Shown here in pieces: positions 1 to 64,000 of a stretch of 64,000 nt of DNA (its first letter is position 1; every line of letters starts with the position of its first letter). A model generated the notes under the pieces. It ran no database searches. It saw nothing but the letters and a program-made list of their open reading frames with translations, and was not told where the DNA came from. The position numbers were made by a program, and so were the translations under genes. Source of the DNA: Opitutaceae bacterium (GTDB lineage Bacteria > Verrucomicrobiota > Verrucomicrobiia > Opitutales > Opitutaceae); NCBI GenBank assembly GCA_028691845.1, contig JAQUYL010000012.1, forward strand, positions 1 to 64,000, given 5' to 3'.

Positions 1-1
1 T

Positions 2-73
2 ATCCAGCGCCGTGCCTATGGCTTTAGGAACTTTAACAACTACCGCCTGCGCGTCATCGCCCAGTGCGGCTGA
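2..73 (+). CDS. ISL3-type transposase, C-terminal end only
   Basis: The window opens inside a reading frame that encodes the last 23 residues of a protein with the core RRAYGFRNFNNYRLRV, followed by a stop. This tail is characteristic of ISL3-family DDE transposases, which cut and join insertion-sequence ends. The rest of the gene lies to the left of the window, so it cannot be said whether the element is intact. About 100 bp further on come three tRNA genes, so the element sits next to a tRNA cluster. The sequence between the stop and the first tRNA carries a repeated TCTGCGCATTT-like unit (about 133-145 and 155-166) that could belong to the IS end; this is a guess. Confidence 0.7.
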   Translation: MQRRAYGFRNFNNYRLRVIAQCG

Positions 74-170
74 CTTATGAACCTCCACTCCCTTCAACCC
101 ACTCCCCAATCTTTGGTGTAGACCCCATTTTTCCTGCGCATTTTTGAATAATTTTCTGCGCATTTATTGG

Positions 171-241
171 CTGCCCGACTAGGACTCGAACCTAGACAAA
201 CAGAGTCAGAATCTGTTGTGCTACCATTACACTATCGGGCA
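171..241 (-). tRNA. tRNA-Gln (anticodon CTG)
   Basis: On the minus strand the sequence folds as a complete cloverleaf. The acceptor stem TGCCCGA pairs with TCGGGCA, the D arm contains TAATGGTAG, the anticodon stem ACAGA/TCTGT encloses loop TTCTGAC, and the T arm carries GGTTCGAGTCC. The anticodon CTG reads glutamine codon CAG. The discriminator base is G, as usual for tRNA-Gln, and no CCA is encoded. Confidence 0.95.
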
Positions 242-328
242 GTAAAAAGCGTCGCTGACGCACACTCGAAAAAAGCTTTGACTAGCGGCAGAAGCAACCG
301 GGGGGCCAGCATCGCCCCGCCGCGGAAA

Positions 329-403
329 TGGAGCCGGCGATGGGACTCGAACCCGCAACCGCCTGTTTACAAAACAGGTGCTCTGCCATTGAGCTACGCC
401 GGC
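329..403 (-). tRNA. tRNA-Thr (anticodon TGT)
   Basis: This is a minus-strand cloverleaf with acceptor stem GCCGGCG/CGCCGGC, D arm with AATGGCAGAGC, anticodon stem CCTGT/ACAGG around loop TTTGTAA, and T arm GGTTCGAGTCC. The anticodon TGT reads threonine ACA-type codons. The 3' CCA is encoded (329-331), unlike the neighbouring tRNA-Gln. Confidence 0.96.
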
Positions 404-517
404 GTGACGCGCCGTCGCGACTAACTACATACACTGGGAAACAACATGCTCGGGGAACCGAAGCCCCCGCGCGGTGAAGCGTGAGGGCCTCCCATCCTTC
501 GCTTGAAACACAAAAGA

Positions 518-593
<76 letters not shown>

Positions 594-1304
594 AGAAACT
601 GGAAGGGCAAAAGGTTGAGAATGCCAATTGCATGTCAAACCCTTTTCCCGCGCCGCGACTCAGTGGAGACGGAAGTCGTTCGAGGCATGCCTGTCACACG
701 ACAATTCCGTTTCCCACCAGCATCACACCAACCCGGCTGAAAGCGCTCTTCGACCACCAGCGCCGCCGGGTGCGCTCCGTCTGCAAAAGAGGTTCCCTAT
801 TGATCAGCCCATCTTTAATGATGTGCCAAATCCGCCAAGCCGCCATTATTTGTGGGGCTTTTATCCCACTGGTCACATTAAGCGTTATCCCTTATCAACA
901 ACTGGCTTTGGAGTCTGCCGACGCCTCACTCGATCCAATGCGCTGCACACAGAGATTGTCATGCTTACGTCAATCGAAAGGAGCAAGAGGGTGCGGTAAT
1001 GAAGCCGCGCGAGGTAGTGTCGCAGGCCCAGGAGGAGTGCCGATATGCTGTTTGAGTGCGCACCCTCCGAACCCGAAACCGGGTAATCAAGGAGTGGATG
1101 CATCAGTTTCCTTTTCTCTGCTGGTGGAGGGTTCAGTCACGGTGCAATCCCATGCTGGCTGGCTTCTGCAGCTGGAGGCCTGTATTGAATCCATACTGCG
1201 CAGACGCACCAGCGGAGGGGCCGCCCCTTCGTGCTCACGTCCCCGCCTGAGGAGTAAGCTGGACGTCGTTCAAGCCATCAAGGCCGCGCGGAACATGGGG
1301 CCCT
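594..1304. other. gene-poor interval between tRNA-Lys and purM
   Basis: No convincing gene is visible in these roughly 710 bp. Several open frames cross it, including a long plus-strand frame from 632 that runs into the 3' end of purM on the opposite strand. Their translations are rich in Arg, Ser and Pro, have no recognisable motif and lack good ribosome sites. The downstream end of purM and upstream signals for the tRNA genes should lie here, but no clear terminator or promoter stands out. Confidence 0.5.
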
Positions 1305-2405
1305 TCACCGCACTTGCAGCGTATCACCCGCGAAAATCAAGTCGAGGGGGGGCACGACGACAGCCTTTCGGCTGCCCTCCTTTTTTACCGCACCAGCCAA
1401 CCATGCATCATAGCCAGCGGATCTGGCAGCCACAAGCGTTTCCTCGGCAATCTCTGGGGCCACAAAGGCGGCAAATCCTATACCCATGTTGAAAGTCGCA
1501 TAGGCTTCCCGCAGGCTTATGGGTCCAGCTTCCCGCAAAAAACGAAACAATGACGGCTCCGGTCTAACGTTCGTGATTTCATAAACGAACGGCTCTCCGA
1601 GACGCATCAACTTCCGCCAGCCGTGGCCGGTCACATGCGCCACATAGTTGAGTTTGAGGCCACGGCGTTGGCACTCGCGCACGAACGCCACGTAAATAAC
1701 AGACGGCGCGAGCAATGACTCGCCAAATGTCCGGCCGTCCCCAATGGGGGTCTGATAGCCCTGCGGCAGCTTTTCGGCAATTTGGCGGCAAAGTGTCAGG
1801 CCATTGGTCTGCACACCGGAGGAAGCTAGAAAGATGATTGCATCCCCATCCCGCACGTCACCGGCGATCCGCAGCGATTTGGGAGCGATGCGGCCCACGG
1901 CCGAACCGGCGAGTACAATGGCCGACGGATCGACGACGCCTCGGAGCGTCGGCGTTTCTCCGCCGCCCCAGACCGCACCGGCCTGCCGGCAGCCCTCGGC
2001 GAAACCAACGGCCAGATCGTTCGCGCGGACCTCATCGGCAAACCATTCGGAATCGCCCACCGCAGCGTGCATCGCCACCGAGACGGGCAGCGCCCCGCAG
2101 GTGGCCAGGTCGTTCACAATCGTTGCGACGGTATCGATGCCAATTTCGCGGTAAAAACACCGGCCGGTTGCGGCGTAGATTGCATCGGCCACCAGGTTCT
2201 TGGTTCCCAGCCCCTCCTCAACGTGCGCTAGGTAATGATCACCGGCTTCAATCAGATAGGCGCTCTCCCCGCGCACGTCGGAGGGCTCGCAGTAACCGTG
2301 GGCCAACAAGGCCTCTCCAGTCGTCAGCGCGACCCGCTGACAAGCCCTTTTAAAAGCATCGAGGCGATCGTAGCGTACACCGGAGGACTCGTAGGAGAGG
2401 GACAT
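1305..2405 (-). CDS. purM: phosphoribosylformylglycinamidine cyclo-ligase (AIR synthetase)
   Basis: PurM closes the imidazole ring in purine synthesis, turning FGAM into AIR with ATP. The translation starts MSLSYESSGVRYDRLDAFKR, which matches the usual PurM start (Y-x-SAGV). It then shows the AIR-synthase pattern GLGTKNLVADAI, followed by DTVATIVNDLATCGA, WGGGETPTLRG and SSGVQTNGLTL, with a C-terminal VAHVTGHGWRKLMR segment. At 366 residues it is near family length. The frame is open to 2459, but that would overlap purF by 29 bp, and the ATG at 2405 fits the family start better. It lies 25 bp after purF on the same strand, so the two are probably one operon with consecutive roles in the pathway. 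Confidence 0.93.
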   Translation of the reverse strand: MSLSYESSGVRYDRLDAFKRACQRVALTTGEALLAHGYCEPSDVRGESAYLIEAGDHYLAHVEEGLGTKNLVADAIYAATGRCFYREIGIDTVATIVNDLATCGALPVSVAMHAAVGDSEWFADEVRANDLAVGFAEGCRQAGAVWGGGETPTLRGVVDPSAIVLAGSAVGRIAPKSLRIAGDVRDGDAIIFLASSGVQTNGLTLCRQIAEKLPQGYQTPIGDGRTFGESLLAPSVIYVAFVRECQRRGLKLNYVAHVTGHGWRKLMRLGEPFVYEITNVRPEPSLFRFLREAGPISLREAYATFNMGIGFAAFVAPEIAEETLVAARSAGYDAWLAGAVKKEGSRKAVVVPPLDLIFAGDTLQVR

Positions 2406-2430
2406 GGTTACAAAAGGAACGCCACCGCGT

Positions 2431-4344
2431 TCAATAGGCGCGGCCCTCGTGCTTGTCATAGTAGTTCACGAACGCCTGGTTGACGACGCGATAACCACCG
2501 GGGGTCGGGTATTTGCCCGTGAAATACCAGTCACCGCTGTGCTGGGGCAGCGCCTGGTGCAGGTTCTCGATCTGCTGGAATATGATTTGAATCTCCCCCT
2601 GCCACGGGATGCCTTTGGGCCTGACCAGATCCGCAATCTTGGTCGCGATCTCCTCGGCAGTGAACGGTTCGTAAATTTTGCGGGCATGGTTGACGGGCGG
2701 GCTGGGCTTGCGGGCGAGTTCATCCCGACACAACCGGTAGACCTCATCGATCAGGTCGCTCTTGCCGCGCTCCTTCAGCAGTGAAATCGCCGCCTCGAAC
2801 GCGATGAATTTTCCGATCTCCGACATGTCGATCCCATAGCAATCGGGATAGCGAATCTGCGGCGCGGTCGAGACGATGATGATCCTCTTCGGATTCAGCC
2901 GGCTGAGAATGCGCAGGATGGAACGGCGCAGGGTGGTGCCGCGCACGATCGAATCGTCGATGCACACAAGGTTGTCGTCCGGTTCCACCACTCCGTAGGT
3001 GATGTCGTAGACGTGTGAGGCGAGTTCATTGCGCCATTTTTCCTGGCCGATAAACGTGCGCAGTTTGATGTCCTTGCTGACAAGCTTCTCACCGCGCGGC
3101 CAATTGTGCATGATCAGTTTGTCCACCAGCTCCTCGGTAAGCTGCCCGCGGGCGGCCGCGGCCAGGATGGAGGTCTTCACCTCGAGACGCCGTCGGCTGC
3201 GCAGGGCGCTCAACAAGCCGTAATAGGCTGTTTCCGACGTGTTCGGAATGTAACTGAAGATGCTGTGCTCGAGATCGTTATCGATGGCCGCAAGAATCTG
3301 GTCGGCGAGGCAGGCGCCGAGCGCCTTGCGCTCGCGGTAAATGTCCGGGCCATTGCCGCGCGAGAAGTAGATGCGTTCGAACGAGCATTGCGTCTTCGGC
3401 AGGGCAGCCCGGATGCGCACGGACCGGACCAGGCCGGACTTCTTGACGACAACCACATAGCCCGGCTCGACCTCGTGCACCTGCTCGGATTTCAGGTCAA
3501 ACACGGTGAGCAGCGGCGCGCGCTCCGAGGCAAAGGCCACCACTTCCTCATCTTCAAACCAGTGGCACGGACGGATTCCGGATGGATCGCGCACCACGAA
3601 GGCGTCGCCATTGCCGATGAGTCCGGCCAACGTGTACCCGCCGTCCCAGTTTATCGCAGCCTCATGCACCACCTTCGCCGGATCAAGACCCTCGCTGATC
3701 CGCTGTGAGATCTCGGCCCCCGGCAGGTGAAGGGCACGCAGTTCACGGTAGAGCGACTCGTGTTGCTCGTCGAGGCAGAAGCCTATTTGCTCAAGGAGTG
3801 CCTGGGTGTCGGCGGAGAAGATCGGGTGCTGGCCCATCGCGATGAGGCTGTCGTTCAGCTCCATCGTGTTGGTCATGTTGAAATTCCCCGCCAGCATCAG
3901 ATTGCGTGTCGGCCACGGGCTGCGGCGAAAAAACGGATGACAGGCACTCAGACTATACCCGCCCGACGTACCGTAGCGCAGATGTCCAAGATAAAGCTCT
4001 CCGCAAAAATCAAAGTGCTTCTTAACCGTGTCGGGAAACTCGGGATGGATGTCTCCCGCGGACATCTTGACGGAATACTGGGCGAGCAGGGCCTTGAAGA
4101 TGCGGTCGAGCGGGCTGGATTTTATCTCCCGCTCGCGAAACATGTAGGGTTCGCCCGGCGGCACGTCGAATTTAACACAAGCCACGCCCGCACCATCTTG
4201 GCCGCGGTTGTGCTGTTTCTCCATGAGGAGAAAAAGCTGGGAGAAACCCCACAACGGCGTGCCGTATTTTTCCTGATAGTAAGCTAGCGGCTTCTTGAGC
4301 CGCACAAGCGCGATCCCGCATTCGTGGGTAAGAGTTTCACTCAT
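2431..4344 (-). CDS. purF: amidophosphoribosyltransferase, long form
   Basis: PurF makes the first committed step of purine synthesis: glutamine plus PRPP to phosphoribosylamine. The N-terminal glutaminase (class II, Ntn-type) domain has its nucleophile at Cys9 after a short propeptide (MSETLTHE|CGI). The phosphoribosyltransferase domain shows the PRPP loop CIDDSIVRGTT near residue 460. At 637 residues it is clearly longer than the roughly 500-residue E. coli type and resembles the longer versions seen in Bacteroidetes and relatives; the extra length includes a C-terminal stretch after about residue 500. It is the first gene of a purF-purM pair and is divergent from purL. Confidence 0.93.
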   Translation of the reverse strand: MSETLTHECGIALVRLKKPLAYYQEKYGTPLWGFSQLFLLMEKQHNRGQDGAGVACVKFDVPPGEPYMFREREIKSSPLDRIFKALLAQYSVKMSAGDIHPEFPDTVKKHFDFCGELYLGHLRYGTSGGYSLSACHPFFRRSPWPTRNLMLAGNFNMTNTMELNDSLIAMGQHPIFSADTQALLEQIGFCLDEQHESLYRELRALHLPGAEISQRISEGLDPAKVVHEAAINWDGGYTLAGLIGNGDAFVVRDPSGIRPCHWFEDEEVVAFASERAPLLTVFDLKSEQVHEVEPGYVVVVKKSGLVRSVRIRAALPKTQCSFERIYFSRGNGPDIYRERKALGACLADQILAAIDNDLEHSIFSYIPNTSETAYYGLLSALRSRRRLEVKTSILAAAARGQLTEELVDKLIMHNWPRGEKLVSKDIKLRTFIGQEKWRNELASHVYDITYGVVEPDDNLVCIDDSIVRGTTLRRSILRILSRLNPKRIIIVSTAPQIRYPDCYGIDMSEIGKFIAFEAAISLLKERGKSDLIDEVYRLCRDELARKPSPPVNHARKIYEPFTAEEIATKIADLVRPKGIPWQGEIQIIFQQIENLHQALPQHSGDWYFTGKYPTPGGYRVVNQAFVNYYDKHEGRAY

Positions 4345-4665
4345 GGGAGGGGAAAATCGGGCGGCTTCTCTTGTCTGTTAAGTGGAAGATGATCTTCACG
4401 GAAGATAAAAACCGATAATTCCGATGAGACGGCCAGAATGGTCAACGGCTTTCTACGCTCGGCGCATCTAACGCATAGAACGATAAAACCTTAAATCTTG
4501 TCAATTTACGTGTTACTCATGCACCGTCCACCGCTTAGCAGCAAAACTGCTACAGCTGCGCAATCCTTCATGGGCCAAAGCAGGCCCAGCTCCACACGTC
4601 CGGGAAATAACTCTTAGCTCCCTTGACGCCTCGGGGATGTTAGAGAACATGCTTTCTTCCCGACC
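4345..4665. promoter_or_regulatory. shared control region between divergent purF and purL
   Basis: These 321 bp without a gene separate two purine operons that diverge, so promoters for both must lie here. The stretch is more AT-rich than its surroundings around 4480-4510 (AAACCTTAAATCTTGTCAATTT), a plausible promoter area. A TTGACG box occurs at about 4623, only 40 bp before purL, with no good -10 match. No guanine or purine riboswitch was recognised by eye. The regulatory role is inferred from gene arrangement. Confidence 0.4.
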
Positions 4666-7600
4666 ATGCTGATCCATCGTGGCTCTCCAGCCCTCTCACA
4701 ATTCCGTCTTCAGAAGCTTCTTCAGGACCTCACTGCCGCCGGTCTGCCCGCCCGTGCCATCAACGCCGAGTTTGTTCATCTTGCTGAACTGGCTGAGGAA
4801 CTTACGCCCCCCGATCGCGTGGTCCTCGAAAAACTTCTAACCTACGGACCGAGCCGGGCTGCCTCCGCAGTCAATGGACTCACCCAAGTCGTGGCTCCGC
4901 GTCCGGGCACAATTTCCCCTTGGTCCTCCAAGGCCACCGACATCGCCCACATCTGCGGACTGGCCAATGTAAAACGCATCGAGCGCGTCATCGCCTATTC
5001 CATCGATTTAGGTCCCGACTATTCGCTAACCGCCACTCACTCATCGATCCTGGCCGAAAAGCTCCACGACCGGATGACCCAGGTTGTCTTTGGCGACCTA
5101 TCCGCCTGCGAAGCTCTCTTCCGCCACGAGGCCCCGCGCCCGATGACAATCGTGCCCGTTCTCGCTCAAGGCCGCCCCGCCCTCGTCGACGCCAACCACT
5201 CGCTCGGCCTCGCTCTCGCCGACGATGAAATCGACTATCTTGTCAGGAATTTCACCGATCTCGGCCGTGATCCCAACGACATCGAGCTCATGATGTTCGC
5301 CCAGGCCAACTCCGAGCATTGCCGCCATAAAATCTTCAACGCCACCTGGGAAATCGACGGCGCGCCGCGCGACCGCTCCCTCTTCCAGATGATTAAGAAC
5401 ACCCACCAGCTTCATCGCGACGGCATCCTCTCCGCCTACAAGGACAATTCCGCCGTCATGGTGGGCAGCCGCGGTGGCCGCTTCTTTGCCGACCCGCGAA
5501 CCGGGGAATACGCCGCCCATGACGAGGACATCCACCTGCTCTGCAAGGTCGAGACGCACAACCATCCCACCGCCATTTCGCCATTCCCCGGCGCCGCAAC
5601 CGGCTCCGGCGGAGAAATCCGCGACGAAGGCGCCACCGGCCGGGGTGCCAAGCCCAAGGCTGGCCTCACGGGCTTCACCGTCTCCAACCTCCGCCTTCCC
5701 GGCGCCATCCAGCCGTGGGAAAAAGACCATGGCAAACCTGGCCGCATTGTCTCCGCTCTCGACATCATGATCGAAGGTCCGCTCGGCAGCGCGGCTTTCA
5801 ACAACGAGTTCGGCCGCCCCAATATCAACGGCTACTTTCGCACCTTTGAAGCAGAGGTCCCCGCTCCCCTGCCTCCTTCTGCCTCTCGTCCCACGCCTCT
5901 CGCCTCTGGCGTTCCCTCCACGGAGCTTCGCGGCTACCACAAGCCCATCATGCTCGCCGGCGGCATCGGCAACATCCGTCCCGAGCACATCCAGAAGGGA
6001 GAAATCCGCCCGAACGACAAACTCGTCATCCTCGGCGGCCCGGCCATGCTGATTGGCCTTGGCGGCGGCGCAGCCAGCTCCATGGCCAGTGGCTCGGGCC
6101 ACGAAGACCTCGATTTCGCCAGCGTGCAACGCGACAACGCCGAGATGCAGCGCCGCTGCCAGGAAGTAATCGACCGCTGCTGGGCGCTGGGCGCGGACAA
6201 TCCCATCGCCTTCATCCACGACGTCGGCGCCGGCGGCATCTCCAATGCCCTCCCTGAGCTCGTCAGCGACGGCGGCCGCGGCGGCCACTTCCACCTCCGC
6301 CGGATCCCCAACGACGAGCCGGGCATGAGCCCGCTCGAGATCTGGTGCAACGAGTCCCAGGAACGCTACGTCCTCGCCATCCCCGCCGATCGCATCGGCA
6401 CCTTTCAGAAACTCTGCGAACGTGAGCGCTGCCCCTTTGCCGTCGTCGGCGAGGCGACCGCCGAAAAGCGGCTCGTTCTGGAAGACTCGCATTTCAAGAA
6501 CACCCCCATCGACCTGCCCCTTGAGGTGCTGCTCGGCAAACCGCCCCGCATGCATCGCCAGGAGAAGTCGCTCCAGCGCCCGCTCCTTCCACTTTCACTT
6601 TCACTCTCGATCCAGGACGCCGTCCGCCGTGTCCTCGCCCATCCCGCGGTTGCGGACAAAACCTTCCTCATATCCATCGGTGACCGCACGATCACCGGTC
6701 TGGTCTGCCGCGACCAGATGGTCGGTCCTTGGCAGGTGCCTGTGGCCGACTGCGCCGTCACCGCCACCTCCTTCGACGTCTACACCGGCGAGGCCATGGC
6801 CATAGGTGAGCGCACACCTGTCGCCATCAACAATGCCGCCGCCTCGGCCCGCCTCGCGGTCGGCGAAGCCCTCACGAATCTCGCCGCCGCCCAGATCGGC
6901 GACCTCGGCAAGGTCAACCTTTCCGCCAACTGGATGGCCGCTCCCGCCGTCCCCGGCGACGCCGCCGACCTTTACGCCGCCGTCCGTTCCGTCGGCATGG
7001 AACTCTGCCCCGCTCTCGGCATCACCATCCCAACGGGCAAGGACTCCATGAGCATGAGTACCGTCTGGCAGGACGGCGACACGCGGAAGCGCATAACCGC
7101 GCCGGTCTCTCTCATCGTCTCGGCATTCGCGCCCGCCGCCGACATCCGCCTCTCCCTCACGCCGCAACTCCAGCAAATTGACGACACGGTTTTGCTGCTG
7201 CTTGACCTCGGCCGCGGCAAGAATCGTCTGGGCGGCTCTATCCTTGCGCAGGTTGTCTCGCAGATTGGCGACGCCCCGCCCGACGTCGACAGTGCTATCG
7301 ACCTCAAAAATTTCTGGAATGCCATACAGCAACTCGGCCGCGATAAGAAACTTCTCGCCTACCACGACCGTTCCGATGGCGGCCTCCTCTCCACCGCCGT
7401 GGAGATGGCCTTCGCCGGCCACACCGGCGTGGATCTCGAGTTGTCTGCCAGCCCTCAACCCTCGGTCATCGACGCTCAGCACTCCGTCGCTTTCCAGCAG
7501 TTATTCTCCGAGGAACTCGGCGCAGTCATCCAGATCCGTGCCGCCGACCTCGATTGCGTCTCCCAAGTCTTTCTCTCTCACCATCTCGACGGGATTCTAA

Positions 7601-8634
7601 CCCGGATCGGCACGCTCAACCGCGACCATGCCTTCCGCGTTCGCCAGGATGGCAAAGTCCTATTTGACGAAAACCTTTCCGCCCTGCGCGCCGTCTGGTC
7701 CAGTGTTACCCGCAGCATCGCCGCACTCCGCGACAACCCGGCCTGCGCCGAACAGGAATTCCAGCTCAAACTCGATCCCACTGACCCGGGCATCACGCCG
7801 AAAATCTCGTTCGACTATCCGCTGGCCGCGCCTCTCTTCCCTCATGCTGCAGGCCGGGCACGGCCTGCAATCGCCATTCTGCGCGAGCAGGGCGTGAACG
7901 GCGAGGTCGAGATGGCCGCTGCATTCACCAAGGCCGGATTCAAGGCCATCGACGTCCACATGACGGATATCCTCAGCGGGCGCGTGTCCCTGAGAAATTT
8001 CCTCGGCCTCGTGGCCTGCGGCGGCTTCAGCTACGGCGACGTGCTCGGCGCCGGCGAAGGATGGGCCAAAAGCATCCTTTTCCATGATCGCGCCCGCGAC
8101 GAATTCGCCGCCTTTTTTGCCCGCGAGGACGCCTTTGCCCTCGGCGTGTGCAACGGCTGTCAGATGATGAGCAACCTCCATTCGATCATCCCCGGCTCCA
8201 ACCATTGGCCGCGTTTCGTGCAGAATCGCAGCGAACGCTTCGAAGCCCGCTTTGCCTCCCTCAGGATCGAGCACAGTCCTAGCGTACTTTTCGCCGGCAT
8301 GGCAGGATCGGTCATCCCCATCGCCGTCGCCCACGGCGAAGGCCACGCCGAGTTCAAGGACGCCGCAGCCGCCAGGGCGTGCAGCGAGTCCGGCCTCGTC
8401 GCCGCCCGGTTCGTGGACAACCGTCACAGCGTCACCGAGCAGTATCCGCTCAACCCGAACGGCTCACCTTTGGGCATGACCGCCTTTACAACCACCACCG
8501 GCCGCGTGACGATCCTGATGCCGCACCCCGAGCGCGTCTTCCGCACCGTCCAGATGAGCTGGGCTCCCGACACCTGGGGCGAAGATTCGCCGTGGATGAA
8601 ACTATTCCATAACGCCCGGACTTGGGTGGGCTGA
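4666..8634 (+). CDS. purL: phosphoribosylformylglycinamidine synthase, single-chain form
   Basis: This enzyme converts FGAR to FGAM using ATP and glutamine. At 1322 residues it is the large proteobacterial/eukaryotic form, in which the synthetase and glutaminase are one chain, rather than the PurS-PurL-PurQ set. An N-terminal domain covers about 1-190. Two PurM-like halves follow, the first with [17 protein letters not shown] and [20 protein letters not shown]-like motifs, the second with [12 protein letters not shown] class I glutaminase begins near residue 1065. Its catalytic Cys is in GVCNGCQ (about residue 1158) and the His-Glu pair is in PHPER (about 1284). It diverges from purF-purM, which encode the steps before and after it. 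Confidence 0.95.
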
Positions 8635-8718
8635 AATCATCAGACACCCGGATGACTGTCCTCCCTAGCCTTTCAGGCGACAACGGACGCTGGGCCCGCC
8701 GATTCTCCGGGAAATGTC

Positions 8719-9279
8719 TCAGATGGGGGGACGGCGCAGCAGTACCTGAAGCCTTCGCCCTCTCGCGGGCTCCGCAATTTCAAAACCAAGCTTCGTCGCC
8801 TCCTGCACGGAGGCCTGAAAAGCCGAGGGAGACACATGAACGGGAGGCTCGGCCAACAAAACCGCACAACCAGGTTTGAGCACCGTGTGCACCGTCCGCA
8901 GAAACCGATCCGGAGCGGCAACCTCGTGCAGCATATGGAAGAGCAGGACAAAATCGACCCGTCCGGCCAGATCGCCGATGCCCAGGTCGTCCCGACTGCA
9001 GCGCCGCGTTTCAATCCGGTCCGCTAGTCCGAACTTTTGCGCCCGCCGTCGCAAGGTCGCGAGCATCCTCTCCTGCAAATCGACCGCCACTACTCGTCCA
9101 CCCGGACCGACCAACCGGGCGAGTTCAAGCGTGAAAAAACCCATGCCAGGTCCGGGTTCCAGCACGGTCATCCTCGGTTGCACCCAAGGTGTGAGAATCT
9201 TTGCTGGATTCTCCAACAGGCGGCGCAGCGGCGTGACGAGCAGATAGCCGAGCCACCAAGGGCAGGCATGAGTGGACAT
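8719..9279 (-). CDS. class I SAM-dependent methyltransferase
   Basis: This is a 186-residue protein with the Rossmann-like SAM-binding motif VLEPGPGMGFFTLELA at about residues 38-53, an acidic strand end VVAVDLQ (motif II) and VDFVLLFHMLHEV (motif IV region). It therefore transfers a methyl group from S-adenosylmethionine. The substrate cannot be told from sequence; the general pattern resembles UbiE/COQ5-like small-molecule methyltransferases. It faces purL and stands alone between purL and two broken genes. Confidence 0.75.
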   Translation of the reverse strand: MSTHACPWWLGYLLVTPLRRLLENPAKILTPWVQPRMTVLEPGPGMGFFTLELARLVGPGGRVVAVDLQERMLATLRRRAQKFGLADRIETRRCSRDDLGIGDLAGRVDFVLLFHMLHEVAAPDRFLRTVHTVLKPGCAVLLAEPPVHVSPSAFQASVQEATKLGFEIAEPARGRRLQVLLRRPPI

Positions 9280-9368
9280 GATTTTTCAGGGTAGACAGTT
9301 CGGCCCCGAGTCACCAGTCGGAATAGCCGAGCCGCAGGATGAACTCGCCCGGGGCTGGGTTTTTCTAG

Positions 9369-9912
9369 AGCGATGAGGCCTATAAGTCCTTTCGCACGCC
9401 CTCTCCCTCCCCGGATTTCATTCCGACTCATGGGAACCGTCCGGAACTGCTTTCCTACCAGAAAGCCGAGGCGATCTACGACCTCAACTATCGTTTCTGC
9501 CATCGCTTCCTCGCCAAAGGCGACCGCACCGTCGACCGGATGATTCAGGCGGCACGCTCGGGGGAACAAAATATCATCGGTGCAGCAAAGTCTCGGGCAC
9601 GTCAAAGGATATGGAGTTCAAGCTCACCAATGTCGACCGGGCGAGCCTCGAGGAGGTGCTGGCCGACTACCGCAATTTCCTCCGCGTGCGGGATTTCACA
9701 ATCTGGGACAAGGGCTCCAAGGAGGCGCAATTCGTGCGCCACCTCAGCCATGGCACCACGAGCCCTACCGCCTCTACGTGGAGACTCGTCCGCCCGGGAT
9801 CGTGGCCAACCTCGCCCTCTGCCTCATCCACCAAACCAACGACCTCCTCGCCCAGCAGATTCGCCGTCTGGAACAGGCACACAAAGACCTACCGTATTTA
9901 CTTTTGCAGTAA
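9369..9912 (+). pseudogene. broken four-helix-bundle protein gene
   Basis: Three frames in succession encode one recognisable protein of the four-helix-bundle family (related to 23S rRNA intervening-sequence proteins). Frame one runs from about 9369 with PTHGNRPELLSYQKAEAIYD and ends near RMIQAARSGEQNI. Frame two starts near 9590 with MEFKLTNVDRASLEEVLADY and IWDKGSKEAQFVRHL. Frame three from about 9755 gives HEPYRLYVETRPPGIVANL and QTNDLLAQQIRRLEQA before a stop at 9910-9912. Shifts occur near 9588 and 9752, and no start codon is clear. Such genes often sit in variable places in Verrucomicrobia genomes. It is either a decayed gene or a sequence with two indel errors. Confidence 0.75.
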
Positions 9913-10547
9913 GAACGACACGAACTGGTTTTGCTCGCGGCGGCTGGTCCAGAAACGCGTGCCGTCGAACGCGAGGGCCCGCGCCGCACAGGGGATGCGG
10001 ACGAGATCATCCATCTTCGGCTCCATCGGGTTAGGGTCCTCCCGCGCATGCCAGTAATCGGTCGTCTCCTCGGCATCGGTGGTGGCGGGTAGATGAAACC
10101 GTCGACGGAAACCAGCCCGCAGATGCCGTGCGGCACGTTGATCACCCGCTCGTCCTTCCCGTCGGCGCCGAGTGTAGGCACTTTTTTCGGATACCATTGG
10201 CTGACGTACAGCCGCCGGCCGTCGAATCCGAGTTGGGAGCCGGTTTCGTCCGGCACGGCAGGCCGAATTTTCCGTCGAAGCCCTGTCCCGGGATGCATCG
10301 CCGGATGATCCGGTTGTCGGCCGCCGTCTCGCCGCACAGGATTCGGAGTTCCTTGCCCACTGCGGTCATGCCAAACGGAGTGCCTGGCGTCGTGGTTTCA
10401 CAGCCGACGGTCCAGGTCGCCGGATTGATCGCATTGATGCGCCGTGTCTCCAGTGAGCCCATCCAGGAAATCGTCTCCCTCCCGCGCGAGCGACTGGGGT
10501 TTGGGCGCCGGCGTGGCCAATCGCTGGAGTTCCTGGATGTCTTTCAT
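9898..10547 (-). pseudogene. broken propeller-like protein gene
   Basis: Four minus-strand frame segments read as one protein of about 215 residues. An ATG at 10547 starts MKDIQELQRLATPAPKP. The next frame has RRINAINPATWTVGCETT and GKELRILCGETAADNRIIRR. The third has GSQLGFDGRRLYVSQWYPKK and VPHGICGLVSVDGFIY. The last has ATTDAEETTDYW and ARALAFDGTRFWTSRREQNQ. Breaks lie near 10470, 10262 and 10093. The repeated pattern of short strand-turn units (AFDG, GFDGRRLYVSQW) is like a beta-propeller lactonase/YncE-type fold; the function is unknown. It overlaps the end of the neighbouring pseudogene by 15 bp, tail to tail. Confidence 0.7.
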
Positions 10548-10690
10548 GGCCGGTGTTGCCAGATCGGGGAATAACCCGGGAAAGGACCAAACAAAGCACA
10601 GGAGTTGTTTTTGGCGACTGTGCTGCCCCGGACCAGGGCGGTTGGACACCGTGAACCGCGCCCCAGGCTGCAGCCGATCCGTCCGGCGGT

Positions 10691-13600
10691 CTATTTGGCG
10701 GCCAACGCCGTGGGTCTGTCCGTGTGGGCTGCGCGCCGGCGGCGGGCGAAGTCGAGCACCTGCTCGATGTGCACCTCCACCTGACGGAGAAACGCCGGCG
10801 TCACTGCGCACCCATCGCTTTCGTAAGTAAGAACCGGCACGCCGTGTTGCAGGCTGAGGGGGCGCAGGATCGCCTCGGCTATCCGAAACGGCAGGCAGTT
10901 GAACGGGCCGATGAGGAGGGTGCCGTCATAACCCTCCTCCGCCGCGCCGACCCCTTTCCCCACAGCCGGGATTGCCTCGCCGAAAATCGTCGGAGAGACA
11001 TGCTCGGCGGCCCGTTCAAAAAGTTCGGCGACGTCGTTGCTGGAGGCCACCAGCAGACCGCTTTCCGCAAAGACATCCCGATAATACTGCTCGACGCGCC
11101 GCTGCGCCTGATACATCAGCCAACGCTGCAGGTACTCCTTGCCGTCAGGTTGAAGAATGCGCGTGCACGCCTTGGCGAATGCAAGATTGCCTGGCTTCAT
11201 GCCCCACGCGTCCGCGGCGCCGGCGATGCCGTCGTAAGCGCCGTACAGCATGAGATCGGCAAGATCGACCGGCTTCAGGATGATGCCGCGCTCAGTGTAG
11301 AGGTCGCGCACCCCCTCCATGAAGAAAGGGCTGAAACGCGTGAAAAAATCGCCGGTGACTACCACCCGCGGACAGGTCTGGGGCTCGCGCGTCCGGGGCA
11401 GCGCCGCAATCCGCCGTATCAGCGCCGGCAGCCGGGAGTTAAACTCGTCGAGCGAATCGACCGTGGCTGCAAAACGGAGCCATTCCTTTCGGAATCTTCT
11501 GCCACTGCCGGTTGCGCCCACGACCCGCAGCACATGGTCGATCTCAACAAGAATGTCCGCGAGCACAATCGCCGTCCCAACGTGGCGTGCCAGGGTCTCC
11601 CCGGAGAAACCAAGATAATCGTTCTCGGCCGAGGCATTGAGCAGGAAAAGATCGCTCAGCTGCTGCTCCGCAACAAAGCGCTCGAAGTAGCCCAGGTAGG
11701 CGTCGCTCACACACGGCGCGCCGCCCCGCGCCGTGTAGAAGCCGACGATTTCGCCCGGAGCGCGCCGCTCGTGGATCTGGAGGATCTGTCCGATGCAGAG
11801 CGGGAGCGGCAGGCATTCGCGGCCGGACGTGTACCGCAGGCCGCGCTCCAGCTGCGTGCGTGTGAGCGGCACCACCGTGCCCGGATGCAAGCCGAGACAG
11901 TGCATCGCGAGCCCCAGCGCCTGGGTGTGATACGATGAAAAGTTTGGCAGGTAGAGTTTCACCCGCGGATCGGTCAGGGGCACGCGCTCGCCGCTGGAGC
12001 AGATCACCACGCCCTGACCGACCAGCCGCGCCGGCGTGAACGACGGACGGCGGACCGCGGCCGCTGCACGGTAGTTGCGGATGATGTCGAGAAACGCCTC
12101 AAGCCGGGTCTGCACGCCGGCGTCCGCGGTGGCGGCGTCGATTTCGAGGAGCAGGTAGGGCTTCGCGCCGAGCTCGGCGGCGAGCATCGCGTGGGTGAAG
12201 GCGTCGATCGTGCAACTGAAATTGCTCACGCAAAGCAGGAACAAATTGGGGTGCTGCTTGGCCAGCGCCACCGCGTTCATGATCTGGTTCGCAAAGTGCC
12301 ATGCGGTCGGCCCCATATCCGCCATCCCGAGGCAGTCGGCCGGAATGGCCCAAATGCCCATGCTGGCGAGCTTGCGCCCGACGGACTGCGAAGCTTCGGG
12401 CGTGAAGGCGTTGTAGCTGTGCCCGGCGAGCAGCAGCGCGGGCTGGCCACTCGCGAGGGCCTCGGCCAGGGCGCTCCGGCCCAATTCCTGCATGGCCCGT
12501 TCGGCTTCCAGCTGCGCCCGCACAGCAGCGCCCCAAGCCGGTTCGGCGACCGCACGCGGCACACCCAGCTCACGCTCGACGAGCTCCACCAGCGTGGTAC
12601 AGCCCCCGTAGCCTTGCGTGAAATCGAGCACCGGCGAAAGTATGCGGATCCCGGGGAACGCCTTGGCTAGAAAGTAGGGGCTCGCCTGCGTAATCGGGCA
12701 CAACAACGAGTCGCGGCAGGCGCTCGGGTGCGGCATTCGCGTGACATGCGGCAGAAAAACCAGCTCCACGTTTTTGCGCGCCAGATCCAGCACCGCACCG
12801 TGGGCAATTTGCGCGGGGAAGCAGAAACCGGAATTGGATTTCGTGTCGCCCTCAGTATCGATGCCCGACAAAATGACTTCCATGCCGAGCCCGGCAAAGA
12901 AACCGGAATAGAGCGGATGCAGCGAATGTGTCGTCAGCGCCCGCGGCAGACCGATGCGTCTCGGAGTCACGCGGCCGGAAGGCACGGAGGTGGCGTCGCG
13001 CCCGAAACGGTCCTCGAGAAATGTTTTCGCCGCGGCGATCGTCGGGCCAAAATCCCAGCGCGCCGGGCTCGCGGCCGACGGGGCCGCGGCTGGGGCGGGG
13101 ACCGGAAGAGGACGGAAGAGGAGCGCGGCGCGCTGCTCGACCAGATCCGGAATCACGACGGTGCGCGCGCGGCGCTGCCATGAGCGTTCGAAGAGGCTGC
13201 ACCGTCCGCCAAACGGGAAGCGCCGCCGATCCACTACAAAACGATCAATGCCGCAATACATCCTGCAGGCACGGCAGGTAAACCGACCCGCGTGTTTCAT
13301 TTCTTGTCCGGCGAGGGCCAAGAGACCGCGCGCGGAGCCGTCCACCCCCCCGGCACGGGCCAGGGCAAGCAACGCCACTCCGAGTGCGCCGAGCAGCTCC
13401 GGATGCGGCGGAATCACCACCGGACTCCCCGTGCTGTGCGCGAACGCGTGCGCCACGGCTGCGTTGAGTGCCACCCCACCCTGCAAAAACACCTTCGCAC
13501 CGACCGGCCGCGGTCCCTTTACGCGGTTGAGGTAGTTGCCGGCGATTGCATAAACCAGCCCGGCGACAATGTCCTCACGTGAGCAGCCTTGCTGTTGGGC

Positions 13601-14989
13601 GATGCGGATGTCTGAGTTAATGAAGGCGGCGCAGGTGGTCTTGAACAGGACCGGAGAAGGGGCTGCGAGCGCCAGCGCGGCGATGTCTCCGACCTCGATG
13701 CCCAGATCCCCATGTGCGCTCTCCTCAAGGAAGGAGCCCGTACCCGCCGAACAGGCATTGTTCATCGTGTAGTCGATGGGCACGCCATGGCGCAGGAAGA
13801 TGTATTTTGAATCCTGCCCCCCGATTTCGAAAATCGTGTCGACACCCGGATCGTAGTGGGTCGCGCCAGCGGCGTGCGCCGAGATCTCGTTGTGAACGTG
13901 GGCGGTGCCGAGATAGGCGCCCGCCAGTTCGCGAGCCGAGCCGGTGGTGGCGATCAATCCGACGGGGAGGTTGCCGTTTTCCGCTGCGACCGCCCGGAGG
14001 CACTGCCGGATCGCGGCAAGAGGATCTCCGTTGGTCCGCAGGTAGTGGAAGGCCACGAGACCGCGCGTCGCCGGGTCAAGTAGGACGATTTTAGTGGTCG
14101 TGGAACCGGCATCAACGCCGAGCACCAGCGGCCCGGCGGGGGCAGCCTGAGGACCCGGCGACGCGATCACCCTCACCTGCGCCGCGAAGCTCCCGAGCGG
14201 CGGAAGGCGGTCGAGACGGGGCCGCACCGTCGTATGCGGCTGGCGATGGTGGGGCTTGTCCCGCGCCAGCAGGGCGCTGCCCCAGGCCTCGAACCACGCG
14301 CTCTCCGGCCGCACGACGAATTCGACCCCCGGCCTCTTCCCGCGCAAGGCCGCGACTAGGGCGGCGTTCTGGACAACTCCACCGATCAACAGCACGCGCC
14401 CCAACTTGCGCGGCCCCTTTTCGATAAGAGCAATGACCTTGCCGGCCATGCTGTCGTGCAGCGTGTGCAGGATGTCCTCCGTGGCAGCCTCGTGCCGGTT
14501 GAGCTTGTGCGTGATATCGGACTTGCAGTGGACGGAACAGCGCGAGGCGAGCGGCACCACCTTGCCTGCGAAGGAACGTCGGATCGCTTCCTCGAGCCCG
14601 AGGCCCATGCGGCCGATTTGCTGGATGAAAAATTCCCCGCTGCCGGCGGCGCATTTGTTGTGGGAGAGGACATTTGCGATCCGTCCGTCAGCCAGTAGAT
14701 AGACGAGGAATGCTTCCCCGCCGAGAGAAACCACCGCGTCGAAGGCATCCCCCGATTCGTGCAGCGCACGCTGGATGGCAGCGACTTCGGTGACATGTCC
14801 GAGGGAGCCGGATACGGCAAAAAACTCCGCATCAGCAAACTGCGGTCCGGCGAGCAGATGCCGGAGCACTTCGAGAGGCTGGCCTTGGTGGGGCGCGATC
14901 ACGGCAGTCGTGGTATTTCCGCGCAACGCGACCGCCTTCACCGCCAACGCTCCGATATTTATTCCAATGAAGGACACGGCATTACACAT
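10691..14989 (-). CDS. two-headed CoA-dehydratase activase (BcrAD/BadFG ATPase, DUF2229)
   Basis: This very large 1432-residue protein belongs to the family that activates 2-hydroxyacyl-CoA dehydratases by ATP-driven electron transfer. It has two ASKHA (actin-like) ATPase domains in tandem. The first (about 1-240) has NKCAAGSGEFF near 108 and CSVHCKSDI. The second (about 285-540) has GVDAGSTTTKIVLLD at about 288 and NACSAGTGSFLEE near 410, with TTCAAFINSDIRIA; these cysteines are where activases hold a bridging 4Fe-4S cluster. A DUF2229-type region starts near 680 (RRIGLPRALTTHSLHPLYSG), followed by a dehydratase-like C-terminal part. The frame is open to 15286, but the ATG at 14989 has a GAGGG ribosome site and starts right before the ATPase fold. 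No separate dehydratase subunits are nearby, so the target is unknown. Confidence 0.85.
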   Translation of the reverse strand: MCNAVSFIGINIGALAVKAVALRGNTTTAVIAPHQGQPLEVLRHLLAGPQFADAEFFAVSGSLGHVTEVAAIQRALHESGDAFDAVVSLGGEAFLVYLLADGRIANVLSHNKCAAGSGEFFIQQIGRMGLGLEEAIRRSFAGKVVPLASRCSVHCKSDITHKLNRHEAATEDILHTLHDSMAGKVIALIEKGPRKLGRVLLIGGVVQNAALVAALRGKRPGVEFVVRPESAWFEAWGSALLARDKPHHRQPHTTVRPRLDRLPPLGSFAAQVRVIASPGPQAAPAGPLVLGVDAGSTTTKIVLLDPATRGLVAFHYLRTNGDPLAAIRQCLRAVAAENGNLPVGLIATTGSARELAGAYLGTAHVHNEISAHAAGATHYDPGVDTIFEIGGQDSKYIFLRHGVPIDYTMNNACSAGTGSFLEESAHGDLGIEVGDIAALALAAPSPVLFKTTCAAFINSDIRIAQQQGCSREDIVAGLVYAIAGNYLNRVKGPRPVGAKVFLQGGVALNAAVAHAFAHSTGSPVVIPPHPELLGALGVALLALARAGGVDGSARGLLALAGQEMKHAGRFTCRACRMYCGIDRFVVDRRRFPFGGRCSLFERSWQRRARTVVIPDLVEQRAALLFRPLPVPAPAAAPSAASPARWDFGPTIAAAKTFLEDRFGRDATSVPSGRVTPRRIGLPRALTTHSLHPLYSGFFAGLGMEVILSGIDTEGDTKSNSGFCFPAQIAHGAVLDLARKNVELVFLPHVTRMPHPSACRDSLLCPITQASPYFLAKAFPGIRILSPVLDFTQGYGGCTTLVELVERELGVPRAVAEPAWGAAVRAQLEAERAMQELGRSALAEALASGQPALLLAGHSYNAFTPEASQSVGRKLASMGIWAIPADCLGMADMGPTAWHFANQIMNAVALAKQHPNLFLLCVSNFSCTIDAFTHAMLAAELGAKPYLLLEIDAATADAGVQTRLEAFLDIIRNYRAAAAVRRPSFTPARLVGQGVVICSSGERVPLTDPRVKLYLPNFSSYHTQALGLAMHCLGLHPGTVVPLTRTQLERGLRYTSGRECLPLPLCIGQILQIHERRAPGEIVGFYTARGGAPCVSDAYLGYFERFVAEQQLSDLFLLNASAENDYLGFSGETLARHVGTAIVLADILVEIDHVLRVVGATGSGRRFRKEWLRFAATVDSLDEFNSRLPALIRRIAALPRTREPQTCPRVVVTGDFFTRFSPFFMEGVRDLYTERGIILKPVDLADLMLYGAYDGIAGAADAWGMKPGNLAFAKACTRILQPDGKEYLQRWLMYQAQRRVEQYYRDVFAESGLLVASSNDVAELFERAAEHVSPTIFGEAIPAVGKGVGAAEEGYDGTLLIGPFNCLPFRIAEAILRPLSLQHGVPVLTYESDGCAVTPAFLRQVEVHIEQVLDFARRRRAAHTDRPTALAAK

Positions 14990-15387
14990 CGTAGACCCTC
15001 GCGGGGATAATGCTCCGCAGGCCTTGTTAATTAGTCGGCGCTTCTTGCCCGGCCGGACGGAATGAGTGTTCGTCCCGCCGGATCTGGCGAAAGGAAATAA
15101 GGATTTTAGGTTCGCTTTCGGACCCTTGCGCGAAGCGGTGCTACAGGACAATAAACTCGCCGGTATTGCCGGCATGACCGGCATGCCAGCGATGTTAAGG
15201 GGAGCCCCGGAACTCGGTTGGATCAGGCGGTGCTGCTTGCCGGCGCACAACCCGACAGGGAGCCATGCCACCGGCGCCGAAAACATGGGACACGACGGCC
15301 AGGATCGTAATGGAACGTGCCCTTCCGGATGCCAGGTGAATCAGCTTGGCAGACTATCCCAACCGGGCGAACTAGGGCGTTCCCGGC

Positions 15388-17091
15388 CTAGCCCTCCCAG
15401 ACCTTGAAGTCCTTGAGGATCGAACCGCCGATGAACTCCCGCAGAATTGAATTGTCGGGAATCCACTCAGTCTCGATGGGAGAAAACCATTCCAGGAGCG
15501 ACAGCAGGCGGCGGGCCTCCACCTCCTCGGTTGTCCCGTGGGACACCTGCCGCAGGAGCGGCTCTGCCAGGGGACGCAGCACCGAAAGCTCATAGGCCAG
15601 CGCCGAGTTGAACATCACATCGGCATGTTCCTGATGGGGGAAGATGTGCAGCTTCTCGCCACGGCGCACCGATTCCCAACGATTGATTGTCTGGGTGGCG
15701 TTGTAGCCCCGGTCGCGCGCATCGCGCACAATGCGGCGGATAAGCCGGGTATCGGTCGTGGAGACGCGATTGTGGCGGTCGAGATTGAGCTGGGTCAGCG
15801 CCGAGGCATAGATCCGGAACGATTGCGCCGCCAGGGACGTGGGAAGAAGTCGCGGGTTCAGTCCATGGATGCCCTCCAAGATGATCAACTGTCCTGCCCG
15901 CAAACGGACAACCTCCCCCGACTCCTGCCGCCCCTTCTGAAAACTATAGCGAGGCATCTGAACTTCTTCACCCGACAGCAGGCGCTGCAGGTGGTCACCC
16001 AGTTGCGCAAGGTTCAGTGCTTCAATGGTCTCGTAGTCCAACTGGCCGTTTTCGTCCCGTGGCGTGTGCGTGCGTTCGATGAAATAGTTGTCGAGCTCCA
16101 TCGCAAACGGCGAAAGCCCCAGTGCCAGCAGTTGCACGGTGAGGCGGCGGGAAAATGTGGTTTTACCCGAGGATGACGGTCCGGAGATGAGCACCAGCCG
16201 AGCCTGCTGCCGACAGTCGGAAATCTGCCGGGCAATTTCCGCAATATGTTGTTCATGCAGAGCCTCCGAAACCAGAATAATCTCCCGGCTGCGACCGGCC
16301 TGGATGGCATCGTCGAGCGAGCCCACACTGGAAATCCCCAACCGTTCCAGCCAGTCGCCATAACGGCGGAAGGCCGCTAGTAGCTTCGGATAGGTGACCA
16401 TGGGCGCAAGTTTGCCCGGCGCATGCTGGCGGGGGTAGCGGAGGGCAAACCCTCCGTCCACCACCACGAGTTCAAACCACTTCAGATATCCGGTGGATGG
16501 CACCATGTAGCCGTGATGGCAATCAACGTAATCACCCAACCGGTATAGCGTGACCGTGGCCTTGCGGCGGTGGTGCATCAGCCGGGCTTTGTCGAGATAG
16601 TTCCGGCCCTTGAAGTAAGTGCTCGCTTCCTCGACAGGAACCTCGCGTCCGACAAAGGGCAAATTCTGCGCGACAAGGCGTCGCATCTCCGCTTCAACAA
16701 TCTTTAGTTCAGCCGGGATGAAGGACGCCCGCCCGTACACCTGGCAGTAGTAGCCGCCGGACGGAAGCGAATGGTCGATAAACAGTGCCGCCCCGGGGAA
16801 CAGGCGGGAGAAAGCCGCCTGCAGGAGAAAGGTCAGTGACCGGCGATAGATGCGCGCGCCATCGGCTTCCCCCATGGTCACCGGTCGGACGTACGCTTCC
16901 ATTTCGATGGGATGAGTCAGTTCATGCAGCTCCCCGTTAATCACGACTCCAACGAGCGGCGCCGGCAAACTGGCGGCGATGGGCGCAAGCAAACTCTCGG
17001 CACTCGCCCCACGCGGACCGCGCAAGGTATGTCCGCCGGGTAGGTGAATTTCGACCTGGTCGCTTTGATCAACATAGGGACTGTCAGTCAT
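15388..17091 (-). CDS. uridine kinase-like nucleoside kinase with TGS-type N-terminus
   Basis: This 567-residue protein has a C-terminal phosphoribulokinase/uridine kinase domain with P-loop SGPSSSGKTTFSRRL at about residue 300, followed by the family pattern LDNYFIERTHTPRDENG and LIILEGIHGLNPRL. The first half (about 10-250) resembles the N-terminal region of threonyl-tRNA synthetase: a TGS-like start, then a segment with YFKGRNYLDKARLMHH and DCHHGYMVPSTGYLK. This long architecture is a known stand-alone nucleoside kinase type, and it probably phosphorylates uridine or a related nucleoside. The ATG at 17091 with AAGG upstream is preferred over the open extension to 17142. Confidence 0.85.
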   Translation of the reverse strand: MTDSPYVDQSDQVEIHLPGGHTLRGPRGASAESLLAPIAASLPAPLVGVVINGELHELTHPIEMEAYVRPVTMGEADGARIYRRSLTFLLQAAFSRLFPGAALFIDHSLPSGGYYCQVYGRASFIPAELKIVEAEMRRLVAQNLPFVGREVPVEEASTYFKGRNYLDKARLMHHRRKATVTLYRLGDYVDCHHGYMVPSTGYLKWFELVVVDGGFALRYPRQHAPGKLAPMVTYPKLLAAFRRYGDWLERLGISSVGSLDDAIQAGRSREIILVSEALHEQHIAEIARQISDCRQQARLVLISGPSSSGKTTFSRRLTVQLLALGLSPFAMELDNYFIERTHTPRDENGQLDYETIEALNLAQLGDHLQRLLSGEEVQMPRYSFQKGRQESGEVVRLRAGQLIILEGIHGLNPRLLPTSLAAQSFRIYASALTQLNLDRHNRVSTTDTRLIRRIVRDARDRGYNATQTINRWESVRRGEKLHIFPHQEHADVMFNSALAYELSVLRPLAEPLLRQVSHGTTEEVEARRLLSLLEWFSPIETEWIPDNSILREFIGGSILKDFKVWEG

Positions 17092-17246
17092 TGGAATAGC
17101 CTTAGAATCACACATCATGACGGAGGAGCAAGCCTCGGGCATGCAAAGTGCCCGCGCATCCCTCCTTCCCCGTGCTTCCTCCGGATTGCGCGATTACGAG
17201 ACAGCCTTCACCGATCTAGTCCATGGCTGGCAGCGGCGATCTGGCG

Positions 17247-18197
17247 CTATTTCGACCGGTTGCGGGGATGAAACTTGGCGTGCTCATCGAGCAGGCGGGA
17301 GGACTCAACGGCGGTGTAGATCTGCGTGGTGCCGATGCTGGCGTGGCCGAGCATCTCCTGAATGGCGCGCAGGTCGGCGCCGCCTCCGAGCAGATGAGTG
17401 GCAAACGAGTGGCGCAGCAGATGCGGCTTCACCAGCCGGGAAAGGCCGGCCAGCCGGGCGTATTTTTTGACGACATACCACACGGTCTTGCGCGAAAGGG
17501 CCCGGCCACGATGACTGAGAAAGAGTTCACTGCCGGTGCGCGGCTTGACCATTCTGGTCCGGGCGGAGGAAAGGTAGGCGGCCAGTGCGTCGCTGGCCTT
17601 GCCGCCAATAGGCACCACCCGCTCTTTCGATCCTTTGCCAAAAACTCGCACGAAACCGTGGTTCAAGTCGACTTGCTGCAAGGTCAGTCTGCAGAGCTCA
17701 GAAATCCGGAGGCCGCTCGAGTAGAAAAGCTCCAGGATGGCACGGTCACGCAAGGCGTAGGCATCGCCGCCAGCCGGCGCGGCAAGAAGTCTCCCGATCT
17801 GGGACGGCGACAGCGTCGCGGGCAGTTTGCGGCGGAACTTGGGGCCGGAAAGCAACGCGGTGGGATCGTCGCGGCGAACATCCTCCCGCATCAGGTGGCG
17901 GCAGAACATGCGCAGCGCGGTGAGCTTGCGCGCCTGGCTGGATTCCGTGAATCCGCCGCTCAACGAATGCAACCATCGGGTCAGATGATTGCTCGTGACG
18001 GTTTCCCAGTTGCGCACGCCATGGCGATGCAGGAACGATGCACACTGGCGCAGGTCACTTTCGTAGGAAAGCGCGGTGTTGCGCGACAGTCCTTTTTCCA
18101 GTTCGACGAAACTGATGTACGCGTCGATGGCATCCGCGAAGCCAGCCGGCGCCAGCGGAAGGGTTCTTCCCTTCGCTCTGCCGGGCCGCCCGCACAT
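17247..18197 (-). CDS. xerD: XerC/XerD-type tyrosine recombinase
   Basis: This is a 316-residue site-specific recombinase. The N-terminal SAM-like core-binding domain (about 20-110) contains YISFVELEKGLSRNTALSYE. The catalytic domain carries the expected residues: Arg in SGLRISEL, Lys in GKGSKER, His-x-x-Arg in HLLRHSFATHLL, His in LGHASIGTTQIYT, and the nucleophilic Tyr in the same motif. Full length and all catalytic residues argue for a housekeeping Xer enzyme that resolves chromosome dimers at dif rather than a phage integrase. No dif site was seen in the window. XerD is more likely than XerC from the general pattern, but this is not certain. Confidence 0.88.
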   Translation of the reverse strand: MCGRPGRAKGRTLPLAPAGFADAIDAYISFVELEKGLSRNTALSYESDLRQCASFLHRHGVRNWETVTSNHLTRWLHSLSGGFTESSQARKLTALRMFCRHLMREDVRRDDPTALLSGPKFRRKLPATLSPSQIGRLLAAPAGGDAYALRDRAILELFYSSGLRISELCRLTLQQVDLNHGFVRVFGKGSKERVVPIGGKASDALAAYLSSARTRMVKPRTGSELFLSHRGRALSRKTVWYVVKKYARLAGLSRLVKPHLLRHSFATHLLGGGADLRAIQEMLGHASIGTTQIYTAVESSRLLDEHAKFHPRNRSK

Positions 18198-18225
18198 GGC
18201 TGATACTGAGCTCCGGGTATCGCTC

Positions 18226-18531
18226 CTAATAGCGACGCCGCTGGCCGCCAGGGCGGCGCACTTGCGGTGTGTGAGAAATCTCCCGCATCCGGTAGGTGAT
18301 CCGCGCCTTTTCGAGGTCGTAGGGGCTCATTTCCATCTTCACGGTATCGCCGGCGGCGATCTTGATGAAATGCTTGCGGAGTTTGCCCGAAATGTGCGCG
18401 AGCACCATATGACCGTTGCTCAACTGCACACGAAACATTGTGCCTGGGAGAACGGTAACGATTTTCCCTTCAACTTCGATCGATTTGCCGTCGGAAACGG
18501 ATGACTCGGGAGTGGACTCAGCAGGTGGCAC
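18226..18531 (-). CDS. infA: translation initiation factor IF-1 with both ends extended
   Basis: IF-1 binds the ribosomal A site during initiation. The S1-like OB-fold core is clear: [40 protein letters not shown] and [21 protein letters not shown]. At 101 residues it is longer than the usual 72, with about 17 extra acidic/Ser residues at the front and a basic tail [13 protein letters not shown]. The start used is a GTG at 18531 without a clear ribosome site, so the N-terminal extension is the least certain part; no Met occurs before the core. It is divergent from tadA, another translation gene. Confidence 0.92.
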
Positions 18532-18633
18532 GGTGGTGTAGGTTCATGCAGGAGACAGGAAAACCGTTGTAACACCGGATGCCGGTGGGTAAGTCAAGGT
18601 TTTCCTCTGAAATCCAGCCAGATATAGAAGCCG

Positions 18634-19155
18634 ATGAGCAATACTCCCCGCCCTGACTTCGAATGTCCGTTCGAAAAGGTCTTCCCGTCCCAATTGCGAC
18701 GGGACAACGAGTTTTACATGTGGTTGGCCTACAATCAGGCAATTGATGCCTGGTTGCTGGATGAGGTTCCCATCGGAGCCATAATCGAGTTCGGCGGGAA
18801 TGTCATCGCAGCGGCGCACAACCAGCGCGACAGCACGCGTGATCCGACGGCGCACGCGGAAATGCTGGCGCTCACGCAAGCAGCCAAGGCCATCGGCGAC
18901 TGGCGCCTCAACGAGGCCACCCTTTATGTGACCAAGGAACCCTGCCCGATGTGTTCCGGCGCCACACTCATGGCCCGGCTCAAGTGCGTCGTCTTCGCCG
19001 TATCCGATCCAAAAATGGGCTGCCTCGGGGGCGCCACGGACTTGAATGCACTGCCCCAGTCAAATCATCACCTTGAGATCATTCGCGACGTTCTGACGCA
19101 GCCCTGCCGGGAATTACTGCAGACGTATTTCCGATTGAAGCGGCAGGAGGACTAG
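18634..19155 (+). CDS. tadA: tRNA-specific adenosine deaminase
   Basis: TadA deaminates A34 to inosine in tRNA-Arg(ACG). The cytidine/deoxycytidylate deaminase fold shows its zinc site at His74-Ala-Glu76 (DPTAHAEM) and Cys104/Cys107 (EPCPMCSGA), with the family pattern VVFAVSDPKMGCLGG after it. It is 173 residues long, with about 20 residues more at the N-terminus than E. coli TadA. It starts 100 bp from the divergent infA. Confidence 0.93.
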   Translation: MSNTPRPDFECPFEKVFPSQLRRDNEFYMWLAYNQAIDAWLLDEVPIGAIIEFGGNVIAAAHNQRDSTRDPTAHAEMLALTQAAKAIGDWRLNEATLYVTKEPCPMCSGATLMARLKCVVFAVSDPKMGCLGGATDLNALPQSNHHLEIIRDVLTQPCRELLQTYFRLKRQED

Positions 19156-19301
19156 GGCCGGACAAGCTGTCCTCGCTGCAGATTGCGCGGCATCAGCAAA
19201 CCATGGTCCAGGCAGGGTCAGCGCGAGGAATATGCAGCTGACGGTTGACGATCCACAAAGGTTGTGCAGTTTGTGCATACACTCCTCAACCACTCCACGA
19301 C

Positions 19302-19934
19302 ATGGCATACGAACTTCCGAAATTACCTTACGCCTACAACGCCCTTGAGCCGCACATTGATGCGCGCACGATGGAAATCCACCACTCGAAACACCATCAG
19401 GCTTACATCACTAACGCCAACAATGCGCTGAAGGACTCACCCGAGTTGGCGGCGCTCGATGTCAATGTCCTCATCTCCGACTTGGGCAAAGTGCCCGAGG
19501 CCATCCGTCTCGCGGTTCGCAACAATGCCGGCAGCCATAGCAACCACTCGTTCTTCTGGAAGGTCATGGGACCGGGAAAGGGCGGTTTGCCCAAGGGACT
19601 CCTTGCCCAGGCCATCACGGCGACTTTCGGCAGCTTCGACAAATTCAAGGAGGAATTCAACCGGGCCGCGGCGACCCGCTTCGGCTCCGGCTGGGCATGG
19701 CTAGTGGTGACGCCTGACCGGAAACTGGCGATTGGCTCGACCGCCAATCAGGACAGCCCGCTCATGGGCAAGGCCGTAGCCGGGATCGAGGGCACACCCA
19801 TCCTCACTATCGATGTGTGGGAACACTCCTATTACCTCCATTACCAGAATCGTCGCCCGGACTATATCGCCGCGTGGTGGAACGTAGTTGATTGGAATGC
19901 CGCCGAGGAAAACTATGCCGCCGCACTGAAGTAG
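19302..19934 (+). CDS. sodA: superoxide dismutase, Mn/Fe family (Mn-type pattern)
   Basis: This enzyme converts superoxide to oxygen and hydrogen peroxide in the cytoplasm. Metal ligands are visible: His27 (EIHHSKHHQ), His81 (NHSFFW), and Asp and His in [18 protein letters not shown]. The residues that separate the metal types favour manganese: [11 protein letters not shown], close to the GGHxNH pattern, and NQDSPLMG, rather than the Fe-type AQVWNHTF. At 210 residues it has family length. The ATG at 19302 starts [19 protein letters not shown], the normal start; a TTG 57 bp upstream is not needed. A terminator hairpin follows 23 bp after the stop. Confidence 0.93.
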
Positions 19935-19956
19935 CGCTCGCCTTTTTTCGCCCGAG

Positions 19957-19988
19957 AAGCCGCGCCCGCAAGGTGCGGCTTTTCATTT
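19957..19988 (+). terminator. terminator after sodA
   Basis: The inverted repeat AAGCCGC (19957-19963) and GCGGCTT (19975-19981) with an 11-nt loop is followed by TTCATTTTC. It lies between the convergent sodA and the adenylate cyclase gene. On the minus strand the stem is followed by only a few T residues, so it probably serves mostly sodA. Confidence 0.65.
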
Positions 19989-20035
19989 TCCCCCGCAGAA
20001 TATGGCCGGGCTAATGCAGACCAAAGGCGGCTCGG

Positions 20036-22300
20036 TCACTTCTCCTTCATGACAAAGACACCGTCCCAGTTGGCATCCGGCGGGTTTTCCTTCCAATAAC
20101 GACAGCGTTCGATGAGCACAAGCGAGGGGTTTGTCGCGATCGCAGGCGTCTTGTGCGGCTGAAGGGGCTCGAGTGCGGCGCTTTTTTCGAAGAGGGCGCT
20201 GGCGCCGTCCCAATCCTGGGCGAGGTAGCGTTCGATGCCCCGGGCGTAGACGCCTAGGCAGTCAAGCGTCTGCTGCGCCACTTCCTTATCAAAGCCCATG
20301 ATTTCAAAGACCGGCACGGGCAACGAACGCCCCTTCACCACAATTTTATCAAGGTAGCGAAAGACAAGCTGGTTGCCCCCATGCTTTTCGCATTCCAGCT
20401 TGGTGGCCTCGGTGATCATCGCATAGACGCCGTAGGCTTTGGCGCCCGACTCCATGCGCGCGGCCAGATTTACATTGTCGCCCATCATGGTGTAGCTGAA
20501 CCGGGCCTTGCTCCCCATGTTGCCGATGATGGCAGGCCCGGTGTTGAGCCCGATGCGGGCCCGAAGGTTATGCACGACTTCGGGCCACTGGCCGGTTTCT
20601 TCCCGCCACTTCACTCGCAGCTCGGATATGCGCTGCTGAACCCGCACGGTCGCCACGCAGGCCCGGTAGGCGTGGTTGGGCAGCGGAATGGGCGCGCCAT
20701 ATATTGCGACCACGGCATCGCCGATGTATTTGTCGAGCGTCCCTCCCTCCTCCTGCACGATTTCGGTACAGGCGGTGAGGTACTCATTCATCAGTTCGAC
20801 CAGCTGGGCCGGATTCATTTTCTCCGAAAAGGTGGAGAATGATTGGATGTCCGAGAAGTAAGCGGTGATGACTTCCTCGTGGCCGCCAAGCTTCGGATCC
20901 TCGGCTGATTCGACCATGCGATTGACCAGCTCGGGCGAGAGGTAGGTGCCGAACATGTTTTTGATGCGGCCTTTTTGCTTCTCCTCGACAATAAGCTGCC
21001 AGATGACACCGGCAAAGCTGGTCGAAAGCGCCGCCCCAAGCGGTGCTGCCATGGGCAGAACCAGGTGATGGCGCCCAAAGAGCCAGAAACACATCCCCAC
21101 GTAGACGATTAGGACAAGGGCGGCGGCAATCTTTGACATCAACCCTTTGGCCCCCCCAGCCTTCGCCATTGAAAGCCAGCTGACAGCCAGCGTCAGCCCC
21201 AAGACGATGCAGCCGATCGCCCAGACCGGTGGCCGCTGCAAATACACCCCCGAAACGATCGTCTTTAACAGATTGCCGTGCACCCCCACTTTCGGCACCG
21301 GGATCTCGTCGAACGGGGTGGTGGCAAGGTCCTGCAACAGTGGATCAACCGGGCCGACAAGAACAATCGCGTCCACAAACTGGGAAAAAAACTCCTGCGC
21401 CTTCTTCTGTTGCGGTTCATCCCCGGACTGCAGCATGGCAGCATAGTTGTAGACGGTCGACAGGCCGATGCGGGGATTCTTGTCCGACTGCCAGCGCGAG
21501 AACCAATTGATTTCAATTAGCTGTTGGTCGGTGAGCGGAATCACCGCCACCAAGCGTCCGTCCGGGGCCAGAACCTCCAAGCGGTCAGGATATTGTTTCA
21601 CAGCCTCGGGTTTCAGACCCCAATGCAGCAGCGCCAGATTGAGCGCCATGTGGTCGTAACGCTTGACGCCAGTGGGGGCAAACAACGGCACCCAGCGCGT
21701 GCCGCCCTCCAAAGTGTCGATCAGTCCGATTTTCGGCGGGTTCCAATAAACCTTCCGCCCAATATTGAATTCAGGGAGTTCGGGTAGAGGGATTTTCTCC
21801 AACGCCGGAAGACCGGAGCGGATGAGCGGTAGATCGCGTGTGGCCATCCTTCCCGTCTCGTCGCGATACTCGTGCGCGGAATAGGAAGCGGCCACGACCA
21901 CAGGCGGATCCTTGAGCAAGAATCGCGCAAACTCGACGTTGGCCGCAACCCATTTGGCACGGTCGTAGGATTCGGAAACCCCCTGTTCGGAAAATACAAT
22001 ATCGATCCCCACCGCCTTGGCCTTGCCCGCGTTGATCAAGGCGGCACTGGTCCGGGCGAAAATCGAACGTGGCCACGGGAAGTTGCCAAGCTCGGAGATC
22101 GATTGTGAATCGATGTCGACGTAGATGATGTTGACCGGAGCCTCGATTTCTCCGCGGGCGATAAAACGCAGATCAAGCAGACGATTATCAAGAAACCGGA
22201 GATAACCGTAGTATCCGAGAAACAGCCAGAGAAGCGGGATGGGCAGTAAAAGCAAAAACCGCCAATCGAACTTCGCCTTATTTTGCGCCACGGTACCCAA
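20036..22300 (-). CDS. CHASE2-domain adenylate/guanylate cyclase
   Basis: This is a membrane-bound class III nucleotide cyclase of 754 residues. A first membrane segment lies at about 14-34, a periplasmic CHASE2 sensor domain at about 40-350 (NIIYVDIDSQSISELGNFPW, GIDIVFSEQG), then two or three membrane segments at about 355-440. The cyclase catalytic domain is at about 470-680. Metal-binding aspartates are in AYFSDIQSFSTFSE (about residue 480) and YIGDAVVAIYGAP (about 525), with NTGPAIIGNMGS and MMGDNVNLAARME further on. Product choice (cAMP or cGMP) is not certain. The start is a TTG at 22300 or GTG at 22291. The FecR-domain gene lies just upstream on the same strand, a pairing seen in several phyla, which suggests a shared signal. 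Confidence 0.85.
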   Translation of the reverse strand: MGTVAQNKAKFDWRFLLLLPIPLLWLFLGYYGYLRFLDNRLLDLRFIARGEIEAPVNIIYVDIDSQSISELGNFPWPRSIFARTSAALINAGKAKAVGIDIVFSEQGVSESYDRAKWVAANVEFARFLLKDPPVVVAASYSAHEYRDETGRMATRDLPLIRSGLPALEKIPLPELPEFNIGRKVYWNPPKIGLIDTLEGGTRWVPLFAPTGVKRYDHMALNLALLHWGLKPEAVKQYPDRLEVLAPDGRLVAVIPLTDQQLIEINWFSRWQSDKNPRIGLSTVYNYAAMLQSGDEPQQKKAQEFFSQFVDAIVLVGPVDPLLQDLATTPFDEIPVPKVGVHGNLLKTIVSGVYLQRPPVWAIGCIVLGLTLAVSWLSMAKAGGAKGLMSKIAAALVLIVYVGMCFWLFGRHHLVLPMAAPLGAALSTSFAGVIWQLIVEEKQKGRIKNMFGTYLSPELVNRMVESAEDPKLGGHEEVITAYFSDIQSFSTFSEKMNPAQLVELMNEYLTACTEIVQEEGGTLDKYIGDAVVAIYGAPIPLPNHAYRACVATVRVQQRISELRVKWREETGQWPEVVHNLRARIGLNTGPAIIGNMGSKARFSYTMMGDNVNLAARMESGAKAYGVYAMITEATKLECEKHGGNQLVFRYLDKIVVKGRSLPVPVFEIMGFDKEVAQQTLDCLGVYARGIERYLAQDWDGASALFEKSAALEPLQPHKTPAIATNPSLVLIERCRYWKENPPDANWDGVFVMKEK

Positions 22301-22410
22301 GCGTAATGGTGTGCTATCGAAAAGAAAGCAGAATTAGGGATCGGCGCCTGCGCTAACAAAAAACCCGGAGTCTAAGGACTCCGGGTGCGACCCCAAAACA
22401 TATGCTGCGC

Positions 22411-23757
22411 TCACCCGCTGGAGAGGCCGTCACCAGGGGTCGTTCGTGGAATCGTAACCGGTGCAGTCGGCACCTGCGGGGGTATCACAGGCGGCGGCGT
22501 TGTGGGCGGCGTGGGCGTGGGCGGCGTAGTTGTGGGCGGCGTGGTCGTGGTGGGCGGCGTGGTCGTATCGGGGGGAGTGGTGGGCGTGGTCGTATCGGGG
22601 GGGGGCTGCTCTTGCCCCTGAGGAGCATTGGACTGGCTCTCCGGATCGGCATTGGCATTCTGCGAGCCTTCGGGATTGTTTTCTTGTCCTTGTGCCTGTT
22701 GCTGCTCCTGCTGTTGCTGTTGCTGTTGTTGCTGCTGCTGCTGGGCATTCTGGACGTCCACCTGAGTGAAGGTGGCCTGCTCCTGCACCTGTTGGATGAC
22801 CTGAGTGACTGTCGTTTGAATTATTTGCTGGGCTTGAACGGAAATCGGTTGCGCTGAAGTGGGAGCACTGACCTGCACTTGATTAGTGGTCGTGTTGACC
22901 GTGGCGACTACGACAATTTCTTGTTGTGATGCTACCGCAACAGGCTGGGTTGGAGTTGTGGTGGAGGGTCCCGTCGAAGTCTGTTGACCCGCCCCCTGGC
23001 CCTGCCCTTGGCCCGGGCCCTGATCACCAGCCCCTTGGCCTTGCCCCTGACCCTGACCTTGGCCCTGACCCTGCCCTTGACCTTGATCACCGGCCCCTTG
23101 ACCCTGTTGGGTGGTCTCCTGCGGCGCCGTGGTAGTCACTACACCGGCTCCTTGCGTAGTGCCCGTGAAAAGCACGACACCTTCCGCTGTGCTAAGTGTG
23201 AAATTAAACGCTCTCCCGTCCCCCGTCGGTCGAAAGACAATTCGGAAGGTCGTACCACGGATGCCGGCCGCACCAACCGGAGTGCGCACGTCAAAAGTAG
23301 ATCCCCTGTCTTTGTTCAATTTCTTGACGTCGCCAATCAACTCGCCGTAGGCAAGATTCAGTTTGGTGGAGGAACTCGTAGGCTCGGTCGTAAGTTGGGC
23401 CACATTCACGTCGGTCTCCAGTGGATCCATCAAAAATTCGTCCACGGCCATCCGAGTCTCCGGTCCGAGCTTCATTGTCGAACCGTTTGCAAACACCAGC
23501 ACCACGCTGGACGCCTTGCCCGTTATCACCGCAAAACCCTGAATCAGATCATTGCCATTGCTCAGGGGAGTCCGCGTTTTATCGAGCAGATTTTCCTTGA
23601 GCACCTCGCCCTGAACATTGGCGACCTTGACCAATCCGGCTACGCGAGACGCAGATTCCCCGGCCACCGGAGAAGATGGCTGCTGGGCCGAGACGCTCAA
23701 CGTCAAAACGATTGCAACAAGAAAGGAAAAAATGAACCGGAGGCATGGAGAATTCAT
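22411..23757 (-). CDS. secreted FecR-domain protein with low-complexity tail
   Basis: This 448-residue exported protein has a signal peptide of about 25 residues (MNSPCLRFIFSFLVAIVLTL..VSAQ). A FecR-type beta domain follows at about 35-200 (VANVQGEVLKEN, SVVLVFANGSTMKLGPETRM, TPVGAAGIRGTTFRI). The rest is low complexity: a Gly-Gln repeat region, a run of 12 Gln, then a Pro/Thr-rich tail. FecR domains of this kind probably bind peptidoglycan or act as structural sensors. The ATG at 23757 is preferred over a TTG five codons upstream because the signal peptide starts there. Neighbours are an O-antigen ligase gene upstream (21 bp) and a CHASE2 cyclase downstream, probably one transcript. Confidence 0.8.
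   Translation of the reverse strand: MNSPCLRFIFSFLVAIVLTLSVSAQQPSSPVAGESASRVAGLVKVANVQGEVLKENLLDKTRTPLSNGNDLIQGFAVITGKASSVVLVFANGSTMKLGPETRMAVDEFLMDPLETDVNVAQLTTEPTSSSTKLNLAYGELIGDVKKLNKDRGSTFDVRTPVGAAGIRGTTFRIVFRPTGDGRAFNFTLSTAEGVVLFTGTTQGAGVVTTTAPQETTQQGQGAGDQGQGQGQGQGQGQGQGQGAGDQGPGQGQGQGAGQQTSTGPSTTTPTQPVAVASQQEIVVVATVNTTTNQVQVSAPTSAQPISVQAQQIIQTTVTQVIQQVQEQATFTQVDVQNAQQQQQQQQQQQQEQQQAQGQENNPEGSQNANADPESQSNAPQGQEQPPPDTTTPTTPPDTTTPPTTTTPPTTTPPTPTPPTTPPPVIPPQVPTAPVTIPRTTPGDGLSSG
22495..22610. repeat. Pro/Thr-coding tandem repeat in the FecR gene
   Basis: Repeats of the unit GTGGGCGGCGTGG and GTCGTATCGGGGGG (plus strand) encode the PPDTTTPP and PPTTTTPP blocks of the FecR-domain protein's tail. 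The near-identical units suggest expansion by slippage. Confidence 0.75.
22697..22744. repeat. CTG/TTG triplet tract coding poly-glutamine
   Basis: A run of CTG, TTG and CTC triplets on the plus strand (CAG/CAA on the coding strand) encodes 12 consecutive glutamines plus QEQQQ in the FecR-domain protein. Mixed CAG and CAA codons suggest the run is kept as protein sequence rather than only as a fresh DNA slip. Confidence 0.8.
22992..23110. repeat. Gly-Gln-coding repeat in the FecR gene
   Basis: Hexamer-like units of CCCTGN and CCTTGN on the plus strand encode QGQGQG blocks, interrupted twice by GAGDQG. The segment spans about 40 residues just after the FecR domain, in the position of a flexible linker. 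Confidence 0.75.
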
Positions 23758-23778
23758 GGTGCTCAGAGTCAATTTATA

Positions 23779-25653
23779 CTAGCGGCGTCCGTTCAACTGC
23801 TCACGCAAAGATAGTGCCCGAACACTATTAGGGTCAAGTTCTAAACAGGTTGCAATCGCGGCCCGGGCTGGTTCGTCCCCACCTGGGATACCGGAAAGAT
23901 GATAGGCGTAATAATACCAGAAGTGGCTGGCCTTGGGCGCTAAGCGCAGGCAACTCAGGAAAAAAGGTTCGGATTCAGCCTGCCTCCCTTGCATGTCGAG
24001 GGCCACGCCCAGACGCAACCAGAACTCGGGGACCGCCTGAGACAAATCCGTGGCCCGACGGGCGGCTTTCTCCGCCGCAACCCCCATCAGCACAACCCGA
24101 GCAGGGGTCAAATAGGCCTGGAGTGACTTCACGTACGCCAGGTCAGCCCAAGCCTGCGCGTTGGAGGGATCAATATTCACGGCCCAATCTAAATTTTTTT
24201 CCGCGCGTTCGACGATTCGCCCGAGGTCTCCCTGTCCGGTTGCCGCATATTCATCGATGGGCTGGCGCGCAACGTACCGTAACGCTTCTGCCCGATAGGC
24301 CGGCAGTATTTTGACAAAACCAAGCACCAGCATCATGGCGCCAACAGCGAGCCAGCTCCATCGCCTTGGCCGTTGGCTCACATCGTCCATGCCCGCGTTC
24401 TCCTCGCGTAACAACAGGCCAAAGACAACCGCGACCATCAAGGCAAGCGCGGGAATCTTGAGATGAAAGTCCACAAACAGGTGAAACGAGAAAGCCACGA
24501 TCCCTAGCAGCGCTCCCAGCCGCCAGGATCGCGCTAATCTCGCCGGATCCTCCTGCATTTTTCGCCAAGCGGTCCAGAATAGTCCTGCTCCCGCTGTCAA
24601 AAACAGAGCGAACCCGACCAATCCATAATCGCTCAGCGTATTGAGGTAGTCGTTGTGCGCCCATTGAGGCTCATCGATGAACCTCGCCGGCCGGTGCTCT
24701 TCGAATACGACATTGTAGGAAGCAGCCCCGCTTCCCAGCCAAGGATATTCGCAGAACACCTCCCATCCCGCACGCCACAGGATCAACCGGCTCGCCTCCC
24801 ATTTGCCGTGAAGAAGCGGCTCAATCCGACCCCGCACCGACGGGACTGCCGCATAAAGTGCGATGGAGGCAAAGGCCACCCCAGCCCCGGCGATCACCAG
24901 CCCGGCCAGTCGCTTCCGCCACTCTCCACCAGCCAGCATGGGCCAGAACAAGATCGCCAGCCCCAATCCAATCATTGCCCCACGGCTAACAGACAAAACC
25001 AATCCAAAACCGAACAAGGCCGCGAGAATGCCACACACCAAGCGCACTCCCTTCCCCAGGTCCGGGGTGATCGCGATCACCAGGCAGGGCATCAGCACGA
25101 TTTCAAAGAGCGCCGCCAGACTGTTGGGAATCCCGAATGGACCGGCCGCCCGTCCCAAATACTGTTCGACTTGCCTGCGGCCCAGCATGAGCCAATCCGG
25201 GTCGGCAAACCGCTGATAAACCGCCATCGCAGTGCTGACGACCCCCAGCAGCAAGATCAGCCCCATTAGCATCCCGGTCTGCCTCTTGGTTCGGCCAAAA
25301 TGCAGCACCACTGCGAAAACCAGCCACATTTGCAGAAACAAAAACCACTCCCGCCAAGCCAACCAAGCCACCGGCGATACCCATAATGTATTTGCCAGCG
25401 CATAGAGCAGAAAAGGCAGCGGCCACAGGGCGGCGGCCCGCCAGGGTCGATGGACTCCGAATGCGGCCAGCACACTGGCCAGGACCGCGACTGCCAGGTT
25501 AATCGTACTGGTCCACACCATCGTCTCCGGGCGGTAACCGCCCAGACAAAGTGTTGTCCAAGCCAGGGAACTCGCGAGCAAAAGCACGAGCCCCCACTCC
25601 AAGACCGGGATGAACCGCCAACTAAATCTGCCTCTGGCTGCCGACGTGTCCAT
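23779..25653 (-). CDS. O-antigen ligase/Wzy-type polymerase family protein
   Basis: This is a 624-residue polytopic membrane protein. About a dozen hydrophobic segments lie between residues 15 and 440, with the Wzy_C ligase region near FGIPNSLAALFEIVLMP, VSRGAMIGLGLAI and WLGSGAASYNVVFEEHRP; the glycine-arginine patterns in the large loop are typical of O-antigen ligases. The C-terminal roughly 150 residues carry TPR-like helices (NIDPSNAQAWADLAYVK, CLELDPNSVRALSLREQL). It probably joins or polymerises surface polysaccharide at the outer face of the inner membrane. It is 21 bp upstream of the FecR gene on the same strand. Confidence 0.82.
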   Translation of the reverse strand: MDTSAARGRFSWRFIPVLEWGLVLLLASSLAWTTLCLGGYRPETMVWTSTINLAVAVLASVLAAFGVHRPWRAAALWPLPFLLYALANTLWVSPVAWLAWREWFLFLQMWLVFAVVLHFGRTKRQTGMLMGLILLLGVVSTAMAVYQRFADPDWLMLGRRQVEQYLGRAAGPFGIPNSLAALFEIVLMPCLVIAITPDLGKGVRLVCGILAALFGFGLVLSVSRGAMIGLGLAILFWPMLAGGEWRKRLAGLVIAGAGVAFASIALYAAVPSVRGRIEPLLHGKWEASRLILWRAGWEVFCEYPWLGSGAASYNVVFEEHRPARFIDEPQWAHNDYLNTLSDYGLVGFALFLTAGAGLFWTAWRKMQEDPARLARSWRLGALLGIVAFSFHLFVDFHLKIPALALMVAVVFGLLLREENAGMDDVSQRPRRWSWLAVGAMMLVLGFVKILPAYRAEALRYVARQPIDEYAATGQGDLGRIVERAEKNLDWAVNIDPSNAQAWADLAYVKSLQAYLTPARVVLMGVAAEKAARRATDLSQAVPEFWLRLGVALDMQGRQAESEPFFLSCLRLAPKASHFWYYYAYHLSGIPGGDEPARAAIATCLELDPNSVRALSLREQLNGRR

Positions 25654-25737
25654 GTGAACAGGCTCTTAAAATCCCTGAAAAGCGATCATCGCGATACAAA
25701 ACGTCGCAAGGATCAGCATGCCTCCTGGTCCGGGCAT

Positions 25738-25767
25738 AAAAAAGCGCCACCCGCATCGGGGTGGCGC
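25738..25767 (-). terminator. strong terminator after glutamine synthetase
   Basis: On the minus strand the stem GCGCCACCC/GGGTGGCGC (9 bp, 25744-25752 with 25759-25767) has a 6-nt loop and is followed by six T residues. It lies 33 bp past the stop codon of the glutamine synthetase gene and separates it from the O-antigen ligase group. Confidence 0.88.
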
Positions 25768-25799
25768 GAAAGGGCCGACCAGGGATCCCCTAACTTGAG

Positions 25800-26834
25800 T
25801 CAGGAGGTGGGGACAGTCTTGATCGTTTTGATAATGCGGCCAGCCACGAGGTACGGATCGGCCGCGGAATTCGGCCGACGATCCTCCAAGTAGCCCTTGT
25901 AGCCGTCCTTGACGAATTTGACCGGCATGCGGACTGAGGCGCCACGATCCGAAAGGCCGTAAGTAAATTTATCGATGGACTGCGTCTCGTGCAAACCTGT
26001 GAGACGGAGATGATTGTCCGGCCCATACACGGCGATGTGTTCGTCGCGATACTTGTTGAAGGCAGCCATGAGCTTGTCGAAGTAGGCCTTGCCCCCGACT
26101 TCGCGCATGAACTTCGTGGAAAAATTCGAGTGCATGCCGGAGCCGTTCCAATCGAGCAACCGTCCCCATTCGCCGCGTACCGGTTTGCAGTGCAATTCGA
26201 CGTCGACGCCGAGACTTTCGCAGAGACGGGCTAGAATATAGCGGGCGACCCAGAGCTGATCGGCCGCCGCCTTGGCGCTCTTGCCAAAAATCTGGTATTC
26301 CCACTGTCCTTTCGCGACTTCGGCGTTGACTCCTTCGATGTTGATGCCGGCGGCCAGGCAGATGTCGATGTGCTCCTCGACAATCTTGCGGGCAAGGGAA
26401 CCGATATACTTGTAGCCGACAGCCGTATAGTAGGGCCCCTGCGGCGCCGGATAGCCGTCGATCGGGAAACCAAGCGGCCGGCCGTCCTTGTAGAGGAAAA
26501 ATTCCTGTTCAAAGCCGAACCATGCGTCGGGATCGTCGTCGATGGTGGCGCGGGTGTTCGACGGATGTGGCTCTCCGCTGGGGAGCAGCACCTCGCACAT
26601 GACAAGGAAGCCGTTGGTTCGCGTGCAATCCGGATAGATTGCGACCGGCTTCAACAGGCAGTCGGAGCTCTTGCCATCCGCTTGCTCCGTGGAGCTGCCG
26701 TCAAAGCCCCAGCCATGAAGATCGGCGAGTTGCAGCTTGGCTGGGTCCCCGTCGATGATCTTGGTCTTGCTGCGCAAGTTGGCGAGCGGCGTGTAGCCGT
26801 CGAGCCAGATGTATTCGAGTTTGAGTTTGGCCAT
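25800..26834 (-). CDS. glnA: glutamine synthetase, type II
   Basis: This enzyme makes glutamine from glutamate and ammonia with ATP. At 344 residues it is the short eukaryote-like GSII form, not the roughly 470-residue GSI. Landmarks: the beta-grasp start KLKLEYIWLDGYTPLANLR, GWGFDGSSTEQADGKSSDC, the catalytic EQEFFLYKDGRPLGFP, the ATP/glutamate site NGSGMHSNFSTKFMRE, and SDRGASVRMP near the end. It is a one-gene unit: a terminator follows it and a sigma-54-like promoter lies about 90-107 bp before the start, in keeping with nitrogen control. Confidence 0.93.
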   Translation of the reverse strand: MAKLKLEYIWLDGYTPLANLRSKTKIIDGDPAKLQLADLHGWGFDGSSTEQADGKSSDCLLKPVAIYPDCTRTNGFLVMCEVLLPSGEPHPSNTRATIDDDPDAWFGFEQEFFLYKDGRPLGFPIDGYPAPQGPYYTAVGYKYIGSLARKIVEEHIDICLAAGINIEGVNAEVAKGQWEYQIFGKSAKAAADQLWVARYILARLCESLGVDVELHCKPVRGEWGRLLDWNGSGMHSNFSTKFMREVGGKAYFDKLMAAFNKYRDEHIAVYGPDNHLRLTGLHETQSIDKFTYGLSDRGASVRMPVKFVKDGYKGYLEDRRPNSAADPYLVAGRIIKTIKTVPTS

Positions 26835-26923
26835 GGAGATGAAAGTTCAATGTTTCTTGGTGAGTATTCTCACCGACCGCGAGATAGAATCTTAAATGGA
26901 GTCTGTAATAATACAGGCTCAAA

Positions 26924-26941
26924 TTGCACGTTACGTGCCAG
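26924..26941 (-). promoter_or_regulatory. sigma-54 (RpoN) promoter candidate for glnA
   Basis: The minus strand reads TGGCACG-TAAC-GTGCA. The invariant GG and GC pairs are exactly 10 bp apart, as required for -24/-12 promoters, and the -24 box is perfect; the -12 box has one mismatch (GTGC for TTGC). The predicted start is near 26914, about 80 nt upstream of glnA. The core is also palindromic (GCACGTTACGTGC), so a repressor site is the alternative reading. An 8-bp dyad with loop AATAAT lies at 26899-26920. Confidence 0.65.
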
Positions 26942-27062
26942 AATCAGATTTTTTTTTGAAAATAATGCTCCGGCCGGCCGTTTTGTGACATAAACCGGCC
27001 GGGCCGGAAAACTCACCCTTGCCAGTCCGGTCCTGGCGTTGGATTCTGCCGTTCCTTCGAAC

Positions 27063-27491
27063 ATGCAAGAGGTAAAGGATACCGGCCGGGCGCTCGTCCG
27101 CATCACCTACGATGGCAAGGTGCACAAGACGTTCCGCGGACATAAGGCCGATCAGCGTTTCGCCAACGAGGTCCGGGTGCTCCGTCATCTGGAGGAGAAA
27201 GGCTGTAATTTCGTCCCCCGCCTCCTGCATGTCGACCCGAGCACACTCACTCTTGTTACCACCAATTGCGGCTCCCGTGTGGATCAACTGAACGAGGAAC
27301 GCCGGAAGGAACTTTATGACGAGCTCGAAAAATACGGGGTACGGCACCTCGACCCGTATATGCGCAACATCACCTACCGCATCAGCGACGGACGTTTCTG
27401 CATCATTGATTTTGAGTTCGCCACCCTCATCGACAATCCGCACCCCGACGAACCCGAGCCCCCGCCTCCCGATCCAACCCGGGCCGGTTGA
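27063..27491 (+). CDS. very small protein kinase-like protein
   Basis: At 142 residues this protein still shows the main landmarks of the protein kinase fold: Lys22 (VHKTFR) where the ATP lysine sits, Glu36 (FANEVRVL) in the helix C position, His95-Leu-Asp97 with Asn102 (HLDPYMRN) as catalytic loop, and Asp116-Phe-Glu118 as the DFG equivalent. The glycine loop is weak and nothing follows the DFE segment except a Pro-rich tail, so the C-lobe is cut to its minimum. This resembles RIO/Bud32-like or sugar kinase-like atypical members. It ends one base before the PP2C phosphatase gene, so the two are probably co-translated and act on the same target or on each other. The ATG at 27063 is used; an in-frame TTG lies 24 bp upstream. 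Confidence 0.65.
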   Translation: MQEVKDTGRALVRITYDGKVHKTFRGHKADQRFANEVRVLRHLEEKGCNFVPRLLHVDPSTLTLVTTNCGSRVDQLNEERRKELYDELEKYGVRHLDPYMRNITYRISDGRFCIIDFEFATLIDNPHPDEPEPPPPDPTRAG

Positions 27492-27492
27492 C

Positions 27493-28371
27493 ATGCCTGC
27501 CTCGCTTCCACCTGACCCTTCCTCCGCTGCCTCCGCGCCGTCCCTCCTCTGGTCGGGCATGACGCATTGCGGCCGCGTTCGGCCAAACAACGAAGACTCG
27601 TTCCTGGCGCTGACCTTCAGCGGGAGTGAAATCCGTTACCTCGGCAAGATCGGGGAGGCCACGTTTCAACACGGCGACTTCGTCTTCGCTGTGAGCGACG
27701 GCATGGGCGGCGCCAAATCCGGAGAATTTGCCAGCAAGATCACCGTCGAAAAAATCTCCCGGCTGCTCCCCCGCAGCTTTCATCTCTTGGCCCAGGGAAT
27801 GGGCGGAGACTATGCGGATGTGCTCGTCGAGTTGTTTGAAGCCGTCCACCGGGATCTAATCAAACTTGGCTGCAGCTACGAGGAATGCCGCGGCATGGGC
27901 ACGACGCTGAGTCTCTGCTGGTTCTCTCCCAATTGGATGCATTTCGCCCATGCGGGCGACAGCCGCATCTATTACCTGCCTCGCGACGGCGGCCTGCGCC
28001 AGCTTTCAGACGATCACACGCACGTCGGCTGGCTGCGCCGCCAGGGAAGGATCACCGAGCGTGAAGCACGCTCCCACCCCATGCGCAACAACCTGCATCT
28101 CTCGCTCGGAGCCGGCCACCAGTTTGTCGAGCCGCAGGTCGGAGCGGTCGGCTACGAACCGGGCGACCGGTTTCTCATCTGCTCCGACGGACTGATCGAC
28201 GGGCTCTGGGATCGCCACCTGGATGAATTCATCAGGCACCCCGAGCCGCCAAGCGATCGCCTGCCACCGGCCCAGCGGTTGGTGGAGGAGTCGCTCGAAC
28301 GTTCCGGCCGCGACAACACCACGGCGCTGGTGATCGAGTGCGTGTCCCCGGGCCCGGTCCCGGCCCCATGA
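27493..28371 (+). CDS. PP2C-family serine/threonine phosphatase
   Basis: This is a 292-residue cytoplasmic Mn/Mg-dependent protein phosphatase. Family motifs appear in order: THCGRVRPNNEDSF, FAVSDGMGGAKSGE (metal Asp), RGMGTTLSLCWF, HAGDSRIYYL, LLICSDGL-like FLICSDGLIDGL and RDNTTALVI with the final metal Asp. It starts 1 nt after the stop of the mini-kinase gene and ends overlapping the next gene by 4 nt (ATGA). The tight packing suggests a signalling unit with the kinase-like protein. Confidence 0.88.
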   Translation: MPASLPPDPSSAASAPSLLWSGMTHCGRVRPNNEDSFLALTFSGSEIRYLGKIGEATFQHGDFVFAVSDGMGGAKSGEFASKITVEKISRLLPRSFHLLAQGMGGDYADVLVELFEAVHRDLIKLGCSYEECRGMGTTLSLCWFSPNWMHFAHAGDSRIYYLPRDGGLRQLSDDHTHVGWLRRQGRITEREARSHPMRNNLHLSLGAGHQFVEPQVGAVGYEPGDRFLICSDGLIDGLWDRHLDEFIRHPEPPSDRLPPAQRLVEESLERSGRDNTTALVIECVSPGPVPAP

Positions 28372-28727
28372 CACGCGTCTTTGTTTATGGCACTCTCAAA
28401 CGTGGTGGCGGCAATCACGGTTTTCTGGCCCGGCAGCGATTTGTCGGCGAGGCGCGCACCCATCCCGGTTACGTGCTATATTCGCTCGGCGACTACCCGG
28501 GCATGGTGCAGGAAGCGACCGACCAGGTGGGCGTCACTGGCGAACTATGGGAGATCGACGACTCCGTCCTGCAACAACTCGATGAACTCGAGGGGGTTGC
28601 CGCCGGCCTCTTTCGGAGGATCACACTTACCCTGGCTCCACCACACGACGGTTCCACGGTCACTACTTATCTATATGCCCGCAATGTGGCCGGCCAAACT
28701 CGTATAGGTCCGAACTGGCATGAGTGA
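28368..28727 (+). CDS. gamma-glutamylcyclotransferase-like (AIG2) protein
   Basis: This 119-residue protein has the start VFVYGTLKRGGGNHGFL, the hallmark of the GGCT/AIG2 fold, where YGTL forms the substrate loop. A glutamate in LDELEG is in the position of the catalytic acid. Such enzymes cleave gamma-glutamyl amines or amino acids to 5-oxoproline; the exact substrate is unknown. The start ATG at 28368 overlaps the phosphatase stop (ATGA), so translation is coupled. It converges on dnaX. Confidence 0.82.
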   Translation: MTRVFVYGTLKRGGGNHGFLARQRFVGEARTHPGYVLYSLGDYPGMVQEATDQVGVTGELWEIDDSVLQQLDELEGVAAGLFRRITLTLAPPHDGSTVTTYLYARNVAGQTRIGPNWHE

Positions 28728-28840
28728 ACAACGCCGCCTCGCTGCATCTCAGGCCCATCGCCCGGCGTCTTTCTGAGCGGCCCCACCCCGCTGGTCAGAG
28801 CAATGCCCCGCTATTGCGCCTTTCACCCTCTCGCCCTCCC

Positions 28841-29262
28841 TTAGTCTTCTTCCTTGAGCACCGCCTTCGGTATGCGCCGGACGGCCACAAATCGCGCGCG
28901 GAAGAGTTCGTCGAGCAATTGCCGCGTAGGCGCGGGAATGCGCTTCACCAAATCCTCGAGCGGCGGCAGTGGAACGTCGTCCGCTTCGGGCGAGGCTCCG
29001 CGGCGGCTGGCAGGCGGCGGTAAACTGGAGAGTGTTTCCGCAGCACGCTCTTGCGCCAGAAAGGCCGCCTCCTCGACGGATGTTGGTCCAACGGGCGCAT
29101 CCTCCTCCGCCGAGATTGCTTCCGTCTCCGAGGCGACGGGACTCCCCTCCCCCCCTTTTGCCTCCTCGAGGTCTGGTTCCCCGGTTTCTGAATTCCCCTC
29201 TCGCGACGTCCCTCCGACCCTGTCTCCCGCATCAACTGCTGCACTATCCTCTGTCGTGTTTA
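28841..29262 (-). CDS. dnaX: dnaX tau-specific tail in the -1 frame
   Basis: Immediately after the zero-frame stop of dnaX, the -1 frame is open for 140 codons to a stop at 28841-28843. It encodes an acidic, Ala/Glu/Pro-rich linker followed by a conserved-looking basic end (LEDLVKRIPAPTRQLLDELF, then RARFVAVRRIPKAVLKEED). If the A9 run is slipped over, the whole reading gives tau of 520 residues; the arithmetic fits exactly (1562 nt plus one). In other bacteria the tau tail binds the polymerase core and DnaB helicase. The tail has no start codon with a ribosome site of its own. Confidence 0.75.
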
Positions 29263-30402
29263 GTTTTTTTTTGAGCCGTCGTCGGGAAGGCCTGCGGCCA
29301 AGGCAGCTATTTCCTGAATCAGACTGTCAATGGCGCGCGCCCGGCTGGCCTCCACTGCCTTCAACAGCGTGACCTCGAAATTGACCTTCTCGGACAGGCC
29401 GTGCTTTACGCCGCCCTCGCCCTCGCGCAAGCCATCCAACAGGCGCGTCAGCTGCTCGGTGCTCAGTCTGGCGCCTCCCATCGCAGTGCTATGTCCGCCC
29501 CGGGCGATAGCGTCGAGCAGGGCCGTGCGCACATGGGCCTGGAGATCAATGAGCAGGCGGCAAAGATCGCGTCCGCTGGCGTCGCAGTCGTCCACGATCG
29601 CGATAATCCTACGGTGGTCTCCCGTCGCCAGCGCGCCAGCGAGTTCGGCGATTTTTTCGGCCCCAACCAGGCCGTAGACGTCGAGCACGTCGGCCTCGGC
29701 GATGTCGCTGCCACAGAACGAAATCATCTGGTCGAGGATGGACTGGGCATCGCGCATGCCACCGTCGGCCATGCGGGCAATGCTCGCCAGTGCGCTATCG
29801 CCCGCCTTGATTTTCTCGGCGGCAGCAATCTTTTTGAGCCGCTGGACGATCAGCTCCGTCGAGATCGGTTTCAGGTCGAACCGCTGGCAGCGCGAGATGA
29901 TCGTGGGCAGCACCTTTTGCACGTCAGTCGTGGCGAAGACAAATTTTACGTGAGCCGGCGGCTCCTCGAGCGTTTTCAGGAGCGCGTTGAACGCCGCTGC
30001 GGACAGCATGTGCACCTCGTCGATGATATAGACCTTGAACCGGCCCTGGGCTGGGGCGTAGCGCACAGTGTCGCGCAGTTCGCGCACCTGCTCCACCCCG
30101 TTGTTCGAGGCGCCGTCGATCTCGATCACGTCGAGGCAGGAGCCTTCGGCAATGGACTGGCAGATTGGATCCGCTGGATCGAAATCGGCTTTCGGCCCGC
30201 CGGTACAGTTGAGCGCCTTGGCAAAAATGCGCGCCGTGCTGGTCTTGCCCGTGCCGCGCGGCCCCACCAGCAGGTAGGCGTGGGCAATGCGACCCCGCCC
30301 GATGGCGTTCTTCAGCGTCCGGACCACGTGGTCCTGCCCGACGACGTCGTCAAACGTCTGCGGCCGCCACTTTCGTGCGATGACTTGGTAGGTGCTGGAC
30401 AC
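29260..30402 (-). CDS. dnaX: DNA polymerase III subunit gamma/tau (zero-frame product)
   Basis: DnaX is the clamp-loader ATPase. The P-loop [20 protein letters not shown], the DEAD-like IIDEVHMLS and the sensor/arginine region [20 protein letters not shown] are all present. The usual four-Cys zinc module is reduced: only C in LNC, ICQ and GSC remain. The zero frame gives 380 residues and stops at TAA right after TCA AAA AAA AAC. A GTG start at 30402 with GGAG seven bases upstream begins [13 protein letters not shown], the normal DnaX start; the frame's upstream extension to 30531 is not supported. The SRP RNA gene lies about 110 bp upstream on the same strand, a neighbour also found in Gram-positive bacteria. 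Confidence 0.92.
29264..29272 (-). promoter_or_regulatory. A9 slippage/frameshift site in dnaX
   Basis: Nine consecutive A residues on the coding strand lie directly before the zero-frame TAA. This matches the run that causes transcriptional slippage in Thermus thermophilus dnaX, and it also meets the X-XXY-YYZ rule for -1 ribosomal frameshifting. One added A, or one -1 slip, opens the 140-codon tail. A homopolymer sequencing error (true A10) would give the same open frame, so that alternative remains. Confidence 0.7.
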
Positions 30403-30510
30403 TAATCCACTCCAAATCGGCAACCGCCAATCGCAAATCAAAAATATCCGCTGCGCTCCGGAAGTGACCGGCCGCCGGCGAATCGCCCCTGGCGCTCCAG
30501 GCACAAAAAG

Positions 30511-30608
30511 TGGCCAGGCACTCCACGGCACTGGAAGAACGTCGTTACCGTTGCTACCTTCCGGTCCTGGCGGAGTTCACGCGCCTACCCATGCATGGCA
30601 CCTGGCCA
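30511..30608 (-). ncRNA. ffs: signal recognition particle RNA, small bacterial (4.5S) type
   Basis: The minus strand carries the hallmark apical loop region CAGGACCGGAAGGTAGCAAC, including GGAAG tetraloop-type sequence and the asymmetric internal loop where Ffh binds. The two ends pair: GGCCAGG (30601-30607 complement) with CCTGGCC (30512-30518 complement), with a run of five T just past the 3' end (30505-30509) as terminator. The length is about 98 nt. It works with Ffh and FtsY to send membrane proteins to the translocon. Confidence 0.9.
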
Positions 30609-30679
30609 AGGCGGACCGTAGCCCCCATCTTTCGGCTTTCAACTAAAATCAGGAACGGGCGGCTGCTCCTTCAATCGGA

Positions 30680-31234
30680 TCACTCTCCCTTACCGTCCGG
30701 CGGGAAAGGTTGACCGGGGAGGGATCCGGACGCCACATCCGCCGCCGGCTCGTCTTTCGGCCCAGTTTCGGACAGCTTCTCGAATGGGAAATGAGGTCTC
30801 CCGGATGCGTCCCTCAGCATTTCCCTCTCTTGCATCAGATGCCGCGCCCGTTCGCGCCGCTCCTGCCAGAACTCCTCAGCCTTGGGACGTTGCTCAGACG
30901 TGAGCATCTCTTTGATCCCCTTGTCGAGACGGTCGGTAATCTCGGCCGCCTGTTTGAATGACTGCTGCCGCAAATGCCGCAACTCCGTTTGCGCCGCCCG
31001 GACAAGTTTATCGATATTCCGTTGCTGGTCTGGCGTCAGGTTGACGCGTTCCGCAAACCGGCTCCGGTAGGACTGCGCCCACTGCTCGACCGGAGTCCGT
31101 TGCCGCTGCAGACGGGGGCCGGGGGCATGACGTCCGTCAAGGAAGCCCCTGTCCAGGCGCCAAATTACAAACCCTCCCGTCGCTCCGCCGGCGAGGAAGA
31201 GGGCCACGAGGACGATTTTCCAGGGTTTATCCAT
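30680..31234 (-). CDS. periplasmic heavy-metal-sensor/Spy-like protein
   Basis: This 184-residue protein has one N-terminal membrane anchor (MDKPWKIVLVALFLAGGATG) and a helical, Arg/Glu/Gln-rich periplasmic part. The segment RVNLTPDQQRNIDKLVRAAQ resembles the LTxxQ motif of the Spy/CpxP/ZraP family, and long helices follow. Such proteins act as periplasmic chaperones or metal-stress sensors. The ATG at 31234 is chosen because the membrane segment begins there; the gene starts 4 bp after the stop of a small membrane protein gene. Confidence 0.6.
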   Translation of the reverse strand: MDKPWKIVLVALFLAGGATGGFVIWRLDRGFLDGRHAPGPRLQRQRTPVEQWAQSYRSRFAERVNLTPDQQRNIDKLVRAAQTELRHLRQQSFKQAAEITDRLDKGIKEMLTSEQRPKAEEFWQERRERARHLMQEREMLRDASGRPHFPFEKLSETGPKDEPAADVASGSLPGQPFPPDGKGE

Positions 31235-31238
31235 GACA

Positions 31239-31580
31239 TCAGAACACTTCGAGAAGCTCGGCCACCGGGTCAATCATGCCGAGTCCATCGTCCTCTGCCG
31301 GGCTGACCGGCAGGACGATATTGACCACAATGCTCGCCCCTAACAGCAGACAGGCGACGAGCAGCGCGCGCACCGAGAACCGTCCGAAAGACGCCCATGG
31401 ATCTGCCGCCGCCGCCTGCGGTGGGGCTTCCCCATGCAAACAGGGACGCCGCCCGGCCCGGCCCGCGCGAGCGGGGTTGGGCAAACAGCACCGAGAATCC
31501 CCGTGACCTGCCCCGGGGAGCAGTGTTGGCGAAAGGACGGCATTCAATCGTGCAACCCAGTATACGGGCCGGCATAACAT
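31239..31580 (-). CDS. small single-span membrane protein, start uncertain
   Basis: The C-terminal 55 residues are convincing: one membrane span (FSVRALLVACLLLGASIVVN) followed by a short acidic tail that ends 4 bp before the Spy-like gene. The N-terminal half is Ala/Arg/Pro-rich and does not look like a usual protein. An ATG at 31575 with an ideal GGAGG spacing belongs to another frame, so either translation starts further in, or the gene has a frameshift. It could be an anti-sigma-like partner of the Spy-like protein, but nothing proves that. Confidence 0.4.
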   Translation of the reverse strand: MLCRPVYWVARLNAVLSPTLLPGAGHGDSRCCLPNPARAGRAGRRPCLHGEAPPQAAAADPWASFGRFSVRALLVACLLLGASIVVNIVLPVSPAEDDGLGMIDPVAELLEVF

Positions 31581-31666
31581 CCTCCAAAATAAAAGCTGGC
31601 CCGCGATCGCGGGTTTATTTCGCGTGACTCGAGGGAGCCCCGTGATTTTGCTCCCCTCCCTTCCGA

Positions 31667-33358
31667 ATGTCTGCCGCTCTCACCCCCTCCTATCGTCGCG
31701 ATCTGCTGCTGCTAACGCTGCTCTTCGGCCTCCTCTTCGGCTTTCGGCTCGGCAGCTACCCGCTGGCCAACCCTGATGAGGGCCGCTACGCGGAAATTCC
31801 CCGTGAAATGGCCGCAACCGGCGACTACATCACTCCCCGTCTTAATGGCGTGCCCTACTTCGAAAAGCCGCCGCTGATGTACTGGCTGGGTGCGATCTCC
31901 ATCCGGTGCTTTGGCTCCAGCGAATGGGTGATGCGCGCCTGGCCCGCGCTGTTCGGCCTTGCAGGCGTGCTGGCGACCTACGGCACCACGCGGCGTCTCT
32001 ATGGACGCGACGCGGGCTGGTGGGCCGCCGTGGTCCTCGGTACTTCGCTGCTCTGGTTCGGGCTCAGCCGCCTGCTGCTGCTGGACATGGCCGTGTCATT
32101 TTTCATTGCGGGCACCCTGTTCGCCTTCATCGCCGCGCTGCAGGAGCCGCCCGGCCGCCGGCGGCGCCTGCTTTTCTATGCGCTCTATGCCTGCGCAGCG
32201 TGCGCCACGCTGACCAAGGGGTTGATCGGCTTCATGCTGCCCGGAGCCGTCATCTTTCTGTGGCTCCTGTTGCTGAACCAGTGGTCGCGACTGCGTCCGC
32301 TCTACCTGCCGACCGGACTGGTGCTTTTTCTGGCGATCGCCGCCCCCTGGCACGTGCTGGCCTCCCTGGCCAACCACTCGGCTGTAAAGGAACAAGACTT
32401 CGCTTGGTTCTACTTTGTCCACGAACATTTCCTTCGCTTCACCACGACCATCCATGGCCGCCATCAGCCGTGGTGGTTTTTTGTGCCGATTCTGATTTTC
32501 GGTCTATTCCCCTGGGTCGTCTTCCTGCCCCAAGCCTTGCGCCAGATGCTGGCGGGCGGCTGGGCCGCACGCCGGGAACGCGCCCCGGCGTGGTTTTTCG
32601 TTTTCTGGGCGGCTTTCATCTTCCTGTTTTTTTCCAAATCCAGTTCGAAGCTCATCCCTTACATTCTGCCGGTCTTTCCGGCCGTCGCGGCGCTCCTGGG
32701 CACTTTTCTGGCCCGCACATTTGCCGAGGGCGAACGAAAGGCACTGCGGGTGGGCGTCATCCTTTTCACCGTGCTTTGCTGCCTGATTGTGATCGCCGCC
32801 TGGGTCGCACTCTCGGGCCGCCCGGAGCCGCAACGCCTAGCCCTGCTGCCCTACTTCTCCCTGCTGCTGCTGGTGCTCGTCGCCGGCTCGGCCGCAACCC
32901 TGCTGGTGCATGCCCGCCGCGGTCCTCATTTTGCCATCAGCCAGATCGCCCTCACCGCCGCCGCTTTCAGCGCGTCGATGACTTATGTCATTCCCGAGGC
33001 CCAGCGCGCCTCGACCAAGCCTCTGGCGGAAATCTACCGGCCGCTGGCCCACCCGGGAGACCGCCTCTTCCAATATCGCGGTTTTTTCCATGACTTCACC
33101 TTTTACACCGGCCGCACGGTCGACCTCGTCGATTATCACGATGAACTTGAAGTGCAGTTTTTGACACCGGCCGAACGGGCCGCACGGTTCATTGACGAAG
33201 CGGAGTTCCGCAGGCGCTGGGCCGAGCCGGTCCCCGCCTATGCCCTGGGGAAGAAACAGGACCTGGCCGCGCTTTTTGCCGACAAGGCTTTTCGGTATCG
33301 CCTCCTCGGCGAAACCCGCGAACATTGCTTTTTCTCGAACCAGTCCGCCGCCCCCTGA
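31667..33358 (+). CDS. arnT: lipid A 4-amino-4-deoxy-L-arabinose transferase
   Basis: ArnT moves L-Ara4N from undecaprenyl phosphate to lipid A on the periplasmic side, reducing the negative charge of the outer membrane. The 563-residue protein is a GT-C glycosyltransferase (family 39/83) with about 12 membrane spans. The first periplasmic loop holds NPDEGRYAEIPREM and NGVPYFEKPPLMYW, with the Asp-Glu pair and Lys typical of ArnT. It begins the arn cluster and overlaps arnB by one base (TGATG). Confidence 0.88.
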   Translation: MSAALTPSYRRDLLLLTLLFGLLFGFRLGSYPLANPDEGRYAEIPREMAATGDYITPRLNGVPYFEKPPLMYWLGAISIRCFGSSEWVMRAWPALFGLAGVLATYGTTRRLYGRDAGWWAAVVLGTSLLWFGLSRLLLLDMAVSFFIAGTLFAFIAALQEPPGRRRRLLFYALYACAACATLTKGLIGFMLPGAVIFLWLLLLNQWSRLRPLYLPTGLVLFLAIAAPWHVLASLANHSAVKEQDFAWFYFVHEHFLRFTTTIHGRHQPWWFFVPILIFGLFPWVVFLPQALRQMLAGGWAARRERAPAWFFVFWAAFIFLFFSKSSSKLIPYILPVFPAVAALLGTFLARTFAEGERKALRVGVILFTVLCCLIVIAAWVALSGRPEPQRLALLPYFSLLLLVLVAGSAATLLVHARRGPHFAISQIALTAAAFSASMTYVIPEAQRASTKPLAEIYRPLAHPGDRLFQYRGFFHDFTFYTGRTVDLVDYHDELEVQFLTPAERAARFIDEAEFRRRWAEPVPAYALGKKQDLAALFADKAFRYRLLGETREHCFFSNQSAAP

Positions 33359-34515
33359 TGGCCACTCCCCCTACCAAGACCGAGTTTCTTCCGTTCACGC
33401 GCCCCTCCATCGATGAGGAGACCATCGCCGGCGTGGCCGAGGTGCTGCGCTCCGGCTGGATCACCTCCGGCCCGCAGGTCAAGGCATTCGAAGCCAGAGT
33501 TTCCGAGTATCTCGGCGGCCGCCCTGTGCGCGCCTTCAACTCCGGCACGTGCACGATGGAGATCGCGCTGCGCATCGCGGGGATCGGTCCGGGCCACGAG
33601 GTAATCACGACGCCGCTTTCCTGGGTGGCGACCAGCAACGTCATCCTCGAGGTTGGCGCCCGTCCGGTCTTCGTCGACATCGACCCGGTGACCCGGAATA
33701 TCGATCTCGATCGCATCGAGGCGGCCATAACCCCGGCGACGCGCGCCATCATCCCGGTCGATCTGGCCGGCCTGCCGGTGGACCGCGACCGTTTGTACGC
33801 CATCGCCCGGCGGCACCATCTGCGCGTCATCGAGGATGCCGCCCAGGCCTTCGGCAGCAATTGGCAGACACGCCCAATCGGTTCCTTCGGCGACTTTGTC
33901 TCCTTCAGTTTTCATCCCAACAAGAATGTCACGACGATCGAGGGTGGCTGTCTCGTGCTCAACGACGAGCGCGAGGCGCGGCTGGCCGAGCAATACCGCC
34001 TGCAGGGCGTGGTGCGATCCGGCTACGACGGCATGGAAGTCGAGCTGGCCGGCGGCAAATTCAACCTGACCGACGTGGCGGCACGCGTGGGGCTCGGCCA
34101 GCTGCCCCGGCTGGAAGCCTTCACAGCAAGGCGCCGCGAACTCGCCCGCATCTACTTTGCGCGATTCGAGGCGTGCCGGATTCGCGAACTCGGCCTGCAA
34201 CTGCCGGTCGCGGATTTCGCGAACAGCAACTGGCACATGTTCCAGGTTGTGCTGCCGGAAGCCCGGCTCGCGATCAAACGCTCGGAAATAATGGCGCAGA
34301 TGCACGCGGCCGGCATAGGCACAGGCGTGCATTATCCGGCGATCCATCTTTTTGCGCTCTACCGCCGGCTGGGCTGGAAGGAGGGCGATTTCCCGCACGC
34401 CGAATATGCGGGCCGCAACATTCTTACGCTGCCGCTGTTCCCCGCCATGACATCTGCCGACGTCAGCCGGGTCGTGGACGCCCTGGCCGCCATTCTCCGG
34501 CAGAATCAGCGATGA
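33358..34515 (+). CDS. arnB: UDP-Ara4O aminotransferase
   Basis: ArnB is a PLP enzyme of the DegT/DnrJ/EryC1/StrS family that turns UDP-4-ketopentose into UDP-L-Ara4N using glutamate. In its 385 residues the start EFLPFTRPSIDEETIAGVAE matches ArnB closely. The PLP lysine is in SFHPNKNVTTIEGG, the phosphate-binding region in FNSGTCTMEIALR, and GTGVHYPAIHLFALY is a family pattern near the end. The ATG at 33358 overlaps the arnT stop, so they are translationally coupled; an upstream open extension inside arnT is not needed. Confidence 0.9.
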   Translation: MATPPTKTEFLPFTRPSIDEETIAGVAEVLRSGWITSGPQVKAFEARVSEYLGGRPVRAFNSGTCTMEIALRIAGIGPGHEVITTPLSWVATSNVILEVGARPVFVDIDPVTRNIDLDRIEAAITPATRAIIPVDLAGLPVDRDRLYAIARRHHLRVIEDAAQAFGSNWQTRPIGSFGDFVSFSFHPNKNVTTIEGGCLVLNDEREARLAEQYRLQGVVRSGYDGMEVELAGGKFNLTDVAARVGLGQLPRLEAFTARRRELARIYFARFEACRIRELGLQLPVADFANSNWHMFQVVLPEARLAIKRSEIMAQMHAAGIGTGVHYPAIHLFALYRRLGWKEGDFPHAEYAGRNILTLPLFPAMTSADVSRVVDALAAILRQNQR

Positions 34516-34659
34516 CGAGCCCGGAGTCCATATTCACCGGCACGACCCATCCGCCCATGGGGTCCTGCACTGCGGGGCAGCGGAACCGGACGGAGGGAAC
34601 GCGCACCCGGGCAAACCGGACTCGCGGTAACGAGGGAAAAGACTATACTGCCTTCGATC

Positions 34660-35607
34660 ATGCCTGAGCCTGTCAAAGCCGTATTCCTCTCCGTAGTCAT
34701 TCCCGTGTTCAACGAAGAGCCCAACCTGCCGACCCTCTTTGCCCGCCTCTTCCCGGTGCTCGACGGACTGGGGAAAACCTACGAGGTCCTTTTCACCAAT
34801 GACGGCAGCTCCGACCGCTCGTTTGAACTGCTCCGCGGCCAGCATGCGGCCCGGTCCGACGTCACCCGGGTCATCGATTTCAACGCCAACTACGGCCAGC
34901 ACATGGCCGTCATGGCCGCATTCGAACGCGTGCGCGGCGAAATCGTCATCACCCTCGATGCGGACCTGCAGGACCCGCCGGAGGAGATCCCGAAGCTGCT
35001 TGAAAAGATCGACGCCGGCTTCGACTACGTCGGTGGCCGCCGGATCAATCGCAAGGACAACCTGTTCCGCTCCCTCGCCTCCCGGATCGTTAATTTTGTC
35101 CGCAGTCAGACGACCAACATCGAGATGACGGACCAGGGCTGCATGTTGCGAGCCTACCGTCGCGCCGTGGTCGACGCTGTCGTGCGCAGCGGCGCCATCA
35201 ACACCTTCATCCCCGCCCTCGCCTACAGCTTTTCCAGCAAACCCACAGAGGTCGACGTGAGGCACGACGAGCGGCTCGCCGGCGAGTCGAACTACTCGAT
35301 CTACAAGCTCATCCGCCTCAACTTTGACCTCATCACCGGTTTCACCCTGGTGCCCCTGCAGCTCTTCACGATCCTCAGCCTGCTCTGCGCCACTGGCAGC
35401 CTCGTGCTCGTGCTCTACCTCGCGTACCGCCGGATCTTTCTCGGCGTCGAAGTCGAGGGCGTGTTCACCCTGTTTGGCATTTTGTTCTTCCTGCTCAGCG
35501 TCGCGATGGTCGGCATCGGTCTCATCGGCGAATATGTCGGTCGCACCTACCAGGTCATCCGCACCCGCCAGCGCTACTTCGTCCGGGAGATATTGGAGAT
35601 CAAGTGA
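34660..35607 (+). CDS. arnC: undecaprenyl-phosphate Ara4-formyl-N transferase
   Basis: ArnC attaches Ara4FN from UDP to undecaprenyl phosphate at the cytoplasmic face. It is a GT2 enzyme of 315 residues: VVIPVFNEEPNLPTLF at the start, FTNDGSSDRS for nucleotide binding, LDADLQDPPEEIPKL with the DxD-like catalytic acids, and two C-terminal membrane spans at about 230-255 and 270-290. It lies third in the arn order, after a 144-bp gap that shows no gene. Confidence 0.9.
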   Translation: MPEPVKAVFLSVVIPVFNEEPNLPTLFARLFPVLDGLGKTYEVLFTNDGSSDRSFELLRGQHAARSDVTRVIDFNANYGQHMAVMAAFERVRGEIVITLDADLQDPPEEIPKLLEKIDAGFDYVGGRRINRKDNLFRSLASRIVNFVRSQTTNIEMTDQGCMLRAYRRAVVDAVVRSGAINTFIPALAYSFSSKPTEVDVRHDERLAGESNYSIYKLIRLNFDLITGFTLVPLQLFTILSLLCATGSLVLVLYLAYRRIFLGVEVEGVFTLFGILFFLLSVAMVGIGLIGEYVGRTYQVIRTRQRYFVREILEIK

Positions 35608-35767
35608 CGTGACGGAGTCAGGGAATACCGCCGCGCCGGGGGAACTTGCCGCCCGGGTCGGCCAGCCGGGCAAATTTGAATGGCCAAAATGCCCGCACGG
35701 CGCCGTATTGGCTTCTTTCGCCCGCCCCGGGAAATAATCCCGCGGGCCGGCGCCAACCACCCGGCCC

Positions 35768-36673
35768 ATGTCCAAACCCCGCATCCTCTTCTTCGGCTAC
35801 AGCGAAGCCGGTTATACGTGCCTCGATCTGCTGCTGTCGCGCGGCGACAACGTCGTCGCACTCATCACGCATGAGGACAACCCCCACGAAAAAATCTGGT
35901 TCAAGACGCCTGCCGTCGCCGCCCGCGAGCATGGCGTGCCCGTGCACACCCCTCAGGGCGTCAACACGCCGGAATGGATCGCCCGCATCGCGGCCATGCA
36001 GCCCGAGCTGATCCTGTCGGTTTACTACCGCAACATGATCAGCACAAAGATCCTGGATCTCGCCCGGCTCGGCGCATTCAACATCCACGGTTCGCTGCTG
36101 CCGAAATACCGCGGCCGGGCGCCGGTCAACTGGGCCGTGCTCAACGGTGAACCCCGCATCGGCATGACGCTCCACCGCATGGTCCGCCAGGCTGACGCCG
36201 GCGCCATCGTCGACCAGGAGGGCGTCGACCTTGGCCCCCGGGACACCGCCAAACAGGCATTCCTCAAGGTTCTTCCTTGCGCCCGCCGCGTGCTCGAACG
36301 CCAGATCGACGCCCTGCTCGCCGGCACCGCCAGGGAAACACCGCAGGATGATTCGCAGGCCACTTATTTCGGCGGACGCAAACCCGAGGACGGCCGCATC
36401 AACTGGGCGCAGACCTCGGCCCAGATTTTCAACCTCATCCGCGCCGTCACCGATCCCTACCCCGGGGCTTTCACCGACGCCGGTCCGGCCCGCCTCATGG
36501 TCTGGTGGGCCGAACCCGATTCACCGGTCGCCCGCGGGCGCCACGGCCGGCCCGGCGAAGTGCTCTCCCTGATCCCGCTGGTTATCGCCACCGGCGACGG
36601 AGCCCTGGAACTCACCCGCACCGAATGGCGCGGTGGCCTGATCCCGGCCGTTCAAATCGGACAGATGCTTTAG
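35768..36673 (+). CDS. arnA: UDP-Ara4N formyltransferase (ArnA N-terminal half as a separate gene)
   Basis: This enzyme formylates UDP-L-Ara4N with 10-formyl-THF. The 301-residue protein carries the formyltransferase catalytic triad: Asn105 and His107 (FNIHGSLLPKYRGRAPVNW) and Asp143 (QADAGAIVD). The start RILFFGYSEAGYTCLDLLL resembles ArnA. In E. coli this domain is fused to the decarboxylase; here the decarboxylase is a separate gene 163 bp downstream, so ArnA is split. Confidence 0.88.
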   Translation: MSKPRILFFGYSEAGYTCLDLLLSRGDNVVALITHEDNPHEKIWFKTPAVAAREHGVPVHTPQGVNTPEWIARIAAMQPELILSVYYRNMISTKILDLARLGAFNIHGSLLPKYRGRAPVNWAVLNGEPRIGMTLHRMVRQADAGAIVDQEGVDLGPRDTAKQAFLKVLPCARRVLERQIDALLAGTARETPQDDSQATYFGGRKPEDGRINWAQTSAQIFNLIRAVTDPYPGAFTDAGPARLMVWWAEPDSPVARGRHGRPGEVLSLIPLVIATGDGALELTRTEWRGGLIPAVQIGQML

Positions 36674-36836
36674 GAAGGGACTGGCGGAGGGCAGCCTGGC
36701 GTCGGAGGCGGAGGCTGCATGCGTTTCCAGGCCCGAGTGGGCTCTGCGCCTTGCGCAGAAAGGCGGGTATCATCTTTTTCGTGTCTTTTCACGGCTTTCG
36801 TGGTTAACCGTTCTGCATTCTTCCGCCCATAGCCTC

Positions 36837-37874
36837 ATGTCTACCAAAGTCCTCCTCCTCGGTGCCAACGGTTTCATCGGCAGCTCACTCACACACGCCA
36901 TCCTGAAGAAGACCGACTGGGAGGTCTACGGCATGGACGTGGGCGACCATAAATTGGGCAACTGCCTCGGTCATCCACGCTTCAAGTTCGTCGAGGGTGA
37001 CGTCATGATATCGCGCGAATGGATCGAGTACCACGTCAAGAAATGCGACGCCGTGCTGCCGCTGGTGGCCATCGCCAACCCCGCCCAGTATGTCAAGGAT
37101 CCCCTGCGGGTGTTCGAACTCGATTTCGAGTCCAATCTCGCCGTCGTCCGCCAGTGCGCAAAATACAGGAAGCGCATCATCTTCCCCTCCACCTCCGAGG
37201 TGTATGGCATGTGCACGGATCGCGAGCTCGACGAGGAAACGAGCACCTTGGTTTACGGCCCGATCGACAAGCAGCGCTGGATCTACGCCTGCTCCAAGCA
37301 GCTGCTCGACCGCGTCATCTACGCTTACGGCGTGCGCGACGGCATCGACTACACGCTCTTCCGTCCGTTCAACTGGATCGGACCCAAGCTCGACAACGTC
37401 TTTGAACCCAAGGAAGGCAGCTCGCGCCTGTTCACCCAGTTCATCAGCAACGTCATTTTCAAAAAGCCCATCCAGCTCGTCGACGGCGGCAAACAAGGCC
37501 GCTCCTTCACCTTCATCGACGACGGCATCGACGCCCTGCTGCGCATCATCGCGAACAAGAACGGTCGCGCTTCGCGACAGATATTCAACATCGGCAATCC
37601 GAAAAACAATGTCAGCGTCGCCCAACTGGCGAAGCTCATCATCTCCGCCTTCCGGGAATACCCCGAATATCGCGAGCACGCCGCACAGGCCAGGGTCGTG
37701 GTGGTGCCGTCGGGCAAATATTTTGGCAAATACTACCAGGACATCCAGAATCGCGTCCCCTCCATCACCCACATCCGGAGGCAGCTCGGATGGAAGCCGC
37801 AGGTTGATCTCAAGACCGCCATCAAGCTGACGCTCGACTATCATCTCGCGCACAAGGACTACCAGCTCGAGTGA
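36837..37874 (+). CDS. arnA: UDP-glucuronate decarboxylase (ArnA C-terminal half as a separate gene)
   Basis: This 345-residue short-chain-dehydrogenase-type protein oxidises and decarboxylates UDP-glucuronate to the 4-keto-pentose used by ArnB. NAD binding is at LLLGANGFIGSSL (residues 6-18). The active site shows Thr119-Ser120-Glu121 (PSTSEVYG) and Tyr150-x3-Lys154 (YACSK), the arrangement known for the ArnA decarboxylase, and the tail HIRRQLGWKPQVDLKTAIKL matches it well. Its substrate sets it apart from general UDP-xylose synthases, supported by its place among arn genes. Confidence 0.9.
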   Translation: MSTKVLLLGANGFIGSSLTHAILKKTDWEVYGMDVGDHKLGNCLGHPRFKFVEGDVMISREWIEYHVKKCDAVLPLVAIANPAQYVKDPLRVFELDFESNLAVVRQCAKYRKRIIFPSTSEVYGMCTDRELDEETSTLVYGPIDKQRWIYACSKQLLDRVIYAYGVRDGIDYTLFRPFNWIGPKLDNVFEPKEGSSRLFTQFISNVIFKKPIQLVDGGKQGRSFTFIDDGIDALLRIIANKNGRASRQIFNIGNPKNNVSVAQLAKLIISAFREYPEYREHAAQARVVVVPSGKYFGKYYQDIQNRVPSITHIRRQLGWKPQVDLKTAIKLTLDYHLAHKDYQLE

Positions 37875-37920
37875 CCCCTCCCGGGTGGCGGGATAAATCC
37901 GCGCCTGCCACCGGACCATC

Positions 37921-38823
37921 ATGCCCGCCCGCCTCGCGCTTAAAGTTGACGTCGACACCGACCGGGGCACGCGCCTCGGGGTGCCCAATCTGCTTGCCGA
38001 CTGCCATGAGTTCGGCGTGCCGGCCTGTTTCCTTTTTTCCCTCGGGCCCGACAACACCGGCCAGGCCATCAAACGCGTCTTCCGCCCCGGCTTCCTGAAA
38101 AAAGCCAGCCGCACCAATGTCCTCCAGCTGTACGGAATCCGCACTCTGCTCAACGGCACGCTGCTGCCCGCCCCGCACATCGGCCGCCGCAATGAGCGCC
38201 TGCTGCACAAGGTGCGCGACGCCGGCTTTGAGGTCGGCATCCACTGTCACGACCACATCCGCTGGCAGGATCATCTGCACGAGATGACGCCCGCCGAGAT
38301 CCGCGCCGAATTCACCGCCGCCCTTGATGAGTTCGAGCGCATCTTCGGCACCCCCGCGCATACCGCCGCCGCCGCCGGCTGGCAGAGCAACGCCCTCAGC
38401 CGCGAGGTCTACGACGAGGCGCGGCTTCTGTATTCAAGCGACACTCGCGGCGCGTTCCCCTTTTTCCCCCGCATCGCCGGCCGGGTCTTCCATACCCTGG
38501 AAATCCCCAGCACCCTGCCGACCCTCGACGAACTGATCGGCCGGCCCGAGTATCCGGACAACCGAATCGTGGCGCATTATCTGTCGCTGCTCAGTTACAA
38601 GCACCCGAATGTGCTCACCATTCACGCCGAGATCGAGGGGATGGGCAAACGCATGCTTTTCCACTCGCTGCTCGAGGCCTGCGCGCGCAGCGACGTGCAG
38701 TTCATCCGGCTCGACACTCTCGCGCAGGAGCTGCTCGCCCAGCGCGCTGCCATCCCCGTGTGTGATCAGGTGCTGGCCGGGATCGACGGCCGCTCCGGCG
38801 TGGTAGCCACCCAAGTGGTATAG
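37921..38823 (+). CDS. arnD: 4-deoxy-4-formamido-Ara-phosphoundecaprenol deformylase
   Basis: ArnD removes the formyl group from the lipid-linked sugar before ArnT uses it. The 300 residues match the NodB/polysaccharide-deacetylase family: ALKVDVDTDRGTRLGVPNLL at the start (metal Asp), VGIHCHDHIRWQD (metal histidines), AAAAGWQSNALS, and TIHAEIEGMG near the end. It closes the arn cluster, after which comes a 189-bp AT-rich gap before mqo. Confidence 0.9.
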   Translation: MPARLALKVDVDTDRGTRLGVPNLLADCHEFGVPACFLFSLGPDNTGQAIKRVFRPGFLKKASRTNVLQLYGIRTLLNGTLLPAPHIGRRNERLLHKVRDAGFEVGIHCHDHIRWQDHLHEMTPAEIRAEFTAALDEFERIFGTPAHTAAAAGWQSNALSREVYDEARLLYSSDTRGAFPFFPRIAGRVFHTLEIPSTLPTLDELIGRPEYPDNRIVAHYLSLLSYKHPNVLTIHAEIEGMGKRMLFHSLLEACARSDVQFIRLDTLAQELLAQRAAIPVCDQVLAGIDGRSGVVATQVV

Positions 38824-39012
38824 CGCCGATTTGCACCGTCGGGAAGTACCGACAGATACCGGGCAAGCCCCACCTATTGCCGATGGCCGCAAGCCGCCAC
38901 GGCGGACGGCAGAACGGGGCCAACCCATGAAATGCAGGGAGAACCTGAAACCAGCGCCCATTAGATTATGATTTCTTGCAGATAAGATAATTTTCTACAC
39001 ATTTATAATACC

Positions 39013-40494
39013 ATGAATGAAAACGACGTGGATGTTCTGCTTGTCGGCGGAGGAGTCATGAGCGCCACGCTCGGCACCTTGCTGGCGCGGCTCGATCCCT
39101 CTCTCAAGATCTTGCTCGTGGAGCGCCTGGACCAGGTCGCGCAGGAAAGCACGGATGGCTGGAACAACGCCGGAACCGGACATGCCGGCTACTGTGAGCT
39201 GAACTACACGCCGCAAAATGCCAAGGGCGACATCACCATCAATCGGGCGCTGGCGATCAACGCAGCATTCGAAGTCTCGTTGCAATTCTGGTCTGCCCTG
39301 GTGGAACAAAACGCGCTGCCGCCCCCCTCCGCCTTCATTCAGGCCACTCCGCACCAAAACCTGGTCTGGGGCGAGGCCGACGTGGGTTTTCTGCGTCAGC
39401 GGCATGGACTCCTGACCCAACACCATCTGTTCCATGATATGGAATATACCGAGGATCCCTCCGTGCTGCGCGACTGGACCCCTCTGATCATGCAGGGACG
39501 CGATCCCAGGCAGAAGATAGCCGCCACCCGTGTGCGCTTCGGGTCCGACGTGGACTTTGGTGCTCTGACTCGCTGCATGATTGGCACCTTGCAGCAAAAG
39601 GCTTCTTTCGAACTAATCGTGGGCCACGCCGTCGACAGGCTTGCTCGGCTCAAGAACGGACGCTGGCAGGTCGGGGTGAAAGATTGCCGTTCCGGCGGCA
39701 GCAAGGCCATCGAAGCCGGCTTTGTGTTTCTCGGAGCGGGCGGCGGCGCGCTGCCGCTGCTGCAAAAATCCGGCATCCTGGAGGGCAAAGGCTACGGTGG
39801 CTTCCCGGTGAGCGGACAATGGCTGATATGCAAAAACCCCGCCATCATCCGGCAGCACCATGCCAAGGTGTACGGCAAGGCGTCGCTCGGAGCGCCCCCG
39901 ATGTCAGTCCCTCATCTGGACACACGCATCATCAGCGGCCAGCCGGCCCTGCTGTTCGGTCCTTACGCCGGGTTTACAACCAAGTTTCTCAAGCAGGGCT
40001 CATGGTTGGATCTGCTCGCCTCCGTCAAGCCCGACAATCTCAAGCCCATGCTGGCCGCCGGCTGGCACAACTTGGATCTGATCCGCTATTTGATCGGCGA
40101 AGTCTTCCAGTCCCACCGGCAGCGGGTTGAATCCCTGCGTAATTTCTTCCCCGCCGCTGAAGAGAATGAGTGGGAGCTGGCGATTGCCGGCCAACGCGTG
40201 CAGATCATCAAGCGCTCGGCCGAACAAGGCGGCAAACTGGAGTTTGGCACGGAAATTGTTGCCGCCGCGGACGGTTCCTTGGCTGCATTGCTCGGGGCCT
40301 CCCCCGGGGCCTCGACCGCCGTGACTGCCATGATCGGAGTCATCGAGCGCTGCTTCGCCGACCGTCTCAAAACCGCCGACTGGCAGGGCAGAATTAAAGC
40401 CCTGGTGCCTTCCTATGGCCAATCGCTGGTCGAAGACGGCGCCTTGCTCAAAGGCGTCCGTCAGAGGACTCTCGCCACGCTTGGTCTGGGTTGA
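39013..40494 (+). CDS. mqo: malate:quinone oxidoreductase
   Basis: Mqo is a peripheral membrane FAD enzyme that oxidises malate to oxaloacetate and passes electrons to quinone. The 493 residues begin with the FAD-binding pattern DVLLVGGGVMSATLGTLLAR. Then come DGWNNAGTGHAGYCELNYTP and GKGYGGFPVSGQWLICKNP, both highly characteristic of Mqo, and GPYAGFTTKFLKQGS. The start lies in an AT-rich leader (38965-39012) with a TATAAT box that is too close to the ATG to be certain as a promoter. Confidence 0.95.
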   Translation: MNENDVDVLLVGGGVMSATLGTLLARLDPSLKILLVERLDQVAQESTDGWNNAGTGHAGYCELNYTPQNAKGDITINRALAINAAFEVSLQFWSALVEQNALPPPSAFIQATPHQNLVWGEADVGFLRQRHGLLTQHHLFHDMEYTEDPSVLRDWTPLIMQGRDPRQKIAATRVRFGSDVDFGALTRCMIGTLQQKASFELIVGHAVDRLARLKNGRWQVGVKDCRSGGSKAIEAGFVFLGAGGGALPLLQKSGILEGKGYGGFPVSGQWLICKNPAIIRQHHAKVYGKASLGAPPMSVPHLDTRIISGQPALLFGPYAGFTTKFLKQGSWLDLLASVKPDNLKPMLAAGWHNLDLIRYLIGEVFQSHRQRVESLRNFFPAAEENEWELAIAGQRVQIIKRSAEQGGKLEFGTEIVAAADGSLAALLGASPGASTAVTAMIGVIERCFADRLKTADWQGRIKALVPSYGQSLVEDGALLKGVRQRTLATLGLG

Positions 40495-40666
40495 ACTGCG
40501 CAATTCAATCAAAACCGCACGGACAACATGAGACGAAGCCGGCAAGGCGAATCCCGCACCGTCAGCGGCCCGCGTCCCGGCGGCAGCCCGTGAGGGCCGG
40601 CCATCGCGGCATTGTTCGCACCCGCCGCGCCGGAGTCCGAAGAACGATCACGAGGAAACCCAAATC

Positions 40667-41821
40667 CTACCCCCCGCTGGACCGATCTACCCGCCAGATC
40701 AGGCAACAGCCTAGCGCCTGGAAGATGAAATTGGGCGCCCACATCAACAGGTCTGGCCGCAGCGACGGATGCTGATCCAGCCAGCCGACCGCAATTGTGA
40801 GGAAATAATAGGCCATCGCCAGCGCCAGGGCGATGCCCAGGTTGGCCGACGTCTCCTTGCGCGAAACCTTCAGACCGAGCGGAATGCCAATCAGGGCGAA
40901 GGAAAGCACGGAAAACGCCGTCGTGAATTTTTCGTGGATAGTGATCTGCACCTTCATTCGCTGCAGCTCGAGCTGGGTGCTCTCTTCCGGGGTGGCGGCC
41001 CGCTGCGCCTTGATGCGGTTCCACTCGGCCCGCAGCTCATTGAATGTCATCCATTGCAGTTTCTGCCGTAGGGTACGCTGGCCGAAAAGGTTGTCGAGCG
41101 GCAGCACATCGGAGAACTTCTCCATGGTGCCGACCAACGGGGCTGTGGTCAGGTCCTCGGGGTTCTTGTGATCAAACTCCTGACTTGTGAATCTGCGCAA
41201 TGTCACCAGTAGGCGGTTGTTCGCTTCATCGTAATCGATGCGCCCGGACTGCGCATGCACCAGCGTACGCACCCGCTTCTGACGGTCGAGCTTCCAGATC
41301 CACACATCCTTGAGCAGCGCCCCCTGCTTGTCGTTCACATAGACGATGGTCCCCGGAAAATCGCGGATGAACGTCTTCGGCACGATAAAACTGAGCGGAT
41401 TCTGCCGTACCGCATCGGCTAGTTCGGCCTCATACGTCACTTTGGCGCGGGGCATGAAATAGAAATTGATTGCCACCGCCGCGGCCACGCCCAGCAAGGC
41501 AAAGATCACCACCGGCGTCGCGATCCGGGCCAGGCTCAGCCCGGCACTGCGCATGGCCGTGATCTCCCGGTCCGACGACATGCGCCCAAGCACCAGCAGC
41601 ACCCCGGCCAGCACACCCAGCGGCAGGGCATAGGTGGACATGGCCACGCTGGTCAGCGCCACCAGCCGGATGAACAGGCCCGGCTCAATCTGACCGGACA
41701 AGGCGTAACCAAGCATGTCCCGGATCACGTTGCCCAGCATCAACACGAACACGAACAGGCCCACCGCGGCCAGGCAGGTCAGGGCCATGCTGGTGAACAG
41801 ATGCCGGTGGAGAAGCTTCAT
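40667..41821 (-). CDS. LPS export permease, LptF/LptG family
   Basis: This 384-residue YjgP/YjgQ-type protein has three membrane spans at the N-terminal end (about 10-120), a periplasmic jellyroll-like part (about 130-285: VYVNDKQGALLKDVWIW, RIDYDEANNRLLVTL), then three C-terminal spans (about 295-380). It forms the inner-membrane channel for LPS with LptB. Only one of the pair is in this gene cluster, so whether it is F or G is not settled. It is divergent from rlmN. Confidence 0.85.
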   Translation of the reverse strand: MKLLHRHLFTSMALTCLAAVGLFVFVLMLGNVIRDMLGYALSGQIEPGLFIRLVALTSVAMSTYALPLGVLAGVLLVLGRMSSDREITAMRSAGLSLARIATPVVIFALLGVAAAVAINFYFMPRAKVTYEAELADAVRQNPLSFIVPKTFIRDFPGTIVYVNDKQGALLKDVWIWKLDRQKRVRTLVHAQSGRIDYDEANNRLLVTLRRFTSQEFDHKNPEDLTTAPLVGTMEKFSDVLPLDNLFGQRTLRQKLQWMTFNELRAEWNRIKAQRAATPEESTQLELQRMKVQITIHEKFTTAFSVLSFALIGIPLGLKVSRKETSANLGIALALAMAYYFLTIAVGWLDQHPSLRPDLLMWAPNFIFQALGCCLIWRVDRSSGG

Positions 41822-41871
41822 GCTTAACTTGAACTTTGGGCAAACCGATCAATCCTGTCCAAGCCATTTCC

Positions 41872-43026
41872 ATGAAATCCGCCCCCAACCCGCCGGCCAT
41901 CCATGGCGAGACGCTCGCTTCGCTCACCACCCGTCTGCAGGAACATGGCCAGCCGGCGTTCCGCGCACGACAGATTCTCGACTGGCTCTACAAGAAACGC
42001 GCCGCCGCCTGGGACGACATGACCAATCTGCCGCGAGACCTCCGCGCCTGGCTGGCGGACACCTTCGATCTCGTCCCCTCGGCCCTGATCCTGGACCGGC
42101 AATCCACCGACGCCACGGACAAGCTGCTCCTGGAACTGCGCGATCGTTCCCTCATCGAAACCGTCATCATCCGCGCGCCGCAGGTCGGCGTGGGCATGGA
42201 ACATTCCCGCAAGACCATCTGCATCTCCACCCAGGTCGGCTGCGCCATGGGCTGCAAGTTTTGCGCCTCGGGACTGGCCGGGCTCAAACGCAACCTTTCA
42301 GCGGGCGAGATCGTGCACCAACTCATCCAGGTCTGCCGGCAGGAGGACGCCCGCACCCCCCGCGCCCGAGCCGAACTCGCCTCGTTCGACAACCTTGTCG
42401 TCATGGGCATGGGCGAACCGCTGCACAATTACGACGCCCTTATTTGCGCCCTCACCATTCTCAACGCCGGGTGGGGCCTCGGTTTCGGCGCCCGCCGAAT
42501 CACCCTCTCCACCTCCGGCCTCGTACCGCAAATCCGCCGGCTGGCCGACGAGCCCCTCGGCTTCCGCCTGGCCATCAGCCTGCATGGCGCCACCGACGAG
42601 GTGCGCGAGCAGATCATGCCGGTCAACCAGCGCTGGCCACTGGCGGAACTCCTGCCGGCCGTGAAGTATTTTTCCGAGAAACACGGCCGCATGATCACGC
42701 TTGAGTTCATCCTCATTGCCGGCCTCAACGACACGTCCGATCAGGCCGGCCGGCTGCGCGACCTCGCCCGTGATCTCCATGCTCACGTCAATCTGATTCC
42801 CTACAACACCGTCGAAGGCCTGCCCTGGCAGCGCCCCCCCCTCTCTCGGCAGCAGCGTTTCCTGCAGGTCCTGCACGATGCCGGCGTTTCCGCTACGTTG
42901 CGCCGCGAAAAAGGCCAGGATATCGCCGCAGCCTGCGGCCAACTCCGCCTGAAAACGGAAAAGGAGCGCGCAGCAAGATCTCCTGACGGTCCGGCGACTG
43001 ATGCTGGCGCCGCGGTTTTCGCTTGA
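41872..43026 (+). CDS. rlmN: 23S rRNA A2503/tRNA A37 C2-methyltransferase
   Basis: RlmN is a radical-SAM enzyme that methylates A2503 in 23S rRNA and A37 in some tRNAs. The 4Fe-4S motif CAMGCKFCASG is at about residue 125-135, VVMGMGEPLHNYDA is the SAM-binding GEP pattern, and a second conserved Cys occurs in EKGQDIAAACGQL near the C-terminus, as needed for the double-Cys mechanism. It has 384 residues, slightly longer than E. coli RlmN. The ATG at 41872 is used instead of a TTG 36 bp upstream. Confidence 0.93.
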   Translation: MKSAPNPPAIHGETLASLTTRLQEHGQPAFRARQILDWLYKKRAAAWDDMTNLPRDLRAWLADTFDLVPSALILDRQSTDATDKLLLELRDRSLIETVIIRAPQVGVGMEHSRKTICISTQVGCAMGCKFCASGLAGLKRNLSAGEIVHQLIQVCRQEDARTPRARAELASFDNLVVMGMGEPLHNYDALICALTILNAGWGLGFGARRITLSTSGLVPQIRRLADEPLGFRLAISLHGATDEVREQIMPVNQRWPLAELLPAVKYFSEKHGRMITLEFILIAGLNDTSDQAGRLRDLARDLHAHVNLIPYNTVEGLPWQRPPLSRQQRFLQVLHDAGVSATLRREKGQDIAAACGQLRLKTEKERAARSPDGPATDAGAAVFA

Positions 43027-43148
43027 AAGTCGCCGCCGGTCTTCCATTAGGAAACCTCTTCCTCTAACCAGTCGGACCGGTGCCTGGCGGTGGAACCTTG
43101 CCGCCAGCCCGTTTTCTAACCGGAGCGAAAATTCCTGTTATCATCCCC

Positions 43149-43877
43149 ATGATCGAAGTCAAAGGCTTGGTGAAAAACTACGGCACGCTGCGAGCGGTTG
43201 ACGGCGTCTCGTTCTCGGTGCGGTGCGGCGACATTCTCGGCTTCCTCGGCCCCAACGGCGCGGGCAAATCGACCACGATGAAAATGATCACCGGCTTCCT
43301 CCGGCCGACCGCGGGCACGGCGATCGTCGATGGCCATGACGTGAAGGTCAACCCGCTCGCCGTGAAACGCCGCATCGGCTACCTCGCCGAAAGCGCCCCC
43401 GCCTATCCCGAAATGACGGTCGACGAGTTTCTCGGCTTCATTGCCGAAACGCGAGGTTACCGCGAGGAAGTTGAAAAGCGCGCCCGCATCGAACGGGTCG
43501 TCAACCTCTGCCACCTGAAGAGCGTGCGCCGGCAGACCATCGAAACCCTTTCCAAGGGCTACAAGCAGCGCGTGGGCTTCGCCCAGGCCCTTCTCCATGA
43601 TCCGCCGGTGCTCGTGCTCGACGAGCCGACCGACGGGCTTGATCCCAACCAAAAGAACGAGATGCGCAACATCATCAAGCAGATGGCTGCAGAAAAGGCC
43701 ATCGTGCTTTCGACCCATATTCTCGAGGAGGTCGAGGCTATCTGCAATCGCATCATCATCATCGCGCGCGGCCGGGTCGTGGTCGATGAAACCCCGGACT
43801 CCTTGCGCGCCCGCAAACCCGGAGCACGCCTCGATGAGATTTTCTACGACCTCACCCGGTCTGAAATTCTCTCCTGA
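43149..43877 (+). CDS. ABC transporter ATP-binding protein (GldA-like)
   Basis: The 242-residue ABC ATPase has Walker A GPNGAGKSTTMK, signature LSKGYKQRVGFAQAL, Walker B VLVLDEPTDGLDP and switch His in STHILEEVE. It leads a four-gene unit: ATPase, permease, GldG-like, DUF4340. Clusters of this makeup occur in Bacteroidetes (gliding) and in many Verrucomicrobia and Planctomycetes where gliding is not established, so the cargo is unknown. The ATG at 43149 starts right at MIEVKGLVKNYG. Confidence 0.9.
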   Translation: MIEVKGLVKNYGTLRAVDGVSFSVRCGDILGFLGPNGAGKSTTMKMITGFLRPTAGTAIVDGHDVKVNPLAVKRRIGYLAESAPAYPEMTVDEFLGFIAETRGYREEVEKRARIERVVNLCHLKSVRRQTIETLSKGYKQRVGFAQALLHDPPVLVLDEPTDGLDPNQKNEMRNIIKQMAAEKAIVLSTHILEEVEAICNRIIIIARGRVVVDETPDSLRARKPGARLDEIFYDLTRSEILS

Positions 43878-43958
43878 CGCCATCCTCGCCGTCCCGGCCC
43901 CCCGTCTTCCCAGTCTTCCTCTCTTTCCGGTCTTCCCAGTCTTCCTCTCATCACCGCC

Positions 43959-44681
43959 ATGTCCCAAATCCCCCCGATCTTCAAACGCGAGTTCATCGGC
44001 TACTTCCGATCCCCTGTCGCCTACGTGTTCCTGGTGGTGTTTCTGGTGGCCTCGGTCGGCCTCGCCTTCTTCGTCGGCAACTTCTTCAAGGCCGGCATCG
44101 CGAGCCTCGAGAGCTATTTCATGTGGCACACGTGGTTGTTCGTGTTTTTCACCGCCGCCGCGGGAATGCGCCTGTGGGCCGAGGAAAAACGCTCGGGCAC
44201 CATGGAACTCCTGTTCACGCTGCCGGTGACCACCTCCCAAGCGGTGATCGGAAAATTCCTCGCCGCCTGGGCGTTTCTCTGCCTCGCCATCCTGCTGAGT
44301 TTCCCCATGGCGATCACCGTCGGCTATCTGGGCGATCCCGACTGGGGAGTCGTCGGCGCAAGCTACTTCGGCAGCATGTTGATGGCGGGCTCCTTCCTCG
44401 GGGTCTGCTCGCTCACTTCCGCCCTGACCAGGAACCAGATCATCAGCTTTGTGCTCAGCGTGCTCATCAACCTGGTACTTGTTTTTCTCGGCTGGAGCGT
44501 CTTTTCCGATCTGCTCCACGCGGCGCTGCCCACCTGGCTGGTGGACCTGCTGGCCAACTTCAGCTATACGACCCACTTTGAGGCCATGAAGAAGGGCATC
44601 ATCGACCCGAAGGATATCGTCTTTTTCCTCTCCCTCGGAGGGTTGAGCCTCTTCCTTAATGTGCTCGCCCTCGAACGCTGA
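43959..44681 (+). CDS. ABC transporter permease (GldF-like)
   Basis: The 240-residue membrane protein has about six spans. Its start PPIFKREFIGYFRSPVAYVF and the segment EEKRSGTMELLFTLPVTTSQ are typical of ABC-2 type permeases of the GldF group. It lies 81 bp after the ATPase gene and 48 bp before the GldG-like gene. Confidence 0.88.
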   Translation: MSQIPPIFKREFIGYFRSPVAYVFLVVFLVASVGLAFFVGNFFKAGIASLESYFMWHTWLFVFFTAAAGMRLWAEEKRSGTMELLFTLPVTTSQAVIGKFLAAWAFLCLAILLSFPMAITVGYLGDPDWGVVGASYFGSMLMAGSFLGVCSLTSALTRNQIISFVLSVLINLVLVFLGWSVFSDLLHAALPTWLVDLLANFSYTTHFEAMKKGIIDPKDIVFFLSLGGLSLFLNVLALER

Positions 44682-44729
44682 GCCACCGCCACTCCTGAAC
44701 TTCGCCCTAAGTCACAGCCTTCTCGCTCC

Positions 44730-46622
44730 ATGAAAATCGGCAGCAAAGTCATCGCCATCCTCCTTCTTTTCATCGGCCTCGTCGCGGTCAACTTCCTCGC
44801 CTCCGCCATCCCGGCCCGGATCGACACCACCGCGGAGAAGATCTACACGCTGTCGCCCGGCACCAGGTCCATGCTCGGCAAGCTTGAAGAACCCGTGAAG
44901 CTCGAGCTCTACTATACGCGCGGTGCCGCAGGCCTTCCGATCTACTTCAAAAACTACGCCGCCCGAGTGGAGGAGATGCTCCGCCAGTACGTGAGCGCCT
45001 CCCGAGGCCGGATTGAACTCACGGTCATCGATCCCAAGCCCGATACTCCGGCGGAAGAAAAGGCCGGCGTGGCCGGTCTCTCCGGCCAGCCGATGCCGAG
45101 CGGCGAAACGGTCTTCTTTGGACTCGTGGCGACCCAGGCCGACCAGCAGAAGGTCATCCCGTTCTTCAGCCCCGAACGGGAGCAGTTTCTCGAGTACGAC
45201 CTCTCGCAGCTCATCTACAGCGTCCAGTTGTTCGACAAACGCAGGCTCGGCTTCATCTCCGGCGTGCCGCTCCGCGCCGAACCGGACATCATGGCCATGC
45301 AAAGCGGCCGGATGCCGCAGAGCCAGACGATCATCAAGGAATGGGAAAAGACCTTCGCCATCGTCAATATCGAGGGTACGGCCACCGAACTGCCTGCCAA
45401 CCTCGACTGCCTCGCCGTCATCCATCCGCTCGATCTATCGCCCAAACTCCAGTTCGCCATCGATCAGTTCCTGCTCTCGGGCAAGCCGGTGTTTCTCGCC
45501 CTTGACCCCTCGTCGGTCCAGATGCGTAGCCGGGGAGGCGGAATGAACATGTTCGGCGGCCTGCCGCCCGGCCTCTCCAGCAACCTGCCGGCCTTGCTCG
45601 GCCGCTGGGGCTTCGACTTCAATCCCGAGAACATTGTCGGCGACCTCGACAATCCCACCCAGGTGAACGCGGGTTCGGGCCAGGTGGTGCGATACCCCAT
45701 GTGGCCCAGCCTGACCCGGGACTGCCTCAATCGCTCCGCGCTTCCCACCAGCCAGCTGGAATCGCTGCTCTTTGTGGAACCGGGATCCATTGCGCTGAAG
45801 CCGGGCAGCACCCTCACTTTCACTCCCCTCATCCAGACCTCCGCGCAGGGCGGCGAGGTGCCCATGTCGATGCTGCAGTTCACCCAGCTTGAGGACATCG
45901 GCCGGCAGATCACCATCTCCGGCCGCAAGACCGTCGCCGCCCTGGTCCAGGGACGGTTCGCGAGTGCATTCCCCGACGGCGCGCCCAAGGATGAAAAACC
46001 GGCCGACGCCACGGCCGGCAAGGACGAGAAAAAGGATGACCCGGCCGCTCCGGCTCCCACCGAAATCCTCAAGGAATCCAAGGCCACGTGCACCCTGATC
46101 GTGGTTTGCGATACCGACTGGCTGTTCGACGATTACAGCGTGCGGCGCCTCAAGTTCATGGGCGTGGAGGCGGCTCAACCCATCAACGACAATCTCGCGT
46201 TCGCCAGCAATGCCCTCGAATTCCTCTCCGGCTCACAGGACCTCATTTCCATCCGGGGCAAAGGCAACTCCATCCGGCCCTTCACCGTTGTACGCCGCAT
46301 GGAGGCCGAAGCCCAGCTCAAGTACAAGCAGCAGCTCATGGCCTTGGAGACGCGTATCCAGGAGGTGGAAGCCAAGCTCACTGAACTCCAGGGCAAAAAA
46401 AGCGAGGGCACCCGCCTCGTTGCCTCGCCGGAAATGACCAAGACCATTGAGGATTTCCAGAAACAACAGTCCGTCATGCGGGCTGAACGCCGCCAGATCC
46501 GGGCCGCCCTGCGTGAAAATATCGAGGCACTGCAAAACCGCCTGCTTCTTGCCAACCTGCTTACCATGCCGCTGCTCGTCGGCGCCTTCGGGGTGTGGTT
46601 CTTCACCCGCCGCGGGAGATAA
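44730..46622 (+). CDS. GldG-family ABC transporter auxiliary protein
   Basis: This 630-residue protein has an N-terminal membrane span (KVIAILLLFIGLVAVNFLAS), a large extracytoplasmic part containing the ABC_transp_aux (GldG) domain (EKIYTLSPGTRSMLGKLEEP, then VKLELYYTRGAAG), a charged stretch near 430-450 rich in Lys/Asp/Ala, a coiled-coil at about 530-600 (EAQLKYKQQLMALETRIQEV), and a C-terminal membrane span (LLTMPLLVGAFGVWFF). It forms the extracytoplasmic part of the ABC unit; its ligand is unknown. Confidence 0.85.
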   Translation: MKIGSKVIAILLLFIGLVAVNFLASAIPARIDTTAEKIYTLSPGTRSMLGKLEEPVKLELYYTRGAAGLPIYFKNYAARVEEMLRQYVSASRGRIELTVIDPKPDTPAEEKAGVAGLSGQPMPSGETVFFGLVATQADQQKVIPFFSPEREQFLEYDLSQLIYSVQLFDKRRLGFISGVPLRAEPDIMAMQSGRMPQSQTIIKEWEKTFAIVNIEGTATELPANLDCLAVIHPLDLSPKLQFAIDQFLLSGKPVFLALDPSSVQMRSRGGGMNMFGGLPPGLSSNLPALLGRWGFDFNPENIVGDLDNPTQVNAGSGQVVRYPMWPSLTRDCLNRSALPTSQLESLLFVEPGSIALKPGSTLTFTPLIQTSAQGGEVPMSMLQFTQLEDIGRQITISGRKTVAALVQGRFASAFPDGAPKDEKPADATAGKDEKKDDPAAPAPTEILKESKATCTLIVVCDTDWLFDDYSVRRLKFMGVEAAQPINDNLAFASNALEFLSGSQDLISIRGKGNSIRPFTVVRRMEAEAQLKYKQQLMALETRIQEVEAKLTELQGKKSEGTRLVASPEMTKTIEDFQKQQSVMRAERRQIRAALRENIEALQNRLLLANLLTMPLLVGAFGVWFFTRRGR

Positions 46623-46698
46623 ACCCCGCCGGATTAACCTCCCGGATCCCCTCCGGCCTACCGCCTCAAGCCAATCGCCTTCCGCTTCATTTTCCGCA

Positions 46699-47814
46699 AT
46701 GAAACTCAAGCCCCTTCTGATCGTTGTCAGTCTCCTCGTCGTCGCCTGCGTCGCTGTCTATTATTTGCAGCGTCCGCCTCCGCCCGCCGCCCAGGATGTC
46801 CGCACTCAGCAACCCCTGCTCGAGGCCGGCATCGCGGCCAAGGCCGCCCGGCTGCGCCTCACCGATCAGGGCAAGACCCTGCTCTTCGTCCGCCAGGACG
46901 ACGGCACCTGGCGCATTCCAGGCTATTTCGATTTCGCGGCCGACTTCTCCAAGCTGACCGATTTCGTCACCAAGTTTACCAGCACCAAGATCGAGCGCCT
47001 GGTAACAACCAGGCCGGATCGCATGGCCCGGCTGGAGTTCAAGGACACAAAAATCGAACTGCTCGATTCCGCCGACCAACTCCTCTGGTCGGTGACCCTG
47101 GGCAAGATGGGCGACGCCGGCGGCCGGTTCTTGCGCTACGGTGACGAGCCCAAGGCCTACTTCGCCCGCCTTAATCTCTGGCTCGACCTGGAGGCCAAAG
47201 GCTGGGCCGACTCCGTGTTGATCAACCTCAAACCGGACGACATCGCCAAGGTCGAGGTTGGCATGACCGATGGCGGCACCCTCGTCGCCAGCCGCGCAAG
47301 GAAGGAGGATTCCTGGACCGGGGCCGATGCCCCGCAGGGCCAACAGCTCATCGCCGACAAAATCACCTCGCTGCTGGGCAACCTCACCCCGTTGCGTTTC
47401 TCGGACACCTGCGAACTCAACGATCCGAATATCGCAGTCGCCCGGGCGCACCAGCGCACCGTCAAACTGACAACCTTCGACGGCAAGAACTACACCGTCG
47501 CCCTCGGACGCAAGCCCGAGGAGAAAAAGCCCAAGGACTCCGCCACCGAAGCGACGGCGACCCCGCCGTCGGCCACCGAGGATCCAGCAGCCGAAGCCAA
47601 ACCCGCAGAGCCTGCCTACGAAACCATTCCTGCCGGACCGGTCTACGTGCACGTCACCAGTTCCGACGAAAAGGCCCCGGTCAGCGCGCTGATGCAAAAG
47701 CGCGCCTTCCAGGTCTACGACTACGTCTTCACCGGGCTGCCCGAGAAGCTCGCCGACTGCTGGGAAGACAAACCGGCCCAGCCACCTCCCGCCTCCGAAG
47801 CGCCCAAGCCTTAG
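46699..47814 (+). CDS. DUF4340-domain protein of the ABC cluster
   Basis: This 371-residue protein has an N-terminal membrane span (KPLLIVVSLLVVACVAVYYL) and an extracytoplasmic DUF4340 domain with two repeats of the pattern ARLRLTDQGKTLLFVRQDDG followed by PRINTS-like KLTDFVTKFTSTKIERL. A Pro/Ala/Glu-rich linker at about 275-305 splits it. DUF4340 proteins regularly follow GldG-like genes; the role is unknown. The ATG at 46699 starts right before the membrane span; the open extension upstream overlaps the previous gene. Confidence 0.82.
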   Translation: MKLKPLLIVVSLLVVACVAVYYLQRPPPPAAQDVRTQQPLLEAGIAAKAARLRLTDQGKTLLFVRQDDGTWRIPGYFDFAADFSKLTDFVTKFTSTKIERLVTTRPDRMARLEFKDTKIELLDSADQLLWSVTLGKMGDAGGRFLRYGDEPKAYFARLNLWLDLEAKGWADSVLINLKPDDIAKVEVGMTDGGTLVASRARKEDSWTGADAPQGQQLIADKITSLLGNLTPLRFSDTCELNDPNIAVARAHQRTVKLTTFDGKNYTVALGRKPEEKKPKDSATEATATPPSATEDPAAEAKPAEPAYETIPAGPVYVHVTSSDEKAPVSALMQKRAFQVYDYVFTGLPEKLADCWEDKPAQPPPASEAPKP

Positions 47815-47852
47815 CCACGGCGCCCCACCTGCCAGGCAAACCGCAATGCTTA

Positions 47853-47877
47853 TCAGCCGGATTGGCGGCTGACTTTT
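47853..47877 (+). terminator. terminator after the gld-like cluster
   Basis: The stem TCAGCCG/CGGCTGA (47853-47859 with 47866-47872) has loop GATTGG and is followed by CTTTT. It lies 39 bp after the DUF4340 gene stop. Confidence 0.6.
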
Positions 47878-47880
47878 CAT

Positions 47881-47938
47881 GTCAACTAATAGTTGACGTT
47901 GCCATGTTTCTCGACTGCTTTGTCACCTATTGGGTGAC
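47881..47938. promoter_or_regulatory. two related palindromes upstream of metF
   Basis: A perfect palindrome GTCAACTAATAGTTGAC (47881-47897) and a second near-perfect one GTCACCTATTGGGTGAC (47922-47938) share the frame GTCAnCTAnT-n-GnTGAC. Their centres are 41 bp apart, close to four DNA turns. Such a pair suggests one dimeric repressor or activator binding on the same side of the helix, probably for the metF transcript. No known factor is named because the motif is not one recognised here. Confidence 0.5.
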
Positions 47939-47958
47939 ATTCAACCCGAGGGGGAAAC

Positions 47959-48075
47959 ATGCGACTGCTGGGCCATGACGCCTGCCCCAGACGCCGCGGC
48001 CTCGGGATGGCAGCCTGCCCCAAACTCCGCGCTTTACGTCGCGGGCAATCGTCCTCAATTCACTGGGCCGGATGA
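47959..48075 (+). CDS. 38-residue leader reading frame overlapping metF
   Basis: An ATG at 47959 follows the strong ribosome site GAGGGGG by 4 bp. The frame encodes 38 residues, beginning MRLLGHDACPRRRG and containing a second AACPK motif, and its TGA overlaps the metF ATG (ATGA at 48072-48075). metF has no comparable ribosome site of its own nearby, so translation could be coupled. The peptide is Arg-rich with no known family. It may be a leader peptide, a coupling device, or the tail of a lost regulator gene. Confidence 0.4.
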   Translation: MRLLGHDACPRRRGLGMAACPKLRALRRGQSSSIHWAG

Positions 48076-48950
48076 CATCTGATCGCCCGATCTCCGAGCT
48101 GTTTGCGCAAAAGCAAACACTCCGCTCGCTTGAATTTTTCCCGCCCAAAGACGATGCGGGCGTCGAGGCGCTGCGGCAGGCCGCCGCGGTGTTGAAGCGC
48201 ATTGCGCCTGATTTCGTGTCCGTCACCTACGGAGCCGGCGGGAGCACGCGAGAGCGCACCTCCCAGGTCAGCACGATGCTCCGGAATGATTTCGGTTTCA
48301 CGGTGATGCCGCATCTGACGTGCGTCGGCCATACCCGCGCCGAACTCGCCGGACTCGCCGATCGCATCCATGCTGGTGGTTTTCGGAATATCATGACCCT
48401 CCGGGGCGATCCGCCCAAGGGCGCCACCGCATTCCAGACGGTGCCGGACGGACTCCGCTACGCCAGCGAGCTCGTCACACTGCTGAAGACCCGGCACGCT
48501 GATTTTTGCCTCGGCGTCGGCGGCTACCCGGAAAAACATCCGGAAGCACCATCCATTGAGGCCGATCTCGCCCACCTCAAAAGCAAGGTTGATGCCGGTG
48601 CTGCCTTCGTCACCACGCAGCTGTTTTTCGACAACGCCGTCTATTACCGCTTTGTGGAGAAATGCCGCGCCGCCGGCATCACCGTGCCGATCGTGCCCGG
48701 AATCATGCCTGTGCTTTCCCTCAAGCAGACCAAGCGCATCACCGAAATGTGCGGCGCCGCGCTACCGCCCAAGCTCGTCAAGCGTCTCGAGGTTGCAGCC
48801 GAAAACCCCGATGTCGTGGAAACCATCGGCATCGACTGGGCGCTCACGCAAATCCGAGATCTTCTCACAAACGGCTCCCCCGGCTACCACCTCTACATCA
48901 TGAACCGCACCAAGAGCGCGCTCGCTCTGGCCGCGGGCCTGGCGGCGTAG
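48072..48950 (+). CDS. metF: 5,10-methylenetetrahydrofolate reductase
   Basis: MetF reduces methylene-THF to methyl-THF for methionine synthesis, using FAD. The 292 residues show LRSLEFFPPKDDAG at the start (active-site Glu in EFFPP), VSVTYGAGGSTRERT, NIMTLRGDPPKG, and FVTTQLFFDNAVYY, all standard. It ends 8 bp before the convergent SUI1-family gene. The upstream palindromes and coupled leader frame suggest control of this gene alone. Confidence 0.94.
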   Translation: MTSDRPISELFAQKQTLRSLEFFPPKDDAGVEALRQAAAVLKRIAPDFVSVTYGAGGSTRERTSQVSTMLRNDFGFTVMPHLTCVGHTRAELAGLADRIHAGGFRNIMTLRGDPPKGATAFQTVPDGLRYASELVTLLKTRHADFCLGVGGYPEKHPEAPSIEADLAHLKSKVDAGAAFVTTQLFFDNAVYYRFVEKCRAAGITVPIVPGIMPVLSLKQTKRITEMCGAALPPKLVKRLEVAAENPDVVETIGIDWALTQIRDLLTNGSPGYHLYIMNRTKSALALAAGLAA

Positions 48951-48958
48951 TATCGCCG

Positions 48959-49360
48959 TCACCCGCCCGCAAACACCGGCCGGAAGCCGGCCTCGGCAAG
49001 GATTTTTGCCACCGGCTCGCGCTTGTCGCCTTGGATTTCGATGCGGCCGTCCTTTACCGTACCGCCGCAGCCGCACGCCTTCTGCATTTTCTTGGCGAGC
49101 TGCTCTTTCTCCGGCTGGCCGATGCCGACAAAGCCGCTGACCACCGTGACCGTTTTGCCTCCACGGCCGGCCGTCTGCCGTGTGATATCAACCCGGCCGC
49201 GGTTTTTCGGCGGTGCCTCCCTTGGCAGGGCTGAAGCAGGCTTGCCCGCGACAGGTCGGACCGGTGCCGGCGGCAGGCCCGCATTGCTCAATGCCCCGAA
49301 TGGATTTTGCCCGAGCGGTTGCCCACCACTGGTGGGCACATGTTCATTGTGGTTCATCAT
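48959..49360 (-). CDS. SUI1/eIF1-family translation factor (YciH-like)
   Basis: This 133-residue bacterial homologue of eIF1 has a disordered N-terminal half rich in Pro/Gly (about 1-50), then the SUI1 fold: RGRVDITRQTAGRGGKTVTV, GIGQPEKEQLAKKMQKACGC, GGTVKDGRIEIQGDKREPVA. In bacteria, YciH-type proteins affect start-site selection under some conditions, but their main role is not settled. The ATG at 49360 with GGGGA upstream is used; the open frame further upstream is Arg-rich and not convincing. Confidence 0.85.
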   Translation of the reverse strand: MMNHNEHVPTSGGQPLGQNPFGALSNAGLPPAPVRPVAGKPASALPREAPPKNRGRVDITRQTAGRGGKTVTVVSGFVGIGQPEKEQLAKKMQKACGCGGTVKDGRIEIQGDKREPVAKILAEAGFRPVFAGG

Positions 49361-49628
49361 ATCAAGGTCCCCACTTCTTTTCTCACGCAACGAGGCCGGC
49401 TTATTCCGGTCTTCCGCAAGATAAGCGCCTCTCGAATTTGCATCTCTGCGGGAGTGGGCGCATTCATGCAAGCATCGTTTATCCATTGGCCGATTCCTCA
49501 TAATTGCCAGTGTAACCCCATCCTGCCGCTCGTATCTTCCTGAGAGCCCAAACCATCGGTACTCCTTCTTTCGATTCCCCTTTGCGCCCCGACATCTTTC
49601 GGTGCGATTCTCCACTACTTCTCCTGCC

Positions 49629-50155
49629 ATGAACTCGGTCAACGTCTCAGCCCAGATCGGGGCTGCCCCGCTTGAGTAGTATTACCAACGCTGGCCCGAC
49701 CAGCCTGACTCCGTCGATCCGACGTGGCGCGCCTTTTTCGAAGGTTTCACTCTCGGGGGCAACGGGTTTCCCTCCTGCGGCGATGGCCGTCTCCATCTTC
49801 AACTCCGCCGCCGCCGGGGCAGGCCCAGGTCGTCAGCATGATCTATCACTACCGCGCCATCGGCCATGTACAGGCCCATCCCGATCCGCTCGCGGATCCG
49901 CCGCCCCCATCGCCTTGGCTGGCACTGGCCGCGTTTGGCCTGAGCGAAGTCGATCTCGATACGGCCTTTGATCCCGACCATTATTTAGCCAGAGGGCGGA
50001 TGAAACTACGCGAGATTGTCGCCTCCCTTCGCGAAACCTATTCCGGACACATCTGCGTCGAATGCTTCCATATCCAGGAGACCGGGGTGCGCCGCTTTCT
50101 GCATCACAGCTGCAGTGGCGAGGTTCTTATCCACCCGCTGTCCACTCTGCTTTGA
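49629..50155 (+). pseudogene. truncated 2-oxoglutarate dehydrogenase E1 (sucA) remnant
   Basis: An ATG at 49629 starts MNSVNVSAQIGAAPLE followed by an in-frame TAG at 49677-49679. The same frame then continues YYQRWPDQPDSVDPTWRAFF and EGFTLGG, the typical E1 N-terminus. After a shift near 49800, another frame resumes with QAQVVSMIYHYRAIGHVQAH, LALAAFGLSEVDLDTAFD and REIVASLRETYSGHICVE, again clear E1 sequence. It stops at 50153-50155 after about 170 of the expected 900 or so residues, losing the thiamine-diphosphate domains. It is a dead copy; a working sucA is probably elsewhere, since sucCD are intact at 59-61.5 kb. Confidence 0.8.
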
Positions 50156-50351
50156 ATCCTTCGCTTGCCCGCCGGGCACCGAACCATCAGCTTGCCCGCC
50201 CATGTCCGATTCTCTGAAAAACCGCCTCTCCGTCCGCTGGCGCAAAGTCGTTGCGCCGGACGCGAACGCGTAAAGTCAATCAGCTGATCCTTCAACCGGC
50301 CCTGCTTCCGTCCACCGTGCCATTTCAGCGCGGTTTTTTGTCCCGCTGTTC

Positions 50352-51254
50352 ATGAACAGCTTCCAATCCAAGGCATCACTTTCCGCCCATTCCCGCGGAG
50401 CTGCCCTCATGTTCGCGTCGGCCGCAGTGTTCACGGGCAATGTGCTGCTGATCCGCACGCTGGGTGAGATGCAGGCGGTCAATGTCTGGTTGGTGGCTTG
50501 CGCGCGTTTCGTGATCGGGCTCGGTCTGATTGCTGCAGTCTATTGGAAGGAATTCGAACCGCGGCATCTGTTCCGCAACCGCAAACTGGCGGAACGCGGC
50601 CTGGTCGGAGCCACCGGCGTCTACGTCTATTACGTGACGATCATGCATCTCGGCGCCGGCCGGGCCACGTTCATCGGCAACACCTACATGATCTGGGGCT
50701 CCCTGCTCGCCGCTTGGATGCTAAAGGAGCGCCTGCGCCCGGCGATCGTGATCGGCGGGATCTCCGCATTGATCGGACTGGCCCTGCTCACAAACGTGAT
50801 TTCCACCGGGGCCAGACCCGGGATCTATGACCTGCTTGCCGTATTGGGATCGCTCCTGTCGGCCTATGTCGTCGTCACCATCCGCCATCTCCATGCCACC
50901 GAGCACACCTCGACCATTTTCGCGGCGCAATGCGTCTATGGCCTGTTGCTCTGCTCCGGGCCGGCGGTGCTGCATCCGCAAGTCCCGTCTCCTGGCGCGG
51001 GGCTCGTCATCCTTCTGGCGAGTCTCTGCGCCGGCGCCGGCCAGCTAGCGATGACCCGGGCTTTCCGCGACCTGCCCGTGGCCGAGGGTTCACTCATCCA
51101 GATGATCGGGCCGCTGGGCACTGCGATGGGCGGCGCATTTCTCTTCCACGAACGTTTTACCCCGCACGAATTGATCGGCGCCGGACTTATTTTCGGCGGC
51201 ACCGTCTTCGCTGCCTGGCGCAGCGCCACCACGGCCAACGCCGAAGCCGAGTGA
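50352..51254 (+). CDS. EamA/DMT-family transporter
   Basis: This 300-residue inner-membrane protein with ten predicted spans contains two EamA repeats (about 15-145 and 155-290). Typical lines are FASAAVFTGNVLLIRTLGEM at the start of repeat one and SLIQMIGPLGTAMGGAFLFH with GAGLIFGGTVFAAWR in repeat two. DMT transporters export or import small metabolites; the substrate cannot be told. It lies 49 bp before the HAD phosphatase gene. Confidence 0.82.
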   Translation: MNSFQSKASLSAHSRGAALMFASAAVFTGNVLLIRTLGEMQAVNVWLVACARFVIGLGLIAAVYWKEFEPRHLFRNRKLAERGLVGATGVYVYYVTIMHLGAGRATFIGNTYMIWGSLLAAWMLKERLRPAIVIGGISALIGLALLTNVISTGARPGIYDLLAVLGSLLSAYVVVTIRHLHATEHTSTIFAAQCVYGLLLCSGPAVLHPQVPSPGAGLVILLASLCAGAGQLAMTRAFRDLPVAEGSLIQMIGPLGTAMGGAFLFHERFTPHELIGAGLIFGGTVFAAWRSATTANAEAE

Positions 51255-51303
51255 CTTCCGTGCTTGCGGATGACCACCGTCTGAGTGTTCCTCATGACCG
51301 TTC

Positions 51304-51993
51304 ATGGACGAAAAAAAACTAATCCTGTGGGACATAGATGGCACGCTGATCGTGTCGCGCGGAGCGGGAATGCGGGCCATGGAACGAGCCCTCTGGCAGC
51401 GTTTCGGCATTGTTGACTCGCTTGATAGCATCGACTGGGCGGGACGGACCGATTCCTGGATTGCCCATGAGATATTGAACCGGCACCGTTTGGGCGATTC
51501 GCCCCAGAACATCCACGACTATCTCGAAACCTATCTCGAACTGCTGCCGGCCGAATTGAAGACCACCCAGGGCTATACCCTGCCCGGCATCGTCGATCTG
51601 CTCGAAATTCTCCACCTCCGCCGCGACGTCGCGCAGGGACTGCTCACCGGCAACCTGGCCCGCGGCGCGCAACTCAAGCTCCAGCATTTCCGCGTCTGGC
51701 ACTATTTCCAGTTCGGTGCATTTGCGGACGACAGCCCGCGACGCAACGATCTCGGTCCCCATGCCGTCCGGCGCGCCCGGGAGCAGCATCGGGTCGATTT
51801 TCCGCCCGAGCGCACCTTCATCATCGGTGACACGCCGCACGACATCGCCTGCGGCAAGGCAATAGGCGCGAAGACCATCGCCGTGGCGACCGGCAAATAC
51901 AGTGTGACCGACCTCGCCCATCATCAGCCCACCGCCGTGTTCCCGAACTTTGCCGACACCACGGCCTTCTTGAGGGTGATCGACAGCGTTTAA
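51304..51993 (+). CDS. HAD-family phosphatase (Gph-like)
   Basis: The 229-residue haloacid dehalogenase-type hydrolase has motif I LWDIDGTLI (nucleophile Asp and acid Asp), motif II GLLTGNLARG, and motifs III/IV FIIGDTPHDIACGKAIGAKT. A helical cap lies at about 15-85. The pattern resembles phosphoglycolate phosphatases, but the substrate is not certain. Confidence 0.85.
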   Translation: MDEKKLILWDIDGTLIVSRGAGMRAMERALWQRFGIVDSLDSIDWAGRTDSWIAHEILNRHRLGDSPQNIHDYLETYLELLPAELKTTQGYTLPGIVDLLEILHLRRDVAQGLLTGNLARGAQLKLQHFRVWHYFQFGAFADDSPRRNDLGPHAVRRAREQHRVDFPPERTFIIGDTPHDIACGKAIGAKTIAVATGKYSVTDLAHHQPTAVFPNFADTTAFLRVIDSV

Positions 51994-52143
51994 CTGTCGC
52001 GAACGGGTGTCTCCGGCATCACTGGAATGACACTTAGCCAAGTCGTTTCATCCGCGATCCCATCCGGAGATAATTCACACCATTGATGACATTATCGGGA
52101 TTACTGCGCACTGAGTGAGGCGACAGCGAGAGGAGAATGCGGA

Positions 52144-52572
52144 CTATTTCACACGGTCTTCCACGGACGTGACAACGCCTTCGCGAAAAACCACGCGCAG
52201 CGCGTCGACGCCGAAATTTCCGCCGGTCGCCACGCCCACGCTGCCTCCGTAGGCGGTGGAGCCGCCGGCAGTGCCCAAACCAAGACCGAAACCAAATTGC
52301 GGTTTCCGGTCATGATAGCTCCAGATCTCCTCGGTGGCAGCCTTCGTCTTATGCGTGAATTTCCGGTCCGGTTTGCCCAAGGCAATCAGCACCATCGACT
52401 CGGTGAAGCCCACCTCCACCTGGCCGGCCCGGATTTTCTCCTGCACTGGCATTGGAAATTGGTCAAAAACAACACGATTCCGGCCAATGCGTTCCGCTGG
52501 AGTCGAGGCGCATCCGCCCAGTCCCAGGCCGACGACCAACACTCCCATGATAAATGGCAGACGGAGTTTCAT
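52144..52572 (-). CDS. small lipoprotein with BamE/SmpA-like region
   Basis: The 142-residue protein has a lipoprotein signal peptide ending in the lipobox GLGGC (lipidated Cys at about residue 21). The segment IRAGQVEVGFTESMVLIALGKP followed by DRKFTHKTK resembles the conserved helix-turn of BamE/SmpA-like domains, where a small domain senses or stabilises outer-membrane machinery. The C-terminal part is Gly-rich (GFGLGLGTAGGSTAYGGSVG), unlike BamE. It is probably anchored in the outer membrane; the exact role is unknown. Confidence 0.65.
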   Translation of the reverse strand: MKLRLPFIMGVLVVGLGLGGCASTPAERIGRNRVVFDQFPMPVQEKIRAGQVEVGFTESMVLIALGKPDRKFTHKTKAATEEIWSYHDRKPQFGFGLGLGTAGGSTAYGGSVGVATGGNFGVDALRVVFREGVVTSVEDRVK

Positions 52573-52666
52573 GACGAAATTTTGTTTTGCTGACGTTGTG
52601 GCGGTTTCCTCATATCGGCAACTGCACCATCATGTGGCTCTGGCCTAATTCCATCCTCTTAGCTTA

Positions 52667-53104
52667 ATGAAAAAATTCACTATCGCCATCGGATCCGACC
52701 ATGCCGGATTTGCTTATAAGGAAAAAATCAAAGCGATGCTACTTGCCCAAGGTTACACGGTCCGGGATTTCGGCACAGATTCGGATGTCTCCTGCGATTA
52801 CCCTGATTTCATACGGCCCGTGGCTCTGGCTGTCGCGCGCGGCGAATTCGATCGCGGCATCATCTTGGGCGGCTCGGGCAACGGAGAAGCCATAGTTGCC
52901 AATCGCATCAAGGGCATCCGTTGCGGTCTCTGCTGGAATGAGCAGGTGGCGATTTGGAATCGCTCCCACAATGACGCCAACATGCTCTCTCTCGGACAAC
53001 GCACCGTTTCTGAGGAACTCGCACTGGCGATCGTAAAAACATGGCTGGAAACCCCATTCGAGGGAGGCCGCCATGTCGCGCGTATTCAAAAAATTGACAG
53101 CTAA
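52667..53104 (+). CDS. rpiB: ribose-5-phosphate isomerase B, mycobacterial-type active site
   Basis: RpiB interconverts ribose 5-phosphate and ribulose 5-phosphate. The 145 residues start TIAIGSDHAGFAYKE, the usual pattern. In the catalytic loop, LGGSGNGEAIVANR replaces the E. coli CGSG motif: the Cys base is absent and Glu74 stands where the mycobacterial enzyme uses its Glu base. Metabolically it belongs to the pentose phosphate pathway. Confidence 0.88.
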   Translation: MKKFTIAIGSDHAGFAYKEKIKAMLLAQGYTVRDFGTDSDVSCDYPDFIRPVALAVARGEFDRGIILGGSGNGEAIVANRIKGIRCGLCWNEQVAIWNRSHNDANMLSLGQRTVSEELALAIVKTWLETPFEGGRHVARIQKIDS

Positions 53105-53173
53105 CAGCTTAACAGCCCACATCTGGCCTGATTCTATTGACATTTTAATATCATAACATCTTGTACCGCAGGC

Positions 53174-53626
53174 ATGGGAACCCATCACCAAGGTCCGATT
53201 GATGAAATAAATGCGCTCAATTCATTCATCAAGCTGCAACGGGCCGCAGATTCGATCCTTGTGCGGACTCATGCCGGACTACCGGGAAATCTGACCGAAA
53301 CCCAATTCGCCGTCCTGGAAGCACTCCATCACCTCGGTCCGCTCTGTCAGGGCGAATTGGCGGAAAAACTGCTAAAAAGCGGGGGGAACCTGACCCTTGT
53401 CGTCAGCAATCTTGAAAGGGCGGGCTGGGTACGCCGCGAACGCGATCCCAGCGACCACCGCTTCGTTACGGTTAGACTCACGGATCAAGGGCAGGCTTTG
53501 ATCAGCGAAATCTTCCCCAGGATCGCCGCCGCCATTACCCGGGAAATGTCGGCTCTCTCCTCAACCGAACTCATAGACCTTGGCCGACTGTGCAAGAAAC
53601 TCGGCCTGGGAACGGCCAAAATCTGA
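53174..53626 (+). CDS. MarR-family transcriptional regulator
   Basis: This 150-residue winged-helix regulator shows LTETQFAVLEALHHLGPLCQ, GELAEKLLKSGGNLTLVVSN as the recognition part, and ERAGWVRRERDPSDHRFVTV with the wing DPSDHR, all standard for MarR. It probably controls a nearby gene or its own transcription. A TTGACA box lies at 53137-53142, 31 bp before the ATG, with no good -10 box. Its effector and target are not known from sequence. Confidence 0.85.
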   Translation: MGTHHQGPIDEINALNSFIKLQRAADSILVRTHAGLPGNLTETQFAVLEALHHLGPLCQGELAEKLLKSGGNLTLVVSNLERAGWVRRERDPSDHRFVTVRLTDQGQALISEIFPRIAAAITREMSALSSTELIDLGRLCKKLGLGTAKI

Positions 53627-53778
53627 TCCCGAGCATTTGCCAAAGCCGGATGATGCGGCGCGACCCTTTCTGCCGGCATGTCCTGCTGTCGCTGGAAGAC
53701 CGCCCGCGCCAGTCTTGTTTCGTCTTTTCTGCGGACCGTTATGCGCTAGAGTTTTTTTAATTCCGAATCGTTACCGCC

Positions 53779-54459
53779 ATGAAAATCACCTACTTTGGCC
53801 ACGCCTGCTTTTTCATCGAAACCGCCAAGGCGCGTCTGATCATCGATCCTTTCCTAACGGGCAATCCCCAGGCGCCAGTCAAGGCGACGGAGGTGCAATG
53901 CGATTTCATCCTCGTTTCCCACGGCCACGACGACCACATGGGCGACGCCCTTTCCCTGTCCAAGCACTGTGGCGCCACCATAATTTCCAATTACGAGCTT
54001 GCGGAATATTTCGCCGCGCAGGGGGGCAAGGCCCACGGCATGAATCCCGGCGGCAGCTTCAATTTCCCCTTTGGTCGGGTGAATCTCACAATCGCCCACC
54101 ACAGTTCCAGCCTCAATGCCGGTCTTCATCCCCTCTACATGGGCGTCCCCTGTGGCTTTGTGGTCCGGGCGGACGGCAAGACAATTTACCATACCGGGGA
54201 CACCGGGCTCTTCCTCGACATGCAACTCATCGGCCGCGCCGGCATTGATCTGGCGATGTTGCCCATCGGCGACAATTACACAATGGGACCGGACGACGCC
54301 CTCACCGCGCTCGATTTTCTAAAGCCGAAAGTGGCGGTACCCATGCACTACAACACATGGCCGATCATCGCCCAGGACGGCGCCGAATTTGCCCGCCGCG
54401 CCGCGCAGGCCGGACATAAGGTGCAGACGCTGGCGCCCGGGGCCAGTTTGGAGTTTTAG
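53779..54459 (+). CDS. UPF0173 metal-dependent hydrolase
   Basis: This 226-residue metallo-beta-lactamase-fold protein starts MKITYFGHACFFIE and has the metal motif VSHGHDDHMGDA, with further ligands in AHHSS, HTGDTGLFLDMQL and VPMHYNTWP. The group resembles UlaG, an L-ascorbate 6-phosphate lactonase, but its own substrate has not been settled. Confidence 0.85.
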   Translation: MKITYFGHACFFIETAKARLIIDPFLTGNPQAPVKATEVQCDFILVSHGHDDHMGDALSLSKHCGATIISNYELAEYFAAQGGKAHGMNPGGSFNFPFGRVNLTIAHHSSSLNAGLHPLYMGVPCGFVVRADGKTIYHTGDTGLFLDMQLIGRAGIDLAMLPIGDNYTMGPDDALTALDFLKPKVAVPMHYNTWPIIAQDGAEFARRAAQAGHKVQTLAPGASLEF

Positions 54460-54574
54460 TCCGCTGCTTCCACATCGGTGGTTGCGAGACCTGTTGGCCG
54501 CGAGGAATTTCTTCCCTCCTTGCCAACGATTCGGATTGGCGCGAGCCGTCTTGGGAACCACACTGCCGCCCGCT

Positions 54575-55117
54575 GTGCCGAAACACAAACGCACCCCACC
54601 TACCCTCCGCCCCTCCGTCGCCAAGTCGCGATGGGGGCGCATCCGGTTGTTCGCCCTCGATGTCGACGGAGTGTTGACCGACGGCACTGTGCAAATCTCG
54701 TCGGATGGCACTGAGGCAAAAAAATTTTCAATCCTCGACGGAGCGGGACTCGTGCGGCTGGGCCGGGCCGGCGTGCAAGTCGCCTGGATTTCCGGCCGCT
54801 CCTCCGGCGCGACCACCGTCCGCGCCTCTGAACTCAAGGTGCCACACCTGATCCAGGGCCGTCTGGACAAACTCGCCGCGGTACAGGCTCTTGCCATTCA
54901 GCTCAACTGCGGGGCCGACGAGGTCTGTTACATGGGAGATGACGATGTCGATGTCCCGGCGATCCAGTGGGCCGGCATCGGCGTGGCGCCGGCCAACGCT
55001 ATCCCGGCGGCCCTCGCCGCCGCCGACTGTGTGCCCGTCCGCGCCGCGGGACATGGCGCCGTGCGGGAAATCTGCGAACACATCCTCGCCGCCCGCGATT
55101 CCAAATCGCGTCCATGA
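54575..55117 (+). CDS. kdsC: Kdo 8-phosphate phosphatase
   Basis: KdsC removes phosphate from 3-deoxy-D-manno-octulosonate 8-phosphate to give Kdo for LPS. The C0-type HAD motifs are clear: LFALDVDGVLTDG, VAWISGRSSGATTVRASEL and VCYMGDDDVDVPAI. No ATG precedes the core in this frame within a sensible distance; a GTG at 54575 gives 180 residues, near family size, but a TTG further upstream is possible. It overlaps lptC by 4 bp (ATGA), tying Kdo supply to LPS export. Confidence 0.85.
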   Translation: MPKHKRTPPTLRPSVAKSRWGRIRLFALDVDGVLTDGTVQISSDGTEAKKFSILDGAGLVRLGRAGVQVAWISGRSSGATTVRASELKVPHLIQGRLDKLAAVQALAIQLNCGADEVCYMGDDDVDVPAIQWAGIGVAPANAIPAALAAADCVPVRAAGHGAVREICEHILAARDSKSRP

Positions 55118-55575
55118 AACCTCGTTTGCGCCATCTTATTCTGTTGCTTGGCGGATGCACACTGGCCTGCGTTCCTGTGGCCGCCGCCGCCCCGACTCCG
55201 CCGGCCTTGTCCGCCCCCATCGAAAACTTCCGCATCCACGTTTTTTCCAACGATGGATACCGTCTTTGGGTTTTGCGCGGGTCGACCATCCACCCGCTCG
55301 GGGACGACCAGTTCGAGGTGAAGGACTTGGAGCTGACTGCATTCTCGGGCGACGCCCGCAACCAGGTGGAAAGCGTATTGCTGAGCCCGGCGGCCCAGGT
55401 CGACACCGCCAACCGGCTCGCCAGCGGCGAGGGCACGATCCGCATCATCCATTACACCGAAAATCTCGAAGGGACGGGAACCGGCTGGAGCTACCACCAG
55501 AGGCAAAAAAGGGTTTCCCTCAAAAAAAATGTCAGCGTAACTTTCCGCGCCGAACTCAAGGATCTGCTCAAATGA
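55114..55575 (+). CDS. lptC: LPS export ABC transporter periplasmic protein LptC
   Basis: The 153-residue protein has an N-terminal membrane/signal segment (LRHLILLLGGCTLACVPVAA) and a beta-jellyroll-like part with RLWVLRGSTIHPLGDDQFEV and KDLELTAFSGD, fitting the LptC/YrbK family. It passes LPS from LptB2FG to LptA. Both neighbours overlap by 4 bp. Sequence similarity is modest, and position between kdsC and lptA supports the call. Confidence 0.8.
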   Translation: MKPRLRHLILLLGGCTLACVPVAAAAPTPPALSAPIENFRIHVFSNDGYRLWVLRGSTIHPLGDDQFEVKDLELTAFSGDARNQVESVLLSPAAQVDTANRLASGEGTIRIIHYTENLEGTGTGWSYHQRQKRVSLKKNVSVTFRAELKDLLK

Positions 55576-56150
55576 AATCACTCTCGCGATGGTATCCGTT
55601 TCTGTTCGCCGGAGCGTGCCTGATGGCCGGTCTGGCGGTGGGCCAGGCGGCCGAGGAAGCAACCACGAACATCAAGTGCGACGGCGCGGGCGAGATGGTC
55701 AGCACGGACACGGAGACAACCATCACCTTCAATGACAATGTCGTGGTGACGGGCACAAACCTGAAGCTCACCTGTGATTACCTGCAGGTCGTCGTTCTGC
55801 GCACCGGAGACCCGACCGCGACCATCGGCAAACTGAACAAATTCCGATCCCTGCTGGCCACCGGCAATGTGGTCATTACTCAGGGCGACCGTGAGGCCGC
55901 CTGCGGCAGGGCCGAAGTGCTGCCCGAACAGGACCGGATCATCCTCTCGGAAAATCCCGTCATTGTGGACCGGGACACCGACACGCGCACGGTCGGGGAC
56001 AAGATCACCCTGCTGCGCGGTGAACGTAAGGTCATAGTCGAAAAATTGAAACTGACCGGCCCCCCCATCAAGGATCTCGGCTTCGACAAGACCGAAAAAC
56101 CGCCCGAACCAGCCGCAACTCCGCCAACCGGATCCGCCCCGCAGCCCTGA
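55572..56150 (+). CDS. lptA: LPS transport periplasmic protein LptA/OstA
   Basis: The 192-residue protein has a signal peptide (RWYPFLFAGACLMAGLAVGQ) and an OstA-like beta-jellyroll with TNIKCDGAGEMVSTDTETTI, TFNDNVVVTGTNLKLTCDYL, LLATGNVVITQGDREAACG and repeated inner-strand patterns. It forms the periplasmic bridge of the LPS exporter. The start overlaps the lptC stop. The C-terminal Pro-rich tail (PPEPAATPPTG) is unusual. Confidence 0.85.
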   Translation: MKSLSRWYPFLFAGACLMAGLAVGQAAEEATTNIKCDGAGEMVSTDTETTITFNDNVVVTGTNLKLTCDYLQVVVLRTGDPTATIGKLNKFRSLLATGNVVITQGDREAACGRAEVLPEQDRIILSENPVIVDRDTDTRTVGDKITLLRGERKVIVEKLKLTGPPIKDLGFDKTEKPPEPAATPPTGSAPQP

Positions 56151-56152
56151 GC

Positions 56153-56905
56153 ATGGACTCACCCGCAACCCAGCCGATCGCCCCAGCCGAGATTCGGACG
56201 AAGGACATCGGCAAAATCTACGGCCAGCGCGCAGTGGTTAATGGCGTCAACATCGCCGTGCGCGCCGGAGAGGTGGTAGGGCTGCTCGGTCCCAATGGGG
56301 CGGGCAAGACCACCACCTTCTATATGATTGTCGGCCTGGTGCCGGCCACACAGGGGCGCGTGCTCATCAACGGCATCGACGCCACCAACCTGCGCATGCA
56401 CCGGCGCGCCCGTCTGGGAGTTGGTTATCTGCCTCAGGAACCGTCCATCTTCCGCAAGCTGACCGTAGCCGAGAATATCCTCGCCATAGCCGAAACCCTC
56501 CCCCTGCGTCCGGCCGACCGCCCTGCGCTAGTCCGGCACCACCTGGAGGAACTCCATATCCATCATCTGGCCGACCAGACGGCCTACACGCTCTCCGGCG
56601 GTGAACGCCGCCGCCTCGAGATTGCCCGGGCGCTCGTCACGCGCCCGCGCTTTCTCCTCATGGACGAGCCCTTCGCCGGCGTCGATCCGATCTCTGTGGC
56701 CGAGGTACAGAAAATCATCCTCGAGCTGAAAAGGCGCGGCATTGGCGTGCTTATCACCGATCACAACGTCCGCGAGACCCTGCGCATTGTTGATCGGGCC
56801 TACATCATTCACAGGGGCAAGGTCCTGACCGAAGGCACCGGCGAATTCCTCATCAACGACCCGCAGGCCCGTGAAATCTACCTCGGACGGGATTTCGACC
56901 TGTAG
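56153..56905 (+). CDS. lptB: LPS export ABC transporter ATPase
   Basis: LptB drives LPS extraction by ATP hydrolysis. The 250 residues show Walker A LLGPNGAGKTTTFYMIVGLV, the LptB-typical ARLGVGYLPQEPSIFRKLTV, signature LSGGERRRLEIARAL, Walker B LLMDEPFAGVDPISV and switch ITDHNVRETL. Its permease partner family (LptF/G) is at 40.7-41.8 kb. Confidence 0.95.
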   Translation: MDSPATQPIAPAEIRTKDIGKIYGQRAVVNGVNIAVRAGEVVGLLGPNGAGKTTTFYMIVGLVPATQGRVLINGIDATNLRMHRRARLGVGYLPQEPSIFRKLTVAENILAIAETLPLRPADRPALVRHHLEELHIHHLADQTAYTLSGGERRRLEIARALVTRPRFLLMDEPFAGVDPISVAEVQKIILELKRRGIGVLITDHNVRETLRIVDRAYIIHRGKVLTEGTGEFLINDPQAREIYLGRDFDL

Positions 56906-57030
56906 CCGCACCACTGCCGCGGGCTGCGGATTGGGGCTCCCTCCCTGCCGAGTCCGCTCCCGTTTGCAGGGATAGGTTTTGACGTTTTGCCCTGCGCCCC
57001 TCAGCAATCAGCTGCAACTCCTCATTCTTC

Positions 57031-58050
57031 ATGCCCAAAGCTATCCATGGCATTACCGTCGCTCATTTTTTTGAGACCTACGGGGCCCACTTGAAAATGG
57101 AACTCGCCGCCGGTCACGGTGGCCTGCACCGGCTCATCCACGAAGGTTCGATCAACCGTCCGGCGCTCGCCCTCACCGGTTTTTTCAAGTATTTCGCCAA
57201 CAAGCGCATCCAGGTCCTCGGCGCCGCCGAAATGACCTTCCTCAAGACCCTGCCGCAAGACACCCAGATACAGATTTTTCAGCAGATGGTGAAGCAGCAC
57301 ATCCCCTGCCTTGTCCTCACCCGGCACTATCTGCCTACGCACCCCATGATGGCCGTGGCAGAGGAAATGAGACTTCCGGTCTTCCGCACGCCCATGATCA
57401 CAATGAATTTTGTGAATGCCGCCACTCTGTGCATCGACCGAGAGTTTGCCCCCTCGACCACGGAGCATGCCACCACCATCGAGGTCCGAGGCGTGGGCGT
57501 CATGATCCGCGGAACCAGCGGCATGGGCAAATCCGAATGCGCCCTCGCCCTCATTGAACGCGGCCATACGCTGATCGCGGACGACCTCACCCAGATTAAG
57601 CTGCTCGATGAGCGTGATCTCGTGGCCAGCAGCCGCCCCCTCAACCGCGGTTACATGGAGTGCCGCGGCATTGGCATCATCAATATTGGCGAGATGTTCG
57701 GCATCCGCAGCGTCCGTCCGGAAAAACGCATCAACCTGGTCGTTACCCTCAAGGAATGGACGCCCGAAGTTGTCGAGGAACGCACCGGTCTGGAGGAGAG
57801 TTTCTATGAGATTCTCGGCATCAAGGTGCCGCACATCGAATTCTACGTCCGCCCCGGCCGCGACATCGCCCGCCTCGTTGAGGTCGCCGCCATGGTGCAG
57901 GCTCTCAAGCGCATGGGACATGATCCCGCCAAGGAGTTCAACGATCGGCTCATTGCCCGGATGGCCAATCCCACGCAGGAGGAAGCGCCCCTCCGCGAGC
58001 ACAATGTTGCCATTGAAAGCCGTCCCGAGGACGAAATCGCGCCGAGCTGA
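57031..58050 (+). CDS. hprK: HPr kinase/phosphorylase
   Basis: HprK phosphorylates HPr at Ser46 and removes it again, linking sugar uptake to carbon control. The 339 residues show an N-terminal domain to about 130, a Walker A GTSGMGKSECALAL at about 160, ADDLTQIKLLDERDLV, the family signature ECRGIGIINIGEMFG and VRPGRDIARLVEVAAM near the end. In proteobacteria, hprK and lptB are near neighbours with rpoN and ptsN between; here only a 125-bp gap separates them, with no rpoN or hpf. Confidence 0.93.
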   Translation: MPKAIHGITVAHFFETYGAHLKMELAAGHGGLHRLIHEGSINRPALALTGFFKYFANKRIQVLGAAEMTFLKTLPQDTQIQIFQQMVKQHIPCLVLTRHYLPTHPMMAVAEEMRLPVFRTPMITMNFVNAATLCIDREFAPSTTEHATTIEVRGVGVMIRGTSGMGKSECALALIERGHTLIADDLTQIKLLDERDLVASSRPLNRGYMECRGIGIINIGEMFGIRSVRPEKRINLVVTLKEWTPEVVEERTGLEESFYEILGIKVPHIEFYVRPGRDIARLVEVAAMVQALKRMGHDPAKEFNDRLIARMANPTQEEAPLREHNVAIESRPEDEIAPS

Positions 58051-58116
58051 AGCCGGCTCGCGCACCCGAATCCGTCATCTCCGCGCCGCACCAATTCCTT
58101 TTCTCTTCCCCATTTT

Positions 58117-58863
58117 ATGTCCTTCTCCCGCACCGACAGCCGTCGCCCTGACCAAATCCGCCCGGTCTCATTTGAGGCCAGCATTGCCCCGTATGCCGCC
58201 GGGTCCGCTCTGGTCAGCTTTGGTCTGACGCGTGTCATCTGCGCCGCGACCGTCGAACCCAAAGTGCCTTTCTGGATGAAGCAGCAAGGCATCACAGGCG
58301 GCTGGCTCACCGCGGAATATTCCATGCTGCCCTACAGCACACTCGAGCGGAAGCCGCGCGATATTGCCAAGGGCAAGATCGACGGACGCACCGTGGAGAT
58401 CCAACGACTCATCGGACGTTCGCTCCGCGCGGTCACCGATCTCTCGAAACTGGGCGACCGCACCGTCTGGATCGACTGCGATGTGCTCCAAGCCGACGGT
58501 GGCACACGCACGGCCGCCATCACCGGCGCCTATGTCGCCGTCCGGCTCGCAGTCCAAAAATTGCTCGATGAAAAGGTCATCACCGAGAATCCCCTCTCTG
58601 ATTCGGTTGCCGCAGTGAGCGTCGGCATTTTTCAAGACGAGAACCTGCTCGATCTTTCTTATGTTGAGGATAAAGACGCGGCGGTCGATTTCAATGTGGT
58701 AATGACCGGTCGCGGCCAGTTCGTCGAGGTGCAGGGCACGGGAGAGGAAGCCACTTTTTCGCAGGAACAGCTCCAGAGCCTGCTGACTCTGGCCCAGAAA
58801 GGCCTGAAAGAACTGGCGTCCGCGCAGGCAAGTTTTCTCGCGAAAAACCTGCTCGGGAAATAG
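58117..58863 (+). CDS. rph: ribonuclease PH
   Basis: RNase PH trims the 3' ends of tRNA precursors using phosphate. The 248 residues show RPDQIRPVSFEASIAPYAAG at the start, GITGGWLTAEYSMLPYSTLE, GRTVEIQRLIGRSLRAV, IDCDVLQADGGTRTAAITGA and MTGRGQFVEVQGTGEEATFS, all typical, including catalytic Arg and Asp regions. It starts 66 bp after hprK on the same strand. Confidence 0.94.
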   Translation: MSFSRTDSRRPDQIRPVSFEASIAPYAAGSALVSFGLTRVICAATVEPKVPFWMKQQGITGGWLTAEYSMLPYSTLERKPRDIAKGKIDGRTVEIQRLIGRSLRAVTDLSKLGDRTVWIDCDVLQADGGTRTAAITGAYVAVRLAVQKLLDEKVITENPLSDSVAAVSVGIFQDENLLDLSYVEDKDAAVDFNVVMTGRGQFVEVQGTGEEATFSQEQLQSLLTLAQKGLKELASAQASFLAKNLLGK

Positions 58864-59368
58864 GCGGCGACGCGTCAGCATTGTACGGGGGCATCATCCA
58901 GACTTGTTCTTCGCGGCCCTGAAGAGGCCGGCGCACGCCCTGAACCTTCCGAACGCTACCCCGTCTTTGCCTTTGGATCCCTGTCCATTGCGGCCGATCG
59001 GCGGCTTCAGATTGGGCAGATTGGTTATTTGCGATGGCTTCTCTATGGAACGGGTTAAGTTGAAGTCTAGCCGAGAGTAAACGGCTCTTTCAGAGAGGAC
59101 GCACATGTAAAAACGGCTACGGTTTTTTGAACCCGCTCCAGAGATTCCTGCTGAGCCAGCATGCCTTCCCTCCCCATCGGGGGGAGGCAATGTGCCGAGC
59201 CTGGCTTCTTCCCTCTTCTTTCCTGCCTGGTTTTGGCGCTTTCTGCGATGAAAGAGCCCGGCTAATCCTCCAGGCCAAATTTTATTCTATAGGTTGGAAC
59301 AGTCCCTATCGGCGTTCTTTTTTGTGTCTTTTTGGACCGCTTTATGGCCTAGTAAGAAGTTTCTACAC
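58864..59368. other. gene-free 505 bp before sucC
   Basis: No gene is supported here; the open frames present have no family pattern. The last 80 bp before sucC are more AT-rich (CAAATTTTATTCTATAGG at about 59276) and probably hold the sucCD promoter and leader, but no clear -35/-10 pair is seen. A hairpin for ending rph was not recognised. Confidence 0.4.
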
Positions 59369-60550
59369 ATGAATATTCACGAATATCAGGCTAAAGCTCT
59401 ACTTGAGAAGTTCGGCGTCGCCGTGCCCAAAGGCGCACCGGCAAAGTCTCCCGCCGAGTTCGAGTCCGCTCTCGCGCAACTCCCCGACGGCCCCATCATG
59501 GTCAAAGCACAAATCCACGCCGGCGGTCGCGGCAAGGGCACCTTCGTCGACGGATTCAAAGGTGGCGTCAAATTTGCCCAATCCAAGGCCGAGGCGCTGG
59601 AAATCGCCAAGCGCATGTTTGGCAACACGCTCGTCACGCTTCAGACTGGCCCAGCCGGCCGCAAGGTGCAGACGATCTACTTCGCCGCCCCCTGTGACAT
59701 CGAGAAGGAGTACTATCTTGCGATTCTGCTCGATCGCGTGACCTCGCGCCCGGTGATCGTCGCCTCGACCGAAGGCGGCGTCGAAATCGAGACCGTCGCG
59801 CACAATACTCCTGAGAAAATCTTTAAGATCTACGTCGATCCTGCCGTGGGTCTGCAAGGTTACCAAGTCCGCCAGCTCGCCTTCAAGCTCGGCTTCACCG
59901 GTGACTATTTCAAGAACGCCATCAAGCTCATCGCCGGCCTCTACCGCACCTGGTGGGAGTCCGACGCAACCATGGTCGAGATCAATCCGCTCATTTCCGC
60001 ACCTGGCGGCCGCGTGCTTGCCCTCGACGCCAAGGTCGCCTTTGACGACAGCGCCCTCTACCGCCATCCCGAGATCGTGGCCCTGCGCGACCTCAACGAG
60101 GAGGATCCCAAGGAAACGGAAGCTTCCAAGTTTGACCTCAACTACATCGCACTCGACGGGAACATCGCCTGTCTCGTCAACGGCGCCGGTCTTGCGATGA
60201 GCACGATGGACATCATCAAGCACTTCGGTGGCAATCCCGCCAACTTCCTCGACGTCGGCGGCGGCGCCTCAAAGGAGCAGGTTCAGGCTGCCTTCAAAAT
60301 CATTCTCTCCGACCCGAAGGTGAAAGGCATTCTGGTAAACATCTTTGGCGGCATCATGGACTGCAACACGATCGCCCAGGGCGTTGTCGCCGCCGCCCGG
60401 GAGACAAGCCTCAACATCCCGCTCGTCGTTCGCCTCGAAGGCAACAACGTGGTCGCCGGCAAGAAGGCGCTCGCAGAGTCCGGTCTCAAGCTTGAGACCG
60501 CCGACTCCATGGCCGACGCAGCTCAAAAAATCGTGCGACTTGTCGCCTGA
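59369..60550 (+). CDS. sucC: succinyl-CoA synthetase beta subunit
   Basis: SucC pairs with SucD to convert succinyl-CoA to succinate with formation of ATP or GTP in the TCA cycle. The 393 residues show the ATP-grasp start [37 protein letters not shown], and the C-terminal CoA-ligase part [20 protein letters not shown] and [20 protein letters not shown]. The ATG at 59369 begins the normal protein; an upstream open extension is not needed. Confidence 0.95.
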
Positions 60551-60588
60551 GGCACCTTCCTGGATATAAATTCTAACTTCTTACTTCC

Positions 60589-61512
60589 ATGTCCATTCTC
60601 ATCACTCCGAAAACCAAGGTTCTCATCCAAGGCATTACCGGCGAATTCGGCGCCCGGCACACCCGTCTCTCTCTTGACTACGGCACGAAGGTCGTCGCCG
60701 GCGTCACGCCCGGCAAGGGCGGCCAATTCTTCGAGCACGGCAAGCACAAGGTGCCGATCTTCAACACTGTCGCCGAAGCCATCGCCGCCACCGGCGCCGA
60801 GGCTTCCGCCGTGTTCGTGCCACCGGCGTTCGCCGCCGACGCCATCCTTGAGGGCGTCGACGCCGGCATCGGCCTCGTCGTTGCGATCACCGAAGGCATC
60901 CCGGTTAAGGATATGATCAAAGTCAAGCGGGCCATGGTCGGCAGCACGACGCGCCTCATCGGTCCCAATTGCCCCGGCCTCGTCACCCCCGGCGCGGGCA
61001 AGGATTCCAACGGCGGTTGCCGGATCGGCATCGCTCCCGGCTATATTCACCACAAGGGCCATGTCGGCGTCGTCTCCCGCTCCGGCACCCTCACCTACGA
61101 GGCCGTCTACCAGCTCACCGTCCGGGGACTCGGTCAGACCACCAGCGTCGGCATAGGCGGCGACCCCGTCAATGGCACGTCGCACCTCGACGCGATTAAG
61201 ATGTTCAATGCTGACCGAAACACGTGGGGCATCATCGTCATCGGCGAGATCGGCGGCAATGCCGAGGCGGAAGCCGCCCGCTGGATCAAGGAAAACTGCA
61301 CGAAGCCTGTCGCCGGCTTCATCGCCGGTGCCACGGCCCCGAAAGGCCGTCGCATGGGTCACGCCGGCGCCGTCATCGGAGGCAAGGAAGACACCGCCGC
61401 CGCGAAGATCGCCATCTTCAAGGAGTGCGGCATCGAGGTCGCCATCACGCCCTCCGACATGGCCGACGCACTGATCCGCTGCGCACAAGCCAAGGGCGTC
61501 AAGCTGGCGTAA
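60589..61512 (+). CDS. sucD: succinyl-CoA synthetase alpha subunit
   Basis: This 307-residue subunit has the CoA-binding Rossmann part ([20 protein letters not shown]), [20 protein letters not shown], and [20 protein letters not shown]. The phosphorylated active-site His is in [13 protein letters not shown]. It lies 38 bp after sucC and is followed by two tandem hairpins. Confidence 0.95.
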
Positions 61513-61523
61513 ATATCACTCCC

Positions 61524-61587
61524 CGCCGGGCCTTTGCAGCCCGGCGCCTCCCTCTCAAGGCCGGGCCTCGTGCCCGGCCTTTTTTTG
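61524..61587 (+). terminator. tandem hairpins ending sucCD
   Basis: A first hairpin CGCCGGGC/GCCCGGCG (61524-61531 with 61539-61546) has no T run. A second, GGCCGGGC/GCCCGGCC (61559-61566 with 61572-61579), has a 5-nt loop and a run of eight T residues (61580-61587), a classic intrinsic terminator. The first may help pausing, protect the mRNA end, or be an older copy of the second. Confidence 0.85.
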
Positions 61588-61821
61588 TGCAGGTACGCGG
61601 ACTTCGCCGCCCTGCCGCAGGCAGCCGTCCGTTCCGGAAAGGAAACTCCGGACGCAATACGATTACCGCCAATTTGATGGCCGGCCGGAAGTTGCCACAT
61701 CGTTTGTACGCCGGGCACGGCCGCAACTGCAAAGCCACTTGCCAACTTGATCAAGGGAACGATACGATGATCTTTTTTAAAGGAGCGCCCTTTATCTCAA
61801 CGTAAACCCAAAGATTGTCCC

Positions 61822-62784
61822 ATGATCAAAGAGATCCCCGCCCATAAACTAAACACCCGGCAGTTCATCAAGGAACAGGTCGCCGCCATCAGTACGGCCG
61901 TCGGAGATGGCACCGCCATCAACGCCCTCTCCGGGGGAGTAGATTCGTCCGCGGTGACCATGCTCGGGCATCGCGCGCTGGGCCAACGCCTGAGGACCGT
62001 CTTCATCGACAACGGCATCATGCGCGAAGGCGAACCCGCCCGGATTGTGGCTTTGTTCCGCCGGCTCGGCGTCACCGTGGAGGTTATTGATGCCAGGGAC
62101 GAATTCTTCGCTGCCTTGAAGGGAATCGAGGATCCAGAGCAAAAGCGTGAAGCCATCACCCAGACGTTCTACCGCAAGGTTTTCGGCCGGATCGTCCGGC
62201 GCAGCGGCGCGAAATATCTGCTCCAAGGCACTATCCTCACTGACGTCGACGAGACTGTCGCGGGCATCAAGAGGCAGCATAATGTTTTTGCCCAGCTCGG
62301 GATCGATCCGCAAAAGACTTTCGGCTACCATATTCTTGAACCGCTCATCCATCTGCGCAAGGTCGGCGTCCGCAAGGTCGGCCGGGCGTTGGGACTTCCG
62401 GCCGAGTTGTTTGCCCGCATGCCTTTCCCAGGACCGGCTCTCGCGGCCCGTGTCATCGGTGCCGTCACCCCGGAACGCGTCGCGATCGTGCGCCAAGCCA
62501 CCGCCGTGATGGAACGGCGGCTCAAATCAAGCGGGGCCTTCCAGTACTTGGCCATCCTTCACCAGGATCGTGTCACCGGCATACGTGGCGGCCAGCGCGA
62601 GTTCGGACATCAGATTGAGATTCGTTGTTGGGACAGCATCGATGCGCGAACAGCAACCCCCACCATCCTCCCTTTCTCTACCCTGACGAAACTCGCAGAC
62701 GAAATCACGCGCGTAGTGCCTGGAGTTGTCAGCGTCACATACAACATCACGCGCAAACCTCCCTCAACAATCGAGGCGATCTGA
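61822..62784 (+). CDS. stand-alone GMP synthase-type ATP pyrophosphatase
   Basis: The 320-residue protein matches the ATP-PPase and dimerisation halves of GuaA: ALSGGVDSSAVTMLGHRALG (P-loop), TVFIDNGIMREGE, GAKYLLQGTILTDVDE, EPLIHLRKVGVRKVGRALGL, FPGPALAARVIG and the C-terminal EITRVVPGVVSVTYNITRKP. The N-terminal glutaminase domain found in bacterial GuaA is absent and no glutaminase gene adjoins it, as in archaeal two-subunit enzymes. It either uses ammonia, borrows a glutaminase, or has another substrate. The 234-bp leader after the sucCD terminator has TTGCCA-17-ATACGA (about 61738-61766) as a weak promoter candidate. Confidence 0.8.
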   Translation: MIKEIPAHKLNTRQFIKEQVAAISTAVGDGTAINALSGGVDSSAVTMLGHRALGQRLRTVFIDNGIMREGEPARIVALFRRLGVTVEVIDARDEFFAALKGIEDPEQKREAITQTFYRKVFGRIVRRSGAKYLLQGTILTDVDETVAGIKRQHNVFAQLGIDPQKTFGYHILEPLIHLRKVGVRKVGRALGLPAELFARMPFPGPALAARVIGAVTPERVAIVRQATAVMERRLKSSGAFQYLAILHQDRVTGIRGGQREFGHQIEIRCWDSIDARTATPTILPFSTLTKLADEITRVVPGVVSVTYNITRKPPSTIEAI

Positions 62785-62933
62785 AGCCCTCCTGGATAAG
62801 ACAGCCGTCTCCGGCCTCTGCCTAGGCGCCTGTATTTTCGCCAGGCAGAGGGCATCGAGAAGTGCGGGGATTCGGCCGGGCCGCCCGGGTCAACGGCCTG
62901 GCCGGGGATAGCGGCGAGTCGCCTCGCGCAGCT

Positions 62934-63860
62934 TCAAACAAAAAGGTAGACGTAAGTCGCAACCGAGACTGCGACGAGCCCGGCAGCAGCAGCCAGCGAC
63001 CAGAGCAGATTGCGCTGCCGCGCGGCGATGGCGAAGGTGGAAATGATGACAGCAGCCTGAGCCGCAAGCATGCCGTAAAAGAAACGCTGGCTGCGAGCAT
63101 GGTGCCGGTTGGCGGAGAAATTGTTTTTGCGCACCTGAAGTTCCAGCAGATTGGCAACGATTTGATTGGCGCGGGCCTCCCCGTCATAGCGCTGTGCGGT
63201 GTAACGCAGGCGTGCCGCGATAAAGTCCCGCCTAACGGCACCGGTGGCATCAGCGCTCGTAGCCAGAAGCCCAACCAGCCGGTCAAGCGCAAGATTGACG
63301 GGCGCCGTGGAGGCATCGACGGCGGCCGCATGCAGCCGGGCGTCGCGCAGCGCATTATCGAGCATGTCATCGCTGACTTTGTTCAAGAGGATCGCAATGG
63401 CGGGTTCGGGCTGGCTCGCATCGATGGCGTCGAGTACCGCTTGCACCGGAGGAGGAAGGCTGGCGGTAGCGGGAGGGGCGGGAACCGTGCCTTCATGCAA
63501 GTGTGCGGTCAACTGCCGGCCTGCGTCCGATTCGAGCAATGTGCGCACCTCCGCCGTTGCCGGAAGCCGGGCAGGATCGAACACTCCGAGGGGCGCCGCG
63601 GATTCCAACAGGTCAAGAGTGCTGCGCTGCAGTGAGCCGCGCAGTCGCTTCGCTTGAAAATATCCCCATTGATCCCCGGCCTTGGATTGAAGCTGGGCGC
63701 CAAGGGCACGGTCATATTGAGCCCTCGTCATCTCGCTCGAGGAAAGTCCAGCAAGCATGGTCGAGAGGACGGTCAGGATGATGGGGGTCGCGGTCAGGAT
63801 CTTACCCCAGAGGGTCTGAGGCACCTCGGCCTTTAAGCTGTCGGGTATCGCGATTTTCAT
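62934..63860 (-). CDS. DUF4337-type membrane protein
   Basis: The 308-residue protein has an N-terminal membrane span near residues 20-38 (ILTATPIILTVLSTMLAGLS), a helical middle (SSEMTRAQYDRALGAQLQSK, then GDQWGYFQAKRLRGSLQRST) and two C-terminal spans (MLAAQAAVIISTFAIAA, and LLWSLAAAAGLVAVSVATYV). Conserved DQWGYFQAK supports the DUF4337 family, whose function is unknown. The ATG at 63860 is used; the open extension to 63956 is Arg/Ser-rich and not typical. No clear ribosome site is seen. Confidence 0.7.
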   Translation of the reverse strand: MKIAIPDSLKAEVPQTLWGKILTATPIILTVLSTMLAGLSSSEMTRAQYDRALGAQLQSKAGDQWGYFQAKRLRGSLQRSTLDLLESAAPLGVFDPARLPATAEVRTLLESDAGRQLTAHLHEGTVPAPPATASLPPPVQAVLDAIDASQPEPAIAILLNKVSDDMLDNALRDARLHAAAVDASTAPVNLALDRLVGLLATSADATGAVRRDFIAARLRYTAQRYDGEARANQIVANLLELQVRKNNFSANRHHARSQRFFYGMLAAQAAVIISTFAIAARQRNLLWSLAAAAGLVAVSVATYVYLFV

Positions 63861-64000
63861 GTCGTGGAAAAGAGGAGGGGACTTGCTGCGGGATAATCCA
63901 AATCGACACACCAACTTAGAAAACCATTGAAGCCATGAAGGGCGACAAATGTCCAATAGACTTTGAAATCATATCATTTCATCGCCTGGGCAAGGAAAGT

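Follow-up and report, generated by a model that had tools for sequence, protein, structure and literature searches.

The locus considered here raises the question of what a kinase-like protein of only 142 residues, encoded directly ahead of a protein phosphatase, may act upon. The window, i.e. the whole 64,000-nucleotide stretch of Opitutaceae DNA that was analysed, carries on its forward strand the mini-kinase gene (27063..27491), a gene for a PP2C-type protein phosphatase of 292 aa (27493..28371), and a gene for a GGACT / AIG2-like (YtfP-type) gamma-glutamylcyclotransferase-family protein of 119 aa (28368..28727), here treated as an optional partner. An initial annotation of this DNA had described these three as one coupled unit, and the coordinates agree with that layout: the mini-kinase stop codon TGA occupies 27489-27491, a single base precedes the PP2C ATG at 27493, and the end of the PP2C gene at 28371 overlaps the GGACT ATG at 28368 (ATGA). 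A partner absent from that annotation lies on the reverse strand, where glnII (25800..26834), encoding a GSII-type (eukaryotic-type) glutamine synthetase of 344 aa, is divergent from the mini-kinase gene with a spacing of 228 bases and constitutes the stable third member of the set. Functional coupling of the kinase, the PP2C and a particular GlnII clade is well supported and is the strongest statement that the analysis sustains, and coupling to GlnII as such is considered very probable.

In the mini-kinase, an N-lobe and hinge are followed by a short helix E, the catalytic loop and a DFE motif, and the alpha-F to alpha-I C-lobe is lacking. The residues highlighted in the initial annotation were all found, namely the ATP lysine (Lys22), the helix-C glutamate (Glu36), the HLD loop with its asparagine (H95-L-D97 with Asn102) and the DFE at residues 116-118. 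In an alignment of 113 rows (the window protein and 112 distinct domain sequences), K5, K22, R32, E36, C48, P52, G70, H95, D97, R101, N102, D116, and E118 were invariant, a set that includes each of the K/E/HxD/N/D positions. The catalytic loop H95-x-D97-x4-N102 is encoded at 27345..27368, and the metal-binding DFE, in which F117 was conserved in 112/113 rows, at 27408..27416. Loss of most of the C-lobe proved to be general, with only 10-35 residues following the DFE in all 74 of the unfused copies parsed (from the best 80 of at least 545 loci). Besides the catalytic positions, Cys48 is invariant (113/113) and Cys69 nearly so (109/113), and a role of this pair in redox sensing is possible.

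Ten key residues of the protein-kinase-like (PKL) superfamily are listed in an excerpt of PMC1821047, and our positional mapping recovered seven of them in the mini-kinase: K72, E91, P104, H164, D166, N171, and D184 correspond to K22, E36, P52, H95, D97, N102, and D116, each in 113/113 rows. The counterpart of G52 is unclear (GxGxxG was not seen in the alignment, and position 7 is T in 97/113 and G in 14/113 rows), H158 of helix E is absent (position 89 is E in 104/113 and H in 1/113 rows), and the post-DFG region of ~100 residues that holds D220 on helix F is replaced by the 10-35 residues beyond the DFE. Since nine of the ten key residues are changed or lost in some family according to the same excerpt, the lack of this post-DFG region weakens the description of a complete PKL kinase, not that of a kinase fold.

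Among solved structures, relatives of the protein were revealed by fold comparison only. Against solved structures, nothing significant was returned by a single-sequence search (best E 0.24, sucrose synthase) or by a profile search (best E 0.067, CK2; Ark1 at 0.5). The Pfam APH model (PF01636) was matched at 24.8 bits against a cut-off of 23.2, with the best stretch covering residues 77-124 only, and 30/30 members of alignment A1 matched it at E<=0.01. The window protein fell below the cut-offs of Kdo/WaaP (PF06293; 19.0 vs 21.3 bits) and of the Bud32 NCBIfam NF011460 (13.1 vs 199 bits), and no RIO match was obtained at E<=1 in the Pfam search. Structure prediction, which the initial annotation had named as a check, yielded a kinase fold: the AlphaFold model, computed from 30 aligned homologues, was confident (pLDDT 88.8, pTM 0.80). 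Helix C and the strands of the N-lobe come first in it, then a short helix E and the catalytic loop; two strands lead to the DFE, beyond which the tail is modelled with low confidence. The top Foldseek match in the PDB was the archaeal RNA kinase Ark1 (171 residues, E 1.2e-6), with RIO2, Bud32/PRPK, and CK2 next in rank; 50/50 of the Foldseek PDB matches listed were kinase or kinase-like domains, as were the 50 matches listed by a second structural aligner (Z 12.6 to 10.5). The predicted model possesses the PKL kinase fold and, judging from residue conservation and this model, the mini-kinase probably has kinase activity. The idea that it might be the smallest kinase was dropped, because the fold is also matched by viral models, several with 157-183 residues and one with 117.

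The rank of Ark1, the DFE motif that the related TkArkI also has, and the weak APH match raise the alternative that the protein phosphorylates a small molecule, like aminoglycoside or choline kinases, or RNA, like archaeal Ark1, and that the PP2C is an unrelated neighbour. According to an excerpt of PMC9095486, TkArkI combines the DFE with an HGQ catalytic motif and C-terminal helices bearing YKR, and acts on tRNA. The HxD of the mini-kinase differs from this HGQ, its tail leaves no room for the YKR helices, and repeated fusion to a protein phosphatase would be hard to account for under such a function, which we regard as quite improbable.

The window PP2C matches the Pfam PP2C_2 model at 67.4 bits (cut-off 24 bits, E 1.7e-18), and R30, N33, D35, D69, G70, D156, D232, and D274, which we take to belong to the metal site, are each conserved in at least 98.5% of 107 rows (the window protein and those unfused copies that matched at E<=1e-60). 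Phosphatase activity is likely on the basis of this model match and the conserved metal-site residues. The Stp1/IreP equivalog cut-off (NF033484) was missed at 169.4 vs 230 bits, and PstP and 2j82-type PP2Cs are among its nearest solved relatives. The window GGACT protein matches PF06094 at 84.5 bits (cut-off 22.8, E 1.1e-23). Downstream GGACT genes were found at 55/80 loci by tblastn and at 53/80 by a stricter cut (best 80 of at least 545 loci), mostly in Opitutaceae or Opitutae, and none was detected at 18 more distant loci (L143-L160). GGACT is a frequent yet optional addition that perhaps handles a gamma-glutamyl product, and the link to gamma-glutamyl compounds put forward in the initial annotation is accordingly weaker.

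Gene order was compared to establish which partners are retained. Among the loci of the window's own genome and its relatives, the PP2C is the next gene after the kinase in 30/30, and glnII lies upstream of the kinase in 29/30, divergently in 28 and on the same strand in one (L018). The named loci, which are the best 80 of at least 545 confirmed stretches and are biased to close relatives, have the PP2C after the kinase in 79/80 (the remaining contig ends there) and glnII near the kinase in 75/80, with 74 divergent. In a sample of 387 genomes drawn evenly from the phylum, own genome included, GlnII is located <=3 kb from the kinase in 65/79 kinase copies, in 58 divergently upstream and in 7 downstream with the same orientation. 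The 14/79 unlinked copies comprise six in which kinase and PP2C remain together (G337, G253, G176, G163, G277, and G171), seven in which the PP2C remains beside GlnII (G221, G294, G311, G320, G349, G369, and G361), and one (G358) in which neither pair was seen. Three gene orders of the kinase/PP2C/GlnII triad were found. At L144 and L148 (G294 and G349), the kinase gene stands away from GlnII and directly 3' of an MgtE-like gene, as we presume it to be. Plasmid and phage searches for a mobile-element origin gave no match, and a single contig (L195) came up in IMG/VR.

In 14 distinct cases, kinase and PP2C are encoded as a single frame, which at L087 extends into a kinase-PP2C-GGACT triple fusion of 522 residues. 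At least six fusion or fission changes between kinase and PP2C were implied by the kinase tree, a quick tree from few columns. Each of the two domains of one natural fusion (L085), taken by itself, is predicted to fold well (pLDDT 91.3, pTM 0.79). Genome G393 has two kinase-PP2C fusions, each with its own GlnII, one divergent and one upstream; the second GlnII (L154) is strongly diverged, with 48% identity to that of the window. The portion of the originally claimed switch that stands is the compact kinase/phosphatase unit, borne out by the predicted fold, the invariant catalytic residues, the PP2C metal-site residues and the recurrent fusions.

Recurrent fusion to the PP2C would also be in keeping with a mini-kinase that is an ATP-binding adaptor, sensing ATP and directing or tuning the PP2C or GlnII, with phosphorylation left to a different cellular kinase. 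The same can be said of a model in which C-lobe, activation segment and peptide-binding platform are all missing, and of the 10-35-residue tail in 74/74 parsed unfused copies (best 80 of at least 545 loci). ATP sensing alone, however, would not need N102, D116, and D97, the catalytic base, to be all invariant (113/113), and in seven genomes the PP2C stays beside GlnII although the kinase gene has another location. An adaptor role is considered unlikely, and catalysis by the mini-kinase itself is the reading retained below.

Co-occurrence was assessed in the 387-genome phylum sample, in which a clear kinase match was E 5.8e-43 or better (next match 2.9e-11) and a strong GlnII match E 7e-86 or better (next match 1.1e-10), the latter threshold being set because the GlnII model weakly matches other GS types (13/14 control genomes). 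The kinase was present in 78/387 genomes and GlnII in 86/387, and all 78 kinase-positive genomes contained GlnII (Fisher p 4e-73, a value in which shared ancestry is ignored). Weaker kinase matches in G249 and G386 raise the count to 80/387; they are non-orthologues and are not among the 78, the former (L141) being a methyltransferase and a kinase-like domain in one frame and the latter (L142) Kdo/Bud32-like. The frame at L141 (positions 2633-4000) is reminiscent of WbdD, and the fold comparison of the mini-kinase likewise returned a WbdD structure. GlnII without the kinase occurred in 8/387 genomes, all beyond the window's class, and no PP2C of the kinase-linked type was found in the stretches fetched around the GlnII of these eight (L161-L168).

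Similar values were observed closer to the window. The 57 near genomes, which include its own and partly overlap the phylum sample, contained the kinase in 37/57 and GlnII in 37/37 of those, with one genome of the window's class (G037) carrying GlnII alone. The survey of relatives that the initial annotation had called for found the gene set present, and the kinase reading frame does not reflect chance, because 37/57 genomes have a homologue and the PP2C is next in 30/30 loci. GlnII was present in 8/8 genomes from which named loci had come, including five that have no glnII near the kinase. Beyond the phylum, the kinase was found in G426 and L098, apparently Planctomycetaceae. In the class of G426 (inferred to be Planctomycetia; 59 genomes centred on G426, which was picked for having the kinase), the kinase was present in 2/59 genomes and strong GlnII in 8/59, both kinase-positive genomes being among these eight and 6/8 GlnII-bearing genomes being without the kinase. 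The only independent case in that class, G469, has a kinase-PP2C fusion beside GlnII. The kinase/PP2C/GSII set is in summary a feature of Verrucomicrobia and apparently a few planctomycetes.

Nearly all kinase matches fall in one class of one phylum and many of the loci are closely related, as would be expected if three chromosomal neighbours had been retained by descent and shared no function. This explanation is considered highly improbable: the triad exists in three gene orders, includes fusions, and is kept despite broken linkage; several distinct lineages within the class lack both kinase and GlnII (e.g. G002, G033, genus g62, G179, and genus g74); and the rare copies outside the class also occur with GlnII. 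Functional coupling remains the preferred interpretation, and the travelling of the set with one GSII type suggests an unrecognised on/off switch of nitrogen assimilation.

The identity of the glutamine synthetase was examined by homology. All 16 solved sequences listed for the window GlnII were glutamine synthetases, the best being 4bax (E 3e-92), identified as S. coelicolor GlnII in an excerpt of PMC9397018. The catalytic and beta-grasp domains (PF00120 and PF03951) exceeded their cut-offs. NCBIfam NF041605 was matched at 370.3 bits (E 8e-111), short of its equivalog cut-off of 500 bits, and as that cut-off was reached in 0/387 genomes the gene is named GSII-type and not as an NF041605 equivalog. 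It is the only GS found in the window's genome (a single PF00120 match). A sigma-54-like -24/-12 promoter element is oriented towards glnII on the reverse strand at 26925..26941, 90 bases upstream of the start codon, with 12/13 positions of the consensus that we assumed for scoring. Towards glnII, such an element reached at least 10/13 positions in 73/74 divergent intergenic regions, for which mononucleotide shuffles expect ~6; towards the kinase, 11/74 reached 10/13 and none scored higher. On sequence grounds, this element fits nitrogen control of glnII. The glnII leader also holds a perfect palindrome, GGTGAG-TATT-CTCACC (26859-26874), a possible operator.

To place the kinase-associated GlnII among its relatives, a tree of 76 rows was generated (25 random named loci and chosen distant ones, with SH-aLRT support only). 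The 60 kinase-associated GlnII formed one clade with a support of 100, within which two kinase-negative GlnII were nested, from G342 (L168) and G451 (L213), where the kinase was not detected. The 13 other kinase-negative GlnII, including that of G037, lay outside this clade, as did the G393 paralogue, on a very long branch. With the 60 in one clade and the kinase-negative GlnII mostly outside it, the kinase/PP2C pair belongs to one particular GlnII clade, and GlnII is not dependent on the pair everywhere. G451 and G342 are natural cases of a GlnII of the kinase-associated clade without the kinase. A search for phosphosites compared the GlnII of 114 kinase-positive with 8 kinase-negative rows, 7 of them contrasted and L168 shown apart; five columns differed (T240, Y251, Y315, N322, and R333), in a contrast confounded by the two sets being largely different GlnII clades, and no kinase-specific phosphosite stood out in the 114 vs 7 rows.

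Other nitrogen-control components were compared in 60 hand-picked genomes, 44 kinase-positive and 16 kinase-negative. GSI-like sequences (PF00120 at E 3e-133 or better, the type being assigned by us) and strong GlnE matches (E 6e-44 or better) were found in the identical 8/60 genomes, seven of which are kinase-negative, and G055 has GSI-like, GlnE and kinase all together. In the nine remaining kinase-negative genomes, the GS matches lie in frames of 714-790 residues, the size of GSIII. A single GS match was present in 31/44 kinase-positive genomes, that of the window included, and more than one in 13/44. Weak GlnE matches in kinase-positive genomes, again including the window's own (E 4e-4 to 7e-11, frames mostly of ~930-1010 residues), are probably GlnD. 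The GlnE domain PF03710 gave no match at E<=1 in the kinase, PP2C or GGACT proteins.

The pair might instead act on another nitrogen regulator, chiefly PII (GlnB/GlnK), with GlnII controlled only indirectly. The cyanobacterial-type PP2Cs 2j82/2xzv, structures presumably linked to PII, are among the best solved matches of the window PP2C. In an excerpt of PMC10651672, the PP2C PphA dephosphorylates cyanobacterial PII, for which the kinase was long elusive, with SpkB as a candidate. PII was detected in 57/60 of the hand-picked genomes, and its presence in 44/44 kinase-positive genomes agrees with such a target; it is also present in 13/16 kinase-negative genomes, however, and follows the kinase only loosely, unlike GlnII. 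In G364 (L183), GlnII, kinase, PP2C and a convergent PII gene just past the PP2C lie in one stretch, a neighbourhood in keeping with action on PII. This target is considered rather improbable.

With GlnII as the favoured partner, we infer the following scheme. The mini-kinase would bind ATP through its ordinary N-lobe and catalytic loop and catalyse phosphorylation; having no C-lobe with which to bind a substrate, it would reach its target via a dedicated docking partner, for which the large GlnII ring, itself then the direct substrate, is the simplest candidate. Phosphorylation would alter GlnII activity or assembly according to the nitrogen or energy state sensed, and the PP2C, acting on the same site, would reverse it, such that the pair would play for GSII the part that adenylylation by GlnE plays for GSI. 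We consider there to be an even chance that mini-kinase and PP2C form a reversible phosphorylation switch on GlnII or its direct control, and a chance slightly below even that GlnII is the direct substrate. The full reading, in which an active half-size kinase (~125 conserved residues, no C-lobe) docks on and phosphorylates GSII and the PP2C reverses this, is offered tentatively. Counting against it are the GlnII without kinase in 8/387 phylum genomes, in G037 and in 6/8 of the class of G426, as well as a mini-kinase without the D220 region, H158, or a clear G52.

Ammonia enters metabolism through glutamine synthetase, and GlnE is well established as a covalent regulator of GSI. Among the matches listed from openly licensed PubMed Central papers, no description of the kinase/PP2C/GlnII set was found (the initial annotation had not recognised its three-gene combination from a named system either), and no other dedicated modifying enzyme for bacterial GSII was found among the matches listed in the literature searched. 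A review (PMC10704036, in excerpt) states that adenylylation does not act on GSII in S. coelicolor, and an excerpt of PMC12316311 contains no mention of the glnA of Opitutia. The tight tracking of one GSII clade makes the question of GSII modification testable with three small genes. If the scheme is true, it would represent a new covalent control of glutamine synthetase, the GSII counterpart of GlnE/GSI, and would imply that a docking surface on the substrate can make up for the missing post-DFG lobe of a working kinase, which would challenge the definition of a minimal kinase.

Comparison with known systems reveals partial likenesses. RIO, Bud32/PRPK and KdoK proteins have the core fold and the catalytic loop in common with the mini-kinase, and among the structural matches RIO2 and Bud32/PRPK rank next after Ark1; these proteins retain a helical C-lobe, and the mini-kinase lies below the curated Kdo and Bud32 cut-offs and is unmatched by RIO at E<=1. 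ArkI/Ark1 (COG2112, AQ578 family) is likewise a very small kinase fold with DFE instead of DFG, whereas TkArkI has HGQ, a C-terminal YKR lobe and a tRNA substrate, and the mini-kinase has HxD in 113/113 rows and ends 10-35 residues past the DFE. The present PP2C shares the fold family and conserved metal-site residues with Stp1/IreP and PstP, but scores 169 against the 230-bit cut-off and is partnered by a mini-kinase, not a full-length Ser/Thr kinase. PphA-type PP2Cs offer a parallel in nitrogen control and in related solved structures, although their target is PII and the excerpt of PMC10651672 mentions no coupled mini-kinase, whereas the coupling here is to GlnII. The GlnE/GSI system is similar in that a dedicated modifying enzyme co-occurs with one GS type; GlnE adds AMP to GSI (PMC9397018, in excerpt), while the present set unites a kinase fold and a PP2C with GSII, so that the parallel would be one of functional analogy and not of homology.
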